DNA from: Luteimonas mephitis DSM 12574 | GTDB lineage: Bacteria > Pseudomonadota > Gammaproteobacteria > Xanthomonadales > Xanthomonadaceae | Direction: 5' to 3' | Length of the DNA: 64,000 nt | Assembly: GCF_000422305.1 (NCBI RefSeq) | Contig: NZ_AULN01000014.1 | Coordinates: forward strand, 124,001 to 188,000 | Translations under genes and position numbers: made by a program | Shown: piece after piece, positions 1 through 64,000 of the stretch | Layout: every line of letters begins with the position of its first letter | Position numbering within the stretch: the stretch's first letter is position 1 | The notes under the pieces: generated by a model | Told to the model about the DNA's origin: nothing | Database searches by the model: none | The model's input: only the letters and a program-made list of their open reading frames with translations

Positions 1-315
1 GTGGATGCCGAGTGCCTTGGACGCCACCGACGCGCCTACCGCGCCAAGCGCGTTGCCGGCATCGAACGCGGCCTTGAAGTCGCCGTGGTGGAAGTCGCGC
101 CAGGCATCCTGCAGCGCAGTGGCCAGCGCGGCCGCGTTGAGCTTCGGTGCCGCCTTGCCGGCGGCCTTGAGCAGCGCGGCGGCGCGCTTGTCGTCGGGGA
201 AGGGCTCGCAGTCGCCGGCATGCAGCTTCGGCCACGCCTTCTTCAGCGCATCGCCGGCGTAGGCATAGGCCATGGCGTCGTGGGGAAAGGCGGCCCATGA
301 TGATTTCGAAGCCAT
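1..315 (-). CDS. Hypothetical protein, C-terminal part beyond left edge
   Basis: An open frame on the minus strand starts at 315 with ATG, preceded at good spacing by AGGAAG. It stays open to the window edge, so 105 codons are visible and the C-terminus is missing. The product begins MASKSSWAAFPHDAMAYAYA and is alanine-rich and probably all helical, with no signal peptide or membrane segment. I do not recognise a named domain. Codon use is strongly GC3-biased as in neighbouring core genes, which supports real coding. Function unknown. Confidence 0.6.
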   Translation of the reverse strand, partial: MASKSSWAAFPHDAMAYAYAGDALKKAWPKLHAGDCEPFPDDKRAAALLKAAGKAAPKLNAAALATALQDAWRDFHHGDFKAAFDAGNALGAVGASVASKALGIH

Positions 316-558
316 GATCGCTTCCTGTCTGATCGGTGCAGCGAGCATTGCCCGGCGCGGACCGGCTGGCAAGGGGGAAAGCGCCCGGCTGGCGTGGTCG
401 TGCGCGGTTTCCCCGGATGGCCGGGGAGAGGTTTGCCCGCGTCCCTGCAGCCAGCCGACGCTTTCGCGCGAGAGCGCCCGATAGTGTGTTTGCTCCACCG
501 CGACATCGCAGTCTGGTCGCCGGAAAGCGGCCGTTCGGTCGCTCGCAGGAGTGATGAA

Positions 559-987
559 ATGGCAGTCGGGAAATCCACGTCCAAGGGCAAGCAGACCAAC
601 CTGCGCCACCTGTGGCTGGCGTCGTTGGGCGCGACGGTCGTGACGCGTCGCAGCGCGCGCGAAGCCGGTGCTCGTGCCATCAGCGAGGCCCGCAGGCTGC
701 GTGACCGCGCAGTCGGCATGGTTGACGACGCGGCCGCGATTGCGCGCGGCGGGCTGGCAACCGTGCGCGAGCAGGCCGCGCCGATGCTCGGGCAGGTTGC
801 AGCGCGCGTCGGGCGGGGGCTTGCGCCGGTACTCGAGCGCGTCGGTCGCGCGCCGAAGAAGTCGGTGGCTGGCAAGCCGAAGGCGCGTCGTGCGGCCCAC
901 AAGCCGGCCGCAAGGAAGAAGCCCACGCCGCGGCCGGCGTCGGCACGCAAGCAGGCCGAGCGGCGCGTCGCCGGCAAGGGGCGCTGA
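559..987 (+). CDS. PhaF-like basic granule-associated protein
   Basis: Predicted 142-aa basic protein. Residues about 13-100 are an amphipathic helical region beginning LRHLWLASLGATVV, which resembles the start of phasin/PhaF-type domains. From about residue 97 the tail is rich in Lys-Ala-Pro-Arg (APKKS, KPAARKK), like the histone H1-like tails of PhaF. Such proteins coat polyhydroxyalkanoate granules and can tether them to the nucleoid. The ATG at 559 is chosen because AGGAG lies just upstream; the frame is open further 5' without a good ribosome site. A second phasin and a PHA-system protein lie within 8.5 kb, supporting the role. It could also be a generic DNA-binding, AlgP-like protein. 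Confidence 0.6.
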   Translation: MAVGKSTSKGKQTNLRHLWLASLGATVVTRRSAREAGARAISEARRLRDRAVGMVDDAAAIARGGLATVREQAAPMLGQVAARVGRGLAPVLERVGRAPKKSVAGKPKARRAAHKPAARKKPTPRPASARKQAERRVAGKGR

Positions 988-1041
988 TTGCGGGCGGGCG
1001 CGGGTGCCGACCGCGACGCGCGAAGAGCGCCCTCGCCCCAA

Positions 1042-1067
1042 CCCCTCTCCCGCACGCGGGAGAGGGG
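1042..1067. terminator. Perfect GC hairpin after the PhaF-like gene
   Basis: CCCCTCTCCCGC (1042-1053) is followed after two bases by its exact complement (1056-1067), giving a 12-bp stem. There is no T-tract, so it may be a REP-type stem-loop with terminator activity rather than a classical terminator. Confidence 0.5.
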
Positions 1068-1115
1068 CTCCAGATTCCACCGGCCGCGCGACGCGCCAAT
1101 GACTTGCCGGGTGCC

Positions 1116-1290
1116 GTAGGCCGGGGCCACGCCCCGACGCTCCGTCGAATCCGGTGACCACGCGCATTGTGCAGTAGGTCGGGGCTACGCCCCCGACGCC
1201 CAGCAGAATCCAGTGACCAGGCGCATTCTGCAGGAGGTCGGGGCTACGCCCCCGACGCCCCGCCGAATCCGGTGACCACGCGCATTTTTC
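1116..1290. repeat. Three tandem stem-loop repeat units of about 58 bp
   Basis: Three head-to-tail copies start at about 1116, 1174 and 1233. Each begins G(T/G)AGG(T/C)CGGGGC and ends GTGACCA(C/G)GCGCATT. Within each unit a short dyad such as GTCGGGG-CTACGC-CCCCGAC can fold into a hairpin. The array fills most of the 988-1417 gap, in which I see no gene. The GTCGGGGC/GCCCCCGAC core is of the kind dispersed through intergenic regions of Xanthomonadaceae. Confidence 0.75.
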
Positions 1291-1417
1291 CGGCGCATCG
1301 GCCCCAGGCCTTGTTCGGCACCGCTTCGGAGATCGAGAGCTCGCAGCCCAAGTCGCGGCTGCAGGTACGGGCCGCCTCCCGGGACATGCACGGGCGACGC
1401 GCCTGTTCCACGATCCC

Positions 1418-2044
1418 TCAGTCGATGTATGCCTGCGTCAGCTTGTTGAGGTGCACGCGCTCGGCGTCGCGCAGGAAGGGCGCCAGCAGCATCATCACCT
1501 GGACGATGCCCTCCCGGATCGCGGCGTTCTCGTCCTTGTCGCCGCGCACGGCAGCGTAGTTCAGCCAGAAGGTGGCCAGGACCAGGATGTTGGTGGCCGC
1601 GGCATCGAGCTCGGCCGCCGAGGCGCGCATCACCCCGGCCTGCGAAAGCCCGCGCATCACCTGGTGGGCGTTGTCGTCGGCGCGCCGGAGGATCCGCGCG
1701 AAACGCACGCGCAGGCGCCGGTTGCGGCTGAGGATCTCGACCAGGTCGCGGTACAGGAACCGGTAGTCCCAGATGCACTCGAAGACCAGGTGCAACTGCA
1801 GCCAGACGTCCTCCAGCCCGGGCAGCCGGCCGTCCGGCGCGGCCAGTGCGTCGTCCATCCGCGCGTCGAAGCGCGCGAACAGCTGCTCGATGATGTCGTC
1901 CTTGTTGCGGAAGTGGTAGTACAGGTTGCCCGGGCTGATCTCCAGCTCGTCGGCGATGTGGTTGGTGGTGACGTTGGGCTCGCCCTGCGTGTTGAACATC
2001 GCCAGCGAGCAGTCGAGGATGCGCTTGCGCGTATCGCGGGCCAT
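1418..2044 (-). CDS. TetR/AcrR-family transcriptional regulator
   Basis: Predicted 208-aa repressor. Residues 1-50 form the TetR helix-turn-helix: RKRILDCSLAMFNTQG, then TTNHIADELEISPGNLYYHF and RNKDDII, all typical of the family. The remainder is a helical ligand-binding domain. The start at 2044 (MARDTRKR) is chosen because GAAGGAG stands at ideal spacing. The frame runs further upstream, but those codons fall in a repeat-rich intergenic stretch. It lies next to an acyl-CoA-binding protein and faces a fatty acyl-CoA reductase, so control of lipid metabolism with an acyl-CoA-type ligand is plausible, as for FadR-like TetR proteins. That ligand is inference only. Confidence 0.85.
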   Translation of the reverse strand: MARDTRKRILDCSLAMFNTQGEPNVTTNHIADELEISPGNLYYHFRNKDDIIEQLFARFDARMDDALAAPDGRLPGLEDVWLQLHLVFECIWDYRFLYRDLVEILSRNRRLRVRFARILRRADDNAHQVMRGLSQAGVMRASAAELDAAATNILVLATFWLNYAAVRGDKDENAAIREGIVQVMMLLAPFLRDAERVHLNKLTQAYID

Positions 2045-2156
2045 CCGGGTCTTCTCCTTCCCCATCGGCGGCTTGTCTGCTTCCCGTTCGAGGGGAGGCG
2101 CTGCTTGTTTCTTTCTGCCTTTCAAGGGGACGGCCCGTTCGCCTGCTTTCCCTTCA

Positions 2157-2240
2157 AGGGGAAGGTCGGGATGGGGATGGGGCGGGCTTCGCTTCCAATC
2201 GCCAGTGGCCGGAAACCCAGCCCCACCCGGACCTTCCCCG
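2157..2240. repeat. Imperfect long inverted repeat
   Basis: GGGGAAGGTC near 2158-2167 is mirrored by GGACCTTCCCC near 2228-2238, enclosing G-rich (GGGATGGGGATGGGG) and C-rich arms. A related CTTTCAAGGGGA motif lies just before it at 2119-2130. It occupies the gap between the TetR gene and the acyl-CoA-binding-protein gene and resembles dispersed intergenic repeats. Confidence 0.45.
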
Positions 2241-2279
2241 TGGAGTGGAGGGCTTCAGCGCGAGGGGGCGTGGCGCGCT

Positions 2280-2537
2280 TCAACTGCCCAGCTTCTTCAC
2301 CAGGTCGATGTACTTCTGCCTGGCGTCGTCCTGGCTGGTGCCCTTGAGCTTGCCCCAGGCTTCGTACTTGGCGGTGGCGACGAAGTCGAAGAACCCGGGC
2401 TTGGCGCCGCTGACGTCGCCCTCGGAGCCTTGCTTGTACAGCGCATAGAGGCGCAGCAGGGTGTCGTTGTCGGGGCGCTCGGACAGTGCCTGGACGTCCT
2501 GCTTTGCCTGTTCGAAGCGTGCTTGCAGATCGGACAT
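2280..2537 (-). CDS. Acyl-CoA-binding protein
   Basis: An 85-aa protein, the normal length for ACBP. It shows the conserved layout: LQARFEQAKQDVQAL, then LLRLYALYKQGSEGD (the YxxYKQxxxGD-like ligand motif), a KPGFFDF segment and KYEAWGKLKGTSQDDA, followed by YIDLVKKL. ACBPs bind long-chain acyl-CoA in the cytoplasm, buffering and delivering it to enzymes. The ATG at 2537 follows GGAGG in the leader. It is divergent from the fatty acyl-CoA reductase at 2775, a likely consumer of the bound acyl-CoA. Family assignment is firm; the partnership is inferred from position. Confidence 0.93.
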   Translation of the reverse strand: MSDLQARFEQAKQDVQALSERPDNDTLLRLYALYKQGSEGDVSGAKPGFFDFVATAKYEAWGKLKGTSQDDARQKYIDLVKKLGS

Positions 2538-2774
2538 GGTGACCTCCCGGAGGAGTTCGCATGACAGCACGGGGACCCGGGAGGGTCAACCGGTACCACG
2601 ACTTGCCGTCATCCCGGGTGACGCGCGGGATCCTGCCTGCGCCCGAGTGCCGGCGAGCTTCCTTGCTGCATTCGGGATGGCAGGAGTGCCGGCAATTGTC
2701 GCAGCGGCGCCACTCTGGCAATTTAGCTGCCAATGGCTGCGATCGCGCGGCGTGATTTCAACGAGGGCATGGAC

Positions 2775-4766
2775 ATGAGCTACTTCGTCACCGGCGCCAG
2801 CGGGTTCATCGGGCGCTTCCTGGTTGCCAACCTGCTCAAGCGCAAGGGCACGATCCACGTGCTGGTACGCAAGGACTCGCAGAAGAAGTTCGACGCCATC
2901 GCGAAGAACATGGGTTGGGACCTCAAGCGCATCACCGTGGTGCACGGCGACATGTCGGCTGCCAGGTGCGGGCTGACGGCCGCGCAGGTGCGGGCGCTGA
3001 AAGGCAAGGTGAAGCATTTCTTCCATCTCGCCGCGATCTACGATCTTTCCGCCAGCGCCGAGGCGCAACGGGTGGCCAACGTCGAGGGTACGCAGAACGC
3101 GCTCGACCTTGCCGCCGCGATCGAGGCGGGCTGTTTCCACCATGCCAGCTCGATCGCCGTGGCCGGGCTGTACCCGGGGATCTTCCGCGAGGACATGTTC
3201 GAAGAGGCCGAGGGGCTGGACGATCCCTACCTGCGCACCAAGCACGACTCCGAAGCGCTGGTGCGTGGGGAGAAGCGGGTCAAGTGGCGGATCTACCGCC
3301 CCGGCATGGTGGTCGGCCACTCGCAGACCGGCGAAATGGACAAGATCGACGGCCCGTACTACTTCTTCACCCTGATCAAGAAGCTGCGCGAGATGCTGCC
3401 GCCGTGGATGCCAACCCTGGGCATCGAGGGTGGGCGGATCAACATCGTGCCGGTGGATTTCGTCGCCGACGCGATGGACCACATCGCGCACAAGCCAAAA
3501 CTCGATGGCCACACCTTCCACCTGACCGATCCCGAGCCGCTGCGCGTGGGCGAGGTGCTCAATACCTTCTGCCGCGCCGGCCACGCGCCGGAGATGACGA
3601 TGCGCATCGACGCGCGGATGTTCGCCTTCGTGCCGCCGAGCATCCGCGGCGCGGTGGGCAACCTGCCGCCGGTGCGCCGCTTCATCGGCATGCTGCTGCG
3701 CGACTTCCGGATCCCGAAGAGTGTCCTCAAGTTCATCACCTATCCCACGCGCTTCGACAGCCGCGAGACCGAGCGGGCGCTCAAGGGCAGTGGCATCGCC
3801 GTGCCGCGGCTCGAGGACTACGCCTGGAGGCTGTGGGACTACTGGGAGCGACACCTCGACCCGGACCTGTTCATCGACCGCACGCTCAAGGGCAAGGTGC
3901 GGGGCAAGGTGGTGGTCATCACCGGCGGCTCGTCCGGCATCGGCCTGTCGACCGCGCAGCGCGTGGCCGAGGCCGGCGCGATCACGGTGATCGTGGCGCG
4001 CGGCAAGGAGGAACTGTTCAAGGCCCGCGACGAGATGAAGGCGAAAGGCGGCAAGGTGTTCGCCTACACCGCCGACCTTGCCGACATGGCCGACTGCGAC
4101 CGGCTGGTGGCAACGGTGCTCAAGGAGCATGGCCACGTCGACGTGCTGGTCAACAACGCGGGGCGTTCGATCCGGCGCTCGATCGAGGCCAGCTACGAGC
4201 GTTTCCACGACTTCGAACGCACGATGCAGCTCAACTACTTCGGCAGCATCCGCCTCATCATGGGCTTCATGCCGACGATGACCCAGCGCCGCAAGGGCCA
4301 CGTCATCAACATCAGTTCGATCGGCGTGCTCGCCAACTCGCCGCGGTTCTCCGCCTACGTGGCTTCGAAGGCGGCGCTCGACGCTTTCAGCCGCTGCGCG
4401 CAGGGCGAGCTGTCGGGCAAGGGCATCAGCTTCACCACGATCAACATGCCGCTGGTGAAGACGCCGATGATCGCGCCGACCAAGATGTACGACAGCGTGC
4501 CCACGCTGACGCCGGAAGAGGCCGCCGACCTGCTGGTCAAGGCGATCATCGAACGGCCCAGCCGCATCGCAACCCGCCTGGGCATCTTCGCGGCGCTGAT
4601 CAACGCGGTGGCGCCAAAGGCCTACGAGGTGGTGATGAACACCGCGTTCGAACTGTTCCCGGATTCGGCTGCGGCCAAGGGCGACAAGAAGGCACTCAGG
4701 GGCGAGGCCGAGCCGAGCGGGGAGCAGATCGCGTTTGCCTCACTGATGCGCGGGGTGCATTGGTAA
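2775..4766 (+). CDS. Two-domain SDR, probable fatty acyl-CoA reductase
   Basis: A 663-aa fusion of two dehydrogenase units. The N-terminal extended SDR has TGASGFIG at 6-13, SS at 126-127 and the YLRTK catalytic pair at 152-156. The C-terminal classical SDR has TGGSSGIG near 383, NNAG near 460 and YVASK near 527. From memory, length and domain order match the bacterial acyl-CoA reductases of Marinobacter (Maqu_2220 type), and shared stretches such as GIFREDMFEEAE and PTRFD are recognisable. Those enzymes reduce acyl-CoA through aldehyde to fatty alcohol with NADPH. Start at 2775 is preceded by GAGGG; ATG 2769 is an alternative. Neighbours are ACBP and phasins, consistent with lipid storage. 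Many genomes label it only 'SDR family oxidoreductase'. Confidence 0.8.
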   Translation: MSYFVTGASGFIGRFLVANLLKRKGTIHVLVRKDSQKKFDAIAKNMGWDLKRITVVHGDMSAARCGLTAAQVRALKGKVKHFFHLAAIYDLSASAEAQRVANVEGTQNALDLAAAIEAGCFHHASSIAVAGLYPGIFREDMFEEAEGLDDPYLRTKHDSEALVRGEKRVKWRIYRPGMVVGHSQTGEMDKIDGPYYFFTLIKKLREMLPPWMPTLGIEGGRINIVPVDFVADAMDHIAHKPKLDGHTFHLTDPEPLRVGEVLNTFCRAGHAPEMTMRIDARMFAFVPPSIRGAVGNLPPVRRFIGMLLRDFRIPKSVLKFITYPTRFDSRETERALKGSGIAVPRLEDYAWRLWDYWERHLDPDLFIDRTLKGKVRGKVVVITGGSSGIGLSTAQRVAEAGAITVIVARGKEELFKARDEMKAKGGKVFAYTADLADMADCDRLVATVLKEHGHVDVLVNNAGRSIRRSIEASYERFHDFERTMQLNYFGSIRLIMGFMPTMTQRRKGHVINISSIGVLANSPRFSAYVASKAALDAFSRCAQGELSGKGISFTTINMPLVKTPMIAPTKMYDSVPTLTPEEAADLLVKAIIERPSRIATRLGIFAALINAVAPKAYEVVMNTAFELFPDSAAAKGDKKALRGEAEPSGEQIAFASLMRGVHW

Positions 4767-4794
4767 GGGCAGGATTGCCACGTAGCCGGCCCTT

Positions 4795-4821
4795 GCAGGA
4801 GCGGCCCTCAGTAGCTCCTGC
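4795..4821. terminator. Hairpin between convergent genes
   Basis: GCAGGAGC (4795-4802) pairs with GCTCCTGC (4814-4821) across an 11-base loop. It sits between the converging reductase gene and the gene at 4808-5758, whose last codons overlap the right arm. No T-run follows on either strand. Confidence 0.45.
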
Positions 4822-5758
4822 ACTGCTTGAACCGCGTCCGTTCGCTGCTGCCGGGTGGCGGCGTGAGTTGCACGCGCGAGGGCGCGAGGGCGTCGTAGTG
4901 CAGCAGCAGCGGGCAGATCTGCGGGATTGCGTCGACCCGGGTGTCGAGCAGGAAGACCTGCAGCGTGGACTGCGTGGACCACACTGCGCGGTCGACCATG
5001 GGCAGGGTCGAGATCGCCTCGGCCACGTCGTTGCGCTGCTTCTCGAGCGCTGCAGCGTCGTCGGGAGCGGGCGCCGCGATCGACGTTGCCGCCGCTGCCT
5101 TGGCAGCGGCTTCGGCGGCAGCGGCGGCCTCGTGGGTGGCCGCCGGCGCGGGCGCTGCCACGGGCGCCGGCGTTGGCAGCAGCAGGAATACCGCGATGCC
5201 GGCGACCAGCGCCAGCAACCACGACAGCAAGGTGCGCTGGCGCGCCTTGCGCACGACGCCTGCGAGGATCATGGCGCGCTGCTGCGGATCGATCAGGTCG
5301 CGCAACTCGGGCCACAGTGACGGGCCATCAAGCAGTTCGATGCGCTGCATGGCCGCCGTGGGCCGTGCTTCGGCACTGATCCTGCCCTGGGTCGCAAGGA
5401 TGCCGCCCGCGGCGCTGGTCAGGCGGATCTCGTTGGCGAGTTCGGTGACCTGCGCGCTGCTGAGGACGAAGGCGCTGCCGTGCTTGCATGACAGCAGGAA
5501 ATGCTTGCCGTCGCGCTCCAGCGTGTAGTCGTTGTCGCCGGAGGGTGCCTCGTGGTTGAGCACGCGCGAATAGCCGCGCTGGCCAAGCGCATCGAGCACC
5601 AGGTGGATGAACTCGCGCCAGGACATCGCCGCCAGTGCAGCCAGCCCGGCTTCGGTCTCGTCACGGCGCATGACCACCAGGCGGAAGTAAAGGGTGCCGG
5701 CGACGCCGATCAGCACGGCGACGGCCAGGGCAATGGTCCACTGGGCGCTTTCGATCAC
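4808..5758 (-). CDS. Membrane protein with Mrr-like nuclease fold
   Basis: Predicted 316-aa protein. A transmembrane helix spans about 7-29. A domain follows (about 45-150) with the layout of the Mrr/restriction-endonuclease-like fold: SWREFIHLVLDALGQRGY, an Asp at DNDYTLE, then LLSCKHG and AGGILATQGR. The D...(C)K spacing matches the family's core. A second hydrophobic segment lies at about 175-196, then an Ala-Pro linker and a C-terminal domain with two cysteines. The acidic residue usually two before CK is not present in standard form, so nuclease activity is uncertain. It may be a structural or membrane-anchored homologue. Function unknown. Confidence 0.6.
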   Translation of the reverse strand: MIESAQWTIALAVAVLIGVAGTLYFRLVVMRRDETEAGLAALAAMSWREFIHLVLDALGQRGYSRVLNHEAPSGDNDYTLERDGKHFLLSCKHGSAFVLSSAQVTELANEIRLTSAAGGILATQGRISAEARPTAAMQRIELLDGPSLWPELRDLIDPQQRAMILAGVVRKARQRTLLSWLLALVAGIAVFLLLPTPAPVAAPAPAATHEAAAAAEAAAKAAAATSIAAPAPDDAAALEKQRNDVAEAISTLPMVDRAVWSTQSTLQVFLLDTRVDAIPQICPLLLHYDALAPSRVQLTPPPGSSERTRFKQCRSY

Positions 5759-5884
5759 GGGATTTCGTCCGCTGGCGGGGACGAAAGGATAGTCGCTGCG
5801 CGTTCCGGTTGCGCGCCCCTTGCTTCAGGCGGGCGCGGCCGGGGAGCCGCTCTCAGGCAGGAATGATCGAACCGGCATGGAGAA

Positions 5885-5946
5885 GCCCGCCAACCCGGAA
5901 CCGTAAGGGGGAGGGGAGCATACGGTCGTTGAACGGATTGGCGGGC
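5885..5946. repeat. Nested inverted repeat
   Basis: GCCCGCCAA (5885-5893) is complementary to TTGGCGGGC (5938-5946). Inside it, ACCGTA (5900-5905) is complementary to TACGGT (5921-5926). Together they could form a two-storey stem between the gene starting at 5758 and the phasin 3' end. It could be a terminator for the phasin mRNA or a REP-like element. Confidence 0.45.
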
Positions 5947-5990
5947 CAGGCGGTGGCCATCGCGGCGATGCGCGGGCGGTGGCGGAAACG

Positions 5991-6560
5991 TCAGGCCTTG
6001 CTGGGGGCCTTCTTGCGTGGCGTCGCGCGCTTGCCGGCGGCCTTCGTCGTCGCCTTCTTCGCAGGCGCGGCCTTGGCGGCCTTCTTGCGCGCGGGGGCCT
6101 TGCGGGCCGGCGAGCCGCCGCCTTGGCGGCGCAGTTCGGCGGTCAGCGTTTCGACGCGCTTGCTCAGGTCGGCAAGATCGTCACGGCCGGGCACGCCGAG
6201 CTTGGTCAGCGCGCGCTGGACGCGATCCTCGAACACCTTCTCGAGGCGGTCCCAGGTGTCGGTGGCGCGTTCGCGGGCCTGGTCGACGCGGTTCTCGACC
6301 ACGTCGCGCACGACATGGGTGCGGGTGCCTGCGAACTTGCGCGCGGTCTGTTCCAGGTTCAGGCCTTCCTTGACCAGGCCTTCGAACAGCTTGGTGCCCT
6401 CGGCCTGGGCGCGGCCGAATGCGCCGACGCCGGCGAGCCAGATCTGCTGCGCGGATTCGCTCAACGTCTTCGAAAGCTTCTCGGCCTGCGCCTGCATGTC
6501 GACGCTGGAGCTGGAACGCGAACTGGCGGTCTTCTTCGCGGCTTTCTTGAACTTGGCCAT
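5991..6560 (-). CDS. Phasin, polyhydroxyalkanoate granule protein
   Basis: A 189-aa protein. Residues about 20-140 form an amphipathic helical phasin domain with characteristic text: LSESAQQIWLAGVGAFGRAQ, then EGTKLFEGLVKEG. From about 150 there is a Lys-Ala-Pro tail (ARKKAAKAAPAKKA) like that of PhaF/PhaI-type phasins. Phasins coat PHA granules; the basic tail can bind DNA and help partition granules. Start 6560 has GGAGGG seven bases upstream. It lies downstream of the patatin gene on the same strand. No PHA synthase is present in the window, so actual PHA formation here is inferred. Confidence 0.88.
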   Translation of the reverse strand: MAKFKKAAKKTASSRSSSSVDMQAQAEKLSKTLSESAQQIWLAGVGAFGRAQAEGTKLFEGLVKEGLNLEQTARKFAGTRTHVVRDVVENRVDQARERATDTWDRLEKVFEDRVQRALTKLGVPGRDDLADLSKRVETLTAELRRQGGGSPARKAPARKKAAKAAPAKKATTKAAGKRATPRKKAPSKA

Positions 6561-6646
6561 GTGCCCTCCGGGCGGAATCGTGTGTGTGATTGCGCGGCAG
6601 CATCGCCCCATTGTCTAGAGCATTCACACGAGACATGGCGAACGGT

Positions 6647-7933
6647 TCAGCGGCCGCGGGCGTTCTTCCGGGCGGCCTTGCGGCGGGCGATGACGCGTTC
6701 GGTCTCGTCGAGCGCCCGGCGCAGCCTGGCGGTCGTTTCCGTGCTGCGGGGAGGGCGCCCGGCGAGGCCGTCGAGCAGGGTGCGGCTGTCGTCGTCGAGC
6801 ACCTCGTCGCGCAGGCGGATGCCGTTGGCGGCGAGCACCGGGCGCAGTTCGCCGGCCCGGCTGCGCAGGTCGTCGATGGTGTTGCGCCATGCCAGCTGGC
6901 AGACGCGGCGGCGCGCGGCGAAGCTGAAGGCGTTGGTGTGGAACAGTTCGCCGTCGTGGGCGTTGGGTTCGAACACCATCTGGTCGATGTCCGGGTACTG
7001 CCGCGCATACCGCGCCAGCCCGACCTGCATGCGCGACTGCAACAGGGTGCGGAAGGTCTGCGACAGCACCGCGGGCAGGCCGCCGTGGACCAGGCGCTGG
7101 CCGGCGGTGTCGTCGTCGACCGGCGAGCCGCCGCGGGCGTCGCCGAGGCCGGCGTTGAACGGCACCAGCGGGTTGATGCCGATCAGCAGGTCGATGCCGC
7201 GTTCGAGCAGCACCGAGGCGTGCATCGTGCGGCGCAGCGCGCCGTCGACCAGGTGGCGGCCGCGCACCTCGACCGGCGGGTAGAGCCCGGGAAGCGCAGC
7301 GCTGGCCTGCACCGCGCGCGAGATCGGCACGTCGTTCCAGCTGTCGCTGCCGAACAGCACCGGTTCGCCGCTGTCGAGTTCGACCGCGACCACGAACAGC
7401 TTCGCGTCAAGTTCGCGGAAATCATTGCTGCGTCCGCGGCGGGTGAAGATGTCGCGCAGGAAGCGTTCGACCTCGGTGTTGTCGAACAGGCCGGTGGGCA
7501 CCAGGCCGCCGAAGCGGTTGACCAGGTCCGACCAGGGCAGGTCGCGCGGCTCGAGCAGCATGCTGCGCCACCAGTCGAGCGTCAGCCGCGGCAGGCTGGC
7601 GGCGCGCTGCAGGTATTCGAACAGGGCCGGGCGCAGGAAGGTGTCGGTGCGGAAGCGGGCGTCGTCGCTGTCGCCGGTGATGAAGATGCGGCACATCTCG
7701 GCCGTCGACATGCGGTTGGCCAGGCCGGCGGCCAGGAAGGCGCCGCTGCTGACCCCGACGTAGCTGTCGAGGTCGGTGAGATCGAGGCCGTCGAGCGCTT
7801 CGTCCAGCGCGCGCAGCGCGCCGAGTTCGTACATCCCGCCGATCGGCCCGCCGCCGGCGATGGCCAGGCCGATCCGGGCCGGGGCGCGATTGGAAGGTTT
7901 GCCGCGTTGCCGGGCCGGGTGGAGGGAGAGCAT
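6647..7933 (-). CDS. Patatin-like phospholipase family protein
   Basis: A 428-aa serine hydrolase of the patatin family. The oxyanion loop GGGPIGG is at 27-33, the nucleophile elbow GVSSG at 60-64 (Ser62), and the catalytic Asp in VDGAL near residue 235. These give the Ser-Asp dyad of the family. It is expected to hydrolyse acyl esters, either phospholipids or neutral or polymeric lipid. There is no signal peptide, so it should be cytoplasmic. Its place beside the phasin and opposite the PHA-system genes makes a granule-associated lipase or depolymerase possible, but the substrate cannot be read from sequence. The C-terminal 60 residues are Arg-rich. Confidence 0.88.
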   Translation of the reverse strand: MLSLHPARQRGKPSNRAPARIGLAIAGGGPIGGMYELGALRALDEALDGLDLTDLDSYVGVSSGAFLAAGLANRMSTAEMCRIFITGDSDDARFRTDTFLRPALFEYLQRAASLPRLTLDWWRSMLLEPRDLPWSDLVNRFGGLVPTGLFDNTEVERFLRDIFTRRGRSNDFRELDAKLFVVAVELDSGEPVLFGSDSWNDVPISRAVQASAALPGLYPPVEVRGRHLVDGALRRTMHASVLLERGIDLLIGINPLVPFNAGLGDARGGSPVDDDTAGQRLVHGGLPAVLSQTFRTLLQSRMQVGLARYARQYPDIDQMVFEPNAHDGELFHTNAFSFAARRRVCQLAWRNTIDDLRSRAGELRPVLAANGIRLRDEVLDDDSRTLLDGLAGRPPRSTETTARLRRALDETERVIARRKAARKNARGR

Positions 7934-8026
7934 GCAGGCGCCGATGGGAAGGTCGGCCGGAGTGTAGCCGATCGATGCCGCGCGGCTTGGTGGTGCTCTT
8001 CACCCGCGGCCTGCGAAAATGCATGC

Positions 8027-8737
8027 ATGCCACGTCCGTCAGTTTCCAGCCGGCTCGAGCGCAGGCTTGCCTGCCACCAGGCCCTGCACGATCCCGCGCG
8101 CGAACCGCGCAACGGCCTGCGCTGGCTGCCGGAACTGCGCCGCTGGCAGGCCACGCGCCTGCGCGCCAGCTTTGCCCACTTCCTCGCCGATCCCAGCCGC
8201 AGGCCGGCAGCGGAGTTCTTCCTTGACGACGTCTACGGCGACCGCGATTTCACCCGCCGCGACGCCGACATCGCGCGCGTGCTGCCGATGATGCAGCGGC
8301 TGTTGCCGGAGAAGCTGCTGGTCACGGTGGCCGATGCAATCGAACTCGGTGCGCTGACCCAGGCCCTGGACCTGCGGATGGCGCACGCGCTGCAGGCGCT
8401 GGCGCCGCGGCGCAGGAAGCTGGACGAGGCGCTGTACGCGCAAGCCTACCGCGAGGTCGGCCTGCCGCGGCTGCGCGGGCGCCAGATCGACCTGATCGAC
8501 CGCGTCGGCAGCGGCTTCGGCCGCGCGTTGAAACTGCCGGGCGTCGCCGCGCTGCTGGCGTTCTCGCGCGGCCCGGCGAAACTGGCCGGGTTGAGCGAGC
8601 TGCAGGGATTCCTGGAGCGCGGCGTGGCGGCGTTCGAGGAACTGGGCGATGCCGACGCCTTCGTGGCCGAGATCGAGCGATCCGAACGCAAGGCGTCGCA
8701 GCGGTTGTTCGCCGGGCATCCGCGGCCTTTCGACTGA
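8027..8737 (+). CDS. FFLEELY-motif family protein
   Basis: A 236-aa cytoplasmic protein of unknown function. It carries the landmark AAEFFLDDVYGDRDFTRRDA (about residues 62-81), corresponding to the FFLEELY motif for which this proteobacterial family is named. It continues in predicted helices such as LLPEKLLVTVADAIELGAL. ATG at 8027 is chosen from the frame and the start of conserved text; no strong ribosome site is visible. It is divergent from the patatin gene and convergent with the PHA-system gene. No catalytic motif can be seen. Confidence 0.75.
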   Translation: MPRPSVSSRLERRLACHQALHDPAREPRNGLRWLPELRRWQATRLRASFAHFLADPSRRPAAEFFLDDVYGDRDFTRRDADIARVLPMMQRLLPEKLLVTVADAIELGALTQALDLRMAHALQALAPRRRKLDEALYAQAYREVGLPRLRGRQIDLIDRVGSGFGRALKLPGVAALLAFSRGPAKLAGLSELQGFLERGVAAFEELGDADAFVAEIERSERKASQRLFAGHPRPFD

Positions 8738-9013
8738 TTACGAGAATTTTTCGTCCAGCACCTTGCGGATTTCCGATTCCACGGTGCCCTGGAACGCCGA
8801 GAGCAGCATGCCCAGCCGCGCGGTGACGTGCAGGTCGTCCTTGCCCACCGCGATCCGGCCGTCGACGCCGGGGCGCTTGAAATGCATGTCGTCGCCGTCC
8901 CAGCCGTACTCGAAGTCGAAGCGGTCGGCCAGTTTCCTGGCCACGTCTTCCACGGCCTTGCGCGCCTTGCCGAGCGGGAGGGAGTGCTTGTGCTGGATGT
9001 CGATGCCGGCCAT
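8738..9013 (-). CDS. Polyhydroxyalkanoic acid system family protein
   Basis: A 91-aa protein with the family pattern: IQHKHSLPLGKARKAVEDVA, FEYGWDGDDMHFKRPGVDGR, then LGMLLSAFQGTVESEIRKVL. This is the small protein repeatedly found with PHA granule genes (PHA_gran_rgn family). Its molecular role is not established. The start at 9013 (MAGIDIQ) gives the usual family length. Its stop abuts the stop of the convergent FFLEELY-type gene (8737/8738). Together with the two phasin-like genes it marks a PHA-related locus. Confidence 0.85.
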   Translation of the reverse strand: MAGIDIQHKHSLPLGKARKAVEDVARKLADRFDFEYGWDGDDMHFKRPGVDGRIAVGKDDLHVTARLGMLLSAFQGTVESEIRKVLDEKFS

Positions 9014-9100
9014 GCCTGGCTCCGGTGGGAGTGATGCACGCATTCTGTGGCCGCCGGCCGCGCCATCCAAGTGCCGGGCGGCATGCTAGATTTCCGCGGC

Positions 9101-9916
9101 ATGGAACTCCTGAAACTGCGCCTCGCCGATGACCACCATTCCGAGCTGCCGCTCGGCGTCGGCGTGCATGCCGTCGGCCCGCTGGACGGGCGCGACGGCC
9201 AGTTCGGGCTGATCGACGACACGCAGGCGGCGCGGGTGAGGTTTTGCGTCGATCGCCGCGGCGTCTGGCTGACGGTGGCCGAGGGCGGGCGCGGCGTGCA
9301 CGTGAACGGGCGCGAGATCCGGCGCATGGCCATGCTGCGCGTGGGCGATGCGGTCTACGTCGACGGCGTGGAGATGCGCGTGGTCGGGCCCGAGCCACCG
9401 GAATTGCCCGGTGCGGCGCTGCAGGAGGCGGCATCCGATGCGATCGGCGACCCGCGCATGGTGCTGCGCGGCGTTGGCGGTCAGTACCACGGCCGCAGCT
9501 TCACGCTCGAGCATCCGCGCCTGGTCGGCCGCAGCCCCGAAGCGGACATCCGTATCGATGACCCCACGTTCGCCGACCGCCACGCGCGCCTGGACCTTGT
9601 GGGCGACAGCATTGTGCTGCGCGACCTGGGTTCGGCCGAAGGCACGCTGGTCAACGGCGAGCCGATGCGCGACGCGCTGCTCAGGCCGGGTGACCAGGTG
9701 GTGTTCGATGCGCACCATCGTTTCGTGGTCGAGGCGCCGATGCGGGGCAAGGGCGCGCGCGACCAGGCGCAGGAACGCCAGGCCAATGCGGCCGTCGCCG
9801 AGGAGGCCGCGCAAGCCACGCAGCCGGCGTCGCCCTGGCGCCTGCCGTGGCTGCTGCTGGCGGCAGTGGCGATCGCCGGGCTACTGGCGCTGCTGCTGCT
9901 GTTCGGCAGCGGCTGA
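9101..9916 (+). CDS. FHA-domain membrane protein
   Basis: A predicted 271-aa protein with two forkhead-associated modules. The first is degenerate (about 1-110, VHVNGREIRRMAMLRVGDAV). The second is canonical (about 135-215): LVGRSPEADIRIDDPTFADR, the RHARL turn and LGSAEGTLVNG, i.e. the GR...S...N residues that bind phosphothreonine. A basic-acidic linker leads to one C-terminal transmembrane helix (LLLAAVAIAGLLALLLL), so the domains face the cytoplasm if it is tail-anchored. ATG 9101 is preferred; 9083 is possible, and neither has a clear ribosome site. No kinase lies nearby. Its 3' end overlaps msrQ on the other strand by 36 bases. Confidence 0.82.
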   Translation: MELLKLRLADDHHSELPLGVGVHAVGPLDGRDGQFGLIDDTQAARVRFCVDRRGVWLTVAEGGRGVHVNGREIRRMAMLRVGDAVYVDGVEMRVVGPEPPELPGAALQEAASDAIGDPRMVLRGVGGQYHGRSFTLEHPRLVGRSPEADIRIDDPTFADRHARLDLVGDSIVLRDLGSAEGTLVNGEPMRDALLRPGDQVVFDAHHRFVVEAPMRGKGARDQAQERQANAAVAEEAAQATQPASPWRLPWLLLAAVAIAGLLALLLLFGSG

Positions 9917-10627
9917 CTGCTGGCCCGGGCGAGGTTGCTTGCCGCCGGAGCCGGCCTGGCGCGCGACGTCGGGACGTCGTTCCGGCCGGGCCGGTGCCCG
10001 GACCGCGGCGCGCCGCTTCGCCAGCCACTTCCACGCCCGCCAGCCGAGCAGGGCCGCGAGGATCGCCGCGTACAGCGCCGGTTCGCGGATGTCGGATTTC
10101 ACCAGCCACCAGAAGTGCAGCACCGCCAGCACGCCGACGGCGTAGACCAGCTTATGCAGGCGGCCCCAGTTGCGGCCCAGGCGGCGGATCCAGCCTTGCG
10201 TGGAGGTGATCGCCAACGGCAGCAGCAACAGCCATGCGGCGAAGCCGACGGTGATGTACGGCCGCTTGGCGATGTCCTCGAAGACCTGGGTCCAGTAGCC
10301 GCGCAGATCGAGGACCAGGTAGGCGGAAAAGTGCAGGCAGGCGTAGGCGAATGCATATAGGCCGAGCATGCGCCGGAAGCGCACCAGCGCCGGCTTGTTG
10401 GTGAGCTGGCGCAGCGGCGTGATTGCCAGCGCCACCATCAGCAGGCGCAGCGCCCACAGGCCGAGGCGGTGTTCGATCTCGGCCACCGGGTCCGCGCCCA
10501 GCGCATCGCTGTTGGTGCTGTAGACGTCCCAGAACTGCCACGCGAGGATCGCCAGCGGAGTGAGCGCCAGCGCGTGGACGACGGTCTTGGCGGCGATGAT
10601 GGACGCCGGGGTCTTGCGTGGCGGCAT
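9881..10627 (-). CDS. msrQ: MsrQ, haem-binding membrane subunit
   Basis: A 248-aa protein with about six transmembrane helices of the ferric-reductase-like (YedZ) fold. Conserved histidines likely bind haem b: EIEHRLGLWALR, the H in AYACLHFSAYL, GRLHKLVY and VLHFWWLVKSD. MsrQ passes electrons from the quinone pool or flavin to MsrP, which repairs oxidised methionine in periplasmic proteins. It sits downstream of msrP on the same strand, about 100 bases away, as expected for an operon. The Gln/Arg-rich tail after residue 205 is extra and overlaps the FHA gene's 3' end. Confidence 0.93.
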   Translation of the reverse strand: MPPRKTPASIIAAKTVVHALALTPLAILAWQFWDVYSTNSDALGADPVAEIEHRLGLWALRLLMVALAITPLRQLTNKPALVRFRRMLGLYAFAYACLHFSAYLVLDLRGYWTQVFEDIAKRPYITVGFAAWLLLLPLAITSTQGWIRRLGRNWGRLHKLVYAVGVLAVLHFWWLVKSDIREPALYAAILAALLGWRAWKWLAKRRAAVRAPARPERRPDVARQAGSGGKQPRPGQQSAAAEQQQQRQ

Positions 10628-10731
10628 GGGTCAGCTCCGCACGGACTTTCGCAGGAGCGACGGAAGCCGCGATTGACGCGAGGCGCCGTGGCTTCCGCTA
10701 TTCCCGCACGGATAACGCGGTGCGCCGGCGC

Positions 10732-11700
10732 TCAGAACCACTTCTTCAGGTCCAGTCCCGCGTACATCGAGGCGACCTGGTCGCCATAGCCGTTGTAGAT
10801 GCGCGTCGGGATGCGCTCGGCGAACAGCTTGCTGGCCTTGCCGGCGATGCGGCGTTCGGTCTTCTGGCTCCAGCGAGGGTGGTCGACGTTCGGGTTGACG
10901 TTGCTGAAGAAGCCGTACTCCGAAGGTTGCAGGTCGTGCCACGCGGTCTCCGGCATCTTCTCGACGAAGTCGATCGCGACGATCGACTTGATGCCCTTGA
11001 AACCGTATTTCCACGGCACCACCAGCCGCAGCGGCGCACCGTTCTGCTGCGGCAGCGGCTTGCCGTACAGCCCGGTGGCGAGCAGGGTCAGCGGGTGCAT
11101 CGCCTCGTCCATGCGCAGGCCTTCGCGGTAAGGCCAGTTGATCGAGCGGTAGCGCACGCCCGGCATCTGTTTCGGGTCGGCCAGCGAGGTGAACGCGACG
11201 TACTTCGCCTTCGAGGTCGGCTCGAACTTCTTCAGCACCTCGCCCAGCGGCACGCCCAGCCACGGGATCACCATCGACCAGCCTTCCACGCAGCGCATGC
11301 GGTACACGCGCTCCTCCGGCGACAGGCCCTTGAGCAGGTTGTCGAGCGACAGCGCGCCGCGCTTCGCGCATTCGCCGCCCACCGCGATCGACCACGGACG
11401 GGTGCGCAAGGTCTTCGCCGCGCGCGAGGGGTCGCTCTTGCCGGTGCCGAACTCGTAGAAGTTGTTGTAGCTGGTGATGTCGTCGAGGCGGGTCAGTTCC
11501 TCGTCGGTGCGGAAGCCCGAGCGGGCCTGCGCGGGGGTGATGGCTGTCTTTGGCGGGGGGGGCGGCTCGGCCTCGGCGCAGCCGGCGAGCGTGAGCGCGG
11601 GTGCCGCGGCGAAGACCGCGAGCAGCTGCCGGCGCTGCCGGTAGACGGTTTCATCGGTGATCGCGGAAGCGGGGATCCGCAGGGCGTCTCGCAGGGACAT
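10732..11700 (-). CDS. msrP: MsrP, periplasmic methionine sulfoxide reductase catalytic subunit
   Basis: A 322-aa molybdoenzyme. The N-terminus (MSLRDALRIPASAITDETVY) leads into RRQLLAVFAAAP, a twin-arginine signal followed by a hydrophobic stretch ending AGC. The body has the sulfite-oxidase fold with the molybdopterin-ligand cysteine in YRMRCVEGWSMV and a later LVVPWKYGFKG segment. It reduces Met-sulfoxide (R and S) in the periplasm with electrons from MsrQ. Start 11700 matches the conserved N-terminus; the open frame continues upstream but without coding character. Confidence 0.94.
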   Translation of the reverse strand: MSLRDALRIPASAITDETVYRQRRQLLAVFAAAPALTLAGCAEAEPPPPPKTAITPAQARSGFRTDEELTRLDDITSYNNFYEFGTGKSDPSRAAKTLRTRPWSIAVGGECAKRGALSLDNLLKGLSPEERVYRMRCVEGWSMVIPWLGVPLGEVLKKFEPTSKAKYVAFTSLADPKQMPGVRYRSINWPYREGLRMDEAMHPLTLLATGLYGKPLPQQNGAPLRLVVPWKYGFKGIKSIVAIDFVEKMPETAWHDLQPSEYGFFSNVNPNVDHPRWSQKTERRIAGKASKLFAERIPTRIYNGYGDQVASMYAGLDLKKWF

Positions 11701-11897
11701 GGGGAGGTTCCGGGGCGGCAGTATGGATAGGACGCGCGGAATGGCCGGAAATTCCCCCGCCAATCCGTGTTGCGCTGCGGCATACTTGGGGCGCAGCCGG
11801 TGGTCGTCCGTCCCGAGCCTAGCACCGAGGGCCACGCCCGATGCTCGGCGGCGGGCGCCCATCCAGCCCAGGGTCATCCAGCCAACAGGAACCGCCG

Positions 11898-12995
11898 ATG
11901 TCGCGCGCCTACAACTTCGCCGCCGGTCCCGCCGCGCTCCCCGAACCGGTCCTGCACCAGGCGCAGGCCGAACTGCTCGAATGGAACGGCGCGCGCGCCT
12001 CGATCGCCGAGATCAGCCATCGCAGTCCCGAGTTCATGCAGGTGGCGGCCGAGGCCGAGGCCGACCTGCGCAGCCTGCTGTCGATCCCCGACGACTACGC
12101 GGTGCTGTTCCTGTCCGGCGGCGCGACCACGCAGCAGGCCCTGGTTGCGCTCAACTTCGCCGCGCCCGGGCAGGCGGCCGACTACGTGGTCAGCGGCCAC
12201 TGGGGCAAGGTCGCGCTGAAGCAGGTGCAGGCGTACGTGAGCGCGAACATCGCCGCCAGCGGCGAGGCCGAAGGCTTCCGCGACATTCCGCCGGCATCGC
12301 AGTGGCGGCTGTCGAAGGACGCCGCCTACCTGCACGTCACCGCCAACGAAACCATCCACGGCGTCGAGTTCCGCCCGCAGTGGGGATCGCTGCCCGATAC
12401 CGGCGACGTGCCGCTGTTCGCCGACTTCAGCTCCAGCATCGCTTCCGAACCGCTGGACGTGTCGCGCTACGGGCTGATCTACGCCGGTGCGCAGAAGAAC
12501 CTCGGGCCGGTGGGCGTCACCGTGGTGATCGTGCGCCGCGACCTGCTCGAACGCGCCGGCCAGCCGCGCGCGGACATCTTCAATTACGCCTCGCACGCGA
12601 AGGCGGGTTCGATGCTCAACACGCCGCCCAGCTACAACTGGTATCTCGCCGGGCTGGTGTTCAAGTGGATGCTGGCCGAAGGCGGGGTCGACGAATTCGC
12701 GCGTCGCAGCGCGGAGAAGTCACGGTTGCTGTATGCGGCCATCGACGGCTCCGGCGGCTTCTATCGCAACGAGGTTGCGCCGAACGTGAGGTCGCGCATG
12801 AACTTGCCGTTCTTCCTGCACGACGACGCACTGACCGCCGGCTTCCTCACGCAGGCGAAAGCGGCGGGGTTGCTGGGGCTCAAGGGTCACCGCGTGCTGG
12901 GCGGAATTCGCGCCTCGATCTACAACGCCATGCCGGTGGATGGCGTGCAGGCGCTGGTGGATTTCATGCACGATTTCCGGCAGCGGCATGGCTGA
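11898..12995 (+). CDS. serC: Phosphoserine aminotransferase
   Basis: A 365-aa PLP enzyme of the SerC family. It starts [15 protein letters not shown], with SGGATTQQ in the phosphate-binding region and the PLP lysine in [12 protein letters not shown] near residue 200. It transfers an amino group from glutamate to 3-phosphohydroxypyruvate in serine synthesis and to the homologous pyridoxine-pathway intermediate. It is the first gene of a serC-pheA-hisC-aroA row on the plus strand, an order common in gammaproteobacteria. Confidence 0.96.
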
Positions 12996-13035
12996 CGGAG
13001 CTGGGCGCAGGAGTGCGCCATGCGCGCGATACCTG

Positions 13036-13080
13036 CGGAATCCGGCGAAGAAGATCGCGCCCATGGGGCGCTCCTACGGA
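13036..13080. repeat. Xanthomonad-type intergenic palindromic repeat
   Basis: The text GATCGCGCCCATGGGGCGCTCCTACGGAATGA lies in two overlapping pieces here, built around a GCGCCCATGGGGCGC-like palindrome. Related pieces (CAGGAGCGACGGAAGCCGCGA) occur at about 10650-10671. These are dispersed intergenic repeats of the family; this copy lies between serC and pheA. Confidence 0.45.
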
Positions 13081-13091
13081 ATGACGAATCG

Positions 13092-14270
13092 ATGACACCA
13101 CCGCGCGCGACCACGAAGAAGCCGGCGAAGAAAGCCGATGCCGGGACCGCTGCGCCCAAGGGTGCGGCCAGGCCGAAGGAATCCAGGGCGGCGAAGCCCG
13201 ACCTGCTCGCCGTGCGCGCGCAGATCGACGGCATCGACCGCGAGATCCAGTCGCTGATCGCCGAGCGCGCGCTGTTCGCGCACCAGGTCGGCAAGGCCAA
13301 GGGCAAGCGCGCGGCGGCGGTGGAGTACTACCGCCCCGAGCGCGAGGCGCAGGTATTGCGGCGCGTGGTCGACCGCAACGACGGCCCGCTGTCGGACGAG
13401 GTGCTGGTGCGGCTGTTCCGCGAAATCATGTCAGCGTGCCTGGCGCAGCAAGAGCCGCTGAAGATCGGCTACCTCGGCCCGGAGGGCACGTTCTCGCAGC
13501 AGGCGGTACACAAGCAGTTCGGGCATTCGGCCAAGGGCCTGCCGCTGGCGAGCGTGGAGGAGGTGTTCGACGAGGTCGCCTCCGGCGCGGCGGACTTTGG
13601 CGTGGTGCCGGTGGAGAATTCAGGGCAGGGCACGATCCAGTCCACGCTCGACCTGTTCCTCACCTCGCCGCTGATGATCTGCGGCGAAGTCGAGCTGCGC
13701 GTGCACCAGTACCTGCTGTCGCGCACCGGCCACGTCGAGGACATCGAGCGCGTCTACTCGCACGGGCTGTCGCTGGCGCAGTGCCGCAACTGGCTGCGCA
13801 AGAACCTGCCGGGCGTGGAGAAACAGGCCGTGGCCAGCAACGCCGAGGCGGTGCGCCGGGCGAAGAAGTCCGACGATGCCGCGGCGATCGCCGGCGAGAA
13901 CGCCGCGCACGTCTACGGGATGAAGGTCGTCGCCGGCCCGATCCAGGATCGCAGCGACAACACCACGCGCTTCCTGGTGATCGGCCGCGCCTCGTTCCCG
14001 CCGTCGGGCAACGACCGCACCTCGCTGATGGTCTCGATCCGCGACCAGCCCGGCGCGCTGTACAGGATCCTCGAACCGCTGGCGCGGCGCGGGATCAGCA
14101 TGAACCGCATCGAGTCGCGGCCCGACCACGGCGCGCTGTGGCAGTACGCATTCTTCATCGACGTCAGCGGCCACGCCGAGGAATCGCCGCTGAAGGATGC
14201 GCTGGCCGAGATCGACCGCTATGCGGGCGACGTGCGCGTGCTGGGTTCGTATCCGGTTGCGGTGCCGTGA
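13092..14270 (+). CDS. pheA: Bifunctional chorismate mutase / prephenate dehydratase
   Basis: A 392-aa P-protein. An AroQ chorismate mutase domain occupies about 37-120 (VRAQIDGIDREIQSLIAERA, then YYRPEREAQVL). Prephenate dehydratase follows from about 124 (IGYLGPEGTFSQQA, VPVENSGQG, the catalytic TR in NTTRFLVIG near 303). A C-terminal ACT domain (about 315-390, with ESRP) gives feedback regulation by phenylalanine. It converts chorismate via prephenate to phenylpyruvate. Residues 1-35 are an unusual Lys/Ala/Pro-rich extension. Start 13092 is provisional because the ribosome site is weak. Confidence 0.95.
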   Translation: MTPPRATTKKPAKKADAGTAAPKGAARPKESRAAKPDLLAVRAQIDGIDREIQSLIAERALFAHQVGKAKGKRAAAVEYYRPEREAQVLRRVVDRNDGPLSDEVLVRLFREIMSACLAQQEPLKIGYLGPEGTFSQQAVHKQFGHSAKGLPLASVEEVFDEVASGAADFGVVPVENSGQGTIQSTLDLFLTSPLMICGEVELRVHQYLLSRTGHVEDIERVYSHGLSLAQCRNWLRKNLPGVEKQAVASNAEAVRRAKKSDDAAAIAGENAAHVYGMKVVAGPIQDRSDNTTRFLVIGRASFPPSGNDRTSLMVSIRDQPGALYRILEPLARRGISMNRIESRPDHGALWQYAFFIDVSGHAEESPLKDALAEIDRYAGDVRVLGSYPVAVP

Positions 14271-15460
14271 TGAGGCCGGGATCCGGGAGTGGGGATTCGG
14301 GATTCGGAACAGCGGGCGATGCTTCGGCCGAATCGCTTGTGGTGCCGGCCGTGCGCGGGCTGCGTGCCTACGATCCGGGCCACGACCTGGTCGCGCTGCG
14401 GCGGCGGTTTGCACCGGGCGGGCTGGTGGAGCTGGGTTCGAACGAAAATCCCTACGGCCCCGGCCCGCGGGCGCGCGAAGCCGCGGCGGCGGTACTGGGC
14501 GAACTGCATCGCTATCCCGATCCGCTCGGCGGCGACCTCAAGCGCGCGCTGGCGGCGAAGCACGGCGTGGACGCGGCGCAGGTCATTCTCGGCAACGGGT
14601 CGCATGAGCTGCTGATGCAGCTGGCGCAGGTGTTCGCCGGGCCGGGCGTGGACGTGGCGATGTCGCAGTTCGGCTTCGCGGTGTATGCGATTGCGGCGCA
14701 GGCAGTCGGCGCCAACCTGCGCATCGCGCCGGCGCTGCCGCGCGATGCCGGCATGCCGCGCGGGCATGACCTCGATGCGATCGCCACGACGATCACGCCG
14801 GAGACCCGGCTGGTGTACCTGGCCAACCCCAACAACCCGACCGGGACGTGGTTCGCGCACGATGCCTTCGCCACATTCCTCGCCCGCGTGCCGGGCGACA
14901 CGCTGGTGGTGATCGATGAGGCCTACGCCGAGATCGCCGACGCGCCGGATTTCGCTTCCGCGCTGCCGCTGCTGGCGGCGCATCGCAACCTCGTGGTCAC
15001 CCGCACCTTCAGCAAGGCCTACGCGCTGGCGGGCCTGCGCGTGGGCTATGCGGTTGCGCACCCCGACGTGATCGCGCTGCTTGAACGCCTGCGCGAAAGC
15101 TTCAACGTCAACGCGGTTGCGCTGGCCGCAGCCGAGGCCGCGCTGGGCGACGACGACTGGCTGCGCGAAACGCTGGCAGCCAATGCCACGCAACGCGATC
15201 TTCTTGCCGCGGCGCTGCGCGAGCGCGGCTGGCCGGTGTCGCCGTCGCAGACCAACTTCCTGCTGGTCGAATTCGGCGAAGACACCGCGCGGCTCGAACA
15301 GGGCTTGCTCGCGCGCGGCGTCGTCCTGCGCCCGATGGCCGGCTACGGCCTGCCACAGTGCTCGCGGATCAGTGTCGGCAGCGCCGCGGAGAACCGCGCG
15401 CTGCTGGCAGCGCTGGACGAGTTGGCTTCGGGCAGCGAATTTTCCGGAGTGGCGCGATGA
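14270..15460 (+). CDS. hisC: Histidinol-phosphate-type aminotransferase
   Basis: A 396-aa fold-type I PLP enzyme. Landmarks are LGSNENPYGPGP near residue 58, NPNNPTGTW near 185, DEAYAEIAD, and the PLP lysine in TFSKAYALAGLRVGY near 245. The family acts on histidinol phosphate or, in a pheA-aroA context, on phenylpyruvate and related aromatic keto acids. The gene neighbours suggest the aromatic role. The start ATG overlaps the pheA stop by one base (TGATG), indicating translational coupling. The first 25 codons (GSGSGDSGFG) come from a GGGATTCGG-type repeat, so the true start might be further in. Confidence 0.88.
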   Translation: MRPGSGSGDSGFGTAGDASAESLVVPAVRGLRAYDPGHDLVALRRRFAPGGLVELGSNENPYGPGPRAREAAAAVLGELHRYPDPLGGDLKRALAAKHGVDAAQVILGNGSHELLMQLAQVFAGPGVDVAMSQFGFAVYAIAAQAVGANLRIAPALPRDAGMPRGHDLDAIATTITPETRLVYLANPNNPTGTWFAHDAFATFLARVPGDTLVVIDEAYAEIADAPDFASALPLLAAHRNLVVTRTFSKAYALAGLRVGYAVAHPDVIALLERLRESFNVNAVALAAAEAALGDDDWLRETLAANATQRDLLAAALRERGWPVSPSQTNFLLVEFGEDTARLEQGLLARGVVLRPMAGYGLPQCSRISVGSAAENRALLAALDELASGSEFSGVAR

Positions 15461-16773
15461 CCGCATCGCAGCGCACGGACTGGATTGCCTCCAGCGGAGC
15501 GCCGCTGCACGGAGAGCTGGAGATCCCCGGCGATAAATCCATCTCGCACCGCGCGGTGATGCTGGCCGCGCTGGCCGACGGCACATCGCACATCGACGGC
15601 TTCCTCGAAGGCGCGGACACGCGCGCCACGGCGACGATCCTGGCGCGGATGGGCGTGCGGATCGAAGCGCCGTCGCCGTCGCAGCGGATCGTCCATGGCG
15701 TCGGCGTCGGTGGCCTGCGTGCGCCGGACGGCGTGCTCGACTGCGGCAACGCGGGCACCGGCATGCGCCTGCTCGCGGGGCTGCTGGCCGCGCAGCCGTT
15801 CGACAGCGTACTGGCTGGCGATGCGTCCCTGTCGCGGCGCCCGATGGGGCGCGTGATCGAGCCGCTGTCGCGCATGGGTGCACGGATCGACGCGGAGGAC
15901 AACGGCCTGCCGCCGCTGCGCATCCACGGCGGGCGGCCATTGCACGGCATCGACTTCGAGTCGCCCGTCGCCAGCGCGCAGGTCAAGTCCGCGGTGCTGC
16001 TGGCAGGACTGCAGGCGCGCGGCGGGACATCGGTGCGCGAACCACACCCGACCCGCGACTACACCGAGCGGATGCTGTCCGCGTTCGGCGTCGACATCGA
16101 GTTCTCGCCGGGGTTCGCGCGCCTGCGCGGAGGCCAGCGCCTGCGCGCGACCGACATCGCCGTGCCGGCGGATTTTTCCTCGGCCGCGTTTTTCATCGTC
16201 GCCGCGACGCTGGTGCCCGGTTCCGTACTGCGCCTGCGCGCCGTGGGCCTGAATCCACGCCGCACCGGCCTGCTGGCCGCGCTGCGCGCGATGGGCGCCG
16301 ATATCGTCGAAGAACGCCACGACAGCCACGGCGGCGAACCGATCGCGGACCTGCTGGTCCGCCATGCGCCGCTGCATGGCATCGCGGTGCCCGAGGTGCT
16401 GGTCGCGGACATGATCGACGAGTTTCCGATCCTCGCCATCGCGGCGGCCTGTGCGCAGGGCACGACGATCGTCAGTGGTGCCGCCGAACTGCGGGTCAAG
16501 GAATCGGACCGGATCGCGGCGATGGCCGCCGGCCTGCGTGCGCTGGGCGGCCGCGTCGAGGAGCGGCCCGACGGGGTGCTGATCGAGGGCAGCGCGCTGC
16601 ACGGCGGGAGCATCGAAAGCCTGGGCGACCACCGCATCGCCATGGCGTTCGCCGTTGCGGGCCAGCTTGCGGAAGAAGAAGTGACGATCGTCGACGTCGC
16701 CAACGTCGCCACTTCATTCCCTGGCTTCGACGCGCTCGCGAGGCAGTCCGGTTTCGGGCTGCGCGCGGCCTGA
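15457..16773 (+). CDS. aroA: 3-phosphoshikimate 1-carboxyvinyltransferase (EPSP synthase)
   Basis: A 438-aa enzyme of the shikimate pathway, transferring enolpyruvyl from PEP to shikimate-3-phosphate. Signature parts are the N-terminal PGDKSISHRAVML, the LDCGNAGTGMRLL loop, the SLSRRPM stretch, and ELRVKESDRI with DHRIAMAFAVAG at the C-terminus. The 4-base ATGA overlap with hisC implies coupled translation. It ends 13 bases before the stop of the convergent TonB-like gene. Confidence 0.97.
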   Translation: MTASQRTDWIASSGAPLHGELEIPGDKSISHRAVMLAALADGTSHIDGFLEGADTRATATILARMGVRIEAPSPSQRIVHGVGVGGLRAPDGVLDCGNAGTGMRLLAGLLAAQPFDSVLAGDASLSRRPMGRVIEPLSRMGARIDAEDNGLPPLRIHGGRPLHGIDFESPVASAQVKSAVLLAGLQARGGTSVREPHPTRDYTERMLSAFGVDIEFSPGFARLRGGQRLRATDIAVPADFSSAAFFIVAATLVPGSVLRLRAVGLNPRRTGLLAALRAMGADIVEERHDSHGGEPIADLLVRHAPLHGIAVPEVLVADMIDEFPILAIAAACAQGTTIVSGAAELRVKESDRIAAMAAGLRALGGRVEERPDGVLIEGSALHGGSIESLGDHRIAMAFAVAGQLAEEEVTIVDVANVATSFPGFDALARQSGFGLRAA

Positions 16774-16786
16774 CGGGATTGCCGCG

Positions 16787-17347
16787 CTACTGTTCGTCGA
16801 GCTTGTACTCGATCGGCACCTGGACACTCGATGCCACGGTCTTGCCGTTCCTGATCGCCGGATTGAACTTCGACGTGCGTACTTCGTTCATCGCCGCGCG
16901 GTCGAGGGTGCGCGAGCCGCTGCGCCTCACGATTTCCACGTCGCTGGCGTTGCCCAGTTCGTCCACCTGCGCCCTGACCACTACCGTGCCTTCCTCGCGG
17001 GCGCGGAACGCCTCGGGCGGATAGCTCGGCGCGAGTTGGTTGAGCAAGGTGGCATCGCGGTCCCGCGGCTGCGCCCTGGTGACTTTTTTCGGCGCGCGGG
17101 CCTTCTCCCGGGAAGGCTTGCTGGCGCCTTCCACCGGGGAACTCGGTGCGGGCGTCATCGCATCGCTGGTGGCCGCCGGCGGGGTCAGGTCGTTGATCGG
17201 CTCGGTGCCGGCATTGCGGTTGTAGAAGTACCAGGCAAACGCGATCAGCGCGATCAGCACCAGGATCCAGATCAGCGGGCTGCTGCCCTTGCGCGGCTCG
17301 TCGGGGGGCGGTGGATTGCCGCGCGGGTTGTTCATCGGGTCCGACAT
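16787..17347 (-). CDS. TonB-like energy transducer
   Basis: A 186-aa protein with an N-terminal cytoplasmic Pro-rich stretch, one transmembrane helix (about 25-43, LIWILVLIALIAFAWYF), a Lys/Pro linker and a C-terminal TonB domain. The domain shows LAPSYPPEAFRAREEGTVVV, VEIVRRSGSRTLDRAAM and a final VQVPIEYKL. It probably couples inner-membrane proton-motive force to outer-membrane receptors, or acts as a TonB paralogue. A paralogue with the same layout follows upstream at 17437-18078 on the same strand, suggesting tandem duplication. Confidence 0.86.
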   Translation of the reverse strand: MSDPMNNPRGNPPPPDEPRKGSSPLIWILVLIALIAFAWYFYNRNAGTEPINDLTPPAATSDAMTPAPSSPVEGASKPSREKARAPKKVTRAQPRDRDATLLNQLAPSYPPEAFRAREEGTVVVRAQVDELGNASDVEIVRRSGSRTLDRAAMNEVRTSKFNPAIRNGKTVASSVQVPIEYKLDEQ

Positions 17348-17436
17348 GGGGTGGCACTCTCGTGGTTCAGACGAACCGAGCGTTCCACAGTGGCCGTTGA
17401 GGCCGTGTCACGGCCGCACGCCTGTTCAGGGGCGCG

Positions 17437-18078
17437 TCATTCGCCCGGATTGAAGGAGATCGGCACCTGGACCTGGCCGCTGACCGGCTGCCCGGCGCGC
17501 ATGGCGGGGCGGAAGCGCCACTTGCGCACCGCATCGGACGCGGCGCGGTCCAGGTAGCGCGAACCGCTGCCACGGACCAGGTCGACCGCCTGTGGAACGC
17601 CATTGGCGCCCACATGCACGCGCAGCAGCACGTCGCCAGATTCGCGTCGGCGCAGCGCCGCGCGGGGGTAAACCGGCGGTGGACTGGAGATGGCGACGGG
17701 TGCGGTGTCGGCGACCGCAGGATCGGCCGGTGCCGTCGCGACTGGCGGCTGGGCGGCGGCTGCCGGTTGCGGCGCAGGCGCGGTTTCGACGATGCGCGCG
17801 GACTGCGCCGCTTCGTCGCCGGGCGCTGGCGGAGCCTGCTCCAGGCCAGCGTCGCCGCTGTCGGGTTGTGGCAACGGTTCGAACTCGCTGCCGCTCACGC
17901 TCGTCCGGCTGGTGTCGGCGCGGTAGTAGTCTTCCGAGCCGCGCTGGTCGGCCCAGAGCAGCAGGAACAGCCCGACGCCGAGCGCGAAGGCGATGGCCAC
18001 GTAGAGCCACCAGCGCGGCGTAAGGCCAAAGCGGGTTGCACGGCGGCCGGGCGATGGCGAATTGTCGGAAGCGGGCAT
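17437..18078 (-). CDS. TonB-like energy transducer, paralogue
   Basis: A 213-aa protein with the same layout as the neighbour at 16787: basic N-terminus, one transmembrane helix (WWLYVAIAFALGVGLFLLLW, about 22-41), a long Ala/Pro/acidic periplasmic linker and a C-terminal TonB fold (YPRAALRRRESGDVLLRVHV, LVRGSGSRYLDRAA, VQVPISFNPGE). Start 18078 (MPASDNS) is the first Met before the helix. It is divergent from serS. A partner receptor cannot be assigned. Confidence 0.84.
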   Translation of the reverse strand: MPASDNSPSPGRRATRFGLTPRWWLYVAIAFALGVGLFLLLWADQRGSEDYYRADTSRTSVSGSEFEPLPQPDSGDAGLEQAPPAPGDEAAQSARIVETAPAPQPAAAAQPPVATAPADPAVADTAPVAISSPPPVYPRAALRRRESGDVLLRVHVGANGVPQAVDLVRGSGSRYLDRAASDAVRKWRFRPAMRAGQPVSGQVQVPISFNPGE

Positions 18079-18145
18079 TCGACGGACCGGATTCGGGGGC
18101 TGGCCGCATTCTGGCATAGCGCTGCAGCGGCAATCCGGGCCGTGA

Positions 18146-19495
<1,350 letters not shown>

Positions 19496-19745
19496 GCGCC
19501 GCCGTGCATTGAACCCACGCCGGTGCTTGCTTGCCAGGCCTTTGTCCCGCTTGCGGGAGATCGAGCGTCACCGCCTTGCCCGCGTCTTCATCCGGCGCTG
19601 CGCGCCACCTTGCTCTGCGCCCCGCCCCTGGCGTTCTGACGCAAGGGCGTTCATCAGGCCGTGCGCCGGTGATGCGCCAGCCGCTTCTCCACCAGGCGGA
19701 CGGGCGAGGGCCCGCCTCGCCGCGTCCGCCGATGGTCGCCTGGCC

Positions 19746-20324
19746 TCAGGCTGCCTTGGCCAGTGGTGCGCCGATCGCTGCGTGCGCCGCCGCCAGCGCC
19801 TCGCTGCGATGCTGCGGCGACAGTCCGAGGCCTTCTGCGCGGATGAATTCGACGTCGGTGATGCCCATGAAGCCGAACAGGAAACGCAGGTAGGGTTCCT
19901 GGAAGTCGCTTGGCGCGCCGCTGTGGAGGCCGCCGCGGGCGCTGGCGACGATGACGCGCTTGCCCGTTGCCAGCCCCTCGGGGCCCTTGGCGGTGTAGCG
20001 GAAGGTCTTGCCCGCAACTGCGATGCGGTCGATCCACGCCTTGAGGGTCGAGGGGATCGAGAAGTTGTACATCGGCGCCCCGACCACCACGATATCGGCG
20101 TCGAGGAACTGCTGCAGCACCTGCCCGGATTCGGTCGCGGCCTCCGGATCGGTGGCGGCCAGCGATGCGCCGGTCAGGTGCGGGACCGGGTTGGAATCCA
20201 GGTCCCGGTATTCCACCGAGAGATCCGCGATGTCGGCTTGCCAGCGTGCGACGATGGCCGCACTGAGTTCACGGGTGGCGGAATTGGCGCCCAGGGCGCT
20301 GGAATCGAGATGCAGCAGTTTCAT
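19746..20324 (-). CDS. azoR: FMN-dependent NADH-azoreductase
   Basis: A 192-aa flavodoxin-like enzyme. It begins MKLLHLDSSALGANSATREL (phosphate-binding loop for FMN), followed by VVVGAPMYNFSIPSTLKAWI and GGLHSGAPSDFQEPYLRFLF, all typical of AzoR. It reduces azo compounds and quinones with NADH by a two-electron mechanism, protecting against thiol and quinone stress. It is divergent from a LysR regulator whose start is 114 bases away, a classical regulator-target arrangement. Confidence 0.93.
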   Translation of the reverse strand: MKLLHLDSSALGANSATRELSAAIVARWQADIADLSVEYRDLDSNPVPHLTGASLAATDPEAATESGQVLQQFLDADIVVVGAPMYNFSIPSTLKAWIDRIAVAGKTFRYTAKGPEGLATGKRVIVASARGGLHSGAPSDFQEPYLRFLFGFMGITDVEFIRAEGLGLSPQHRSEALAAAHAAIGAPLAKAA

Positions 20325-20438
20325 GGCGGTAGGGTTCTGGATGCGGCAGCGCCGCGATGAAGGGAAGCCTAGATTGTTGCTTGGTTGGAATAAACATGAT
20401 GAAATATCACTCAATGTTCTGAATATGGAACTTCCGCC

Positions 20439-21458
20439 ATGCAGGATCTCAACGATCTCTACTATTTTTCCGCCGTCGTCGATCACGGCGGGTTCGCTGC
20501 CGCGGAGCGTGCGCTTGGCATTCCCAAGTCACGTTTGAGCCGGCGCATCAGCCAGCTCGAGAACGAGCTCGGGGTACGTCTGCTGCAGCGTTCCACGCGC
20601 CGTTTCGCGGTGACCGACGTCGGCCAGAGCGTGCACCGGCACGCGCAATCGATGCTGGCCGAGGCCCAGGCCGCGCGCGAGGTGGTCGATCGCCTGAGCG
20701 CCGAGCCGCGCGGCGTGGTGCGGGTGAGCATCCCGGTCGGGCTGGCGCAGCAGCAGATGCCGGTGCTGCTGCCGGAATTTCTCGCCCGATACCCGCAGGT
20801 GCGGGTGCAGATGCACGTGAGCAACCGGCGCGTGGACGTCATCAACGAAGGCTTCGACGTTGCCGTGCGCGTGCGCTCGAAGTTCGACGACGATGGCAGC
20901 CTGGTGATGCGCAGCTTCGGCCAGATCCAGGAGTTGCTGGTCGCAAGCCCGGCGTATCTCGATCGCGCCGGGCGCCCAACCGACCCCGAACAGCTGCACG
21001 ACCACGTCACCCTGACCATGAGCGAGGACGAGGTACGCCAGCGCTGGGAGCTGCAGGGCGCCGACGGCGAAATGCGCCGCATCGACCTCAAGCCGCGCGT
21101 GTCCGGTTTCGATTTCCCGATGCTGATGGCGCTGGCCAGGCAGGGGCTGGGCATCACCATGCTCCCGGAGACCCTGTGCGCCGAAGCCGTGCGCAAGGGC
21201 GAACTGGAGGTGGTGCTGCCCGAATGGCGCCTGCCGCAGGGCATCGCCCACGCGGTGTTCGCCTCGCGCCGCGGGCTGCTGCCGGCAGTGCGCGTGTTCA
21301 TCGACTTCCTTGCCGAACGCCTGCCGGCGCTGATCGAGGAATCGCGCCTGGACTGCCAGAACTGCGAGCACAAGAAAGCCGGGCAGGGCGTCGCCATGGA
21401 AAACGCAAAGCGCGGCAACGCGAACGCCCGCGCAGTCGCGCATGCGACAATCCGCTGA
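20439..21458 (+). CDS. LysR-family transcriptional regulator
   Basis: A 339-aa LysR protein. The winged helix-turn-helix lies at about 1-60 (LNDLYYFSAVVDHGGFAAAE, IPKSRLSRRISQLENELGVR) and the periplasmic-binding-like effector domain at about 90-290. Cysteines at the C-terminus (LDCQNCEHKK) could be redox-sensitive or simply variable. Because it is divergent from azoR, it probably activates that gene. The intergenic text ATATCACTCAATGTTCTGAA upstream of the start could hold its site. The C-terminal 30 residues are longer than usual. Confidence 0.9.
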   Translation: MQDLNDLYYFSAVVDHGGFAAAERALGIPKSRLSRRISQLENELGVRLLQRSTRRFAVTDVGQSVHRHAQSMLAEAQAAREVVDRLSAEPRGVVRVSIPVGLAQQQMPVLLPEFLARYPQVRVQMHVSNRRVDVINEGFDVAVRVRSKFDDDGSLVMRSFGQIQELLVASPAYLDRAGRPTDPEQLHDHVTLTMSEDEVRQRWELQGADGEMRRIDLKPRVSGFDFPMLMALARQGLGITMLPETLCAEAVRKGELEVVLPEWRLPQGIAHAVFASRRGLLPAVRVFIDFLAERLPALIEESRLDCQNCEHKKAGQGVAMENAKRGNANARAVAHATIR

Positions 21459-21494
21459 CCCGGACGACGCGCGACCCAATGTCCGACGGACAAT

Positions 21495-21584
21495 GGAGAG
21501 ATGGCCGAGCGGTTTAAGGCACCGGTCTTGAAAACCGGCGAAGGGTCAAACCTTCCGTGGGTTCGAATCCCACTCTCTCCGCCA
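21495..21584 (+). tRNA. tRNA-Ser (anticodon TGA)
   Basis: A 90-nt class II tRNA. The acceptor arms GGAGAGA (21495-21501) and TCTCTCC (21574-21580) pair fully, followed by discriminator G and an encoded CCA. The anticodon stem CCGGT/ACCGG closes the loop CTTGAAA with anticodon TGA. A long variable arm is present, and the T-arm has GGTTCGAATCC. Base composition drops immediately downstream, so this tRNA is the likely integration site of the accessory region. Confidence 0.97.
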
Positions 21585-22223
21585 GTATCTCAATAAAAAC
21601 AATAATTTAGGGTAGAAAAATATTACTTTCTACCAAAACCTCTACCATCTTCGTCATAGCTTGAGCGATCTGGCAGGGGAATTGCGCTCGTTTGATAGGT
21701 TTTGGGAGCTTTTGCACGCATTTGGGAGGTCGACGGCATGCACGGCCTAGGCAAGTTGGGCACGTGCCGTGAGTCCGAAGAGAGCCTGGAGCCTCATCAC
21801 TCTTCCCTCAAAACGGTAGGAAAGCCCCATGGGGCGCGGGCATAGTTCGCGCCTACGAAATTTCGCCGGATCAATAGTGTGTCGGGTGGTGGGAAGGGCT
21901 CGATAAGCAGGAAAGTGCTTTTTTGCGACGTCTCTATAGGGGTAGGGGTTCTGGGTGCCGTCGGTCTCGGGACACTCCTGAGCCGCTTTCGGAAGTGACT
22001 GCTATTGCGAAACGTTGCCGATGAGATCTCTGAGCGCATCGAGTCACGGCACGAGCCGATCTTAGTAGGCGACGTAACAGAGTCGTCCATGCGCATCGTA
22101 GCGGCGCCACAGGCAGGCCAGCTTGGGTTCCCACTCATTGAGCTCAACGCATTCCATGCGTAAATTGCTTCCACGCGATATCCAAGCAATCCAATCAAAG
22201 GGCAAACGTGCTGTGTCCGAACT
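21585..22223. other. Gene-poor, AT-richer start of accessory region
   Basis: No convincing intact gene. The first 100 bases after the tRNA are A/T-rich (AATAAAAACAATAATTTAG) and contrast with the core genome. The stretch GTAGAAAAATATTACTTTCTACC at about 21612-21635 contains the short inverted repeat GGTAGAAA/TTTCTACC. A short minus-strand frame with coding-like, Trp/Cys/Tyr-rich text lies at 22062-22157. I see no integrase. Confidence 0.55.
22062..22157 (-). pseudogene. Possible C-terminal gene remnant
   Basis: The frame encodes ...CVELNEWEPKLACLWRRYDA followed by HGRLCYVAY and a stop. This composition looks like the end of a genuine protein rather than a random shadow. In-frame sequence continues upstream to 22283, but that part overlaps the plus-strand gene at 22224 and lacks character. 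It may be the remnant of a longer gene cut by island rearrangement. I do not recognise the family. Confidence 0.25.
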
Positions 22224-22544
22224 ATGAACAACTACGACAAAGCCATCAGATCCGTGAACGAGGTCAAGACCATGTCTGCCCACATGGTCGCCCTCGGAAA
22301 GATTCGAGCCTCATCCGAGGATGACAGGCTAAATTTCCTGATCGCACAGCTGGTTGGTGCGCTTCAATTTCGTCATCAGCACAATAAAGCGAAGTCAACT
22401 CCAATTTCGTTGACATTTCATGAGCTGTATCAAGAAACGCATGCGCTTGTTGGGTACTGCAATGCACAGAATGGCCTGAAGAAGCCAGAATGGCAGATTC
22501 TGGCCGAACGCCATGGGTGGAGCCCCCCGCGAGTCGTCATCTGA
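22224..22544 (+). CDS. Hypothetical protein
   Basis: A 106-aa frame beginning MNNYDKAIRSVNEVKTMSAH, with mixed charged and helical character and an ending HGWSPPRVVI. GC content is visibly lower than in the core genes, consistent with acquired DNA. An internal start at MSAHMVALGKI is possible. There is no signal peptide, membrane segment or recognised motif. It stands alone between the gene-poor stretch and the DUF305 gene on the other strand. Confidence 0.45.
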   Translation: MNNYDKAIRSVNEVKTMSAHMVALGKIRASSEDDRLNFLIAQLVGALQFRHQHNKAKSTPISLTFHELYQETHALVGYCNAQNGLKKPEWQILAERHGWSPPRVVI

Positions 22545-22709
22545 TTGATGATGACTTGGGGATATATGGCATCACCTAAGTACGTCCCAAGCCAATCGTG
22601 CTTCATGGGCTAGTTGCGGTCGGTGGCCGGGAAGGCCGCTTCCGACGGTGGACTCAAAGCAGTCATCTCGTAGATGTCATGAGCGGCCGCTTTCGACACC
22701 GGGTGCCCT

Positions 22710-23189
22710 CTATTCTCGTTCGCTCAACTCAGCCTTCATTACAGCGATCTCTTTCTCCTGCGCGGCGATGATCTCATCGCAAAGCCGAAGCAAATCGGGG
22801 TCGCGAAGCGATGTCTGTTCGCACATGAGAATCGCGCCGGCATGGTGCGGGATCATCGATTTCAGGAACTGCTCGTCAGAAATGGCCGTTTGATTGCGGA
22901 TGAAGATCCAAAACACCGCCAGCGTGACCGCAGCCACGGCGATCAGGACGGCATTGAGCTTCTTGTTGGGATACATGCGTCCCATCAGGAGCAGTTCGAA
23001 GATGGCCATCGGAGCGGTCATCAACCCGGCCATGTAGGCCTGGTTGAAATTGGGAAGAACGTTCTCCCAAGCGTTGACCATCGCGTACATGAACGCGTAC
23101 ATCGCGAGGAACGAGAGGACGATCATTGCCAGAAAGCGCCAGTAGGGGGCCGTGTGCTTCCCCTGATGGTCCGACATTTGATGGGCCAT
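22710..23189 (-). CDS. DUF305 family membrane protein
   Basis: A 159-aa protein. Three hydrophobic segments lie at about 18-38, 50-68 and 80-97 (FLAMIVLSFLAMYAFMYAMV; LMTAPMAIFELLLM; AVLIAVAAVTLAVFWIFI). A C-terminal DUF305 domain follows with FLKSMIPHHAGAILMCEQ and LCDEIIAAQEKEIAVMK. DUF305 proteins are four-helix ferritin-like modules with conserved HH and Met residues, and commonly accompany copper-resistance genes. Start 23189 has GGAG six bases upstream. It is divergent from copL, so it probably shares metal-responsive control. Confidence 0.87.
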   Translation of the reverse strand: MAHQMSDHQGKHTAPYWRFLAMIVLSFLAMYAFMYAMVNAWENVLPNFNQAYMAGLMTAPMAIFELLLMGRMYPNKKLNAVLIAVAAVTLAVFWIFIRNQTAISDEQFLKSMIPHHAGAILMCEQTSLRDPDLLRLCDEIIAAQEKEIAVMKAELSERE

Positions 23190-23244
23190 GGCTGGCTCCA
23201 TAGGTGGGACAGGCGAAGCCTGCACGGTGGTTGGCGGGACGGCC

Positions 23245-23277
23245 GTGAAGATGGGCGTCAACGGCGCACATCTTCAC
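23245..23277. promoter_or_regulatory. Inverted repeat in the DUF305/copL divergent promoter
   Basis: GTGAAGATG (23245-23253) is an exact inverted copy of CATCTTCAC (23269-23277), separated by 15 bases and centred between the two divergent starts. A dyad of this size and place is a good candidate operator for a copper-responsive regulator. No regulator gene for it is obvious nearby. Confidence 0.45.
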
Positions 23278-23325
23278 GCATGGTTTACCCAACACCCCCC
23301 AATTCGGGCTAAAGTGCCTGCCGCC

Positions 23326-23772
23326 ATGCCCGCCGTACTCCCAATCCTGCTGCGTGTTCTGCTCAGCCTGACCCTCGTCCTGAACGGCGTGGGCTATGCG
23401 GCTGCGTCAACGACCATGGAGCTGCATGGATTGCATGCGGATTCCGAAGCGGGTCGAACGGCGAGTGCCAGCCTCGACGATACGTCGATGCCTTGCCACA
23501 CCGAAGCCGACATGATCCAGATGGATATGGCGCATCACGGCCATGGGTCGTGTCCGGCTTCGGATATGCCGCCGCTGGCGAATGAGTCAGGCGGTTCTGA
23601 CTGCTGCGACTCCGGCCAGTGTGTCTGCGCCTGCGCGCAGCACGTGGTGTTCGCGCTGGTCATGCCTGCCGTGCCAAACGCCGAGGTCGTGCACGCGACC
23701 AGCGTACGCGTGCTCTCGTTGGGTCACGCCCAACCGGCTTTGCCGCACCTCATCCGACCTCCGATTGCCTGA
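23326..23772 (+). CDS. copL: CopL-family Cys/His-rich leader protein
   Basis: A 148-aa protein with an N-terminal signal-like helix (LPILLRVLLSLTLVLNGVGY) and potential metal ligands throughout: MPCHTEADMIQMDMAHHGHG, DCCDSGQCVCACAQH. It ends LIRPPIA. The gene stands 98 bases before copA, as copL does in Xanthomonas, where it is needed for copper induction of copAB. The CVCAC cluster and the Arg-Pro-Pro tail just before the stop resemble the CruR/DUF2946 copper-sensing upstream ORFs. Its role may therefore be performed by the nascent chain. Start 23326 is the first Met before the signal helix. Confidence 0.8.
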   Translation: MPAVLPILLRVLLSLTLVLNGVGYAAASTTMELHGLHADSEAGRTASASLDDTSMPCHTEADMIQMDMAHHGHGSCPASDMPPLANESGGSDCCDSGQCVCACAQHVVFALVMPAVPNAEVVHATSVRVLSLGHAQPALPHLIRPPIA

Positions 23773-23801
23773 TTGAGCCCCAGGGCCCTTGAGCCCCCAG
23801 A

Positions 23802-23821
23802 CCGTCGCGGCTGCGCGACGG
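23802..23821 (+). promoter_or_regulatory. Hairpin between copL and copA
   Basis: CCGTCGCG (23802-23809) and CGCGACGG (23814-23821) form a perfect 8-bp stem with loop GCTG, 30 bases after the copL stop and 50 bases before the copA start. No T-run follows. It may act as an attenuator or pause element. Confidence 0.45.
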
Positions 23822-23870
23822 CCATCCCGTTGCCTTGCATACGGGTCAATCTGTCGATCTGGAGTCACCG

Positions 23871-25733
23871 ATGTCTTCCTCGCATTCCACACGCCCAGCG
23901 CCCGAGCTGGCGTCGCGCCGCCGTTTCATCCAGGGTCTCGCCGCGGGCGGCGCCGTAGCGGGTTTGGGCCTATGGCCCAACCACAGTTGGGCCATAGGCC
24001 AACCCGCACTCAACGGGCCCGGCAATCCCAATGTGCTCACGGGCACCCGCTTTGATCTGAACATCGGTGAGACGCCGATGAACTTCACCGGGCTCACCCG
24101 CCCGGCGATTACGGTCAACGGCACCGTTCCGGCACCGATTCTGCGCTGGAAGGAAGGCACGACCGTCGACCTGTTCGTCAGCAACCAACTGCCGCGCAAC
24201 TCGATCCACGGTCATTCCACCTCGATCCACTGGCACGGCATTCTCCTGCCTCCCAACATGGACGGCGTGCCTGGCCTGAGCTTCGACGGCATTGATCGCG
24301 GCGAGACTTACCACTATCGCTTCGATGTCCGGCAGGGCGGCACCTACTGGTACCACAGCCATTCCGCGTTCCAGGAGCAGGCCGGCCTTTATGGCGCCCT
24401 GGTCATCGACCCGCTGGCACCCGAGCCGTTCCGTTATGACCGCGACTACGTGGTCCTGCTGACCGACTGGACCGACCTGGACCCGACGGCATTGTTCGCC
24501 CGGCTGAAGAAGATGTCGGACTACGACAACTTCGCCAAGCGGACCGTCGGTGACTTCTTCAATGATGTGCAGGACCAGGGCCTGGCGGCCACGATCCAGA
24601 ACCGCAAGGCGTGGGGCGAGATGCGGATGACGCCAACCGACCTGTCGGACGTCAATGGCAACACCTACACCTACCTGATGAATGGCACGACGTCGCTGGG
24701 CAACTGGACCGGCCTGTTCCGCTCCGGCGAGAAGGTGCGATTGCGCTTCATCAACGGCTCGTCGATGACCCACTTCGACGTGCGCATCCCGGGGCTGAAG
24801 ATGACGGTGGTCGCCGCCGATGGGCAGTACGTGCATCCGGTGACCGTCGACGAATTCCGCATCGCCACCGCCGAGACGTTCGACGTGATCGTCGAGCCCA
24901 CGGGCCAGGATGCGTTCACCATCTTCGCCCAGGACATGGGCCGCACCGGCTACGTCAGCGGCACCTTGGCGGCGCGCGAAGGCCTGCGAGCACCGGTGCC
25001 GTCGGTTGATCCGAAACCGATCCTGACAATGGACGACATGGGTCATGGTGGCATGGGCGGCGGCGGTCACGATATGTCGTCGATGTCCAGCAACGCCATG
25101 GCCGGCGGTTCAATGGCAGGGATGGACCACAGCGGCCACGACATGTCGTCGATGGCGGGTGGCGCAATGGCCGGCGGAAGCATGGCGGGCATGGATCACG
25201 GTGCAGGCGGCATGCAACAGCACCCCGCCAGCGAGAACAATCCGTTGGTCGACATGCAGACCATGGCGCCGACCGCGAGGCTCGATGACCCCGGCATTGG
25301 CCTGCGCGAAAATGGCCGTCGGGTACTGACCTATGCCGATCTCAAGAGCACCTTCTCCGACCCTGACGGACGCGAACCGGGCCGTACCATCGAGCTCCAC
25401 CTGACCGGGCACATGGAGCGTTTTGCCTGGTCGTTCGACGGCATGAAGTTCTCCGACGCCGAGCCATTGCGCCTCAAGTACGGCGAGCGCATGCGAATCG
25501 TGCTGGTCAACGACACCATGATGACCCACCCGATCCACCTGCATGGCATGTGGAGCGATCTGGAGGATGAGCACGGCAACTTCCAGGTGCGCAAGCACAC
25601 CATCGACATGCCGCCCGGCAGCAAGCGCAGCTACCGCGTGCGCGCCGACGCGCTTGGCCGGTGGGCCTACCACTGTCACCTGCTGTACCACATGGAAGCG
25701 GGCATGTTCCGCGAAGTGCGGGTGGAGGAGTGA
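23871..25733 (+). CDS. copA: CopA, periplasmic copper-resistance multicopper oxidase
   Basis: A 620-aa enzyme. It has a Tat signal (SRRRFIQGLAAGGAVAGLGL) and three cupredoxin domains. Copper ligands are seen in SIHWHGI near residue 117, YWYHSHSA near 160, HPIHLHGMW near 560 and the type 1 site HCHLLYHMEAGM at the end. A Met/His/Gly-rich insert (about 388-455) has repeated MAGMDHSGH elements. It oxidises Cu(I) to the less toxic Cu(II) and sequesters copper. Start 23871 follows CTGGAG. copB begins five bases after the stop. Codons 32-44 contain a 15-bp hairpin. Confidence 0.96.
   Translation: MSSSHSTRPAPELASRRRFIQGLAAGGAVAGLGLWPNHSWAIGQPALNGPGNPNVLTGTRFDLNIGETPMNFTGLTRPAITVNGTVPAPILRWKEGTTVDLFVSNQLPRNSIHGHSTSIHWHGILLPPNMDGVPGLSFDGIDRGETYHYRFDVRQGGTYWYHSHSAFQEQAGLYGALVIDPLAPEPFRYDRDYVVLLTDWTDLDPTALFARLKKMSDYDNFAKRTVGDFFNDVQDQGLAATIQNRKAWGEMRMTPTDLSDVNGNTYTYLMNGTTSLGNWTGLFRSGEKVRLRFINGSSMTHFDVRIPGLKMTVVAADGQYVHPVTVDEFRIATAETFDVIVEPTGQDAFTIFAQDMGRTGYVSGTLAAREGLRAPVPSVDPKPILTMDDMGHGGMGGGGHDMSSMSSNAMAGGSMAGMDHSGHDMSSMAGGAMAGGSMAGMDHGAGGMQQHPASENNPLVDMQTMAPTARLDDPGIGLRENGRRVLTYADLKSTFSDPDGREPGRTIELHLTGHMERFAWSFDGMKFSDAEPLRLKYGERMRIVLVNDTMMTHPIHLHGMWSDLEDEHGNFQVRKHTIDMPPGSKRSYRVRADALGRWAYHCHLLYHMEAGMFREVRVEE
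23967..24000 (+). repeat. 15-bp perfect hairpin within the copA signal region
   Basis: GGCCTATGGCCCAAC (23967-23981) and GTTGGGCCATAGGCC (23986-24000) are exact complements with loop CACA. The element lies inside copA codons 33-44, encoding the end of the Tat signal and the start of the mature protein. A stem this long inside a coding region is unusual. Confidence 0.8.
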
Positions 25734-25738
25734 ACAAC

Positions 25739-26944
25739 ATGACTTACAAGACTCCGCGCCTGCATGCACTGGCGCTCGCGCTCGCCATCGTTTCGGCACC
25801 ATCGCTGGCGCAGCAAACCGACCACTCCGAACATACGTCCGCTGCCTCGAGCGAGTCGGGCCCTGAAGATCCGCATGCGGGCCACGCCATGCCGATGCAG
25901 GAGGCCGCCGAGGCAACGCAGCAGGCTACCGAGGTGGATCACGCCGCCATGGGGCACGCGATGCCGGCAACGCCGCCGACCGCGCCGGTCGACCATTCCG
26001 CCCACGTCATGCCGAAGCCGCAGGAGGCAACAGCAGAGGAAGCGACGGAGGAATCCGCAGATCAAGCTGCAATGGACCACTCGGAAACGGACCATTCGCA
26101 GATGGACCACTCCTCGATGCAGGAGATGGACCACTCGCAGATGGACCACTCCTCGATGCAGGGGATGGACCATTCCACAATGGAAGGGATGGACCATTCC
26201 GCAATGAACCAGGACTTGCCTGCGGATGCCGAGCCGCGTGATCCCATCCCTCCGGTGACTCCGGCCGATCGCGCCGCCGCTTTCCCCGGTGGCGCCGGCC
26301 ATGCCGTGCATGACAAGGGCATCCACTCCTATGCGCTGCTGGACCGGCTCGAAACGTGGGATGCCGACGAGAGTGGCGCAGTGGCATGGGAGGCGCTGGG
26401 GTGGGTCGGCACCGATCTCGACCGGCTCTGGGTGCGCAGCGAGGGCGAAGCAATCGATGGTGACGTCGAGTCGGGTGATGTCGAGGTGCTATACGGGCGC
26501 GCGATAGCGCGCTGGTGGGATGCCGTGGTTGGCGTTCGCCATGACTTTGGAGAGGGGCCCTCCCAGACCCTCGCCGCCATCGGCGTGATGGGCCTGGCGC
26601 CGTACAAGTTCGAGGTCGACGCTACCGCCTATGTGGGCCAGGGCGGGCAGACCGGACTCAGCGTGGCGGCCGAATACGAAACGCTGTTCACCAATCGCTT
26701 GATCGGCCAGTGGCTCGTCGAAGCCGAGGCATGGGGCGAGGACGATCCGCAGCGTGGAATAGGTAGCGGCCTGAGCACGCTCGAGGCTGGCTTCCGCCTG
26801 CGCTACGAGTTCCACCGCCAGTTCGCGCCCTACATCGGCGTGACATGGGAGCGCGCCTATGGCGGCACCGCGGACCTGCGCCGTGCGGATGGTGAAGACA
26901 TCGACGATACCCGCGTGGTTGCGGGTGTCCGTATCTGGTTCTGA
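25739..26944 (+). CDS. copB: CopB, outer-membrane copper-resistance protein
   Basis: A 401-aa protein. A signal peptide (about 1-23, ending SLAQQ) is followed by a Met/His-rich periplasmic segment with tandem MDHSxM units (about 112-155). The CopB beta-barrel domain follows from about 185 (HSYALLDRLETWDADES, VEVLYGRAIARWWDAVVGVR, QFAPYIGVTWERAYGGTADL) and ends in an outer-membrane-type aromatic residue (VRIWF). It binds copper and is thought to work with CopA in the envelope. GGAGGAG overlapping the copA stop serves as ribosome site. Confidence 0.95.
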   Translation: MTYKTPRLHALALALAIVSAPSLAQQTDHSEHTSAASSESGPEDPHAGHAMPMQEAAEATQQATEVDHAAMGHAMPATPPTAPVDHSAHVMPKPQEATAEEATEESADQAAMDHSETDHSQMDHSSMQEMDHSQMDHSSMQGMDHSTMEGMDHSAMNQDLPADAEPRDPIPPVTPADRAAAFPGGAGHAVHDKGIHSYALLDRLETWDADESGAVAWEALGWVGTDLDRLWVRSEGEAIDGDVESGDVEVLYGRAIARWWDAVVGVRHDFGEGPSQTLAAIGVMGLAPYKFEVDATAYVGQGGQTGLSVAAEYETLFTNRLIGQWLVEAEAWGEDDPQRGIGSGLSTLEAGFRLRYEFHRQFAPYIGVTWERAYGGTADLRRADGEDIDDTRVVAGVRIWF

Positions 26945-26960
26945 CAGGGGAAGACCGCTC

Positions 26961-27824
26961 ATGAAAACCAAATCGTGGATTATCGGCGGCATCGCTGTTA
27001 TCGCGGTGGTCGTCGCCCTGACCGCCGGTTTCGCCTGGTCGGGCATCTACAATGTGGGTGCTGACGACCAGCACACGCGGCCGGTGTATGCGTTGCTCGA
27101 TACGATGCGCGAGCGCTCGATCGTGGTTCGGGCGAACGATCTGCAGCCACCGGGCGACTTGGCTGAGCCCGAGCGCATCCGGCAGGGAGCCGGCAACTAC
27201 AACGCCATGTGCATGGGGTGTCATCTTGCACCCGGAATGGACGAAACCGAGTTGAGCCGGGGTCTGAATCCGTCACCACCCAACCTGTCGAAAGCCACCG
27301 TGGATGCCTCCGTCGCGTTCTGGGTCATCAAGCATGGCATCAAGGCCAGTGGCATGCCGGCCTGGGGCGAAAGCATGGGCGACGAATACATCTGGAACAT
27401 GGCGGCGTTCCTGCAGGAGTTGCCCAAGATGGATGCCGCGCAATACCAGGCGATGGTGGCCAGTAGTGGCGGTCACGACCACGGTGGTGGCGAGACGATC
27501 GAACACGCCCACGCCGAGAGCACCGCCCCCGACCACCATGGTGGAGCCGCCGACGAGCATGCCGGCATGCAGATGGGCGCGGCGGCAACCGACCATGCCC
27601 ATCCGCCGGGTGTTCCGGACGATCACGACGACGACGCAGCCCCCGAGCGATCGGCGGAGCCTGCAACAGTGACGCACCGCCATGCGGACGGAACGGTCGA
27701 GTCGCATCCCGCGCCGGCGGCTGCGAAAAGCATGAACGGTGCCCACGACGACGCACACGTAGATCCAGCCACACCCGCACCTGAGCCCGCCGTGCCCGAA
27801 ATGCACGACGACCACCAGCACTGA
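26961..27824 (+). CDS. Membrane-anchored cytochrome c with His-rich tail
   Basis: A 287-aa protein. One transmembrane helix lies at about 5-27. A class I cytochrome c domain follows with the haem motif CMGCH near residue 87 and a likely axial Met in GIKASGMPAWG near 137. After about 165 the tail is extremely His/Asp-rich (GHDHGGGETIEHAHAES, HDDDAAPE, MHDDHQH), which suggests metal binding. It sits 16 bases after copB in the same operon. Electron transfer for, or copper delivery to, CopA is plausible but unproven. The tail has no counterpart in ordinary cytochromes. Confidence 0.86.
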   Translation: MKTKSWIIGGIAVIAVVVALTAGFAWSGIYNVGADDQHTRPVYALLDTMRERSIVVRANDLQPPGDLAEPERIRQGAGNYNAMCMGCHLAPGMDETELSRGLNPSPPNLSKATVDASVAFWVIKHGIKASGMPAWGESMGDEYIWNMAAFLQELPKMDAAQYQAMVASSGGHDHGGGETIEHAHAESTAPDHHGGAADEHAGMQMGAAATDHAHPPGVPDDHDDDAAPERSAEPATVTHRHADGTVESHPAPAAAKSMNGAHDDAHVDPATPAPEPAVPEMHDDHQH

Positions 27825-27842
27825 TCTCAACAGGACGCATAC

Positions 27843-28361
27843 ATGAAGAACGTAATTCCTATGCTCGGTGCCGCACTGCTCCTCGGTTTGGCCCTGCCTG
27901 CTGCCAATGCACAAGACCCGTCCGGCTCTCATGCCCACCACGCGACGCCTGCGAAGGTCGCAGCCATCGATGTGCCGGCCACCGCACAGGCGCCTGTCGC
28001 CATCGTCGATGCCTTCGGCAAGGCGCTGGCTGCCGGTGACTTCGACGCCGTCGAATCGATGCTTGCCCCTGACGTGATCATCCTCGAGACCGGCGGTGCC
28101 GAGCGCAGCCGCAGCGAATACCTGGGACATCACGCCAAGTCCGACGCCAAGTTCCTCGCCGGCGTGCACAGCGCACTCATGCGCCGCAAGGCACGCGTCG
28201 ACGGCAGCACGGCCTGGGTAGCGAGCGAGAGCGAGCTGCACACAAGCAAGGACGGCAAGCCGGTCACGTTGTTGAGTACCGAAACGATGGTGCTGGCGGA
28301 CTCGCCGGAGGGCTGGCGCATCGTCCATATCCACTGGTCTTCACGACCGAAGCAATCTTGA
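27843..28361 (+). CDS. Secreted NTF2/SnoaL-like protein
   Basis: A 172-aa protein. Residues 1-23 are a signal peptide (ALLLGLALPAANAQ). A small cone-like NTF2 fold follows: VAIVDAFGKALAAGDFDAVE, VIILETGGAERSRSEYL, ending EGWRIVHIHWSSR. Such folds can be enzymatic or ligand-binding; no catalytic residues can be assigned. It lies 18 bases after the cytochrome gene and ahead of the DUF411 gene, in one apparent copper operon. Periplasmic location is predicted. Confidence 0.82.
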   Translation: MKNVIPMLGAALLLGLALPAANAQDPSGSHAHHATPAKVAAIDVPATAQAPVAIVDAFGKALAAGDFDAVESMLAPDVIILETGGAERSRSEYLGHHAKSDAKFLAGVHSALMRRKARVDGSTAWVASESELHTSKDGKPVTLLSTETMVLADSPEGWRIVHIHWSSRPKQS

Positions 28362-28369
28362 GGATCGAA

Positions 28370-28903
28370 ATGCATCACGTTCAACTGAAGACGATGGCTC
28401 TTGCGGTGGCCCTTGCGGCCACCGCCCTGAGTGCGTGCGCTCGCCCGCCGGAAACTGGCAGCTCGCAAGTTGTCGCCACATCAGGTGCCGATACGCCAAC
28501 CACCGATAGCCCCGCCACCGGAACCAAGATGGTCCCGATGGTGGTGCACAAGAGCGCTTATTGCGGTTGCTGCGAAGCCTGGGTCGATCACATGCGCAAG
28601 GCCGGTTTCGCCGTCGAGGCGCGTAACGTCGACAACATCAATGCAATCAAGCAGGAGGTGGGCGTGCCGTTCGGCAAGGGCTCGTGCCATACCGCGCAGG
28701 TCGGCGGCTACTTCATCGAGGGGCACGTCCCGGCAGCCGACGTGAGACGACTGCTGGCCGAGAATCCTGACGCAAAGGGCCTGGTTCTTCCCGGCATGCC
28801 CAAGGGCTCGCCGGGGATGGAATCACCCGATGGAACGTCCGACGCGTACACCGTCGAGCTGGTCGCCATTGACGGATCGACCACGCCCTTCGCGCAACAC
28901 TGA
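28370..28903 (+). CDS. DUF411 metal-binding lipoprotein-like
   Basis: A 177-aa secreted protein. The N-terminal hydrophobic stretch ends TALSACARP, a lipobox-like site. A DUF411 domain with a thioredoxin-like CxCC motif follows (HKSAYCGCCEAWVDHMRKAG), then VPFGKGSCHTAQVGGYFIEG and GLVLPGMPKGSPGME. DUF411 proteins occur in copper and silver resistance loci and likely bind metal through these Cys, His and Met residues. ATG 28370 is preceded by GAGGATCG; a TTG at 28358 is possible. It is co-directional and tightly spaced with its neighbours. Confidence 0.9.
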   Translation: MHHVQLKTMALAVALAATALSACARPPETGSSQVVATSGADTPTTDSPATGTKMVPMVVHKSAYCGCCEAWVDHMRKAGFAVEARNVDNINAIKQEVGVPFGKGSCHTAQVGGYFIEGHVPAADVRRLLAENPDAKGLVLPGMPKGSPGMESPDGTSDAYTVELVAIDGSTTPFAQH

Positions 28904-28996
28904 TCCTGCGACTAGACATCCGGCCAGCCAGGCTGGGTACATGGGGCGGTGAAGCGGACGCGCCGATTTTCGCCCGCAGCCAGGAGAACATCCATC

Positions 28997-29359
28997 ATGA
29001 CCCACCACACCGCCGAACATCGCAACCCCGCCATGAACGACTGCATCGACAACTGCCAGCAGTGCCATGCCATCTGTCTGGAGACCATCAACTACTGCCT
29101 GACCAAGGGCGGCAAACACGCCGATCCGCAGCACATTGCACTGATGGCGGTGTGTGCGGACATCTGTGCCACCAGTGCCGACGCGATGCTCCGCGGGTCA
29201 CAGGTGCATTCCGTCATCTGCGGGGCCTGCGCGGAGGTTTGTCGCCGGTGCGCGGAGTCCTGCGCCAACATGGGCGACGATGCCGAGATGCAGCGCTGCG
29301 TCGACATCTGCATCCGCTGCGCCGACAGCTGCCAGCGCATGGCAGCCGGTACGAGCTAA
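28997..29359 (+). CDS. Four-helix-bundle copper-storage protein (Csp-type)
   Basis: A 120-aa protein with thirteen or so cysteines arranged i/i+3/i+4 along helices: MNDCIDNCQQCHAICLETIN, CADICATSADAML, ICGACAEVCRRCAESCANMG, CVDICIRCADSCQRM. This is the signature of the Csp/DUF326 family, in which Cys line a four-helix core and store many Cu(I) ions. There is no signal peptide, so it is probably a cytosolic Csp3-like form. Start 28997 has CAGGAG upstream. It is the last gene of the cop operon, before a terminator hairpin. Confidence 0.92.
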   Translation: MTHHTAEHRNPAMNDCIDNCQQCHAICLETINYCLTKGGKHADPQHIALMAVCADICATSADAMLRGSQVHSVICGACAEVCRRCAESCANMGDDAEMQRCVDICIRCADSCQRMAAGTS

Positions 29360-29366
29360 GGCGCCT

Positions 29367-29393
29367 GAGGGGTTGCCCAGAGGGCAGCCCCTC
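29367..29393 (+). terminator. Rho-independent-type hairpin ending the cop operon
   Basis: GAGGGGTTGCCC (29367-29378) pairs with GGGCAGCCCCTC (29382-29393), a 12-bp stem with one G-U pair and a 3-base loop, eight bases after the stop. It is followed by TTCCC rather than a long T-run. It also lies in the gap between convergent transcription units. Confidence 0.65.
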
Positions 29394-29466
29394 TTCCCGC
29401 TTACCCGCCAAACGTGGTGCGACTCTTATCAACGCCGGACGGATCCCCAGCCACTTTCCGCTTAGA

Positions 29467-29691
29467 TCAGCCTGCTCTGCCGCAACAGGGCTTCTGCTCC
29501 TGGATAGGGGGGCAGGGCACCGTGCCGTAGGAACAGAACACGCAGCAATCGCCCGCCTTGGGGCTCAGAACGGCATGGCAGCCGGGGCATTCATAGAAAA
29601 ACTGACACGCTGTCGTGGGCATGGTTTCACTGGCCTGGTGTCTGCATGCCGGGCACGTGAGCAAACTTTTCCGCTGCACCTCAGCCATCAT
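29467..29691 (-). CDS. GDCCVFCSYG small Cys-rich protein
   Basis: A 74-aa protein with a CPACRH pair at the N-terminus, CPGCH in the middle and the family hallmark GDCCVFCSYGTVPCPPIQ near the C-terminus. It probably binds a metal such as zinc or mercury. The motif names a family commonly found in mercury-resistance and related islands; its function is unknown. The start overlaps the 3' end of the merP-like gene, so the two are translationally coupled. It is the last gene of this mer-type transcript. Confidence 0.85.
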   Translation of the reverse strand: MMAEVQRKSLLTCPACRHQASETMPTTACQFFYECPGCHAVLSPKAGDCCVFCSYGTVPCPPIQEQKPCCGRAG

Positions 29692-29974
29692 TTGGGTTCG
29701 ACCTGGTGCTCGCAGGAAAGCCTGCGTCGGTAATCGCCTTCGCAATGGTCGCCGCGTTGGTGCGCTCGACATCGAACATCACCGTCACCGTCGCGGCCTT
29801 CGTATCGAGACGCTGGCTCGTCACGCCCGGCACCTTGTTCAGTGCTTTTTCGATCGTGATGCTGCATGCCGGACATGTGATGTTTTCCACGTCCAAGATG
29901 ACCTGCTTCGGCGTCGCCGCCCAAGCGAGTCCAGCCCATACCACTAGGGCCAAGCTGAGAAGGATCTTGCGCAT
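29681..29974 (-). CDS. merP: MerP-like periplasmic heavy-metal-binding protein
   Basis: A 97-aa protein. A signal peptide (MRKILLSLALVVWAGLAWA) precedes one ferredoxin-like HMA domain with the metal-binding Cys pair in ENITCPACSITIEKALNKV and a C-terminal AKAITDAGFPASTR. MerP captures Hg(II) in the periplasm and hands it to MerT. The C-x-x-C here reads CPAC rather than the frequent CAAC, with no obvious effect. It is 10 bases downstream of merT and overlaps the GDCCVFCSYG gene. Confidence 0.9.
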   Translation of the reverse strand: MRKILLSLALVVWAGLAWAATPKQVILDVENITCPACSITIEKALNKVPGVTSQRLDTKAATVTVMFDVERTNAATIAKAITDAGFPASTRSNPNDG

Positions 29975-29983
29975 GTCGGACTC

Positions 29984-30340
29984 CTATAAGAACCAGCCTA
30001 CGTAGTACGGGAAGAGCAAAAGCAATGCGATTATCACTGTGGCAACCCACAGCCAGAGTCGGCGTCGTCGCAACCGCACCGGGTCGGCACAGGCGCCCTC
30101 GGTACAGCATCGAGACGCCGGCCCGTAGAGCCCCCAGAATGCCCATCCCAGACAGATCAATGTGGCTGCGCTGAACCATGGACGCCATGCGTCCAGTGCG
30201 GTCAGGTTGGTGATCCAGGCACCGCTGATGCCCATCAAGACTAGTAGTAGCGGCACCACGCAGCATACCGATGCCCCGATGACAGCTACAGCGGCGCCCC
30301 AGAGGGCGGGCAATGAGGAACGGGCGGAGGGTCGGGCCAT
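29984..30340 (-). CDS. merT: MerT-like mercuric ion transporter
   Basis: A 118-aa inner-membrane protein with three hydrophobic helices. The first contains the vicinal Cys pair (AVIGASVCCVVPLLLVLMGI), the second spans WFSAATLICLGWAFWGLY, and a cytoplasmic loop has a second pair (ASRCCTEGACAD). This matches MerT, which imports Hg(II) received from MerP. It is divergent from merR across a mer-type operator. The -10 element ends only about eight bases before the ATG, so the transcript is predicted to be nearly leaderless. Confidence 0.88.
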   Translation of the reverse strand: MARPSARSSLPALWGAAVAVIGASVCCVVPLLLVLMGISGAWITNLTALDAWRPWFSAATLICLGWAFWGLYGPASRCCTEGACADPVRLRRRRLWLWVATVIIALLLLFPYYVGWFL

Positions 30341-30347
30341 GGCGACA

Positions 30348-30378
30348 TGGTAATCTCCGTACCTGCGTACGGAGTCAA
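30348..30378 (-). promoter_or_regulatory. MerR-type operator/promoter of the merT operon
   Basis: On the minus strand TTGACT (30378-30373) and TTACCA (30353-30348) are separated by 19 bp, the long spacer typical of MerR-activated promoters. The spacer holds a perfect dyad CTCCGTAC-CTGC-GTACGGAG (30355-30374), nearly identical to classical mer operators. This predicts Hg(II)-dependent activation by the adjacent MerR. Confidence 0.9.
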
Positions 30379-30382
30379 CCCC

Positions 30383-30781
30383 ATGGCGACACACGCGATG
30401 ACGATCGGCCGGCTGGCATTGGCCGCAGGCGTGCATGTCGAGACGGTCCGCTACTACCAGAGGCGAGGGTTGGTGGAGGAGCCCGAGCGCCCGAGAGGTA
30501 GCGTTCGACGTTACGGCCCCGGAGATGTAGGTAGGCTCCAGTTTATCCGCCGAGCACAAGCCATGGGTTTCAGTCTCGACGAGGTCGCCGGACTGCTGGC
30601 GATCAAAGGACAGCGGAGTTGCGAACGGACGCGGCTGGTCGCTGAGCGGAAGTTGGTCGAGGTACGTCAGCGCCTGGATGAACTACGGCAGTTGGAGGTC
30701 GACCTGGAGCGCATGGTTACAGAGTGTTGCGATGCGTCCGGCACCGACTCATGTCCGACACTCGATCGCCTGTCAGGCTAG
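30383..30781 (+). CDS. merR: MerR, mercury-responsive regulator
   Basis: A 132-aa MerR-family protein. The winged helix is at about 5-70 (MTIGRLALAAGVHVETVRYY with QRRGLVEEPERP). The C-terminal half carries the three mercury ligands in the right context: RSCERTR near residue 81, TECCDASG near 116 and SCPTLDRL near 125. MerR represses, and with Hg(II) activates, the divergent merT promoter. Start at 30383 is likely; Met at 30398 is an alternative, and neither has a clear ribosome site. Confidence 0.92.
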   Translation: MATHAMTIGRLALAAGVHVETVRYYQRRGLVEEPERPRGSVRRYGPGDVGRLQFIRRAQAMGFSLDEVAGLLAIKGQRSCERTRLVAERKLVEVRQRLDELRQLEVDLERMVTECCDASGTDSCPTLDRLSG

Positions 30782-30883
30782 CTCGTAACGCCCGAGTGCA
30801 GGTCTCCGCGAGTTCTCGGCACGCCACCCAGCGGGGTGAGCGCCATTGGGTATCCAGATATTGCTAGGGAGCGAGCCCCCGGA

Positions 30884-30981
30884 TTTTTGCTGCTCATCCT
30901 TGATCCTTAGAGCAAGCGCTTCAGATCGGCATTGTCGCCATATTGCAGCACCACATCGGTCATTTGGACGCCTTTCTGATC
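30884..30981 (-). pseudogene. DUF305 gene remnant with frameshift
   Basis: One minus-strand frame reads GVQMTDVVLQYGDNADLKRL and then meets TAA at 30909-30907. The adjacent frame continues LALRIKDEQQK. Joined, these resemble the DUF305 C-terminal pattern (Q/M-rich helix, D..L..LA..II..Q..E). A single-base shift near 30912 accounts for the break. The N-terminal part, including the HH motif, is missing. Confidence 0.5.
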
Positions 30982-31189
30982 CCTCGACGCCGAAGCACCG
31001 GCGGGGTGTTGAGTAAATTAGCGGCGCAGCCGATTTGGCGTTCCAGCGGCGACCGCTGAGTTCGTATACGTGGATGCTGAGGGAGACCCTCGAGCAATGA
31101 TGAGCTAGCCTGAGCGGCCTGCGGTACAGTCTGCCCAGGTGCTTCTGGTCATTCTCCGGCGCAACGAAGATATCGGCGCGGAGCGGATG

Positions 31190-31250
31190 TGCATCACTGC
31201 GCAGGTGCAATGCTCGTGATCGTGTTCTTCGAGCCTTGTGACAGGAACTC
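31190..31250 (-). pseudogene. 61-bp duplicate of the cusF-like gene 3' end
   Basis: This stretch matches 50241-50301 at 59 of 61 positions by eye, differing at 31197 and 31248 (C here, T there). The matching part is the last 18 or so codons and stop of the CusF-like protein gene at 50245-50640. Homology stops abruptly on both sides, so only the tail of the gene is present here. Confidence 0.85.
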
Positions 31251-31278
31251 AAGGCGATTATCCGAATCCACGGTGCAG

Positions 31279-32214
31279 TCAGGCCAGAGGACATGCACTT
31301 CTCGCAATCGCCAGTTGATAGATCAACCGTGCTGCCACTCGGGCGGTAGCGTTGTCGATATCAAGCCGTGGGCACAGCTCTGCGATATCGCAAACCTTGA
31401 GTTTGCCAGTTGCGGAGACGGCGGCGATGAGTGGCTCAATGATCTCCAATGGGACACCGCGGGCACTTGGTGCGCTTACGCCCGGAGCAACGCAGCCTGG
31501 TAGGACGTCAAGACAAATGCTCAGGTAGATGGAATCGGCCGGCTCAAGCCAACGCAATAGTTGGTCGATGTTGCTGCTTAAACTCGACTGCGTCATTTCA
31601 TGGTCCATTAGCAGGCGCACCTCTGCCTCCTGTGCGGCACGGAACAACCGCTGGGTATTCGAGGAGATGCTCACGCCGAGGCAAATGTAATCCAATGGAA
31701 TTTCGTGTGCGCGGGCATGTTGTATGGCCTGCGAGAAGGATGTTCCCGACGTTGCCGCTGACCCATCGCGCAAATCCAGATGGGCGTCCAGATTGACGAT
31801 GGCCATGCGGCCAGGGCAATCGCTCCTGGCGAGTCCCAGATAGCTGGCAAAGCCGATCTCGTGGCCACCACCCATGCCTACGGGGAAATGACCATCTGCG
31901 AGCAAACGGCTTACACGATCGGCATATCGACTCTGCGCACCGTCGAGATCGCCGTCGAGGCAGGCAATGTCACCTGCGTCATAGATGGAGCATGACTGAA
32001 TCGCTGGCAGATTCGATAGAGCATTTCGTAATGCCAAGGGCCCTTGCACAGCACCCGCACGGCCATGGTTACGTCTTACGCCTTCGTCGCTGGCAAAACC
32101 CACCAGTGCAATTCCGGGCGTTGCCAGATTGTCGAGGTGGCGAACAACCTGGTGCCATCGGAATGTTTCAGGGTCTTCCGGATCGTCGATACGACCGTTC
32201 CAACCTTCCATCAT
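31279..32214 (-). CDS. hutG: Formimidoylglutamase (arginase fold)
   Basis: A 311-aa ureohydrolase-fold enzyme. Metal-site motifs are GMGGGHEIGF near residue 117, VNLDAHLDLR near 142 and YLSICLDVLPGCVAPGVSAP near 230. HutG releases formamide from N-formimino-glutamate, the last step of histidine degradation to glutamate. In the third motif the first Asp of the usual SxDxD is Cys (SICLD). I recall Cys-containing variants among formimidoylglutamases, so it need not be inactive. Its ATG overlaps the hutH stop by one base. hutI, usually in the same cluster, is missing. Confidence 0.88.
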   Translation of the reverse strand: MMEGWNGRIDDPEDPETFRWHQVVRHLDNLATPGIALVGFASDEGVRRNHGRAGAVQGPLALRNALSNLPAIQSCSIYDAGDIACLDGDLDGAQSRYADRVSRLLADGHFPVGMGGGHEIGFASYLGLARSDCPGRMAIVNLDAHLDLRDGSAATSGTSFSQAIQHARAHEIPLDYICLGVSISSNTQRLFRAAQEAEVRLLMDHEMTQSSLSSNIDQLLRWLEPADSIYLSICLDVLPGCVAPGVSAPSARGVPLEIIEPLIAAVSATGKLKVCDIAELCPRLDIDNATARVAARLIYQLAIARSACPLA

Positions 32215-33743
32215 CAGCCCAACTGATCGGAAAACTCGGTGCGCAAGAGCGCAGCAAGTTGATCAGATGCGATCAATGAATCCGACGCAGCCATCTCCGG
32301 TGCGAAGTAGCGGTCCTCGTCGTACTTGGGGACCGCCGTGCGGATCAAGTCAAAGGCCTGTTCAAGTCGTTCCGATGAACGCAGCGGTCGCCGAAACTCG
32401 ATGCCCTGGCAGGCGGCCAGCAACTCAATGGCAACGATGCGACGTACGTTTGAAACGACTTCGCCCGATTTCCTGGCAGCGAACGTGGCCATGCTGACAT
32501 GGTCCTCCTGATTGGCCGATGTCGGCATCGAATCAATGCTGGCTGGGTGTGCGAGTGTCTTGTTCTCGCTGGCCAATGCCGCCGCGGTCACGTGGGCGAT
32601 CATGAAGCCGGAATTGATGCCCGGATTGCTGACCAGAAATGCAGGCAAGCCCGAAAGGTTGGTGTCGATAAGCAGTGCGATGCGCCGCTCGGACAGTGCA
32701 CCGATCTCAGCGGTTGCAATGGCGATCTGGTCGGCGGCAAATGCAATCGGCTCCGCATGGAAGTTGCCGCCTGACAGAACTTCGCCCGTATCCGGGAAAA
32801 GCAGCGGATTGTCAGAGACCGCATTGGCTTCTATCAGCAGGACCTTGGCCGATTGACTCAGCAGATCCCAGCAGGCGCCCATGACTTGTGGCTGGCAGCG
32901 CAGGCTGTAGGGATCTTGTACGCGCGAATCTTCCAGTCGATGGGACTCGCGGATCGCACTTCCATTGAGTAGCTCACGATACAGCCGTGCCACCTGGATC
33001 TGGCCGGGTTGGCCGCGCAGTGCGTGAATGCGCTCGTCGAAGGGTGTGTCGGAGCCACACGCGGCATCGACGGTCAGAGCACCGGCCAGTACGGAAGCCG
33101 CGAACGTCTGCTCGGCGGAGAACAATGACATCAGCGCAATGCCGGTGGAGACCTGTGTGCCGTTGAGAAGCGCCAGACCTTCCTTTGCCTTCAACTGTAT
33201 CGGTTGCAAGCCTGAGCGCCTCAGTCCTTCGCTTGCCGGCATCACCTCGCCTGCGACTCGGACCGACCCTTCACCCATCGCTGCCAGGGCCAGGTGCGCC
33301 AACGGGGCAAGGTCGCCAGATGCACCTACTGACCCCTGTGACGGAATGCATGGCCAGACCTGTGCGTTGTAAAGGTCGACCAGGCTTTCGAGCATTTCCC
33401 AACGCACGCCGGAATGGCCACGCGCGAGGGACGCGATCTTCAATGCGAGAACAAGACGAACGGTCGCATCGTCCAGGAGGGGGCCCGTGCCGGCGGCGTG
33501 GGACCTCACGAGATTGGTCTGGAGTTGCTCAAGCTGATCGACGGGAATATGAATCTTCGCAAGCAATCCAAAGCCTGTGTTGATTCCGTAGGCAGGCTTG
33601 CCGGCGGCAACCAGCGAGGCAACAGTGCGCGCTGCGGCGTCGACTCCAGCCTTGCTTGCAGGAGACAAAGCGATAGCGGTGAACTGCTTTGCGATCGATC
33701 GAAGTTGTGACAGTGCAATTTGTCCGGGTGTCAGTGTCAGCAT
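32214..33743 (-). CDS. hutH: Histidine ammonia-lyase
   Basis: A 509-aa enzyme, normal length. The Ala-Ser-Gly triad that cyclises into the MIO electrophile is at 141-143 (GSVGASGDLAPLAH). YGINTGFG near residue 53 and the NGTQVSTG and QEDHVSM segments are also diagnostic. It deaminates histidine to urocanate. Start 33743 (MLTLTPGQ) is seven bases after hutU, giving a tight hutU-hutH-hutG operon. Codon use is less GC-biased than in core genes, consistent with acquisition. Confidence 0.96.
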   Translation of the reverse strand: MLTLTPGQIALSQLRSIAKQFTAIALSPASKAGVDAAARTVASLVAAGKPAYGINTGFGLLAKIHIPVDQLEQLQTNLVRSHAAGTGPLLDDATVRLVLALKIASLARGHSGVRWEMLESLVDLYNAQVWPCIPSQGSVGASGDLAPLAHLALAAMGEGSVRVAGEVMPASEGLRRSGLQPIQLKAKEGLALLNGTQVSTGIALMSLFSAEQTFAASVLAGALTVDAACGSDTPFDERIHALRGQPGQIQVARLYRELLNGSAIRESHRLEDSRVQDPYSLRCQPQVMGACWDLLSQSAKVLLIEANAVSDNPLLFPDTGEVLSGGNFHAEPIAFAADQIAIATAEIGALSERRIALLIDTNLSGLPAFLVSNPGINSGFMIAHVTAAALASENKTLAHPASIDSMPTSANQEDHVSMATFAARKSGEVVSNVRRIVAIELLAACQGIEFRRPLRSSERLEQAFDLIRTAVPKYDEDRYFAPEMAASDSLIASDQLAALLRTEFSDQLG

Positions 33744-33750
33744 TGAGATG

Positions 33751-35442
33751 TCATCCGGCGATGGAAGGAAGATTGAGTCCGTGGTCGTTGGCGCATCTGA
33801 GTGCCAACTCGTAACCGGCGTCGGCGTGTCGCATGACGCCCGTCGCGGGATCGTTCCACAGCACGCGCTCAAGCCGCCTGGCGGCGTCATCAGTGCCATC
33901 GCACACGATCACAACTCCGGAGTGCTGGGAAAACCCCATCCCGACGCCGCCACCGTGGTGCAGGCTGACCCAGGTCGCGCCTCCCGAAATCGCCAGCATG
34001 GCGTTGAGCAACGGCCAATCCGAAACGGCATCGGAACCATCCTGCATCGCCTCGGTTTCCCGATTCGGGCTGGCGACGGAGCCGCAATCGAGATGGTCAC
34101 GACCGATCACCACCGGGGCCTTCAACTCTCCTGAGCGCACCATCTCGTTGAAGGCCATGGCGGCAACATGACGTTGGCCCAGTCCCAACCAGCATATGCG
34201 CGCTGGCAGACCTTGGAACCCAATGTGCTCGCGCGCCTGGTCAAGCCAATGGTGAAGTGGAGCATCATCTGGAAAGAGTTCCTTGACCTTGGCGTCAGTA
34301 CGATAGATGTCTTCAGGATCACCAGACAGGGCAACCCAGCGAAATGGCCCTTTCCCTTGGCAGAACAGCGGACGAATGCACGCGGGTACGAAGCCGGGGA
34401 AATCGAACGCGTTGGTGACACCCTGGTCCAGGGCGACTTGGCGGATGTTGTTCCCGTAATCAATCGTGGGCACGCCCATTTCATGAAAATCGAGCATGGC
34501 GCGAACGTGGTCCGCGCATGAGTTGGCTGCTGCGGACTGTAGAGCTTTGTGCTGTTCAACATCGACGCGAGCAGCATCCCACTGCCCAATAGACCATCCT
34601 GCAGGCAGATATCCGTTGATCAGGTCATGCGCAGAAGTCTGATCGGTCACCGCAGCCGGCTTGGCGTGACCCTGTCGCGCCAGCTCGACAAAGCGGGGCA
34701 GTAGCTCGGCTGCATTGCCGAGCAGGCCGACCGACACAGGAGACGTGGCATTCTCCACCATCGCCAAGGCCTCCTCGATTGAGTACGCCTTCTTGTCGAC
34801 GTAGCGCGTGCGCAATCGGAAATCGATTCGCGATTCCTGGCATTCGATGACAATGCAGCTGGCGCCGGCGAGGGTGGCGGCAAGCGGCTGGGCGCCACCC
34901 ATGCCGCCCAGGCCAGCCGTAAGGATCCACTTGCCTGACCAGTCGCCACCATGATGCTGACGTCCAAGCTCGACGAAGGTCTCATATGTGCCTTGCACGA
35001 TTCCCTGGGAGCCGATGTAGATCCAGGAGCCTGCCGTCATCTGGCCATACATCATCAGACCCTTGCGATCGAGTTCGTTGAAGTGATCCCAGGTAGCCCA
35101 ATGCGGCACGAGGTTGGAGTTGGCCAGCAGTACACGTGGTGCATCCACGTGTGTGCGGAAGACGCCCACTGGCTTGCCCGACTGGATCAACAGGGTTTCG
35201 TCCGCTTCCAGTGATCGCAGGGACGCCAGGATCCGATCGAAGCTCGACCAGTCGCGGGCAGCTTTTCCGATACCCCCGTAGACCACTAGATCGTCCGGCC
35301 GCTCCGCGACTTCGGGGTCGAGATTGTTCTGAAGCATGCGATATGCCGCTTCCACCAACCAGGACTTGCAGGAGAGTGTTGATCCTCGAGGCGCGCGAAC
35401 GACACGCGGGCCGGAAACAGTCGAATTAATGCCGGTATCCAT
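33751..35442 (-). CDS. hutU: Urocanate hydratase
   Basis: A 563-aa NAD-dependent hydratase. Recognisable text includes [64 protein letters not shown] for NAD binding, and the C-terminal [19 protein letters not shown]. The catalytic-region cysteine lies in [13 protein letters not shown]. It converts urocanate to imidazolone propionate. Start 35442 has GGAG at good spacing. Its product would need HutI, which is not in this window. Confidence 0.97.
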
Positions 35443-35452
35443 TGAAACTCCG

Positions 35453-36178
35453 TCAGGACTGCGAACCTTTTCCGACCTGGAAGGTGCCGACGAATCGATA
35501 AATGGCCGCAGGGTGGGTGAGGCGAACAAGACTTGCGACGCGGCCACGTGACCAGGTGCGCCGACTCAAGATGAGCAATGGATCGCCTGCTTCAATGTGC
35601 AATGTCTTGGCAATCTTGGCATTGGCTACTTCGGCCTCGATCTCGTGTTCGGTTCGCTCAAGCGGGGCAACGCGCGTCAAGTACTCGTGCGGGATCTCGA
35701 CCATGAAATCAATATCCAGGTAGCCGGGTGCACATGCGGGATTGACGAAGCGCTCCTCCAGTTGAAGGGGCGTGTTGTCGGTGAAATGCAGTAAGCGCGA
35801 ATGAAACAGACTGCTACCGATCGGCAGATCGAATCTTCGTGCTATGGGCGCACGTGCCACAACCAACTCTCGAGTGAGGACATTGACTACATGGGTTTGC
35901 CCACGTGCGCGGATCTCGTCCCGGATGCTACGAACCTCAAACATCGGCGAGTCGACTTTCGGCAACGCGACAAACGACCCGACGCCTTGGACGCGAGTCA
36001 CCACTCCAGAATCGGTGAGCTCGCGCAATGCTCGGTTCACTGTCATGCGAGAAACATCGAATTGAGCCACCAACTCGTTCTCGCTCGGAATCTGGCTGTG
36101 AGGCGGCCACTTCCCGCTGGTGATCTGCTGAAGAACGTAATGCTTCAATTTGGCGTACTGGGGCTTTGGCTTCTCCAT
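35453..36178 (-). CDS. hutC: HutC, histidine-utilisation repressor
   Basis: A 241-aa GntR/HutC-type regulator. The winged helix is at about 8-75 ([47 protein letters not shown]). A UTRA effector domain follows from about 95 ([20 protein letters not shown]). HutC represses hut genes and is released by urocanate. The next gene, hutU, starts ten bases after its stop, so the repressor heads its own operon. Two TGTATAGACA-like sites upstream are candidate operators. Confidence 0.93.
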
Positions 36179-36191
36179 CGCCAGAGCATGA

Positions 36192-36208
36192 CATGTCTAT
36201 ACAACATG
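36192..36208. promoter_or_regulatory. Candidate HutC operator 1
   Basis: CATGTCTATACAACATG lies 14 bases upstream of the hutC start and has CATGT/ACATG ends around a TGTATAGACA core on the minus strand. HutC sites are known to resemble TGTATAxACA. This site would mediate autoregulation. Confidence 0.55.
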
Positions 36209-36296
36209 CGGAAGACGCTCGATATCCCGAATTTCCGCCGCTGCAGTCATTTGCCTTCAATCGTTTGACATCCGGTTCGGAGGCGTGGTATCTGGT

Positions 36297-36306
36297 GGTA
36301 TAGACA
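36297..36306. promoter_or_regulatory. Candidate HutC operator 2
   Basis: GGTATAGACA repeats nine bases of the operator-1 core (GTATAGACA), 25 bases before the start of the CruR-like ORF. It could give cooperative HutC binding or bring the TonB-receptor operon under HutC. Confidence 0.4.
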
Positions 36307-36330
36307 ACCTGAGAAGCGTCAGCGCATCCC

Positions 36331-36735
36331 ATGTCCAGGCCCTCGCCCATGCTCCGCTACCTGCTGATTCTGGCTTTTTGCCTGAATGGCAGCGCGACGC
36401 TATGGCAGGCCACCGCCATGGCAGCGAGCACCGTTCAGCCTGTCCAGAACGACGGTCACGGCAGCCATGAGTCGGACAGTGGCGCATCACGAGTCGTTGG
36501 ATCGACCCCACACTGTCCAGACGCGGAAACGCCAGGGCAGGGCAGCGGCGAGCACGGCGGTTGTGATTGTGCTGGCGCAGGATGTGACTGCGCTTGCAGC
36601 CTCTTCAAAGTTGCGGCTGCTCACAAGGTGCCGCCCGCTGGACCCGTCTGGCTCACCGCCGCACCCGTATTGCCCGAACCGAAAACAGTCGGTAAAAGCT
36701 CTCTTTCTTCCGTTTTTCGACCTCCCATCGGTTGA
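36331..36735 (+). CDS. CruR/CopL-like Cys-rich upstream ORF (DUF2946-type)
   Basis: A 134-aa secreted-type protein. The hydrophobic N-terminal segment (MLRYLLILAFCLNGSATLW) is followed by HGSHES, a CP pair and a dense cluster GGCDCAGAGCDCACSL. It ends VFRPPIG. Upstream ORFs of the DUF2946/CruR type in Bordetella sense copper through nascent-chain Cys and stall at a C-terminal RAPP motif, controlling a downstream TonB receptor and PepSY gene. The same gene order occurs here (TonB receptor 117 bases downstream, then two PepSY genes). The regulatory role is inferred. Confidence 0.75.
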   Translation: MSRPSPMLRYLLILAFCLNGSATLWQATAMAASTVQPVQNDGHGSHESDSGASRVVGSTPHCPDAETPGQGSGEHGGCDCAGAGCDCACSLFKVAAAHKVPPAGPVWLTAAPVLPEPKTVGKSSLSSVFRPPIG

Positions 36736-36782
36736 CTTGTCCGGCTGCCTGCATGGTGGCCTCCATTGCCGTGAGCTTCGTA

Positions 36783-36794
36783 TACGCATGCGTA
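36783..36794 (+). promoter_or_regulatory. Palindrome between CruR-like ORF and TonB receptor
   Basis: TACGCATGCGTA is a perfect 12-bp palindrome 47 bases after the leader-ORF stop and 58 bases before the receptor start. It could be an operator or an RNA hairpin in an attenuation region. Confidence 0.35.
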
Positions 36795-36852
36795 CTGCGT
36801 TGCTCGCGTCTTCGCCGACAAGTTCAAATGACAACCGCTTGAGGAGTTCTCC

Positions 36853-39570
36853 ATGTTCTGTAAACGCAACCAACTCACGTTGGCGATCGGCGCGTTGCTG
36901 TCTGCCGGTCTCGTTACGAATGCTTTCGCGCAGTCTTCAGATGAAGCAGCGCCGGCCAACGCAACCACCCTCGACGCCGTCACCGTAACCGGCAGCCATA
37001 TCAGGGGCGCAGCCATCTCGGGCGTTGGCCCTGTGTCCGTCATCGATGAAGAAATGATCGAGCGATCGGGTGCGACCTCGGTCGAAACATTGCTGCAACG
37101 GCTGCCGGCATCCGCCGGATTTGCAGGCAACCAGACCAATGCGTACTGGGCGGACAACGGCTATGGCACCACCCAGGTCAACCTGCGAGGCCTGGGCATC
37201 AGCCGTACGTTGGTCCTCCTCAACGGTCGTCGCATCGTCAACGGCGGCACCGGCGCAAACAGCTCGGTCGACCTCAACATCATTCCGGTCGCCCTGATCT
37301 CGCGCATCGAAGTGCTCAAGGACGGCGCCTCCGCCATCTATGGTGCAGACGCGGTGGCGGGTGTGGTGAACATCATCACCAAGAAGAAGTTCGACGGTGC
37401 CGAAGCCTCGGTGCGTTACGGCCAAACCTTCCAGCAGGACGGTGAGGATGGGGCCGTCGACGTGGCGTGGGGTGTGTCGAACGACCGCGGGTCGTTGATG
37501 ACCGCCATCAACTACTCGCAGGGCGGCACAGTCAACATGGCCGATCGCGCCGCGTGTGGCCTGGGCGAAGTGGACGGCAAGCTTCAGTGCGTTGGTAGCT
37601 CGAGCACGATCGGCGGCCGCGCCCTGCTGCCTGATGGAAGTCGCATCAACTTCAACCAGGAGCTTGGCGGAGACGGCGATTTCTACGAGCCGTACTCACC
37701 CGAGAAGCACAACCAGAATTCGTACTCAATGCTCAATGCGGTCAATCCGATCAAACGACTCAGCTTCAGCGCATTCGGCAACTTCTCGCTGACCGAGAAC
37801 GTCACCGCGTTCACGGAGTTGATGTACACCAACCGACAGTCGGACCAGCTGGCGACGCCCGGCACATTGGGCATCTATCGACCGATCAACATCGCGGCCA
37901 ACCAGCCGACCAATCCCACCGGCCAGGACCTGCTGCTCGAGCGCAGGAGCCTCAAGGAGGCCGGCCCGCGCGAGTTCTACCAGGACGTCGACACGTTCCG
38001 CGTGGTGCTGGGCCTGGAAGGCATGTTCGGCGACTACTGGAACTGGTCGGCCGCGATGAACTGGGGCCGCAACACCGGACAGGATGGTTCGACCAAGGTC
38101 GCCAACCTCGACCGCGTCGACGATACGCTCAACACGGCGATCTGCAGCAATGCCGCGGGCGCCGCGATCCCGTGCGCTGACTACCTGGGCTACGGCGACG
38201 TGACCCAGGAAGTCCTCGACTACATCCTGTACACGACCCGCGACGTCGGCGGGAACGACCAGAAGAGCTTTACCGCCAACCTGAGCGGCCAGTTGTTCGA
38301 ACTGCCAGCAGGATGGGTGGGCGTTGCGACAGGTATCGAAGTGCGCAAGGAGCGTGGTTGGCGTGATCCGGATCCGCTCACGGTGCTCGGGATCGCCAAC
38401 ACCAACCAGCAAGATTCGATCGCAGGCGAGTACACGGCGAAGGAGGTCTTCGTCGAGGTCGCCGTCCCATTGCTACAGGACACGTTCCTCGCCGAATCGC
38501 TGGCGCTGAATGCAGCGGTGCGCTATTCCGACTACGATCTGTTCGGCGGCGACACGAACTACAAGGTGGGCCTGGACTGGCAGGTGGTGCCATCGCTGAA
38601 GCTGCGTGCGAACTACTCCACTGCGTTCCGTATCCCGAACGTGCCGGAACTGTTCGGCGGCGTTTCCGAGGGCGGCCTGACCACGACGGACCCGTGCAGC
38701 GGGTGGTCCAGTTTGCCGAGTTCTTCGGTCGTCTATCAGAACTGCCAGGCGTCTGGCGTACCTGCCGGCTATTCCCAGCTTGGGAAGGCCATCCAGACAA
38801 CGGTGGGCGGAAACCCCAACCTTGAACCGGAGGACGCCGAAACCCTGACAGTGGGTGCGGTCTGGACGCCGGTTTTTGCCGAAGGCCTCACGCTGACCCT
38901 CGACTACTTCAACATCAAGATCGACAACGCCATCCAGCGCATCGACGGATCGACCAAGCTGGCGGTCTGCTACAACACGCCGGGGCTGGCCCACCAGTTC
39001 TGCTCGCCGTCGAACTTCACCCGCAATCCGCTGACCGGGGACATCAACTACCTGTCCGCGCAACCGGTCAATGCAGCCAGTGAGCGGGTCTCCGGCATCG
39101 ACCTGGGTGCGTTGTACCAGTTCAACATCGGCGAGATCGATGCCACGTTCAACTGGGATGTCTCCTACCTCAAGAACTACGATGTGATGCCGTTCCCGCA
39201 GGCGGAAGAAATCCACTATGCCGGCAACATCACCGGCGGCCGCGGCAGCTTTACACACTGGCGTTCGTTCGGCGCACTGACCCTGGTGCAAGGCCCGTGG
39301 TCGGGGTCGTACAGCATCCAGTACATCGGCTCGGCAGAGGACATCAATGCCGCAAAGGGTGATATCGGCGACCACGTTTCAAGCCTGACCTACCACAACG
39401 TCCAGGCGAAATATGCCGTCAGCGAGGCAATGGACGTCACGTTCGGAATCGACAACCTCTGGGACAAGGAAGCGCCTTTCATCCAGAGCTACACCGATGC
39501 CAACACCGACACCATGACCTACGACCTGCTTGGCCGTCGCTGGAACGCGAAGCTGACCTACCGCTGGTAA
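36853..39570 (+). CDS. TonB-dependent outer-membrane receptor
   Basis: A 905-aa protein. Signal peptide 1-26 (ending NAFAQ), a TonB box-like DAVTVTGS near residue 41, a plug domain (about 50-170, with VNLRGLGISRTLVLLNGRR and DGASAIYGADAVAGVVNII), then a large barrel ending with aromatic Trp (LTYRW). Several barrel-loop cysteines are present (AACGL, LQCVG, DPCSGW, QNCQ). The substrate is unknown. Position after a CruR-like leader and before PepSY reductase genes suggests a metal or metallophore, for instance copper or iron. GAGGAG precedes the start. Confidence 0.93.
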   Translation: MFCKRNQLTLAIGALLSAGLVTNAFAQSSDEAAPANATTLDAVTVTGSHIRGAAISGVGPVSVIDEEMIERSGATSVETLLQRLPASAGFAGNQTNAYWADNGYGTTQVNLRGLGISRTLVLLNGRRIVNGGTGANSSVDLNIIPVALISRIEVLKDGASAIYGADAVAGVVNIITKKKFDGAEASVRYGQTFQQDGEDGAVDVAWGVSNDRGSLMTAINYSQGGTVNMADRAACGLGEVDGKLQCVGSSSTIGGRALLPDGSRINFNQELGGDGDFYEPYSPEKHNQNSYSMLNAVNPIKRLSFSAFGNFSLTENVTAFTELMYTNRQSDQLATPGTLGIYRPINIAANQPTNPTGQDLLLERRSLKEAGPREFYQDVDTFRVVLGLEGMFGDYWNWSAAMNWGRNTGQDGSTKVANLDRVDDTLNTAICSNAAGAAIPCADYLGYGDVTQEVLDYILYTTRDVGGNDQKSFTANLSGQLFELPAGWVGVATGIEVRKERGWRDPDPLTVLGIANTNQQDSIAGEYTAKEVFVEVAVPLLQDTFLAESLALNAAVRYSDYDLFGGDTNYKVGLDWQVVPSLKLRANYSTAFRIPNVPELFGGVSEGGLTTTDPCSGWSSLPSSSVVYQNCQASGVPAGYSQLGKAIQTTVGGNPNLEPEDAETLTVGAVWTPVFAEGLTLTLDYFNIKIDNAIQRIDGSTKLAVCYNTPGLAHQFCSPSNFTRNPLTGDINYLSAQPVNAASERVSGIDLGALYQFNIGEIDATFNWDVSYLKNYDVMPFPQAEEIHYAGNITGGRGSFTHWRSFGALTLVQGPWSGSYSIQYIGSAEDINAAKGDIGDHVSSLTYHNVQAKYAVSEAMDVTFGIDNLWDKEAPFIQSYTDANTDTMTYDLLGRRWNAKLTYRW

Positions 39571-39577
39571 CCGGCTC

Positions 39578-39609
39578 GTTCCTCCCCGGCACGCGTGCCG
39601 GGGAGGAAC
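39578..39609 (+). terminator. Strong palindrome after the TonB receptor
   Basis: GTTCCTCCCCGGCAC (39578-39592) and GTGCCGGGGAGGAAC (39595-39609) form a 15-bp perfect stem, followed by AGGTTTCCCTTTT. It probably terminates most transcripts after the receptor and lets a fraction continue into the PepSY genes. Confidence 0.75.
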
Positions 39610-39646
39610 AGGTTTCCCTTTTGGCCTGTATCGGCAGGAACTTCCT

Positions 39647-40339
39647 ATGAAACCCGCATTCTGGGCACGCCGTGCCCATAAATGGATTGCCTTGTTCATC
39701 GGCGCACAGGCCTTGCTGTGGACGGTGAGCGGGCTCTACATGACCGTCATGTCGATCGACTACATCCATGGCGACCACCTGGCGCATTCGAAGGCGCCCG
39801 CGCTTGCACGAGACGCCGCACTGATCGATCCGGGCGCGATCAGCAAGCGCTATCCGGGAATGGATGGTTTTCGCCTCAGGCAGTTGCTGGGGCGCGAAGT
39901 CTACGAAGTACGCCAAAGTGCGAGCATCGCACTGGTCGATGCTCGCACCGGTGCCACGATCGGACCAATCGACAAGCCCGCGGCGCGACAGTTGGCCATG
40001 GCCACTTATCAGGGCGAAGCAAAGCTGCAGTCCCTGCAGTTGATAGACAAGGCGCCCAGGGAGGTGGCCAGTCGCGAAGTTCCCATGTGGCAGGCCACGT
40101 TCGGCGACCGCATCAACACCGCGCTGTACTTCTCGCCGCAGACGGGCGAACTATTGGCCACGCGGCATGATTTCTGGCGCTTGTTCGATTTCCTCTGGAT
40201 GCTCCACATCATGGATTACGAGGATAGGACGAACGTCCACAATCCATTGTTCCGGGTTGTGGCATCGGTGGGCTTCCTGTTCGCGCTCAGCGGCGTGTGG
40301 CTGCTGTTCTACAGTTTCCGCAAGAGGGCCGCAGCATGA
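39647..40339 (+). CDS. PepSY-domain inner-membrane protein
   Basis: A 230-aa protein. An N-terminal RRAHKWIALFIGAQALLWTV helix, a periplasmic PepSY-like domain (EVYEVRQSASIALVDARTGA), a paired-His segment LWMLHIMDYEDR and a final helix VASVGFLFALSGVWLLFYSF fit the PepSY-TM fold. Related proteins reduce ferric siderophores or metal complexes in the periplasm using haem bound by the helices' His residues. It overlaps the next gene by four bases (ATGA), so the pair is translationally coupled. Confidence 0.85.
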   Translation: MKPAFWARRAHKWIALFIGAQALLWTVSGLYMTVMSIDYIHGDHLAHSKAPALARDAALIDPGAISKRYPGMDGFRLRQLLGREVYEVRQSASIALVDARTGATIGPIDKPAARQLAMATYQGEAKLQSLQLIDKAPREVASREVPMWQATFGDRINTALYFSPQTGELLATRHDFWRLFDFLWMLHIMDYEDRTNVHNPLFRVVASVGFLFALSGVWLLFYSFRKRAAA

Positions 40340-42171
40340 CGCCCTGGATCCGGAAGCTGCACAAGTGGATCGGCCTGGCCGTTGCATTGCAATTCACGAT
40401 CTGGCTGGGCAGCGGGCTGACCATGAGCCTTCTCGACAAGGATGCCGTCGAGAACGTGCATCACCGCGCGCCGGCGGGCGACAAGCCCAACTGGCCCGGG
40501 AGTGCCGTTGCCCCCCAGGCTGTCCTTGCCGCCGCCACGCGTCCTGTGCAGATGATCGAGACCCATTGGCTGGGTAACCGGCCGGTGTTCCGGCTCAGCG
40601 ACAAGGATGGAACCTGGCTGGCAAGCGTCGACGACGGGCAGCCGGTGCCGGTGACCGCTGAAGCGGTCGCGGCGATCGCGGCGGCCGATTACGTGGGCGA
40701 GGGGCGGGCCTCACCGCCGGAGCTCATGAACGAGGTGATCTGGGAAGCACGTGGCCATGCCGCACCCATCTGGCGCGTGGCGTTCGCCGACGACGACGGC
40801 ACGACGCTATACCTGTCCGGGCAGGATGGTCGCATCCTCGAACGGCGCAGCACCATGTGGCGGATCTTCGATTTCGCCATGATGTTGCACTTCATGGATT
40901 ACACCCGGCAGCAGGATTTCAACAATCCGCTGATCGTGATGGCCGGCGCAGGCGGGTTGTGGATCGCCTTGTCGGGCATCTGGCTGCTGGTGACCAGCTT
41001 CCGCTTGGGCGAGTTCGTTCCATCGCGCTGGCGACCGCGCCATGAGTTGACCGTGTTTGCGGCCGGTGGCGCCAGGCTGCGCTCGGTGGAGTCGCATTCG
41101 GGCGACACGGTCTATCTTGCGCTGGGCAGGAATGGCCTGCAGTTGCCGTCCAATTGCGGCGGGGGCCAGAGTTGCGGCCTGTGTGAGGTGCGCGTGCGCG
41201 GCGATGCGCCTGCGCCGACCAGCGCCGACCGCGAGCACTTGGACAAGAGCCGCCTGGGGTTGGGTTACCGCTTGGCGTGCAACGTGCCGGTGCGCTCCGA
41301 TATCCAGGTCGAAGTCGCGGGCGGCGCTGCGCTGTGGACCGAACGCACGGCCACCGTCGCCAGCGTGGTGCCGGTGACGCCGTTCCTGCGCGAGATCGTG
41401 CTTGAACCGGATGCCGCGTTGGCGCCATCGGAGTTCCAGCCGGGCGCCTATCTCCAGGTGCACGTACCGGGGTATTCACTGCGGCGGCACGATCTCGATC
41501 ATCCTGAGCAACATCGCCTGGACTGGGCTGCGCTCGACTTGCCGCCGACGTTGACATCCAGGGAGCCAGTGCGCAGGTCGTACTCGCTTTCCTTGCCGGT
41601 GGAGAAGGCTAACGGAAAGGTGACCTTGCTTGCGCGCTTCAGCCCGGGAGGGCGAGGGAGGAAGCGCCAACCCGCGGGCAAGGGTTCGACCTACCTGTAT
41701 TCGCTCAAGCCGGGGGATCGCGTGCATTTCAGCGGGCCGTTCGGCGACTTCGCGCTCAAGCCAGGGGCAAAGGAGAAGGTGTTCATCGGTGGTGGCGCCG
41801 GTATGGCCCCGCTGCGCGCAATGATCCATTCTCTGCTCGACCACGGTGCAAGTGAACGCATTCACTTCTGGTATGGCGCCAGGAATCTGCGCGAAGCGCC
41901 CTATGCCGGAGAGATGGAAAAGTTGGCACACACCCATCCGAACTTCAGCTGGCACCTGGTGCTGTCGGATGCCGCAGAGCATGGCGCGGGATTGATCCAG
42001 GGCTTGGTGCACGAGGCCACACACGAAGGACTGCTGCAGGGCCATCCCGATCTCCATGCGTGCGAGTTCTATCTTTGCGGGCCGCCAGCGATGTTGTCGG
42101 CAACAAGGAGCCTGCTGGACCAGCTCAAGGTCAGGCAGGAGCAGGTCGCTTTCGACGATTTCAAAATCTAG
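40336..42171 (+). CDS. PepSY membrane protein fused to NqrF-like reductase
   Basis: A 611-aa fusion. Residues 1-230 repeat the PepSY-TM layout of the preceding protein (RKLHKWIGLAVALQFTIWLG, the FAMMLHFMDYTRQQ His segment, GLWIALSGIWLLVTSF). About 245-335 is a plant-type [2Fe-2S] domain with LPSNCGGGQSCGLCEVRV and a distal RLACNV cysteine. The rest is a ferredoxin-NADP+-reductase unit: RRSYSLSLP for FAD, KVFIGGGAGMAPLRAMI for NAD(P), YLCGPPAML and FDDF at the end, as in NqrF. It should carry electrons from NADH across the membrane for periplasmic metal reduction. The substrate is unknown. Confidence 0.88.
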   Translation: MTPWIRKLHKWIGLAVALQFTIWLGSGLTMSLLDKDAVENVHHRAPAGDKPNWPGSAVAPQAVLAAATRPVQMIETHWLGNRPVFRLSDKDGTWLASVDDGQPVPVTAEAVAAIAAADYVGEGRASPPELMNEVIWEARGHAAPIWRVAFADDDGTTLYLSGQDGRILERRSTMWRIFDFAMMLHFMDYTRQQDFNNPLIVMAGAGGLWIALSGIWLLVTSFRLGEFVPSRWRPRHELTVFAAGGARLRSVESHSGDTVYLALGRNGLQLPSNCGGGQSCGLCEVRVRGDAPAPTSADREHLDKSRLGLGYRLACNVPVRSDIQVEVAGGAALWTERTATVASVVPVTPFLREIVLEPDAALAPSEFQPGAYLQVHVPGYSLRRHDLDHPEQHRLDWAALDLPPTLTSREPVRRSYSLSLPVEKANGKVTLLARFSPGGRGRKRQPAGKGSTYLYSLKPGDRVHFSGPFGDFALKPGAKEKVFIGGGAGMAPLRAMIHSLLDHGASERIHFWYGARNLREAPYAGEMEKLAHTHPNFSWHLVLSDAAEHGAGLIQGLVHEATHEGLLQGHPDLHACEFYLCGPPAMLSATRSLLDQLKVRQEQVAFDDFKI

Positions 42172-42176
42172 TTTAG

Positions 42177-42246
42177 GAGTTCGTCTTCCTCTACAACGCT
42201 ATCGGTGTTCCGGCCGCTGCCGGCGTGATGTACCCGGCGTTCGGCC
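42177..42246 (+). pseudogene. Copper P-type ATPase C-terminal fragment
   Basis: In one frame this reads EFVFLYNAIGVPAAAGVMYP then AFG. It matches the transmembrane-7 region of the intact ATPase at 57141-59486 ([20 protein letters not shown]). Homology ends abruptly on both sides: only about 23 codons remain, without start or catalytic parts. Confidence 0.75.
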
Positions 42247-42336
42247 TCCAAGGACGGCAAGCTCAGCCCGGCCGAGTTCGCCACGGGCCAAGACATGTGG
42301 TGCAGTTGCCGGAAGGTCTCCCCGGCATCCGCCTGA
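42247..42336 (+). pseudogene. EF-hand protein C-terminal fragment
   Basis: Directly abutting the ATPase fragment, the text SKDGKLSPAEFATGQDMW continues CSCRKVSPASA to a stop. DxDGxLSxxEF is the calcium-binding EF-hand loop of small secreted proteins; the first Asp of the loop is missing. Two unrelated fragments joined in this way mark a recombination junction. Confidence 0.5.
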
Positions 42337-42440
42337 GGCGGGTGCTGGACACGTAATCTCAGGTGACAAAGTTACTGTCGCTTGGCGCGATCATGCGACG
42401 GACGTGTCAGCGCTGCGCGCGTCCTGGTCAGTCACCAGGC

Positions 42441-43019
42441 TCATGAGGTAGCGATGCTGAGGTGTTCGTACAAGATGGTCGAACCCACTGCAATAAGAAT
42501 GATGCCGCCCACGATTTCGGCGCGTTTGCCGATGACCGCTCCCAGGACTCGGCCAGCCATGATGCCTAGCGTCACCATGGCGAAGGTACACAGGCCGATC
42601 ACCGCGGCAACGACAACGATGTTGACATCGACAAACGCCAAACCCACGCCAACGGCCATCGCGTCAATGCTGGTAGCCAGTCCCGCGACGGCCACCAAGA
42701 GCAGGCTTCCACTTCCGTTGATGCTGCCCGCAGTGGTCTCCTTGTCCGGCACCAGCGCCTTGTAGATCATGTGCACCCCCAAGGCTGCAAGCAAGCCGAA
42801 TGCGATCCAGTGATCCCATGTTTCGATGATGCGCGAGGCAGCAGAACCCAGCAGCCAGCCAATGACCGGCGTAATGCCTTCCACGACGCCGAAGATAAAA
42901 CCTACGCGGAGCGCATCCTTCAGGCGTGGTTTGACCATGCCGGCGCCCCGTCCCAAGGCGGCGGCGAATGCATCGGTGGACATGGCCAAGCCGAGCAGGA
43001 GAATCGAAATGGGATTCAT
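42441..43019 (-). CDS. mntP: MntP manganese efflux pump
   Basis: A 192-aa membrane protein with six helices in two inverted repeats. Each half carries the conserved Asp motif: [19 protein letters not shown] and [20 protein letters not shown]. MntP exports Mn(II). Start 43019 (MNPISILLL) is typical. The leader upstream has the features of a yybP-ykoY manganese riboswitch. It stands alone on the minus strand between the reductase operon and the czc-like operon. Confidence 0.94.
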
Positions 43020-43083
43020 GGGTTGCCAACGGTCGGGACTTGCGGACGAACGAATGCGATCCGCGCGCCCGACCGGAGCTACG

Positions 43084-43196
43084 CGCATCGCTCGTTGGTC
43101 TCGCCAACCGTCAGGTTGCGTTCGCCACGACCCATTCGGGCCGAGTGTGTTGACGGACGCGCCTCCAGAATGGAGGCCGGCTACTCCCCAAGGAGA
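43084..43196 (-). ncRNA. yybP-ykoY manganese riboswitch upstream of mntP
   Basis: In mRNA sense the leader contains CTTGGGGAGTAGCCGGCCTC (rc of 43173-43192), then GTCAACACACTCGG, then GTTGGCGAGACCAAC as a closed hairpin (43094-43108), about 65 bases before the ATG. GGGGAGTAGC and the CGAGACC loop are the two conserved Mn-binding elements of this riboswitch class, which commonly precedes mntP. The full fold was not computed. Confidence 0.75.
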
Positions 43197-43361
43197 AGAT
43201 CTGCACACCAGAACCTGCGCGCAGAGACTGGATGATAGCAGCGCACGGGTGGCAACAGCCTCCCGTGACCGGCTCGCGATCGGGGGTTCAGGGAGCGCCC
43301 CTCACGCGACTGGATCCGTGAAATTGTGTAACCCCGGCGCTCGCAGGTATCCTGCTCGGCC

Positions 43362-43748
43362 ATGACCCGCTTGCGTCCACATCGCTGGCAGCCGCTCCTG
43401 CGCGTTCTTGTGCTGGGACTGTTTGCCCTCGGCCTGGTGCTGCAACCGGTGTTGGCGAACGTCGCCGAGTATCACGAGTTGGCGCATGATCCGTCCGGCT
43501 CGCACGCCCATGACTTGCGTGCGGTTGACGGCGCGGAAGGGATCCCGGGCGACGAGCAAAGCGAAGACGCCTGGACGTTGCACTTGCTCCTGCACTTCGC
43601 TCACTGCTGCGGTGCGACTGCGGCCTTGCTGCAAGCGTTCAAGCCGCTCCCCGTGGCACGGCCAGACGGCCGTCTGGCCATCACGAAAACACCGATGCCG
43701 CCGCAGGTGCGGCTGACCTCACCGTTCAGGCCTCCGATTTTCGCGTGA
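43362..43748 (+). CDS. Secreted leader protein of the czc-like operon, RPPI tail
   Basis: A 128-aa protein. A hydrophobic N-terminal helix (LLRVLVLGLFALGLVLQPVL) is followed by several His (EYHELAHDPSGSHAHD) and the cluster LHFAHCCGATAA. It ends SPFRPPIFA. It resembles the small secreted proteins that precede czcC (CzcI-like) and also shares the Arg-Pro-Pro-Ile tail with copL and the ORF at 36331. czcC starts 57 bases downstream. It may be a periplasmic metal binder, a nascent-peptide sensor, or both. Confidence 0.7.
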   Translation: MTRLRPHRWQPLLRVLVLGLFALGLVLQPVLANVAEYHELAHDPSGSHAHDLRAVDGAEGIPGDEQSEDAWTLHLLLHFAHCCGATAALLQAFKPLPVARPDGRLAITKTPMPPQVRLTSPFRPPIFA

Positions 43749-43805
43749 CTGCGCCGCCGGCATGACGCCGGTACCTGTCATCTCGAATAACTCGGAGCAA
43801 TCCCC

Positions 43806-45082
43806 ATGCGTTTGCGACCCGCGGCCCTGGCCGTGCTCGTCGTCGTGTGTGTCGTGGTCTTTCCCACGCACGCCGCCGACCCCCTGACCCTGGATGACGC
43901 CTTCAAGCGCGTCGCCAATACCCATCCCAACCTGCGCCTGTTCGGCACGCGTCGCGACGTGCTGGAGGCCGAACTGGAGCGAGCATCGTTGCGCCCGGCA
44001 TTGGTTGCCGGTGCCAGCATCGAGAACGCATTCGGCACCGGCGAAGCCAGCGGCCTGGACAGCGCCGAAATCACCCTGAGCTTGGCCTCGGTGCTGGAGC
44101 GTGGTGGCAAGCTCGATGCGCGTCGGACCTTGGCGCAAAGCCGAATCGACGCGCTGGCGGTAGAACGCGAGGCGCAACGGCTGGATCTGCTGGCCGAGGT
44201 GGCGCGTCGGTATCTGTCGATCATCGCGGCGCAACACCAAAGCGCAATCGCGCAGCTCGACATCGGGCAACGCCAGAGCACCGTTGCCGAAGCCCGCAAG
44301 CGACTGCAGGCCGGCGCCTCGCCCGAATCCGTAGTGCTGACCGCACAGGCGGCGCTGGCTCGGGGCGAACTCGATCTCGCCCGTGCACAGCAGCGCCAGT
44401 CTGCGGCGCGCCAATACCTGGCCGCGCTGTGGGGCGAACGTGCCCCCTCATTTGAGGTGGCCGGCGGCGATCCGCTGGTGCTGCCCGAGGTAGCCGATTT
44501 CGCGGTGCTCGCCGATTGGCTGGCACGGACACCGGAGCTGGCGCAGTTTGTCGGCGAAGCCCGCATCCGTGAGGCGCGCCTGCAGCTCGCCCGCAGCGAA
44601 GCCAGCCCGGATCTGGACTGGCAAGTGGGCGTGCGCCGGTTCCAGGGCAGCGACGACTTCGGCCTGATTGGCAGCGTCTCGATCCCCTTGGGTAGCGCGA
44701 GCCGCGCCCAGCCTGGCATTCGCGCCGCCCAGGCCGAACTGGCGGGGCTGGAGATCGAACGCGAAGCCAAGGGCTTGTCGTTGTATTCGACGTTGGCCGA
44801 GGCCCACGGCCGTTACCGCGTCGCCGCAGTCGAGGTCGAGCGCCTGCAGGACGACGTGCTGCCCCGGCTGGGCAAGGCCGAAGCCGCCACACGCGCTGCA
44901 TATCGCGCCGGCGCAGCCAGTTATCTGGAATGGGCGACGCTGCAGGCCGAGCGCACCGCCGCGCGCAAACAACAACTGGAGGCCGCGCTTGATGCCCAGC
45001 GTGCCTTGATCGAAATCCAGCGACTCACCGGCCAGGCTTTCCTCGCCGGTTCGGCGCCGCAGACCCAACAAGGAGTTACCCC

Positions 45083-45086
<4 letters not shown>
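43806..45086 (+). CDS. czcC: CzcC-like outer-membrane channel (TolC family)
   Basis: A 426-aa protein with a signal peptide (ALAVLVVVCVVVFPTHAAD) and two outer-membrane-efflux repeats of long helices (LDDAFKRVANTHPNLRLFGT, EITLSLASVLERGGKLDARR; second half VGVRRFQGSDDFGLIGSVSI, RAAYRAGAASYLEWATLQAE). It forms the exit duct of a heavy-metal RND pump. The last codons overlap czcB by four bases (GTGA/ATG type), so translation is coupled. Confidence 0.92.
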
Positions 45087-49547
<4,461 letters not shown>

Positions 49548-49548
49548 C

Positions 49549-50169
49549 ATGGGTGATTCGTGCTGTAGCGGCACTGTCGACATCCGCGCCATGGAGGCGC
49601 GGCAGCGACGCGTACTGATGATCGTGCTGGCGATCAACATCGCCACGTTCGTGATGATGCTGTCGGCTGCGCTGTATAGTGGGTCGTCGTCGCTGTTGTC
49701 CGGCAGTCTCGACAACCTGGGCGATGCGCTGACCTACCTTTTGAGCCTCGCCGTCATCGGCGCCAGCCACCAGGCAAAGGCGAAGGTTGCGTTGGTCAAG
49801 GGCTTGCTGATCTTCGGCGCTGCGGTGGCCGTTGCCGCGCAGATCGGCTGGCGACTCACACACCCCGGCGTGCCGATCTTCGAAGCGATCGGTATCGCTG
49901 CCGTGCTCAATCTTGCTTTCAACGGTATCTGCCTGTGGCTGCTGACGCCGTATCGCGATGGCGATGTGAACATGGCCTCGGCATGGGAGTGCTCGCGCAA
50001 CGATGTATACGAAGGCTTGGCGGTTCTGCTCGCGGCCGTCGGCGTCTGGTTGTTCGATGCTGGCTGGCCCGACCTGCTCATCGCCGCGGCGTTGCTTGTG
50101 ATGTTCCTACGCTCGGCTTGGCGGGTGCTGGGATCGGCGTGGCGCAGCTACAAAAGTGGGGATGAGTGA
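49549..50169 (+). CDS. Small cation transporter (CDF-like, CzcD type)
   Basis: A 206-aa membrane protein starting MGDSCCSG, with about five or six helices and the cation-diffusion-facilitator fingerprint ALYSGSSSLLSGSLDNLGDA (CDF: S..S.D..D) plus SAWECSRNDVYEGLAVLLAA in the second half. The cytoplasmic C-terminal domain of normal CDF proteins is missing. Related short proteins follow czcA in many clusters. It probably moves Zn/Co/Cd from the cytoplasm. It is separated from czcA by one base, hence the same operon. Confidence 0.87.
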   Translation: MGDSCCSGTVDIRAMEARQRRVLMIVLAINIATFVMMLSAALYSGSSSLLSGSLDNLGDALTYLLSLAVIGASHQAKAKVALVKGLLIFGAAVAVAAQIGWRLTHPGVPIFEAIGIAAVLNLAFNGICLWLLTPYRDGDVNMASAWECSRNDVYEGLAVLLAAVGVWLFDAGWPDLLIAAALLVMFLRSAWRVLGSAWRSYKSGDE

Positions 50170-50244
50170 TGGGTAATGCCTCAATGGGCGGTTGCCGCTC
50201 CCCATCGCTCGCAGCGGTCACGATGGGGAGTGGGCCGGGGTGCA

Positions 50245-50640
50245 TCATTGCGCAGGTGCAATGCTCGTGATCGTGTTCTTCGAGCCTTGTGACAGGAATT
50301 CGAAATCGACCCTCTGACCCGGCTGCACGGTCTGGATCTGCTCGTGCGTTGCCGAGAAGCCCATGGTCATGGCAGGCCATTCCAGCGCGTCAACCGCACC
50401 GTGTGCAATCACGATCTTGCCGGCCTCCGCATCGACGGACTCGACGGTACCGCTCGCCGCTGCCGGTGTCCCCGCGGCGTCATCCGTGGTGCTGTCCATG
50501 GCCTGGTGCTCGGCCTCGGACATGTCCATTGATTGCGCTTCAGGGGACGCGGCCGCGTTGGCTGCGGTATCGGCACTACTGGTCTCCTGCGAGCAGGCGG
50601 CCAGGAGTGCAACGGTCAACAGGGAAGTGAGAAGTTTCAT
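50245..50640 (-). CDS. cusF: CusF-like periplasmic copper-binding protein
   Basis: A 131-aa protein with a lipobox-like signal (LLTSLLTVALLAACSQ), a Met/His-rich low-complexity linker (MDMSEAEHQAMD) and a CusF beta-barrel domain. Its ligand motif is complete in type: AHGAVDALEWPAMTMGFSAT supplies His, Trp, Met, Met. CusF carries Cu(I)/Ag(I) to the CusCBA pump. It is the last gene on the cus strand, 69 bases after cusA. Its final 61 bases have a diverged copy at 31190-31250. Confidence 0.9.
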   Translation of the reverse strand: MKLLTSLLTVALLAACSQETSSADTAANAAASPEAQSMDMSEAEHQAMDSTTDDAAGTPAAASGTVESVDAEAGKIVIAHGAVDALEWPAMTMGFSATHEQIQTVQPGQRVDFEFLSQGSKNTITSIAPAQ

Positions 50641-50709
50641 ACGGGTGTTCCTCTGGTATTGGGAGTGAATGGCAGCCGCTTGGCGATCAGCCACCGTGGG
50701 CAGGCGGCT

Positions 50710-53700
50710 TCAATGCCCACGGCGAAGCAACTGACGACGCTTGATCAGCGCATACAGGGCAGGGATGACGGCCAGTGTCAGTACGGTCGACGACACCATT
50801 CCTCCCACCATCGGGGCGGCAATGCGACGCATCACTTCCGAACCGGTGCCGGTGCTCCACATGATCGGCAGCAAGCCGGCCATGATCGCCACCACGGTCA
50901 TCATCTTCGGTCGCACGCGTTCCACCGCGCCCTCGATAATTGCTTCCTGCAGGTCGCGGTCGGTGAGCGTGCCGCCCTCCGCCTGCCGGCGTTCCGCCCG
51001 GGCCTCCAGCGCGTGGTCGAGGTAGATCAACATCACCACGCCCGTTTCCGCAGCCACGCCTGCCAAGGCGATGAACCCGACTGCGACCGCGACGCTGACG
51101 TTGTAGTCGAGCAGCCACATCAGCCAGACACCGCCCACCAGCGCAAACGGCACCGACAGCATCACGATCAGCGATTCGGTCACCCGCCGGAAGTTGAGGT
51201 ACAGCAGCAGGAAGATGATCGCCAGGGTTACCGGAATCACCACCTTCATCTTCGCCGCGGCCCGTTGCATGTATTCGAACTGGCCGCTCCAGCTCGCGTA
51301 GTACCCGGGCGGGAAAGTGACATCCCGTGCCACCGCTTCCTGTGCCTGTTCCACGAAGCTGCCGATGTCACTCTCACGCGTGTCCACGTAGATGTAGGCG
51401 GCCAGCATCGCGTTCTCGGTGCGGATACTGGGCGCGCCCTTGCGGACCTGCACGGTGGCCACCTCGCCCAACGGAACCTGGGCACCGCTCGGAGTGGGGA
51501 CCAGCACCTGGGTGGCAATCCGGTGGGGATCGTCCCGCAGGTCGCGCGGGTAGCGGACGATGACTCCGAAGCGCTCACGCCCGTCCAGCAGGGTGGTCAC
51601 CCGCTCGCCGCCGAGCGCGGCGGACACGATGTCCTGGACCTCGCCGACGGTGATGCCGTACTGGGCGAGCCGGGCCAGGTCGGGGTCGATATCCAGGTAG
51701 AAGCCGCCGGTGAGGCGCTCGGCGAAGGCGCTGGTGGTGCCCGGTACCGTCCGTACCGCGGCCTCGATCTCCAGCGCGACTTTCTCCAACTCGGCGAGGT
51801 TGCTGCCGAAGACCTTGATGCCCACCGGCGTACGGATGCCGGTGGCGAGCATGTCGGTGCGCGCCTTGATCGGCATGGTCCACGAGTTGGCGACGCCGGG
51901 GAACTTCAGTGCCGCGTCCATCTCGGCGATCAGCTTGTCGGTGGTCATTCCCTCGCGCCATTGGTCTTCGGGCTTGAGGTTGATCACCGTCTCGAACATC
52001 TCCAACGGGGCGGGATCGGTGGCGGTCAGGGCGCGCCCGGCCTTTCCAAACACCGACTCGACTTCCGGGAAGGTCTTGATGATGCGGTCCTGCTGCTGCA
52101 ACAGCTCCGAAGCCTTGGTTACCGACATGCCGGGCAGGGACGCCGGCATGTACAGCAGGGTGCCCTCGTTGAGCGTGGGCATGAACTCACTGCCCAGCCT
52201 GGATGCCGGCCACGCGGTGACCAGCAGCGCGACCAGCGCGACGGCGATCGTCGCGACCTTGTGCCGTAGCACCACGTCGATGATCGGACGGTAGGTGGCG
52301 ATCAGGAACCGGTTCACCGGATTCTTGTGTTCGGGCAAGATCTTGCCGCGCACAAACAGCAGCATGAGCACGGGCACCAGGGTGATCGACAGCAGTGCTG
52401 CGCCGGCCATGGCAAAGGTTTTGGTGAAGGCCAGCGGATGGAACATCCGGCCCTCCTGCGCTTCCAGTGCGAACACCGGCAGGAACGAGACGGTGATGAT
52501 CATCAGGCTGAAGAACAGCGCCGGACCGACTTCGCGACAGGCGTCGATGATCAGTTGCGCGCGGCTGCGCGTGCCGTCATCGCGCTCGATGTGCTTGTGA
52601 GCGTTCTCGATCATCACGATCGCCGCATCCACCATCGCGCCGATCGCGATCGCGATGCCGCCCAGGCTCATGATGTTGGAGTTCATCCCCAGCACACGCA
52701 TGGCGATGATGGCGATCAGCACGCCGACCGGCAGCATCACGATCGCCACCAGCGCACTGCGGGCGTGGAACAGGAACACCAGGCACACCAGCGCCACAAT
52801 GAGACTCTCCTCGAGCAGCGTGTTGCGCAACGTCTTGATGGCCCGCTCGATCAGGTCCGACCGGTCGTAGACCGCCTCGATGCTGACACCTTCCGGCAGG
52901 CCATTGCCGATTTCGGCGATCTTTTCCTTGAGTCCGCCGATGACCGACAGCGCATTCTCGCCGTAGCGGGCCACCGCGATGCCACCGACTACGTCGCCCT
53001 CGCCATCGAGGTCGGCCAGACCGCGCCGTTCTTCCGGCACCAGTTCCACCCGCGCGATGTCGCCAATCCGCACCGGCGCACCGTCTTCGGCGCGCAGCAC
53101 GAGATCCTCGATGTCGGCGATGCCTCGCAGATAGCCACGTCCGCGCACCATGTACTCGGTCTCGGCCATTTCGATGACGCGGCCGCCCACGTCCCGGTTG
53201 CTTTCAGCGATGACCTGGGAAACGCGCGAGAGTGGTATGCCGAACTCGCGCAATCGCACCGGATCCACCGTGACCGAGTACTGCCGGACGAAGCCGCCGA
53301 CGCTGGCGATCTCGGCCACGCCGGGCGCGGTCGTCAGCTGGAAGCGGACATACCAGTCCTGGATCGCGCGAAGCTCGTCGAGCGAATGCCGCGCGCTCTT
53401 GAGCACGTACTGGTAGACCCAGCCGACGCCGGTCGCATCAGGCCCGAGCGTGGGCGTGACGCCGTCCGGCAAGTCCTTGGAGGCGACGCTGAGGTTCTCC
53501 AGGACGCGCGAACGCGCCCAGTACAGATCCGTGCCGTCCTCGAAGATCACATACACGAACGAGGCGCCGAAGAACGAGAAGCCGCGGACCACCTCGGACT
53601 TGGGCACCGTCAACAGTGCGCTGGTGAGGGGATAGGTGACCTGGTCTTCCACCACCTGCGGGGCCTGGCCCGGCACCTCGGTGAACACGATGACCTGCAC

Positions 53701-53832
53701 GTCCGACAGGTCGGGTTGCGCGTCCAGCGGCGTGTTGATGAGCGCGTATATGCCGCCGGCGACCAGCGCCAGCGCCATCACCAGCACGAGGAAGACGTTG
53801 CGGATAGACCACTCGATGATTCGACCGAGCAT
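50710..53832 (-). CDS. cusA: CusA-like copper/silver RND transporter
   Basis: A 1040-aa pump with twelve helices. The transmembrane-4 text GIAIAIGAMVDAAIVMIENA is the signature of the Cu(I)/Ag(I) HME class, distinct from the czcA copy in this window. Periplasmic methionines for the relay are seen at ASLPGMSVTKA and LEMFETVINLKPEDQWREGM. It exports Cu(I)/Ag(I) from periplasm and cytoplasm through CusB and CusC. The start 53832 follows the cusB stop by one base with GAGGG just upstream. Confidence 0.95.
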   Translation of the reverse strand: MLGRIIEWSIRNVFLVLVMALALVAGGIYALINTPLDAQPDLSDVQVIVFTEVPGQAPQVVEDQVTYPLTSALLTVPKSEVVRGFSFFGASFVYVIFEDGTDLYWARSRVLENLSVASKDLPDGVTPTLGPDATGVGWVYQYVLKSARHSLDELRAIQDWYVRFQLTTAPGVAEIASVGGFVRQYSVTVDPVRLREFGIPLSRVSQVIAESNRDVGGRVIEMAETEYMVRGRGYLRGIADIEDLVLRAEDGAPVRIGDIARVELVPEERRGLADLDGEGDVVGGIAVARYGENALSVIGGLKEKIAEIGNGLPEGVSIEAVYDRSDLIERAIKTLRNTLLEESLIVALVCLVFLFHARSALVAIVMLPVGVLIAIIAMRVLGMNSNIMSLGGIAIAIGAMVDAAIVMIENAHKHIERDDGTRSRAQLIIDACREVGPALFFSLMIITVSFLPVFALEAQEGRMFHPLAFTKTFAMAGAALLSITLVPVLMLLFVRGKILPEHKNPVNRFLIATYRPIIDVVLRHKVATIAVALVALLVTAWPASRLGSEFMPTLNEGTLLYMPASLPGMSVTKASELLQQQDRIIKTFPEVESVFGKAGRALTATDPAPLEMFETVINLKPEDQWREGMTTDKLIAEMDAALKFPGVANSWTMPIKARTDMLATGIRTPVGIKVFGSNLAELEKVALEIEAAVRTVPGTTSAFAERLTGGFYLDIDPDLARLAQYGITVGEVQDIVSAALGGERVTTLLDGRERFGVIVRYPRDLRDDPHRIATQVLVPTPSGAQVPLGEVATVQVRKGAPSIRTENAMLAAYIYVDTRESDIGSFVEQAQEAVARDVTFPPGYYASWSGQFEYMQRAAAKMKVVIPVTLAIIFLLLYLNFRRVTESLIVMLSVPFALVGGVWLMWLLDYNVSVAVAVGFIALAGVAAETGVVMLIYLDHALEARAERRQAEGGTLTDRDLQEAIIEGAVERVRPKMMTVVAIMAGLLPIMWSTGTGSEVMRRIAAPMVGGMVSSTVLTLAVIPALYALIKRRQLLRRGH

Positions 53833-53833
53833 G

Positions 53834-55240
53834 TCAGTGGCCCTCGTGCGGATTTGCTCCGCCATCGTCAGCAACGGACGGTTTCACCGGCGCCGGGGCA
53901 TGGCCGACATGCGGATCTTCGGATGACATTTCATGGCCCGCATGCGGATCCTCCGGCGGCGAAGCAGGGGCAGTAGCGCCGGGTTCGTCGGACGCCGCTC
54001 CAAATCCCTCCAGCGCTGCGTTGAGGTTGCTCTCGGCATCGATGAGGAAGTTGGCGGAGACCACGATCTCTTCGCCCTCGGCGACCCCATCAAGGATCTC
54101 GATGCGGTCACCGGCACGGCGCCCGATGGTCACCTCGCGCGGCGCAAAGCGACCCGGTCCGGTCTGGACCAGCACGGTCTGGCGGGTGCCGCTGTCCAGC
54201 ACGGCCGAACGCGGAACGCTCAACACCGGCTGCTGCGACGGCTGTTCCAGCACCACCGTGCCGAACAGGTTGGGGCGAAGGTCGCCGGTCGGGTTGGGCA
54301 GGGCAACCCGTACATCGACCGTACGCGAGGCAGCGTCCACCACCGGCTGCACGAATGTCACTTCCCCCGCGAAACTTTGGCCGGGCAGGGTGTCGGTCTC
54401 GAACCGCGCGGGCTGGCCAGCGGCGATATCCGCCGCCTGCATCGCCGGCACCTTGGCCATGATCCAGACGGTCGACAGGTCGGCCAGTCGCAGGATTGTC
54501 TCGCCCGGCTGGAAGCGGGCGCCCTGGACGATGGGCTTGTCGATGACCACCGCGTTGGCAGGAGAGGTCAGGACCATGCTGTCGCTGCCGTCCTGGCCCG
54601 CAAGCTGTGCGCCACTGATTTCCCAGTTCTGCAGGCGGGTGCGCGCGGCATCGCGCAGGCGCTCCATCGAGGCGGCGCTTGCGGGATCGGGCTGTGCGAG
54701 CCGACGTGCGGCCGCGTCGGCCAGCCGGAACTCCTGTCGGGCCGCAGCAAGTTGGGGGCTGTACACCGCCATCAATGGCTGGCCTGCGCTGACCTGCATG
54801 CCGGTCTGGTTCGCGTACAGGTGTTCGACCCAGCCCTCGAAGCGCGGCGCAATCGCGTACTGCCGGGTTTCGTCGATCTCCACAGTGCCACTGGCACGCA
54901 CCAGGCTTGCCAACCGCGAGCGCAGGACCGGCTCGGTGCGCACGCCCAGCGTCTGGATCTTGCCGGGCGAGAGGGTGACCGTTCCGGTATCCGATGCGGG
55001 CTCGCCACCCGCATAGACGGGGATGTAATCCATCCCCATCGGGTCCTTTTTCGGCACCGGTGATGTGTCCGGCAGGCCCATCGGGTTGCGGTAGTACAGC
55101 ACCTTGCGATCGGTGCTCGACGTATCGCTTGCCATCGGGGTGGTGGCTTCATCGTGGCCGGCGCGGCCGACCATCCAGCCGGCGGCAAGGGCCGCGAGCA
55201 CGGCGGCGACCGCCAGCGACAGTGTCTGGTTGCGGGTCAT
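53834..55240 (-). CDS. cusB: CusB-like RND periplasmic adaptor
   Basis: A 468-aa membrane-fusion protein. An N-terminal anchor helix is followed by the heavy-metal-binding domain VLYYRNPMGLPDTSPVPKKD (with PMGMDYIPVY), which supplies Met ligands. The biotinyl-lipoyl-like and barrel domains follow, then a His/Met-rich tail (PHAGHEMSSEDPHVGHAP, NPHEGH). The tail is longer than in E. coli CusB and may add copper sites. Four-base overlap with cusC and one-base spacing to cusA define the operon. Confidence 0.94.
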   Translation of the reverse strand: MTRNQTLSLAVAAVLAALAAGWMVGRAGHDEATTPMASDTSSTDRKVLYYRNPMGLPDTSPVPKKDPMGMDYIPVYAGGEPASDTGTVTLSPGKIQTLGVRTEPVLRSRLASLVRASGTVEIDETRQYAIAPRFEGWVEHLYANQTGMQVSAGQPLMAVYSPQLAAARQEFRLADAAARRLAQPDPASAASMERLRDAARTRLQNWEISGAQLAGQDGSDSMVLTSPANAVVIDKPIVQGARFQPGETILRLADLSTVWIMAKVPAMQAADIAAGQPARFETDTLPGQSFAGEVTFVQPVVDAASRTVDVRVALPNPTGDLRPNLFGTVVLEQPSQQPVLSVPRSAVLDSGTRQTVLVQTGPGRFAPREVTIGRRAGDRIEILDGVAEGEEIVVSANFLIDAESNLNAALEGFGAASDEPGATAPASPPEDPHAGHEMSSEDPHVGHAPAPVKPSVADDGGANPHEGH

Positions 55241-56553
55241 GGGGTTTCTCCTTCGATGGCGCGCACGGCGGCGGCGCCCAGCAGTTCGTCACGCAGGGCA
55301 TCCACACGATCGAGGTCGGCGCCTTGCCATTGGTTGAGCGCTTCCAGCAGGGTGCCGAAGTCCACCTCGCCGACCTGGTAGCTGGCGAGTGCGGACTGGA
55401 AGACGGCGTCCGCCTGCGGTAGCAGCGTCTGCTCGGTGATCTCACGGCGCTTTCGCGCACTGCGCCATTGCGCCCAGGCTGTGGCGACCTGGCTGGCGAG
55501 CGCCTGGCGGGTCGCATCCATGCGTGCAAGCGCGGCTTGTTCAAGCAGCCGCGATTCGCGTTCCCGTTCGCGCCGGGCCGTCTGCTGGAAAGGAATCTCC
55601 ACCTCCAGCATCACCTCCATGCTTTCCAGTCCGTCTTCGCGCTGCATGGCGCCGACACCGAAAGTCACGTCGGGAAAGCGGTTGCGTCGCTGCAATTCGA
55701 CGTTCGTGTGCGCGGCCTGTGCTCGCGCCTGTTGCGCCAGGACAGCGGGGTGCTCGCTGCTGCCCAAGGCGTCCAACGCATCGCCCAGGTCAGCCGAATG
55801 GACGGCCAGGACCGGCCGCTGCGCAGGGGGCGCCAGCGGGGAATCGGCGGGCCGGCCAAGCACGCCATTGAGCACAGCAATCGCTTCGCGCTTTTCGGCC
55901 AGTCGCTGGATGCGCTCACGCTGCATGACCGTCTGCTCGACCTGGGCGCGGATGGAATCCTGCTGCGCCGCCATGCCCAATGCGTATCGGACGCCGGCCA
56001 TCTCCTCGACCTGCCGCAACAGGTCCAGCCGGCGGTCAAGCACCGCGACCGCCTGGTCGGCGTGCCAATAACGCACATAGGCCGCCTCCGCTTCGGCAAT
56101 CAGCTCACGAAGAACCGCGTCCCGGTCCAGGGCGACTGCCTCGGCGCTCTGTCTGGCAACGGTACGGGCCAGTCCGCGCTTGCCCCAGAGCGGCACGCGC
56201 TGGCGGAGCGAGTAGCCGACCTCGCGATCATCGCCCGGCAACTGCCAGGGGCGGTCCGGATCGAGATTGCGGAAGCTGATCGAGGCGCTGGGGTCGGGCA
56301 GGGCGCCCGCCGGTTGAATCCGGGCTCGTGCCGCCTCGGCTTCGGCCTGCAGTGCGCGCAACTCGGGGTTGTGCTCACGCAGCCAGGCGTGCACCGAGGC
56401 TACGTCCTCGCCGGGCAACGACTGCGCCAAGGCGGGCATGGGCAGAGCGCCGAGCACCAGCAATGCCGCGATCGATGCAAGGCGGAGTCGCCAAAATGGG
56501 GTGGATGGAACAGGCGGGGCGGAGGCCCGCCGCAGAAGCGTCTTCAATGCCAT
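55237..56553 (-). CDS. cusC: CusC-like outer-membrane channel (TolC family)
   Basis: A 438-aa outer-membrane efflux protein. A signal segment (LASIAALLVLGALPMPALAQ) precedes two helical repeats: VHAWLREHNPELRALQAEAE, REVGYSLRQRVPLWGKRGLA, and in the second half VMLEVEIPFQQTARRERERE and ALASYQVGEVDFGTLLEALN. It is the exit duct for CusBA. Start 56553 (MALKTLL) lies 130 bases after the small Cys/His ORF at 56683, with a nested hairpin between them. Confidence 0.92.
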   Translation of the reverse strand: MALKTLLRRASAPPVPSTPFWRLRLASIAALLVLGALPMPALAQSLPGEDVASVHAWLREHNPELRALQAEAEAARARIQPAGALPDPSASISFRNLDPDRPWQLPGDDREVGYSLRQRVPLWGKRGLARTVARQSAEAVALDRDAVLRELIAEAEAAYVRYWHADQAVAVLDRRLDLLRQVEEMAGVRYALGMAAQQDSIRAQVEQTVMQRERIQRLAEKREAIAVLNGVLGRPADSPLAPPAQRPVLAVHSADLGDALDALGSSEHPAVLAQQARAQAAHTNVELQRRNRFPDVTFGVGAMQREDGLESMEVMLEVEIPFQQTARRERERESRLLEQAALARMDATRQALASQVATAWAQWRSARKRREITEQTLLPQADAVFQSALASYQVGEVDFGTLLEALNQWQGADLDRVDALRDELLGAAAVRAIEGETP

Positions 56554-56638
56554 GTCGAGTGTCCGAATAGACCGGCGCCAAGCGCCGGATCCTTGAACAG
56601 AGGGGACATGCCGCGCACGTTCGGCGCAGCCACACGCA

Positions 56639-56675
56639 CCACCGCACCGCACCCGCGGGTGCAGCGCAGCGGTGG
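56639..56675 (-). promoter_or_regulatory. Nested hairpin between the leader ORF and cusC
   Basis: The outer arms CCACCGC (56639-56645) and GCGGTGG (56669-56675) enclose a 14-base palindrome GCACCCGCGGGTGC (56649-56662). The structure begins seven bases after the leader-ORF stop on the minus strand. A second palindrome, CCGGCGC-CAA-GCGCCGG, lies at 56572-56588. Without a T-run, attenuation or Rho-dependent control is more likely than simple termination. Confidence 0.5.
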
Positions 56676-56682
56676 CTGGGCA

Positions 56683-57084
56683 TCAAATCAGCAGGAGTTC
56701 CGCCGGATGGGCGGTAGGTCGTCGTTTTACGGCAGGCAGCGGATGCTGGACAGCCCTGGCATCCATCGCGGCTGCAGTGGCGGCACTCGGGACCATCTCG
56801 GGCACCGCGAGCAACCCCAGAAGCGGGGGCACCGGTGGCACCCGGGCGGTATCACTGCTCGCTTCGCCCTGGGCGCAGTAGGCGTGGCAGACCGGATCCT
56901 GCTCTGGAGGAGTGTGGTGTTCACACCCCTGCGCCGTCGTTTCGACCACGGACGCGGCCGCCAACGCAGCGTCCAAGGCCTCCGCGCACCCCGGGTGTAC
57001 CGCAAACGCCAGTTGCGACCACAGCAGCGCCACTATCGCGAGAAGCGATAGACGAAAGCGCGTGCGGCGGTGGAAGACGTTCAT
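56683..57084 (-). CDS. Small secreted Cys/His leader protein of the cus operon
   Basis: A 133-aa protein. N-terminal signal helix (LSLLAIVALLWSQLAFAVHP), then a compact cluster GCEHHTPPEQDPVCHAYCAQ, a Pro-rich stretch (ARVPPVPPLLG) and an ending RRPTAHPAELLLI. It heads the cusCBA transcript as copL heads copAB, so a metal-sensing or metal-buffering role is possible. It lacks the RPPI tail of the other three leaders. Function not established. Confidence 0.65.
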   Translation of the reverse strand: MNVFHRRTRFRLSLLAIVALLWSQLAFAVHPGCAEALDAALAAASVVETTAQGCEHHTPPEQDPVCHAYCAQGEASSDTARVPPVPPLLGLLAVPEMVPSAATAAAMDARAVQHPLPAVKRRPTAHPAELLLI

Positions 57085-57140
57085 GGCTGAGGCGATCCTA
57101 CGACTTCTGAGGCAGTACTGTATTGATCTGGGTCATGGGG

Positions 57141-59486
57141 TCATGTGCCGGCGGACTTCGATCCAAACCCGGCTCGGCCCAGCCGCAAGGCATTGGCGAC
57201 GACCGAGACCGAACTCAGGCTCATCGCCAGGGCGGCGATCATCGGACTCAACAGCAGCCCGGTCGCGGGATACAGCACGCCGGCAGCGATGGGTACTCCC
57301 AGCGCGTTGTAGAGGAAGGCGAACGTCAGGTTCTGCTTCATGTTGCCCACGGTGGCGTTGGAGATCGTCCGTGCCCGCGCGATGCCGCGAAGGTCGCCCT
57401 TGACCAGGGTCACCTGGCCGCTGGACATGGCCACGTCGGTGCCGGTGCCCATGGCGATGCCGATATCGGCGCCCGCCAGGGCCGGGGCGTCGTTGATGCC
57501 GTCTCCGGCCATCGCCACCTTGTGGCCCTCGGCCTTGAGCCGGTTGACGAGATCGACCTTGTCCTTCGGGCGCACTTCGCCGTGGACTTCATCGATCCCC
57601 AGCTGTCGTGCCACCGCGTTGGCCGTCGTGACGCCGTCGCCAGTGGCCATGACGATGCGCAGGCCAGCCTCATGCAAGGTGGCGATGGCATCGGCCGTCG
57701 AGTCCTTGATCGGATCGGCAACCGCGATGAGACCGGCGAGTGTGCTGTCGACCGCAAGGAACATCACGCTGGCACCGTCACGACGCAGCTGCTCTGCCTC
57801 CTCACGCAACGGTGCCGGGTCGACTCCGAGCTCCGTCATCAACTCGGTGTTGCCGATCGCGAGGCGGTGGCCCGCCACCTCGCCGCGCACACCGATGCCG
57901 GTCGACGACTCGAAGCTGTCCGGCGTTTCGAGTTGCAGGCCGCGGCGTCGGGCTTCCGCGACGATCGCGTCCGCGAGGGGATGTTCGCTGCCTTGGTCAA
58001 GGCTGGCCGCGAGCCTGAGCACCTCTTCCTCGGCATGACCATTCACGCCCACTGCCTGCCGGAAAGCCGGGCGACCTTCAGTCAACGTGCCGGTCTTGTC
58101 GACGATGAGGGTGTCGATCCGACGGAAGTTCTCGATCGCTTCGGCATCGCGGAACAGCACGCCTGCACTGGCGGCGCGCCCGGTGGCGACCATGATCGAC
58201 ATCGGCGTAGCCAGCCCGAGAGCACACGGGCAGGCAATGATGAGCACCGACACGGCGTTGAGCACGGCGTATGTCCAGGACGGCTCGGGGCCAAACAGTC
58301 CCCACACCAGGAAGGTCGCCACCGCGATGCCCAGCACCGACAGCACGAACCAGAACGCGACCTTGTCGGCCATGCGCTGCATCGGTGCGCGCGAGCGCTG
58401 CGCTTGGGCAACCAGTTGGACGATCTGCGAGAGCACCGTTTCCGAGCCGATCTTCTCCGCGCGGATGACCAGGCTGCCGTTGCCGTTGAGCGTTGCACCG
58501 ATTACCGAGGCGCCAGTGGCCTTCTCGACCGGCACCGGTTCGCCGGTGAGCATGGACTCGTCGACATTGGAGCGCCCCTCCAGCACCGTGCCGTCCACGG
58601 GGACCTTTTCCCCGGGGCGCACCCGCAGCCGGTCGCCGACGTGGACGTGGCTGAGTTCGATGTCCTCCTCGGTGCCGTCATCGCGCAGCCGGCGCGCAGT
58701 CTTTGGCGCCAGACCAAGCAGCGCCTTGATCGCCGCCGAGGTCTTGGAGCGGGCACGTAACTCCAGCATCTGGCCGAGCAACGTCAGCGAGATGATGACC
58801 GCCGCCGCCTCGAAGTAGACGCCCACGCGACCATGCTCCCGGAAGGAGTCGGGGAACAGGCCCGGTGCGAGCGTGGCCACCACGCTGTAGCCGAACGCCG
58901 CACCGACGCCGATTCCGATCAACGTCCACATGTTGGGGCTGCGATTGCGTATGGACTGGACGCAGCGCACGAAGAAGGGCCAGCCCGCCCACAGAACGAT
59001 GGGCACCGTCAGCACAAGTTCCACCCACGTCCGAACCGTGGTCGGGATCCACGTGTCGAAATAGTGGCCAAACATTGCCAGCACCAACACGATCAGGGTA
59101 AGCGGCAGCGTCCACCAGAAGCGGCGAGAGAAGTCGACCAGTTCGGGGTTCTCCTCATCCTCCAGACTCGGCATTTCCGGCTCCAGCGCCATGCCGCAGA
59201 TCGGGCACGTCCCGGGATGGTCCTGGCGGATCTGGGGATGCATCGGGCAGGTGTACATCGCGCCTGCAAGAGCAGGCGCGGCGTCCATGTCAGCCGCTTG
59301 CGGCGACAGGTACTTGTCAGGGGTAGCGACGAACTTCGCGCGGCAGCCTGCCGAACAGAAGTGATACGTGTGTCCCTGATGCTCCGCGTGATGGGGAGTG
59401 CTGGAAGGATCGACGTCCATCCCGCAGACCGGGTCCACGGTCGTCCCGGAAGACGCCGGTTGATGATGGTGCTCTTGGTGGGGCAT
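57141..59486 (-). CDS. copA: Copper-translocating P-type ATPase with YHS domain
   Basis: A 781-aa P1B-1 ATPase. The N-terminus is unusual in having no HMA domain: a His-rich start, a YHS domain (VDPVCGMDV...[15 protein letters not shown]) and a [18 protein letters not shown] metal-binding segment. The core is complete: [53 protein letters not shown], then [11 protein letters not shown] and [14 protein letters not shown], the Cu(I) residues of helices 7 and 8. It exports Cu(I) from the cytoplasm. Start 59486 is preferred because GAGGAGG is six bases upstream; Met 59492 directly touches it. Confidence 0.94.
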
Positions 59487-59590
59487 ATGCATCCTCCTCG
59501 TCAGGCCTGGTCATCCAGCTGCGAACAAGAACCCGACCCAGTGTAGAGCGTGCCAGACCGGGAAGGCGACCGACATGTAGAAGGCCGTGC

Positions 59591-59803
59591 CTACTCCACG
59601 GGTTCTGCCTGATACGCATTCCCCACCACCTCGTAGCCTGCGGCCTCGATCGCATCACGGATGACTGCCGGATCAGTGATCCCGACGATATCCACGGTGC
59701 CGGCAGCCAGGTCCACCACGCCGGTGCCGCCGTGGGTTTCGATGGCTTCTTTGACCGCGCGTTCGCAGTGTCCGCATGTCATGCCCTTTACCTTGACTCG
59801 CAT
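59591..59803 (-). CDS. CopZ-like copper chaperone (HMA domain)
   Basis: A 70-aa single HMA domain: MRVKVKGMTCGHCERAVKEA with the GMTCxxC copper site, then GGTGVVDLAAGTVDIVG and IRDAIEAAGYEVV. It should carry Cu(I) in the cytoplasm to the P-type ATPases. The start follows GGGAG at good spacing. It has its own CueR-type promoter and is divergent from the ATPase gene at 59997. Confidence 0.93.
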   Translation of the reverse strand: MRVKVKGMTCGHCERAVKEAIETHGGTGVVDLAAGTVDIVGITDPAVIRDAIEAAGYEVVGNAYQAEPVE

Positions 59804-59843
59804 CGTCTTACTCCCGTGACCGGACCATTCCGGTGTGGTGGCC

Positions 59844-59874
59844 AGTCTCGGGGTTTCCCCCATGGGAAGGTCAA
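59844..59874 (-). promoter_or_regulatory. CueR-type promoter of the copZ-like gene
   Basis: On the minus strand TTGACC (59874-59869) is followed after exactly 19 bases by GAGACT (59849-59844). The spacer holds the dyad TTCCCATGGGGGAA. A 19-bp spacer with such a dyad is the hallmark of CueR/MerR-controlled promoters. Confidence 0.8.
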
Positions 59875-59937
59875 CAGATGCCGGCATCCGACGGTTGGAC
59901 TTCACCGGTCGGGTTGACGGGAATACAGGGCCACCTC

Positions 59938-59968
59938 TTGACCCTCCCATTATGGGAAGGATTAGGCT
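59938..59968 (+). promoter_or_regulatory. CueR-type promoter of the copA/cueR operon
   Basis: TTGACC (59938-59943), a 19-base spacer with CTCCCATTATGGGAAGG, and TAGGCT (59963-59968). The predicted transcript starts about 20 bases before the GTG at 59997. It mirrors the promoter 70 bases away on the other strand. Confidence 0.85.
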
Positions 59969-59996
59969 GCGCGCATCCAGTCTGGAGAATCTTCCC

Positions 59997-62411
59997 GTGA
60001 ACACCGCCATTGCCGCCGCCGATCTGCGTCTGCCCATCGAGGGGATGACCTGCGCGTCGTGCGCGGGCCGGGTCGAGCGCGCCCTGAAGCAAATACCCGG
60101 TGTCGAGGACGCCAGCGTCAACCTCGCCACGGAAATCGCCGAAGTCCGGGGTTCCGCACTGCCGTCCGCCGCGGACATCGCCCGCGCGATCGAGGCGGCG
60201 GGCTACGCCGTGGGCGCTGGGGAAACGGAGCTGGCCATAGAGGGCATGACCTGCGCATCCTGCGTGGGCCGGGTCGAGCGCGCCCTGCGGCAGGTGCCGG
60301 GCGTACTCGACGTTTCGGTGAACCTGGCTACCGAGCACGCCCGGGTGCGCACCGCCGGCAACGCCGACACGGCCAAGCTCATCGCCGCCTTGGAGGCCGC
60401 GGGCTACATCGCGCGGTCGTTGCAGGAGGTGCCGGATGCAACGGCCACGTCCGCCAGCGACCGCGGCGCGCTGCCGAAGGAAGCCCGCCACCTGCTCATC
60501 GCCGCGATCCTGACCGCGCCGCTGGTGCTGCCCATGGCCGGCATGCTGTTCGGCCAGCACTGGATGCTGCCCGGCTGGCTGCAGTTCGCACTGGCCACGC
60601 CCGTGCAGTTCTGGCTCGGTGCGCGCTTCTACCGCGCCGGCTGGCATGCCCTGCGCGCCGGCACCGGCAACATGGACCTGCTGGTCGCGCTGGGCACGTC
60701 GGCCGGCTACGGCCTGAGCGTTTACCACCTGCTGCAGGGCTCCAGCGCGCTGTACTTCGAAGCCTCCGCGGCGATCATCACCCTGATCCTGCTCGGCAAG
60801 TTCCTGGAGGCGCGCGCCAAGCGCCAGACCACCGAGGCCATCCGCGCGCTGCAGGCGCTCAAACCCACCACCGCGCGCGTGCGAACCGCCACCGGCGATA
60901 CGGATGTTGCGGTCGAACGCGTCAAAGTCGGCGACCTGGTGGTCGTGCGTCCCGGCGAACGCTTCCCCGTCGACGGCGAAGTGCGCGAAGGGCGCACCCA
61001 CGCCGACGAATCGCTCATCACCGGCGAGTCAATCCCCGTCGCCAAGGACGCCGGCGACCGCGTCACCGGCGGCGCCGTCAACGGCGAAGGCGTGGTGGTA
61101 GTCGAGACCCTGGCCATTGGCAGCGAGACCGCGCTGGCCCGCATCATCCGCTTGGTCGAGGACGCGCAGGCGAAGAAGGCGCCGATCCAGAAGACCGTCG
61201 ACCGGGTCAGCGCGATCTTCGTGCCCGTCGTGGTCGCGGTCGCGCTGTTGACGATGCTCGCCTGGGGCCTTGCGACGCAGGATTGGAACGCCGCGATCCT
61301 CAACGCCGTGGCGGTGCTGGTGATCGCCTGCCCCTGTGCACTCGGTCTGGCCACGCCCACTGCGATCATGGCCGGCACCGGCGTCGCGGCGCGCTCGGGC
61401 ATCCTGATCAAGGACGCCGAAGCGCTCGAACTCGCTCACAAGGTCCAGGTCGTCGCCTTTGACAAGACCGGCACTCTCACCGCGGGCGAACCGCGCCTGG
61501 TCGAGGCGCTCCCGCTCGCGGGCGAACGCGACGCGCTGGTCTCGCTGGCGGCGGCGCTGCAAAGCGGCAGCGAACACCCGCTGGCGCGCGCCGTCTTGCG
61601 CGAAGCGACGCCGGCAGCAGTGGCATCCGACACGCAGGCGCTGCCGGGACGCGGCCTGAAGGGGTTTGTCGACGGCCGCGAAGTGTGGCTCGGCAACCTG
61701 GCGCTGATGCAGGAGATACAGGCCGATGTCGGCGAACTGCGCACCCGCGCGAATGAGCTGGAGAGCAATGGCCACACCCTGTCCTGGCTCGCGGCCGGTG
61801 ATGGCGATGCGGTCCGGGTACACGGCCTGCTGGCCTTCCGCGACGAACCCCGTGTCGGCGCGCGCGAAGCCGTTGCGCGCCTGCACCGGCTTGGCATCCG
61901 CACGGTCATGATCTCGGGCGACAACGAAGGTGCCGCGCGCAGCATCGCCGGCAGCCTGGGCATCGACGAGGTGTACGCCAACGTCCGACCGGAGCAGAAG
62001 GTCGAGGTGGTCCGCGAGCTGAAGGCGCAAGGCGTGGTCGCCATGGTCGGTGACGGCATCAACGATGCCCCGGCGCTGGCGGCCAGCGACGTCGGCATCG
62101 CGATGGGCTCGGGCACCGACGTGGCCATGCACGCCGCGGCGGTGACGCTGATGCGCCCGGAAATCACGCTGGTGGCCGACGCCATCGACGTCTCCCGGCG
62201 CACCACCAGCAAGATCCACCAGAATCTGTTCTGGGCCTTTGGCTACAACGTGGTCGGCATTCCGCTAGCCGCGATCGGCCTGCTCAACCCGATTTTCGCC
62301 GGTGCCGCCATGGCATTCTCGTCAGTGAGCGTGCTGGGCAATACGCTGTTGCTCAAGCGATGGCGTCCGGCGCCGTCACACACCGATCGGGAGACCAATC
62401 ATGCCGCGTAA
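59997..62411 (+). CDS. copA: CopA, copper-exporting P-type ATPase with two HMA domains
   Basis: An 804-aa P1B-1 ATPase. Two N-terminal HMA domains share near-identical sites ([15 protein letters not shown] near residue 18, [15 protein letters not shown] near 84). The core follows: [59 protein letters not shown], and helices 7-8 [12 protein letters not shown] and [11 protein letters not shown]. It exports Cu(I) from the cytoplasm. The GTG start at 59997 is chosen because GGAG precedes it and the predicted transcription start is just upstream; upstream codons lie inside the CueR promoter. It overlaps cueR by 11 bases. Confidence 0.95.
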
Positions 62412-62859
62412 ACCACCAGCACCAGAGCTCGGCGAAGCGCGCGAACAGGGCTTCCACAACATCGGCGAGGCCGCCGCGCTTTCCGGCGTGACTGCCAAGA
62501 TGATCCGCCACTACGAGAGCATCGGGCTGATCCCCGAGGCGGCACGGACGGCTGCCGGCTACCGCCTCTACAGCGACGAGGACGTGCACCGGCTGCGCTT
62601 CGTCAAGCGGGCGCGCGCACTGGGTTTCTCGATGAAGCAGATCGGCATCCTGCTGGCGCTGTGGTCGGACCGCTCGCGCGCCAGCGCCGAGGTCAAGTCG
62701 CTGGCGCTCGAACATGCCCAGGACTTGGGCACGCGCATTGCCGAAATGCAGGCGATGCAGCGTACGCTCGAAGAACTGGCCCGCCGGTGCCACGGCAACC
62801 AGCGGCCCGACTGCCCGATCCTGGACGACCTGGGCGGGGACGCCATCAAGGACGTCTGA
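62401..62859 (+). CDS. cueR: CueR, copper-responsive MerR-family regulator
   Basis: A 152-aa regulator. The winged helix lies at about 18-88 ([40 protein letters not shown]) and the dimerisation helix follows. The metal loop [17 protein letters not shown] supplies two Cys at the spacing of CueR (C112/C120 in E. coli). It should sense Cu(I)/Ag(I) and activate the two promoters at 59844-59874 and 59938-59968. The coding start overlaps the copA 3' end, so the regulator is made from its own target transcript. Confidence 0.93.
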
Positions 62860-62966
62860 TGGCATTGGATAAGCGGGCTACGCTGGAATATGGGTTCCAG
62901 GCGCTGGTATCAGCTGAGCGCTGCGCCGGCTGACGCCGGGCACGGCGCTGGCGTTGGTCAGTCGCG

Positions 62967-64000
62967 TTAGTGCTTCTTTATTTCATCAATAGCGGCATCG
63001 AGGACGACGAGTAGACCGCGCCGCGGCTTGCAGTCGTCATAGCCCCGCTCGACGATTGCCCGTGCCGCCGTAAGCGCCGCCAGACGTTCGGCGTCCGTGT
63101 TGCAGATCGACGTACTCGATCCGCCGTAGTAGAGGTCATACACCGCATCCTCGTGCTGATGCTTGTGCTCCATGATCGACCAGTCCTCCAACTGCGACCG
63201 TGCGTTACCCAGCTTCTGGCTCACGCGCCACGAGAAGCCCGAGCACAGCTTCTGCATCAAGGGGCCGAGTTGCTGGTGCAGATGGAGCGGCATCGGCTTT
63301 GTAGGCCGCCAGCGCGAGGGAACACCTGCGGCGCCACCGTAAGGCGTAGCGCCTTTGTGTTCCCGCCAGGACGGCCCGGGCCGCGGCCGACGAGGCTTCG
63401 CATCAGCCTGACGCTTCGGACTAACGAAGTCGTCGCCACAGAGGCCCGTTTCGTGTGGCCACGTCTCCGGTTCCGTCACCGGCTGAATCTTGGCTAGCAC
63501 ACTGGCGACATGCTGCAGCAGAGCGACGTCATGGCCAATAAGGCGAGGCAGGCACGCACCCGGGTAGTAAATTCCTTCCCACTCTGGCGCGATCATCTGC
63601 AGGCCGTTGCGTTCGAGCCAATGCTGGCGTTCCGCTGAGTGGTTCTCGAGCGCAGCGGCATAGGGTTCATCGAGAAAAACATAGTCTTCAGTCGCAGGAT
63701 CGAACCACTGGGACTCGTGGTCTCGGCCGGGCATGTTTTCCAACTTCCGCAGGAGGTCGTAATACCTCTGGGTTGATACCGGTTGTAAGCCTGTCGCCTC
63801 CATGAAGCGCAAGCTGCGTGCCGCGGTCAGCAGCGCATTGCGGGCCTCGTCCTGCCCCTTCACGTCGGTGCGGTGTTCCAAGTGGTCTTCGTACTCCATG
63901 CGGAACCCGTGGAGACCACGGCCGTACGAAACACGGTGCTTGGCCACGATTTGGGGCAGGGCGCGAGCGAGATTCACGCACAGGATCTCCCGGCCGGCGC
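62967..64000 (-). CDS. Hypothetical protein, N-terminus beyond right edge
   Basis: A minus-strand frame of about 344 visible codons remains open to the window edge (reading AGREILCVNLARALPQIVAK at the start), so the protein is longer than seen. An in-frame GTG at 63977 is available but conserved-looking text continues beyond it. The sequence is hydrophilic with many Trp, His and Arg (ESQWFDPATEDYVFLDEPYA, TPYGGAAGVPSRWRPTKPMP). There is no membrane segment. I do not recognise it with confidence. Proteins of this style occur in integrative elements, which would fit the island. Confidence 0.6.
   Translation of the reverse strand, partial: AGREILCVNLARALPQIVAKHRVSYGRGLHGFRMEYEDHLEHRTDVKGQDEARNALLTAARSLRFMEATGLQPVSTQRYYDLLRKLENMPGRDHESQWFDPATEDYVFLDEPYAAALENHSAERQHWLERNGLQMIAPEWEGIYYPGACLPRLIGHDVALLQHVASVLAKIQPVTEPETWPHETGLCGDDFVSPKRQADAKPRRPRPGPSWREHKGATPYGGAAGVPSRWRPTKPMPLHLHQQLGPLMQKLCSGFSWRVSQKLGNARSQLEDWSIMEHKHQHEDAVYDLYYGGSSTSICNTDAERLAALTAARAIVERGYDDCKPRRGLLVVLDAAIDEIKKH

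Follow-up and report, generated by a model that had tools for sequence, protein, structure and literature searches.

The DNA analysed here, called the window, comprises 64,000 nucleotides of Luteimonas mephitis DSM 12574 and carries a small open reading frame (ORF) ahead of genes for a TonB-dependent receptor, a PepSY_TM membrane protein and a membrane reductase (Table 1). The product of the small ORF has a hydrophobic N-terminus with AMA, as judged by eye, Cys at positions 17 (in the signal region), 62, 78, 80, 85, 87 and 89, and the C-terminal end VFRPPIG; a gap of 117 nt separates it from the receptor start. An earlier note on this DNA had described the signal-like start, the Cys cluster and the FRPPIG end, and the ORF list and the sequence agree with it.

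Table 1. Features of the receptor locus and of the parallel leaders (window positions)
Feature	Position	Strand	Evidence or remark
copL1, leader before copA, tail LIRPPIA	23188..23772	+	CopL match from 23344; true start uncertain
copA multicopper oxidase behind copL1	23871..25733	+	TIGR01480 1042 bits; predicted P(SD~tail)=1.00
hutC, histidine utilisation repressor	35453..36178	-	TIGR02018 285.7 bits, cut-off 220
Inverted copy TGTCTATAC of the HutC-type box, before hutC	36194..36202	-	
Probable leader promoter, TTGACA (36265-36270), 17 nt, GTATCT (36288-36293)	36265..36293	+	by eye
Putative HutC-type operator GTATAGACA, leader promoter	36298..36306	+	
CopL-family leader ORF, 134 aa	36331..36735	+	NF033807 71 bits, cut-off 40, profile 2-129 of 129
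Sensor cluster CDCAGAGCDCAC, residues 78-89, CxC...CxCxC	36562..36597	+	last Cys to Arg 40 residues in 27/28
R-P-P-I-G-stop codons CGA CCT CCC ATC GGT TGA	36718..36735	+	predicted arrest motif and 5' lock strand
Predicted RNA lock, leader CCUCC with GGAG before receptor	36719..36850	+	stop-codon region forms the next stem
Shine-Dalgarno GGAG of receptor gene	36843..36846	+	
TonB-dependent receptor, 905 aa	36853..39570	+	Plug 79.1 bits, barrel 132.9 bits
PepSY_TM membrane protein	39647..40339	+	PepSY_TM 33.5 bits, cut-off 28.8
PepSY-Fer2-FAD-NAD membrane reductase, NqrF-like	40336..42171	+	Fer2, FAD_binding_6, NAD_binding_1 above cut-off
CzcI-like leader before czcCBA, tail PFRPPIFA	43362..43748	+	HCC 39-41 residues before Arg
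czcC-type outer membrane factor, first gene past CzcI-like leader	43806..45086	+	profile matches

The earlier note called the ORF CruR-type, after a Bordetella leader of the DUF2946 family. When the profiles of both families were searched, that of the CopL family (CopL_fam, NF033807) passed over its full length, and DUF2946 (PF11162) reached 14 bits in the Pfam profile search, below its cut-off of 23.7; the family is CopL_fam, and the likeness to CruR is one of design. Across the organism's own genome no DUF2946 match was detected at E<=0.001, and inspection of the leader revealed no CXXC and, near the C-terminus, RPPI instead of RAPP or RGPP. The leader shares with CutF-like proteins, as delimited in the available part of PMC9973294, a PP within the last 15 residues, a length below 150 aa, a same-strand neighbour within 1000 nt and, by RNA folding with controls, a predicted structure hiding the Shine-Dalgarno (SD) of the next gene. 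No Rfam match was found in 36200-37000 at E<=1, and a first scan of genome contigs with the leader as query detected no relative.

Behind the leader, domain profiles bear out the receptor and two PepSY genes that had been named before, the PepSY_TM match within the reductase (24.8 bits) being under the cut-off of 28.8, as well as the NADH-oxidising domains of the NqrF-like reductase. Against solved structures, the best sequences for the receptor were those of BtuB, covering residues 38-196 only, and the OprC model was absent from the best 25 of its 30 NCBIfam matches; copper as the substrate is therefore suggested by the leader and the neighbourhood.

Among relatives, 49 loci were examined (L037-L085), of which 31 have a receptor whose N-terminus is intact. 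In every one of these a small ORF ending in FRPPI plus a few residues precedes the receptor, at a distance of 84-137 nt; the leader finder required RPPI, and the informative point is that it failed at none of the 31. The receptor match was absent at 16 of the 49 loci, and at L039 and L050 it lacked the 5' part and the leader was not found. Nor was a leader found at L074-L076, which have a reductase 44-45% identical and a PepSY gene with no receptor match; a metal-ATPase-like ORF (named by eye) lies upstream in L075 and L076, and L074 ends at a contig edge. Eight of 41 reductase places were set aside, the match there starting only from about residue 228-255 with the PepSY part missing. Removal of four duplicates from the 31 left 27 leaders, which together with the window make up the 28 receptor-type leaders. 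For comparison, 115 CopL loci were taken (L001-L003, L007-L036, L116, L138 and 80 picked in rough score order among the matches listed), and finders demanding R.PP or RPPI tails obtained such an ORF in 114, with none in L032; L177, L182, L186 and L212 are labelled copA-type though without a CopA match.

The small gene before the receptor operon probably acts as a metal-sensing switch. It might instead encode an ordinary exported metal-binding protein working in trans, its position being incidental, as the export-signal-like start, the Cys cluster and the NCBIfam description of a metal-binding regulatory protein would permit; its place immediately before the receptor in every judgeable locus (31/31), the fixed spacing and a tail constrained in codons and RNA make this very improbable.

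The spacing between the last sensor Cys and the Arg of the tail, here called the ruler, is 40 residues in 27/28 receptor-type and 68/113 copA-type leaders (the exceptions among the latter being 3 at 39 residues and 42 without CxCxC), and the mean identity of the linker is 25%. The proline-rich tail RPPI, proposed before as arrest-like, holds as a sequence feature in 31/31 loci, the arrest itself being predicted from sequence. Receptor-type leaders use CGA in 27 and CCT in 26 of 28 cases, codons that are rare here (7.1% and 7.6%, respectively, in eight window genes). Twenty-five class-level loci from other families, below the profile cut-off, include 12 that keep RPPI with free codon choice, which argues that the peptide itself is selected; eight have RPPR, KPPI or KPPR and in five the tail was unusable. 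In the own genome, a scan for RPPI-x-stop gave six forward matches, three of which end CopL leaders and three of which end no ORF of at least 20 aa; the pattern omits TAG stops and hence missed the C7 leader.

RNA folding of the window sequence pairs the receptor SD with the leader tail at a probability of 1.00, and with the tail masked the predicted cost of opening the SD falls from 9.5 to 4.3 kcal. Over the 28 receptor-type leaders the mean pairing probability is 0.68, against 0.30 with shuffled interiors (p=3e-7), and matched tail and SD regions reach -23.4 kcal against -18.2 kcal for swapped ones (p=0.0002, n=20). Six other leader windows of this set gave no matched-versus-swapped signal, and one control window of the copA set gave p=0.0465. 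The test is alignment-free, as a MAFFT alignment had misaligned the 3' strands, and for the same reason no column-by-column covariation count is given. The co-variation lies mostly in the stop-region stem, the 12-nt core alone giving a matched-swapped gap of 0.3-0.6 kcal (p=0.003-0.02). The mean opening cost is 9.6 kcal with the tail available and 6.5 kcal with it masked, the drop being at least 2 kcal in 18/28 leaders, against 0 and 0 of 28 for two interior masks; opening the masked SD still costs about 4-7 kcal. The pairing probability is 0.5 or less in 7/28 receptor-type and 35/95 copA-type sequences, and where the first Pro codon is CCA, as in 13 copA-type leaders, the SD and the RPP codons scarcely pair (at most 0.15). 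DUF2946 leaders fold onto the SD in 21/24 cases, with no significant co-variation (p=0.14), and at the receptor-to-PepSY control junction the probability exceeded 0.5 in 0/22. The pairing sets comprised the 28 receptor-type leaders, 96 unique copA-type leaders (one dropped for lack of an SD), 22 of 28 control junctions (six dropped for missing SD), 24 of 30 DUF2946 loci and 25 unique of 30 CzcI-like loci.

The putative arrest codons double as anti-SD, which explains their odd, rare choice. A slow-decoding reading of CGA CCT is unneeded, though slow decoding may contribute in addition, since 18 of the 25 CzcI-like sequences keep the lock with other codons (AAG, AGG, CGT, CGG or CGC before CCT or CCC).

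These results bear on the mechanism proposed in the earlier note, of CruR type, where the likeness in design stands and Rho attenuation is less supported, the anatomy favouring a lock in which the RPPI codons and stop region sequester the SD. In such attenuation a stalled ribosome would block Rho, metal would relieve the arrest and Rho would then terminate between leader and receptor, the fold being secondary. The operon is designed as cruR-bfrG-bp2921, the leader-receptor gap is long here and in relatives, and a terminator scan of 36150-37000 found no site, all of which would suit it, as does the demonstration of Rho for CruR in the available part of PMC9426467; however, it leaves unpredicted the match of the RPP codons to the receptor SD, the co-variation of tail and SD regions and the missing pairing at the receptor-to-PepSY junction, and we consider it improbable. 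Plain translational coupling, in which any ribosome finishing the leader would open the lock and RPPI would be kept as RNA without real arrest, draws on the strong conservation of CGACCTCC at the nucleotide level and on the 18 of 25 CzcI-like sequences that have a Lys or non-CGA Arg codon and pair SD with tail in every case. The 12 of 25 below-cut-off loci that keep RPPI with free codons, and a 40-residue ruler at 25% identity, which demands a peptide-level reason, render this account rather unlikely.

We favour a lock resembling that of SecM and CutF, in which the RPPI-arrested ribosome would free the SD. The SecM lock acts on secA. As a member of the CopL family, the leader would sense metal in cis while still a nascent chain. 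A ribosome translating it would pause during export on the terminal R-P-P-I codons, at the moment when the Cys cluster, 40 residues upstream, emerges from the exit tunnel. Without a ribosome, the CCUCC codons and stop-codon region would pair with the region of the receptor SD and keep it blocked; with an arrested ribosome covering the CCUCC strand, the SD would be left free. At low metal, arrest would prevail and the operon be on, and metal on the Cys cluster would cause release, the sign being taken as that of CruR. The receptor may take in metal, most likely copper, as a histidine chelate, for subsequent reduction by the PepSY reductase. With a separate HutC gate added, this model of metal-sensing nascent chain and SD lock is, as a whole, reasonably likely in our judgement.

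The HutC-type operator of receptor-type leaders is new here and absent from the earlier note. The box occurs in 19 of 28 receptor-type leaders, being missing in nine, against 0 of 113 copA-type leaders and 0 of 224 control windows, and 15 of the 19 boxed leaders adjoin a divergent hutC gene. TTGAC-type elements similar to the window's are also seen in relatives; a consensus sigma-70 scan found no site at the leader promoter. HutC may bind this box, close to where the leader transcript begins, and gate transcription separately. The boxes suggest combined control by histidine and metal, the operon looks as if it carried a histidine-responsive on-switch, and its function is perhaps copper-histidine uptake. 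Through them a metal-type TonB system is connected with histidine catabolism, and they offer a lead on the substrate of an orphan receptor. The same box and the divergent hut operon would also fit an operon for histidine or a non-copper metal, with the HutC gate marking a histidine receptor and the leader reporting zinc, nickel or iron; a HutC-regulated TonB receptor is predicted in Caulobacterales and Sphingomonadales in the available part of PMC5343134. Copper is indicated by the CopL_fam match and by the copA and metal-efflux genes nearby, and we hold this alternative to be possible but somewhat doubtful. In a more tentative reading, receptor and reductase would be AND-gated by a histidine signal and the metal state, for taking up copper as its histidine complex.

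Comparison with known systems places the leader among CopL proteins (Xanthomonas and Stenotrophomonas copLAB leaders), with which it shares membership, tail, ruler and the anatomy of codons and lock; it differs in heading a TonB/PepSY-reductase operon, in the HutC-type box of its promoter and in its sensor, CxC..CxCxC with Leu or Phe at position -39, a place taken by Gln or His in the majority of copA-type leaders. In the available portion of PMC9973294, Xanthomonas copL is needed in cis for the following gene to be expressed under copper control, CopL is listed as CutF-like with TonB receptors as frequent neighbours, and the CutF proline tail by itself gave no arrest in a LepB fusion. CutF of Rhodobacter capsulatus likewise has an exported Cys sensor, a C-terminal proline motif and a stem-loop hiding the next SD. 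However, it ends in PEPEGPPPRL (PMC8456105, available part) rather than RPPIG, and its anti-SD CTTC is placed in an intergenic stem-loop, where here the predicted arrest-motif codons provide it. The CutF-like response is a pause lengthened by metal that switches on the following gene, a sign opposite to the one we infer here. CruR of Bordetella pertussis, in the part of PMC9426467 available, shares the TonB receptor and PepSY genes behind a Cys-sensor leader and a fixed spacing from Cys to C-terminal PP; it has RAPP, CXXC, a spacing of 45 residues (within 1-2), frequent codons and Rho, whereas the window leader has RPPI, no CXXC, 40 residues and rare codons in the tail, and a Fer2-FAD-NAD reductase such as that of the window is not reported there. 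SecM and the RAPP/RGPP arrest peptides (PMC12992588, available part) are likewise small exported proteins whose arrest close to the C-terminus controls the next gene, SecM sensing secretion status where metal is proposed here; RPPI as a named motif, or any word beginning RPP, was not found in that part.

The design is not confined to this operon, as the copA and czcCBA leaders of the window have the same tail, ruler and predicted lock. A single module recurring in this bacterial family before importers and exporters alike (exported leader, metal cluster, ruler of about 40 residues, R/K-P-P-I codons serving as anti-SD, so that one stretch would be both arrest motif and lock), with its direction set only by the sensor, a HutC AND-gate and copper-histidine uptake, is a tentative extension that we put forward as less than probable. 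CopL before copA would be expected to have the opposite sign, which would place the sign in the sensor. In many xanthomonad papers copL serves as a copper-resistance marker, and the available parts of that literature leave its mode of action open; the anatomy offers a testable mechanism, with one design for copper defence, metal efflux and uptake, and poses the puzzle of how opposite responses could arise from a shared tail and ruler. In the leader tree receptor-type leaders lie on one side of a single branch (94/92).

The small ORF from which the earlier note had set out, ending VFRPPIG, is present as described, together with the operon of TonB receptor, PepSY and PepSY-reductase genes behind it. 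The profile searches against DUF2946 and CopL that the note had proposed place it in NCBIfam CopL_fam, which it matches over the full length, and below the Pfam DUF2946 cut-off. Its genome (3.4 Mb) contains four CopL_fam members, while DUF2946 has no match there at E<=0.001. By reductase and leader, the nearest among the named records are Lysobacter species. In each of the four CopL members a single residue follows the terminal RPPI; in the CzcI-like leader of the window two residues do. This leader, with relatives in 123 of 247 family genomes, and copL1 share with the receptor leader the RPPI tail, the ruler (residues from the last sensor Cys to the Arg of RPPI) and the lock (CCUCC of the tail pairing with the Shine-Dalgarno sequence, SD, of the next gene); in seven of 25 scored CzcI-like leaders FKPPI replaces FRPPI. 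The two further CopL leaders of this genome precede copA-type oxidases on contigs C3 (locus L002) and C7 (L003), with Arg codons CGG and AGA, a poor lock (pairing probability 0.02) and a full one (1.00), respectively. copL was reportedly the subject of a study by Voloudakis in 2005.

Leaders and neighbouring features of the window
Feature	Position	Strand	Remark
Receptor leader	36331-36735	+	heads the TonB receptor operon
copL1, leader before copA	23188-23772		second leader within the window
CzcI-like leader before czcCBA	43362-43748		third leader within the window
HutC-type box pair, one per transcript	36194-36306		between hutC and leader
Mntp, putative manganese efflux protein (169.9 bits)	42441-43208	-	between receptor operon and CzcI-like leader

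On folding of short RNA segments, from which all lock energies derive, CCUCC of the RPP codons pairs with GGAG of the next gene, the pairing probability in the window being 1.00 for the receptor leader, 1.00 for copL1 and 0.97 for the CzcI-like leader. Leaders before TonB receptor operons (receptor-type) average 0.68 as against 0.30 with the interior shuffled and tail and SD kept (p=3e-7), and CopL leaders before copA (copA-type) 0.58 as against 0.38 (n=95, p=2e-8). Some sequences lack a predicted lock: the probability is 0.5 or lower in 7/28 receptor-type and 35/95 copA-type leaders, and in the 13 copA-type leaders with CCA as the first Pro codon the RPP codons hardly pair with the SD. When the tail was masked as far as the stop codon, to mimic cover by an arrested ribosome, the mean energy needed to open SD and start fell from 9.6 to 6.5 kcal in receptor-type and from 8.2 to 5.8 kcal in copA-type leaders (9.5 to 4.3 kcal for the window receptor). 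The drop was at least 2 kcal in 18/28 and 44/95 leaders, respectively; two interior masks of equal length gave such drops in 0 and 0 receptor-type and in 6 and 0 copA-type leaders.

Such counts across leaders are inflated by relatedness, and similar sequences were removed for a co-variation test, in which true pairs of tail (30 nt) and SD region were compared, alignment-free, with swapped ones (test floor p=0.0002). True pairs were the more stable in receptor-type (-23.4 vs -18.2 kcal, n=20), copA-type (-20.1 vs -18.7 kcal, n=69) and CzcI-like leaders (-20.8 vs -16.6 kcal, n=17), each at p=0.0002. Since the 12-nt core alone gave a small difference (0.5-0.6 kcal in receptor-type, 0.3 kcal in copA-type; p=0.003-0.02), the co-variation lies mostly in the stem that surrounds the stop codon, while CCUCC hardly varies. 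Six other 30-nt leader windows gave no signal in the receptor-type set, and one of six reached p=0.0465 in the copA-type set. At the next junction of the same operons, from receptor stop to PepSY start, pairing exceeded 0.5 in 0/22 cases, and the test gave p=0.35. The DUF2946 leaders of family genomes (L086-L115), which mostly carry RGPP close to the C-terminus and have 34-63 nt between stop and SD, also fold onto the next SD, with pairing above 0.5 in 21/24, though CruR of Bordetella pertussis is described as Rho-controlled; their co-variation was not significant (p=0.14).

The last cluster Cys lies exactly 40 residues before the RPPI Arg in 27/28 receptor-type leaders (42 in L077), across a linker that is ungapped, yet has a mean identity between leaders of only 25%. 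The ruler measures 40 in 68 of 113 copA-type leaders and 39 in three, the other 42 being without the CxCxC pattern; CzcI-like leaders (25 unique sequences scored) place a Cys pair 39-41 residues before Arg or Lys. CruR differs in having a spacing of 45; there regulation survived a change by one or two residues but was strongly reduced when five were added (PMC9426467). Position -39 is Leu or Phe in 95% of receptor-type (20 dereplicated) and Gln or His in 84% of copA-type leaders (n=76), and one branch parts the two types (94/92, 95% of 200 bootstrap trees) in a tree of few columns and rough bootstrap. A difference in sign between them, if real, should lie in the sensor.

The reductase has matches in 40/247 family genomes, at 41 places; 40 of these (the window's own omitted) and nine further loci from named genomes make up 49 loci. 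The earlier note had named homologues without the tail in comparable operons as one refutation. With leaders sought throughout by means of a tail filter, an RPPI leader was found about 84-137 nt before the receptor in 31/31 loci with an intact receptor N-terminus. Two others have a receptor match without the 5' part and 16 have none. In L050 the alignment of the receptor gene begins at residue 228, and the search upstream of it yielded no leader. Dropping four duplicates left 27 loci, which with the window form the receptor-type set (n=28).

The tail is under double selection, as peptide and as RNA. At the peptide level, two of 27 class-level loci are in this family; the remaining 25, none of which reaches the CopL cut-off, comprise 12 with an RPPI end in free codons (two alike), eight with RPPR, KPPI or KPPR and five without a usable tail. 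At the RNA level, CGA is used in 27/28 receptor-type and 85/96 copA-type tails and CCT in 26/28 and 77/96, respectively; background use of the two codons in eight window genes is 7.1% and 7.6%. The family's DUF2946 leaders have CGA in 7/24 and CCT as first Pro in 3/24, and the CruR tail uses frequent codons (PMC9426467). The copA-type leader L138 (genome G029), with CGC CCC CCC and its SD unpaired with the RPP codons, is an exception to the codon rule.

Sensor, ruler, tail, lock and co-variation are shown by sequence and folding, and the reading to which we commit is that a ribosome arrested at RPPI would open the SD lock; the arrest itself, the identity of the metal and the direction of the response we infer. 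CruR, with its RAPP tail, is arrested in vitro (PMC12992588); the operon that this arrest serves encodes a receptor and is switched off by copper (PMC9426467). For CutF of Rhodobacter capsulatus, PMC9973294 describes copper as prolonging a pause-like process and opening a stem-loop; it also counts CopL among the CutF-like leaders and proposes that the two are isofunctional, so that for CopL the general idea has already been published. The literature searched, as far as its text was available, describes neither an anti-SD made of the tail codons nor a ruler of exactly 40 residues nor the receptor-type branch.

A hut operon is divergent to the window leader (hutC 285.7 bits; hutU, hutH and hutG over cut-offs), and hutC occupies the same place in 14/27 other receptor-type loci. 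The box TGT[AC]TATAC occurs in 19/28 receptor-type leaders, where it lies 386-447 nt upstream of the RPPI codons and closely follows a TTGAC-type promoter element recognised by eye. It occurs in 0/113 copA-type leaders, for which at least 500 nt of sequence upstream of these codons could be scanned, and in 0/224 control windows. Those four of the 19 that have no neighbouring hutC carry TGTATATACA in perfect form; for HutC of Pseudomonas, PMC12977541 gives the consensus TGTA-N2-TACA. The exact box pair is found in 13/28 receptor-type loci, window included; in L063 and L065 the leader box is exact and the hutC box inexact, and in the four loci L069-L072 the leader box is present but hutC is not close by. 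A HutC-regulated TonB receptor is predicted in Caulobacterales and Sphingomonadales, and none is named for the window's group, in the sections of PMC5343134 at hand. The boxes, the hut neighbourhood and this precedent lead us to guess that the receptor substrate is a histidine-metal chelate. Bordetella CrtA imports chelated copper (PMC12914433). The window receptor showed no OprC match among its best 25 NCBIfam matches, and its best solved relative is BtuB, matching only residues 38-196.
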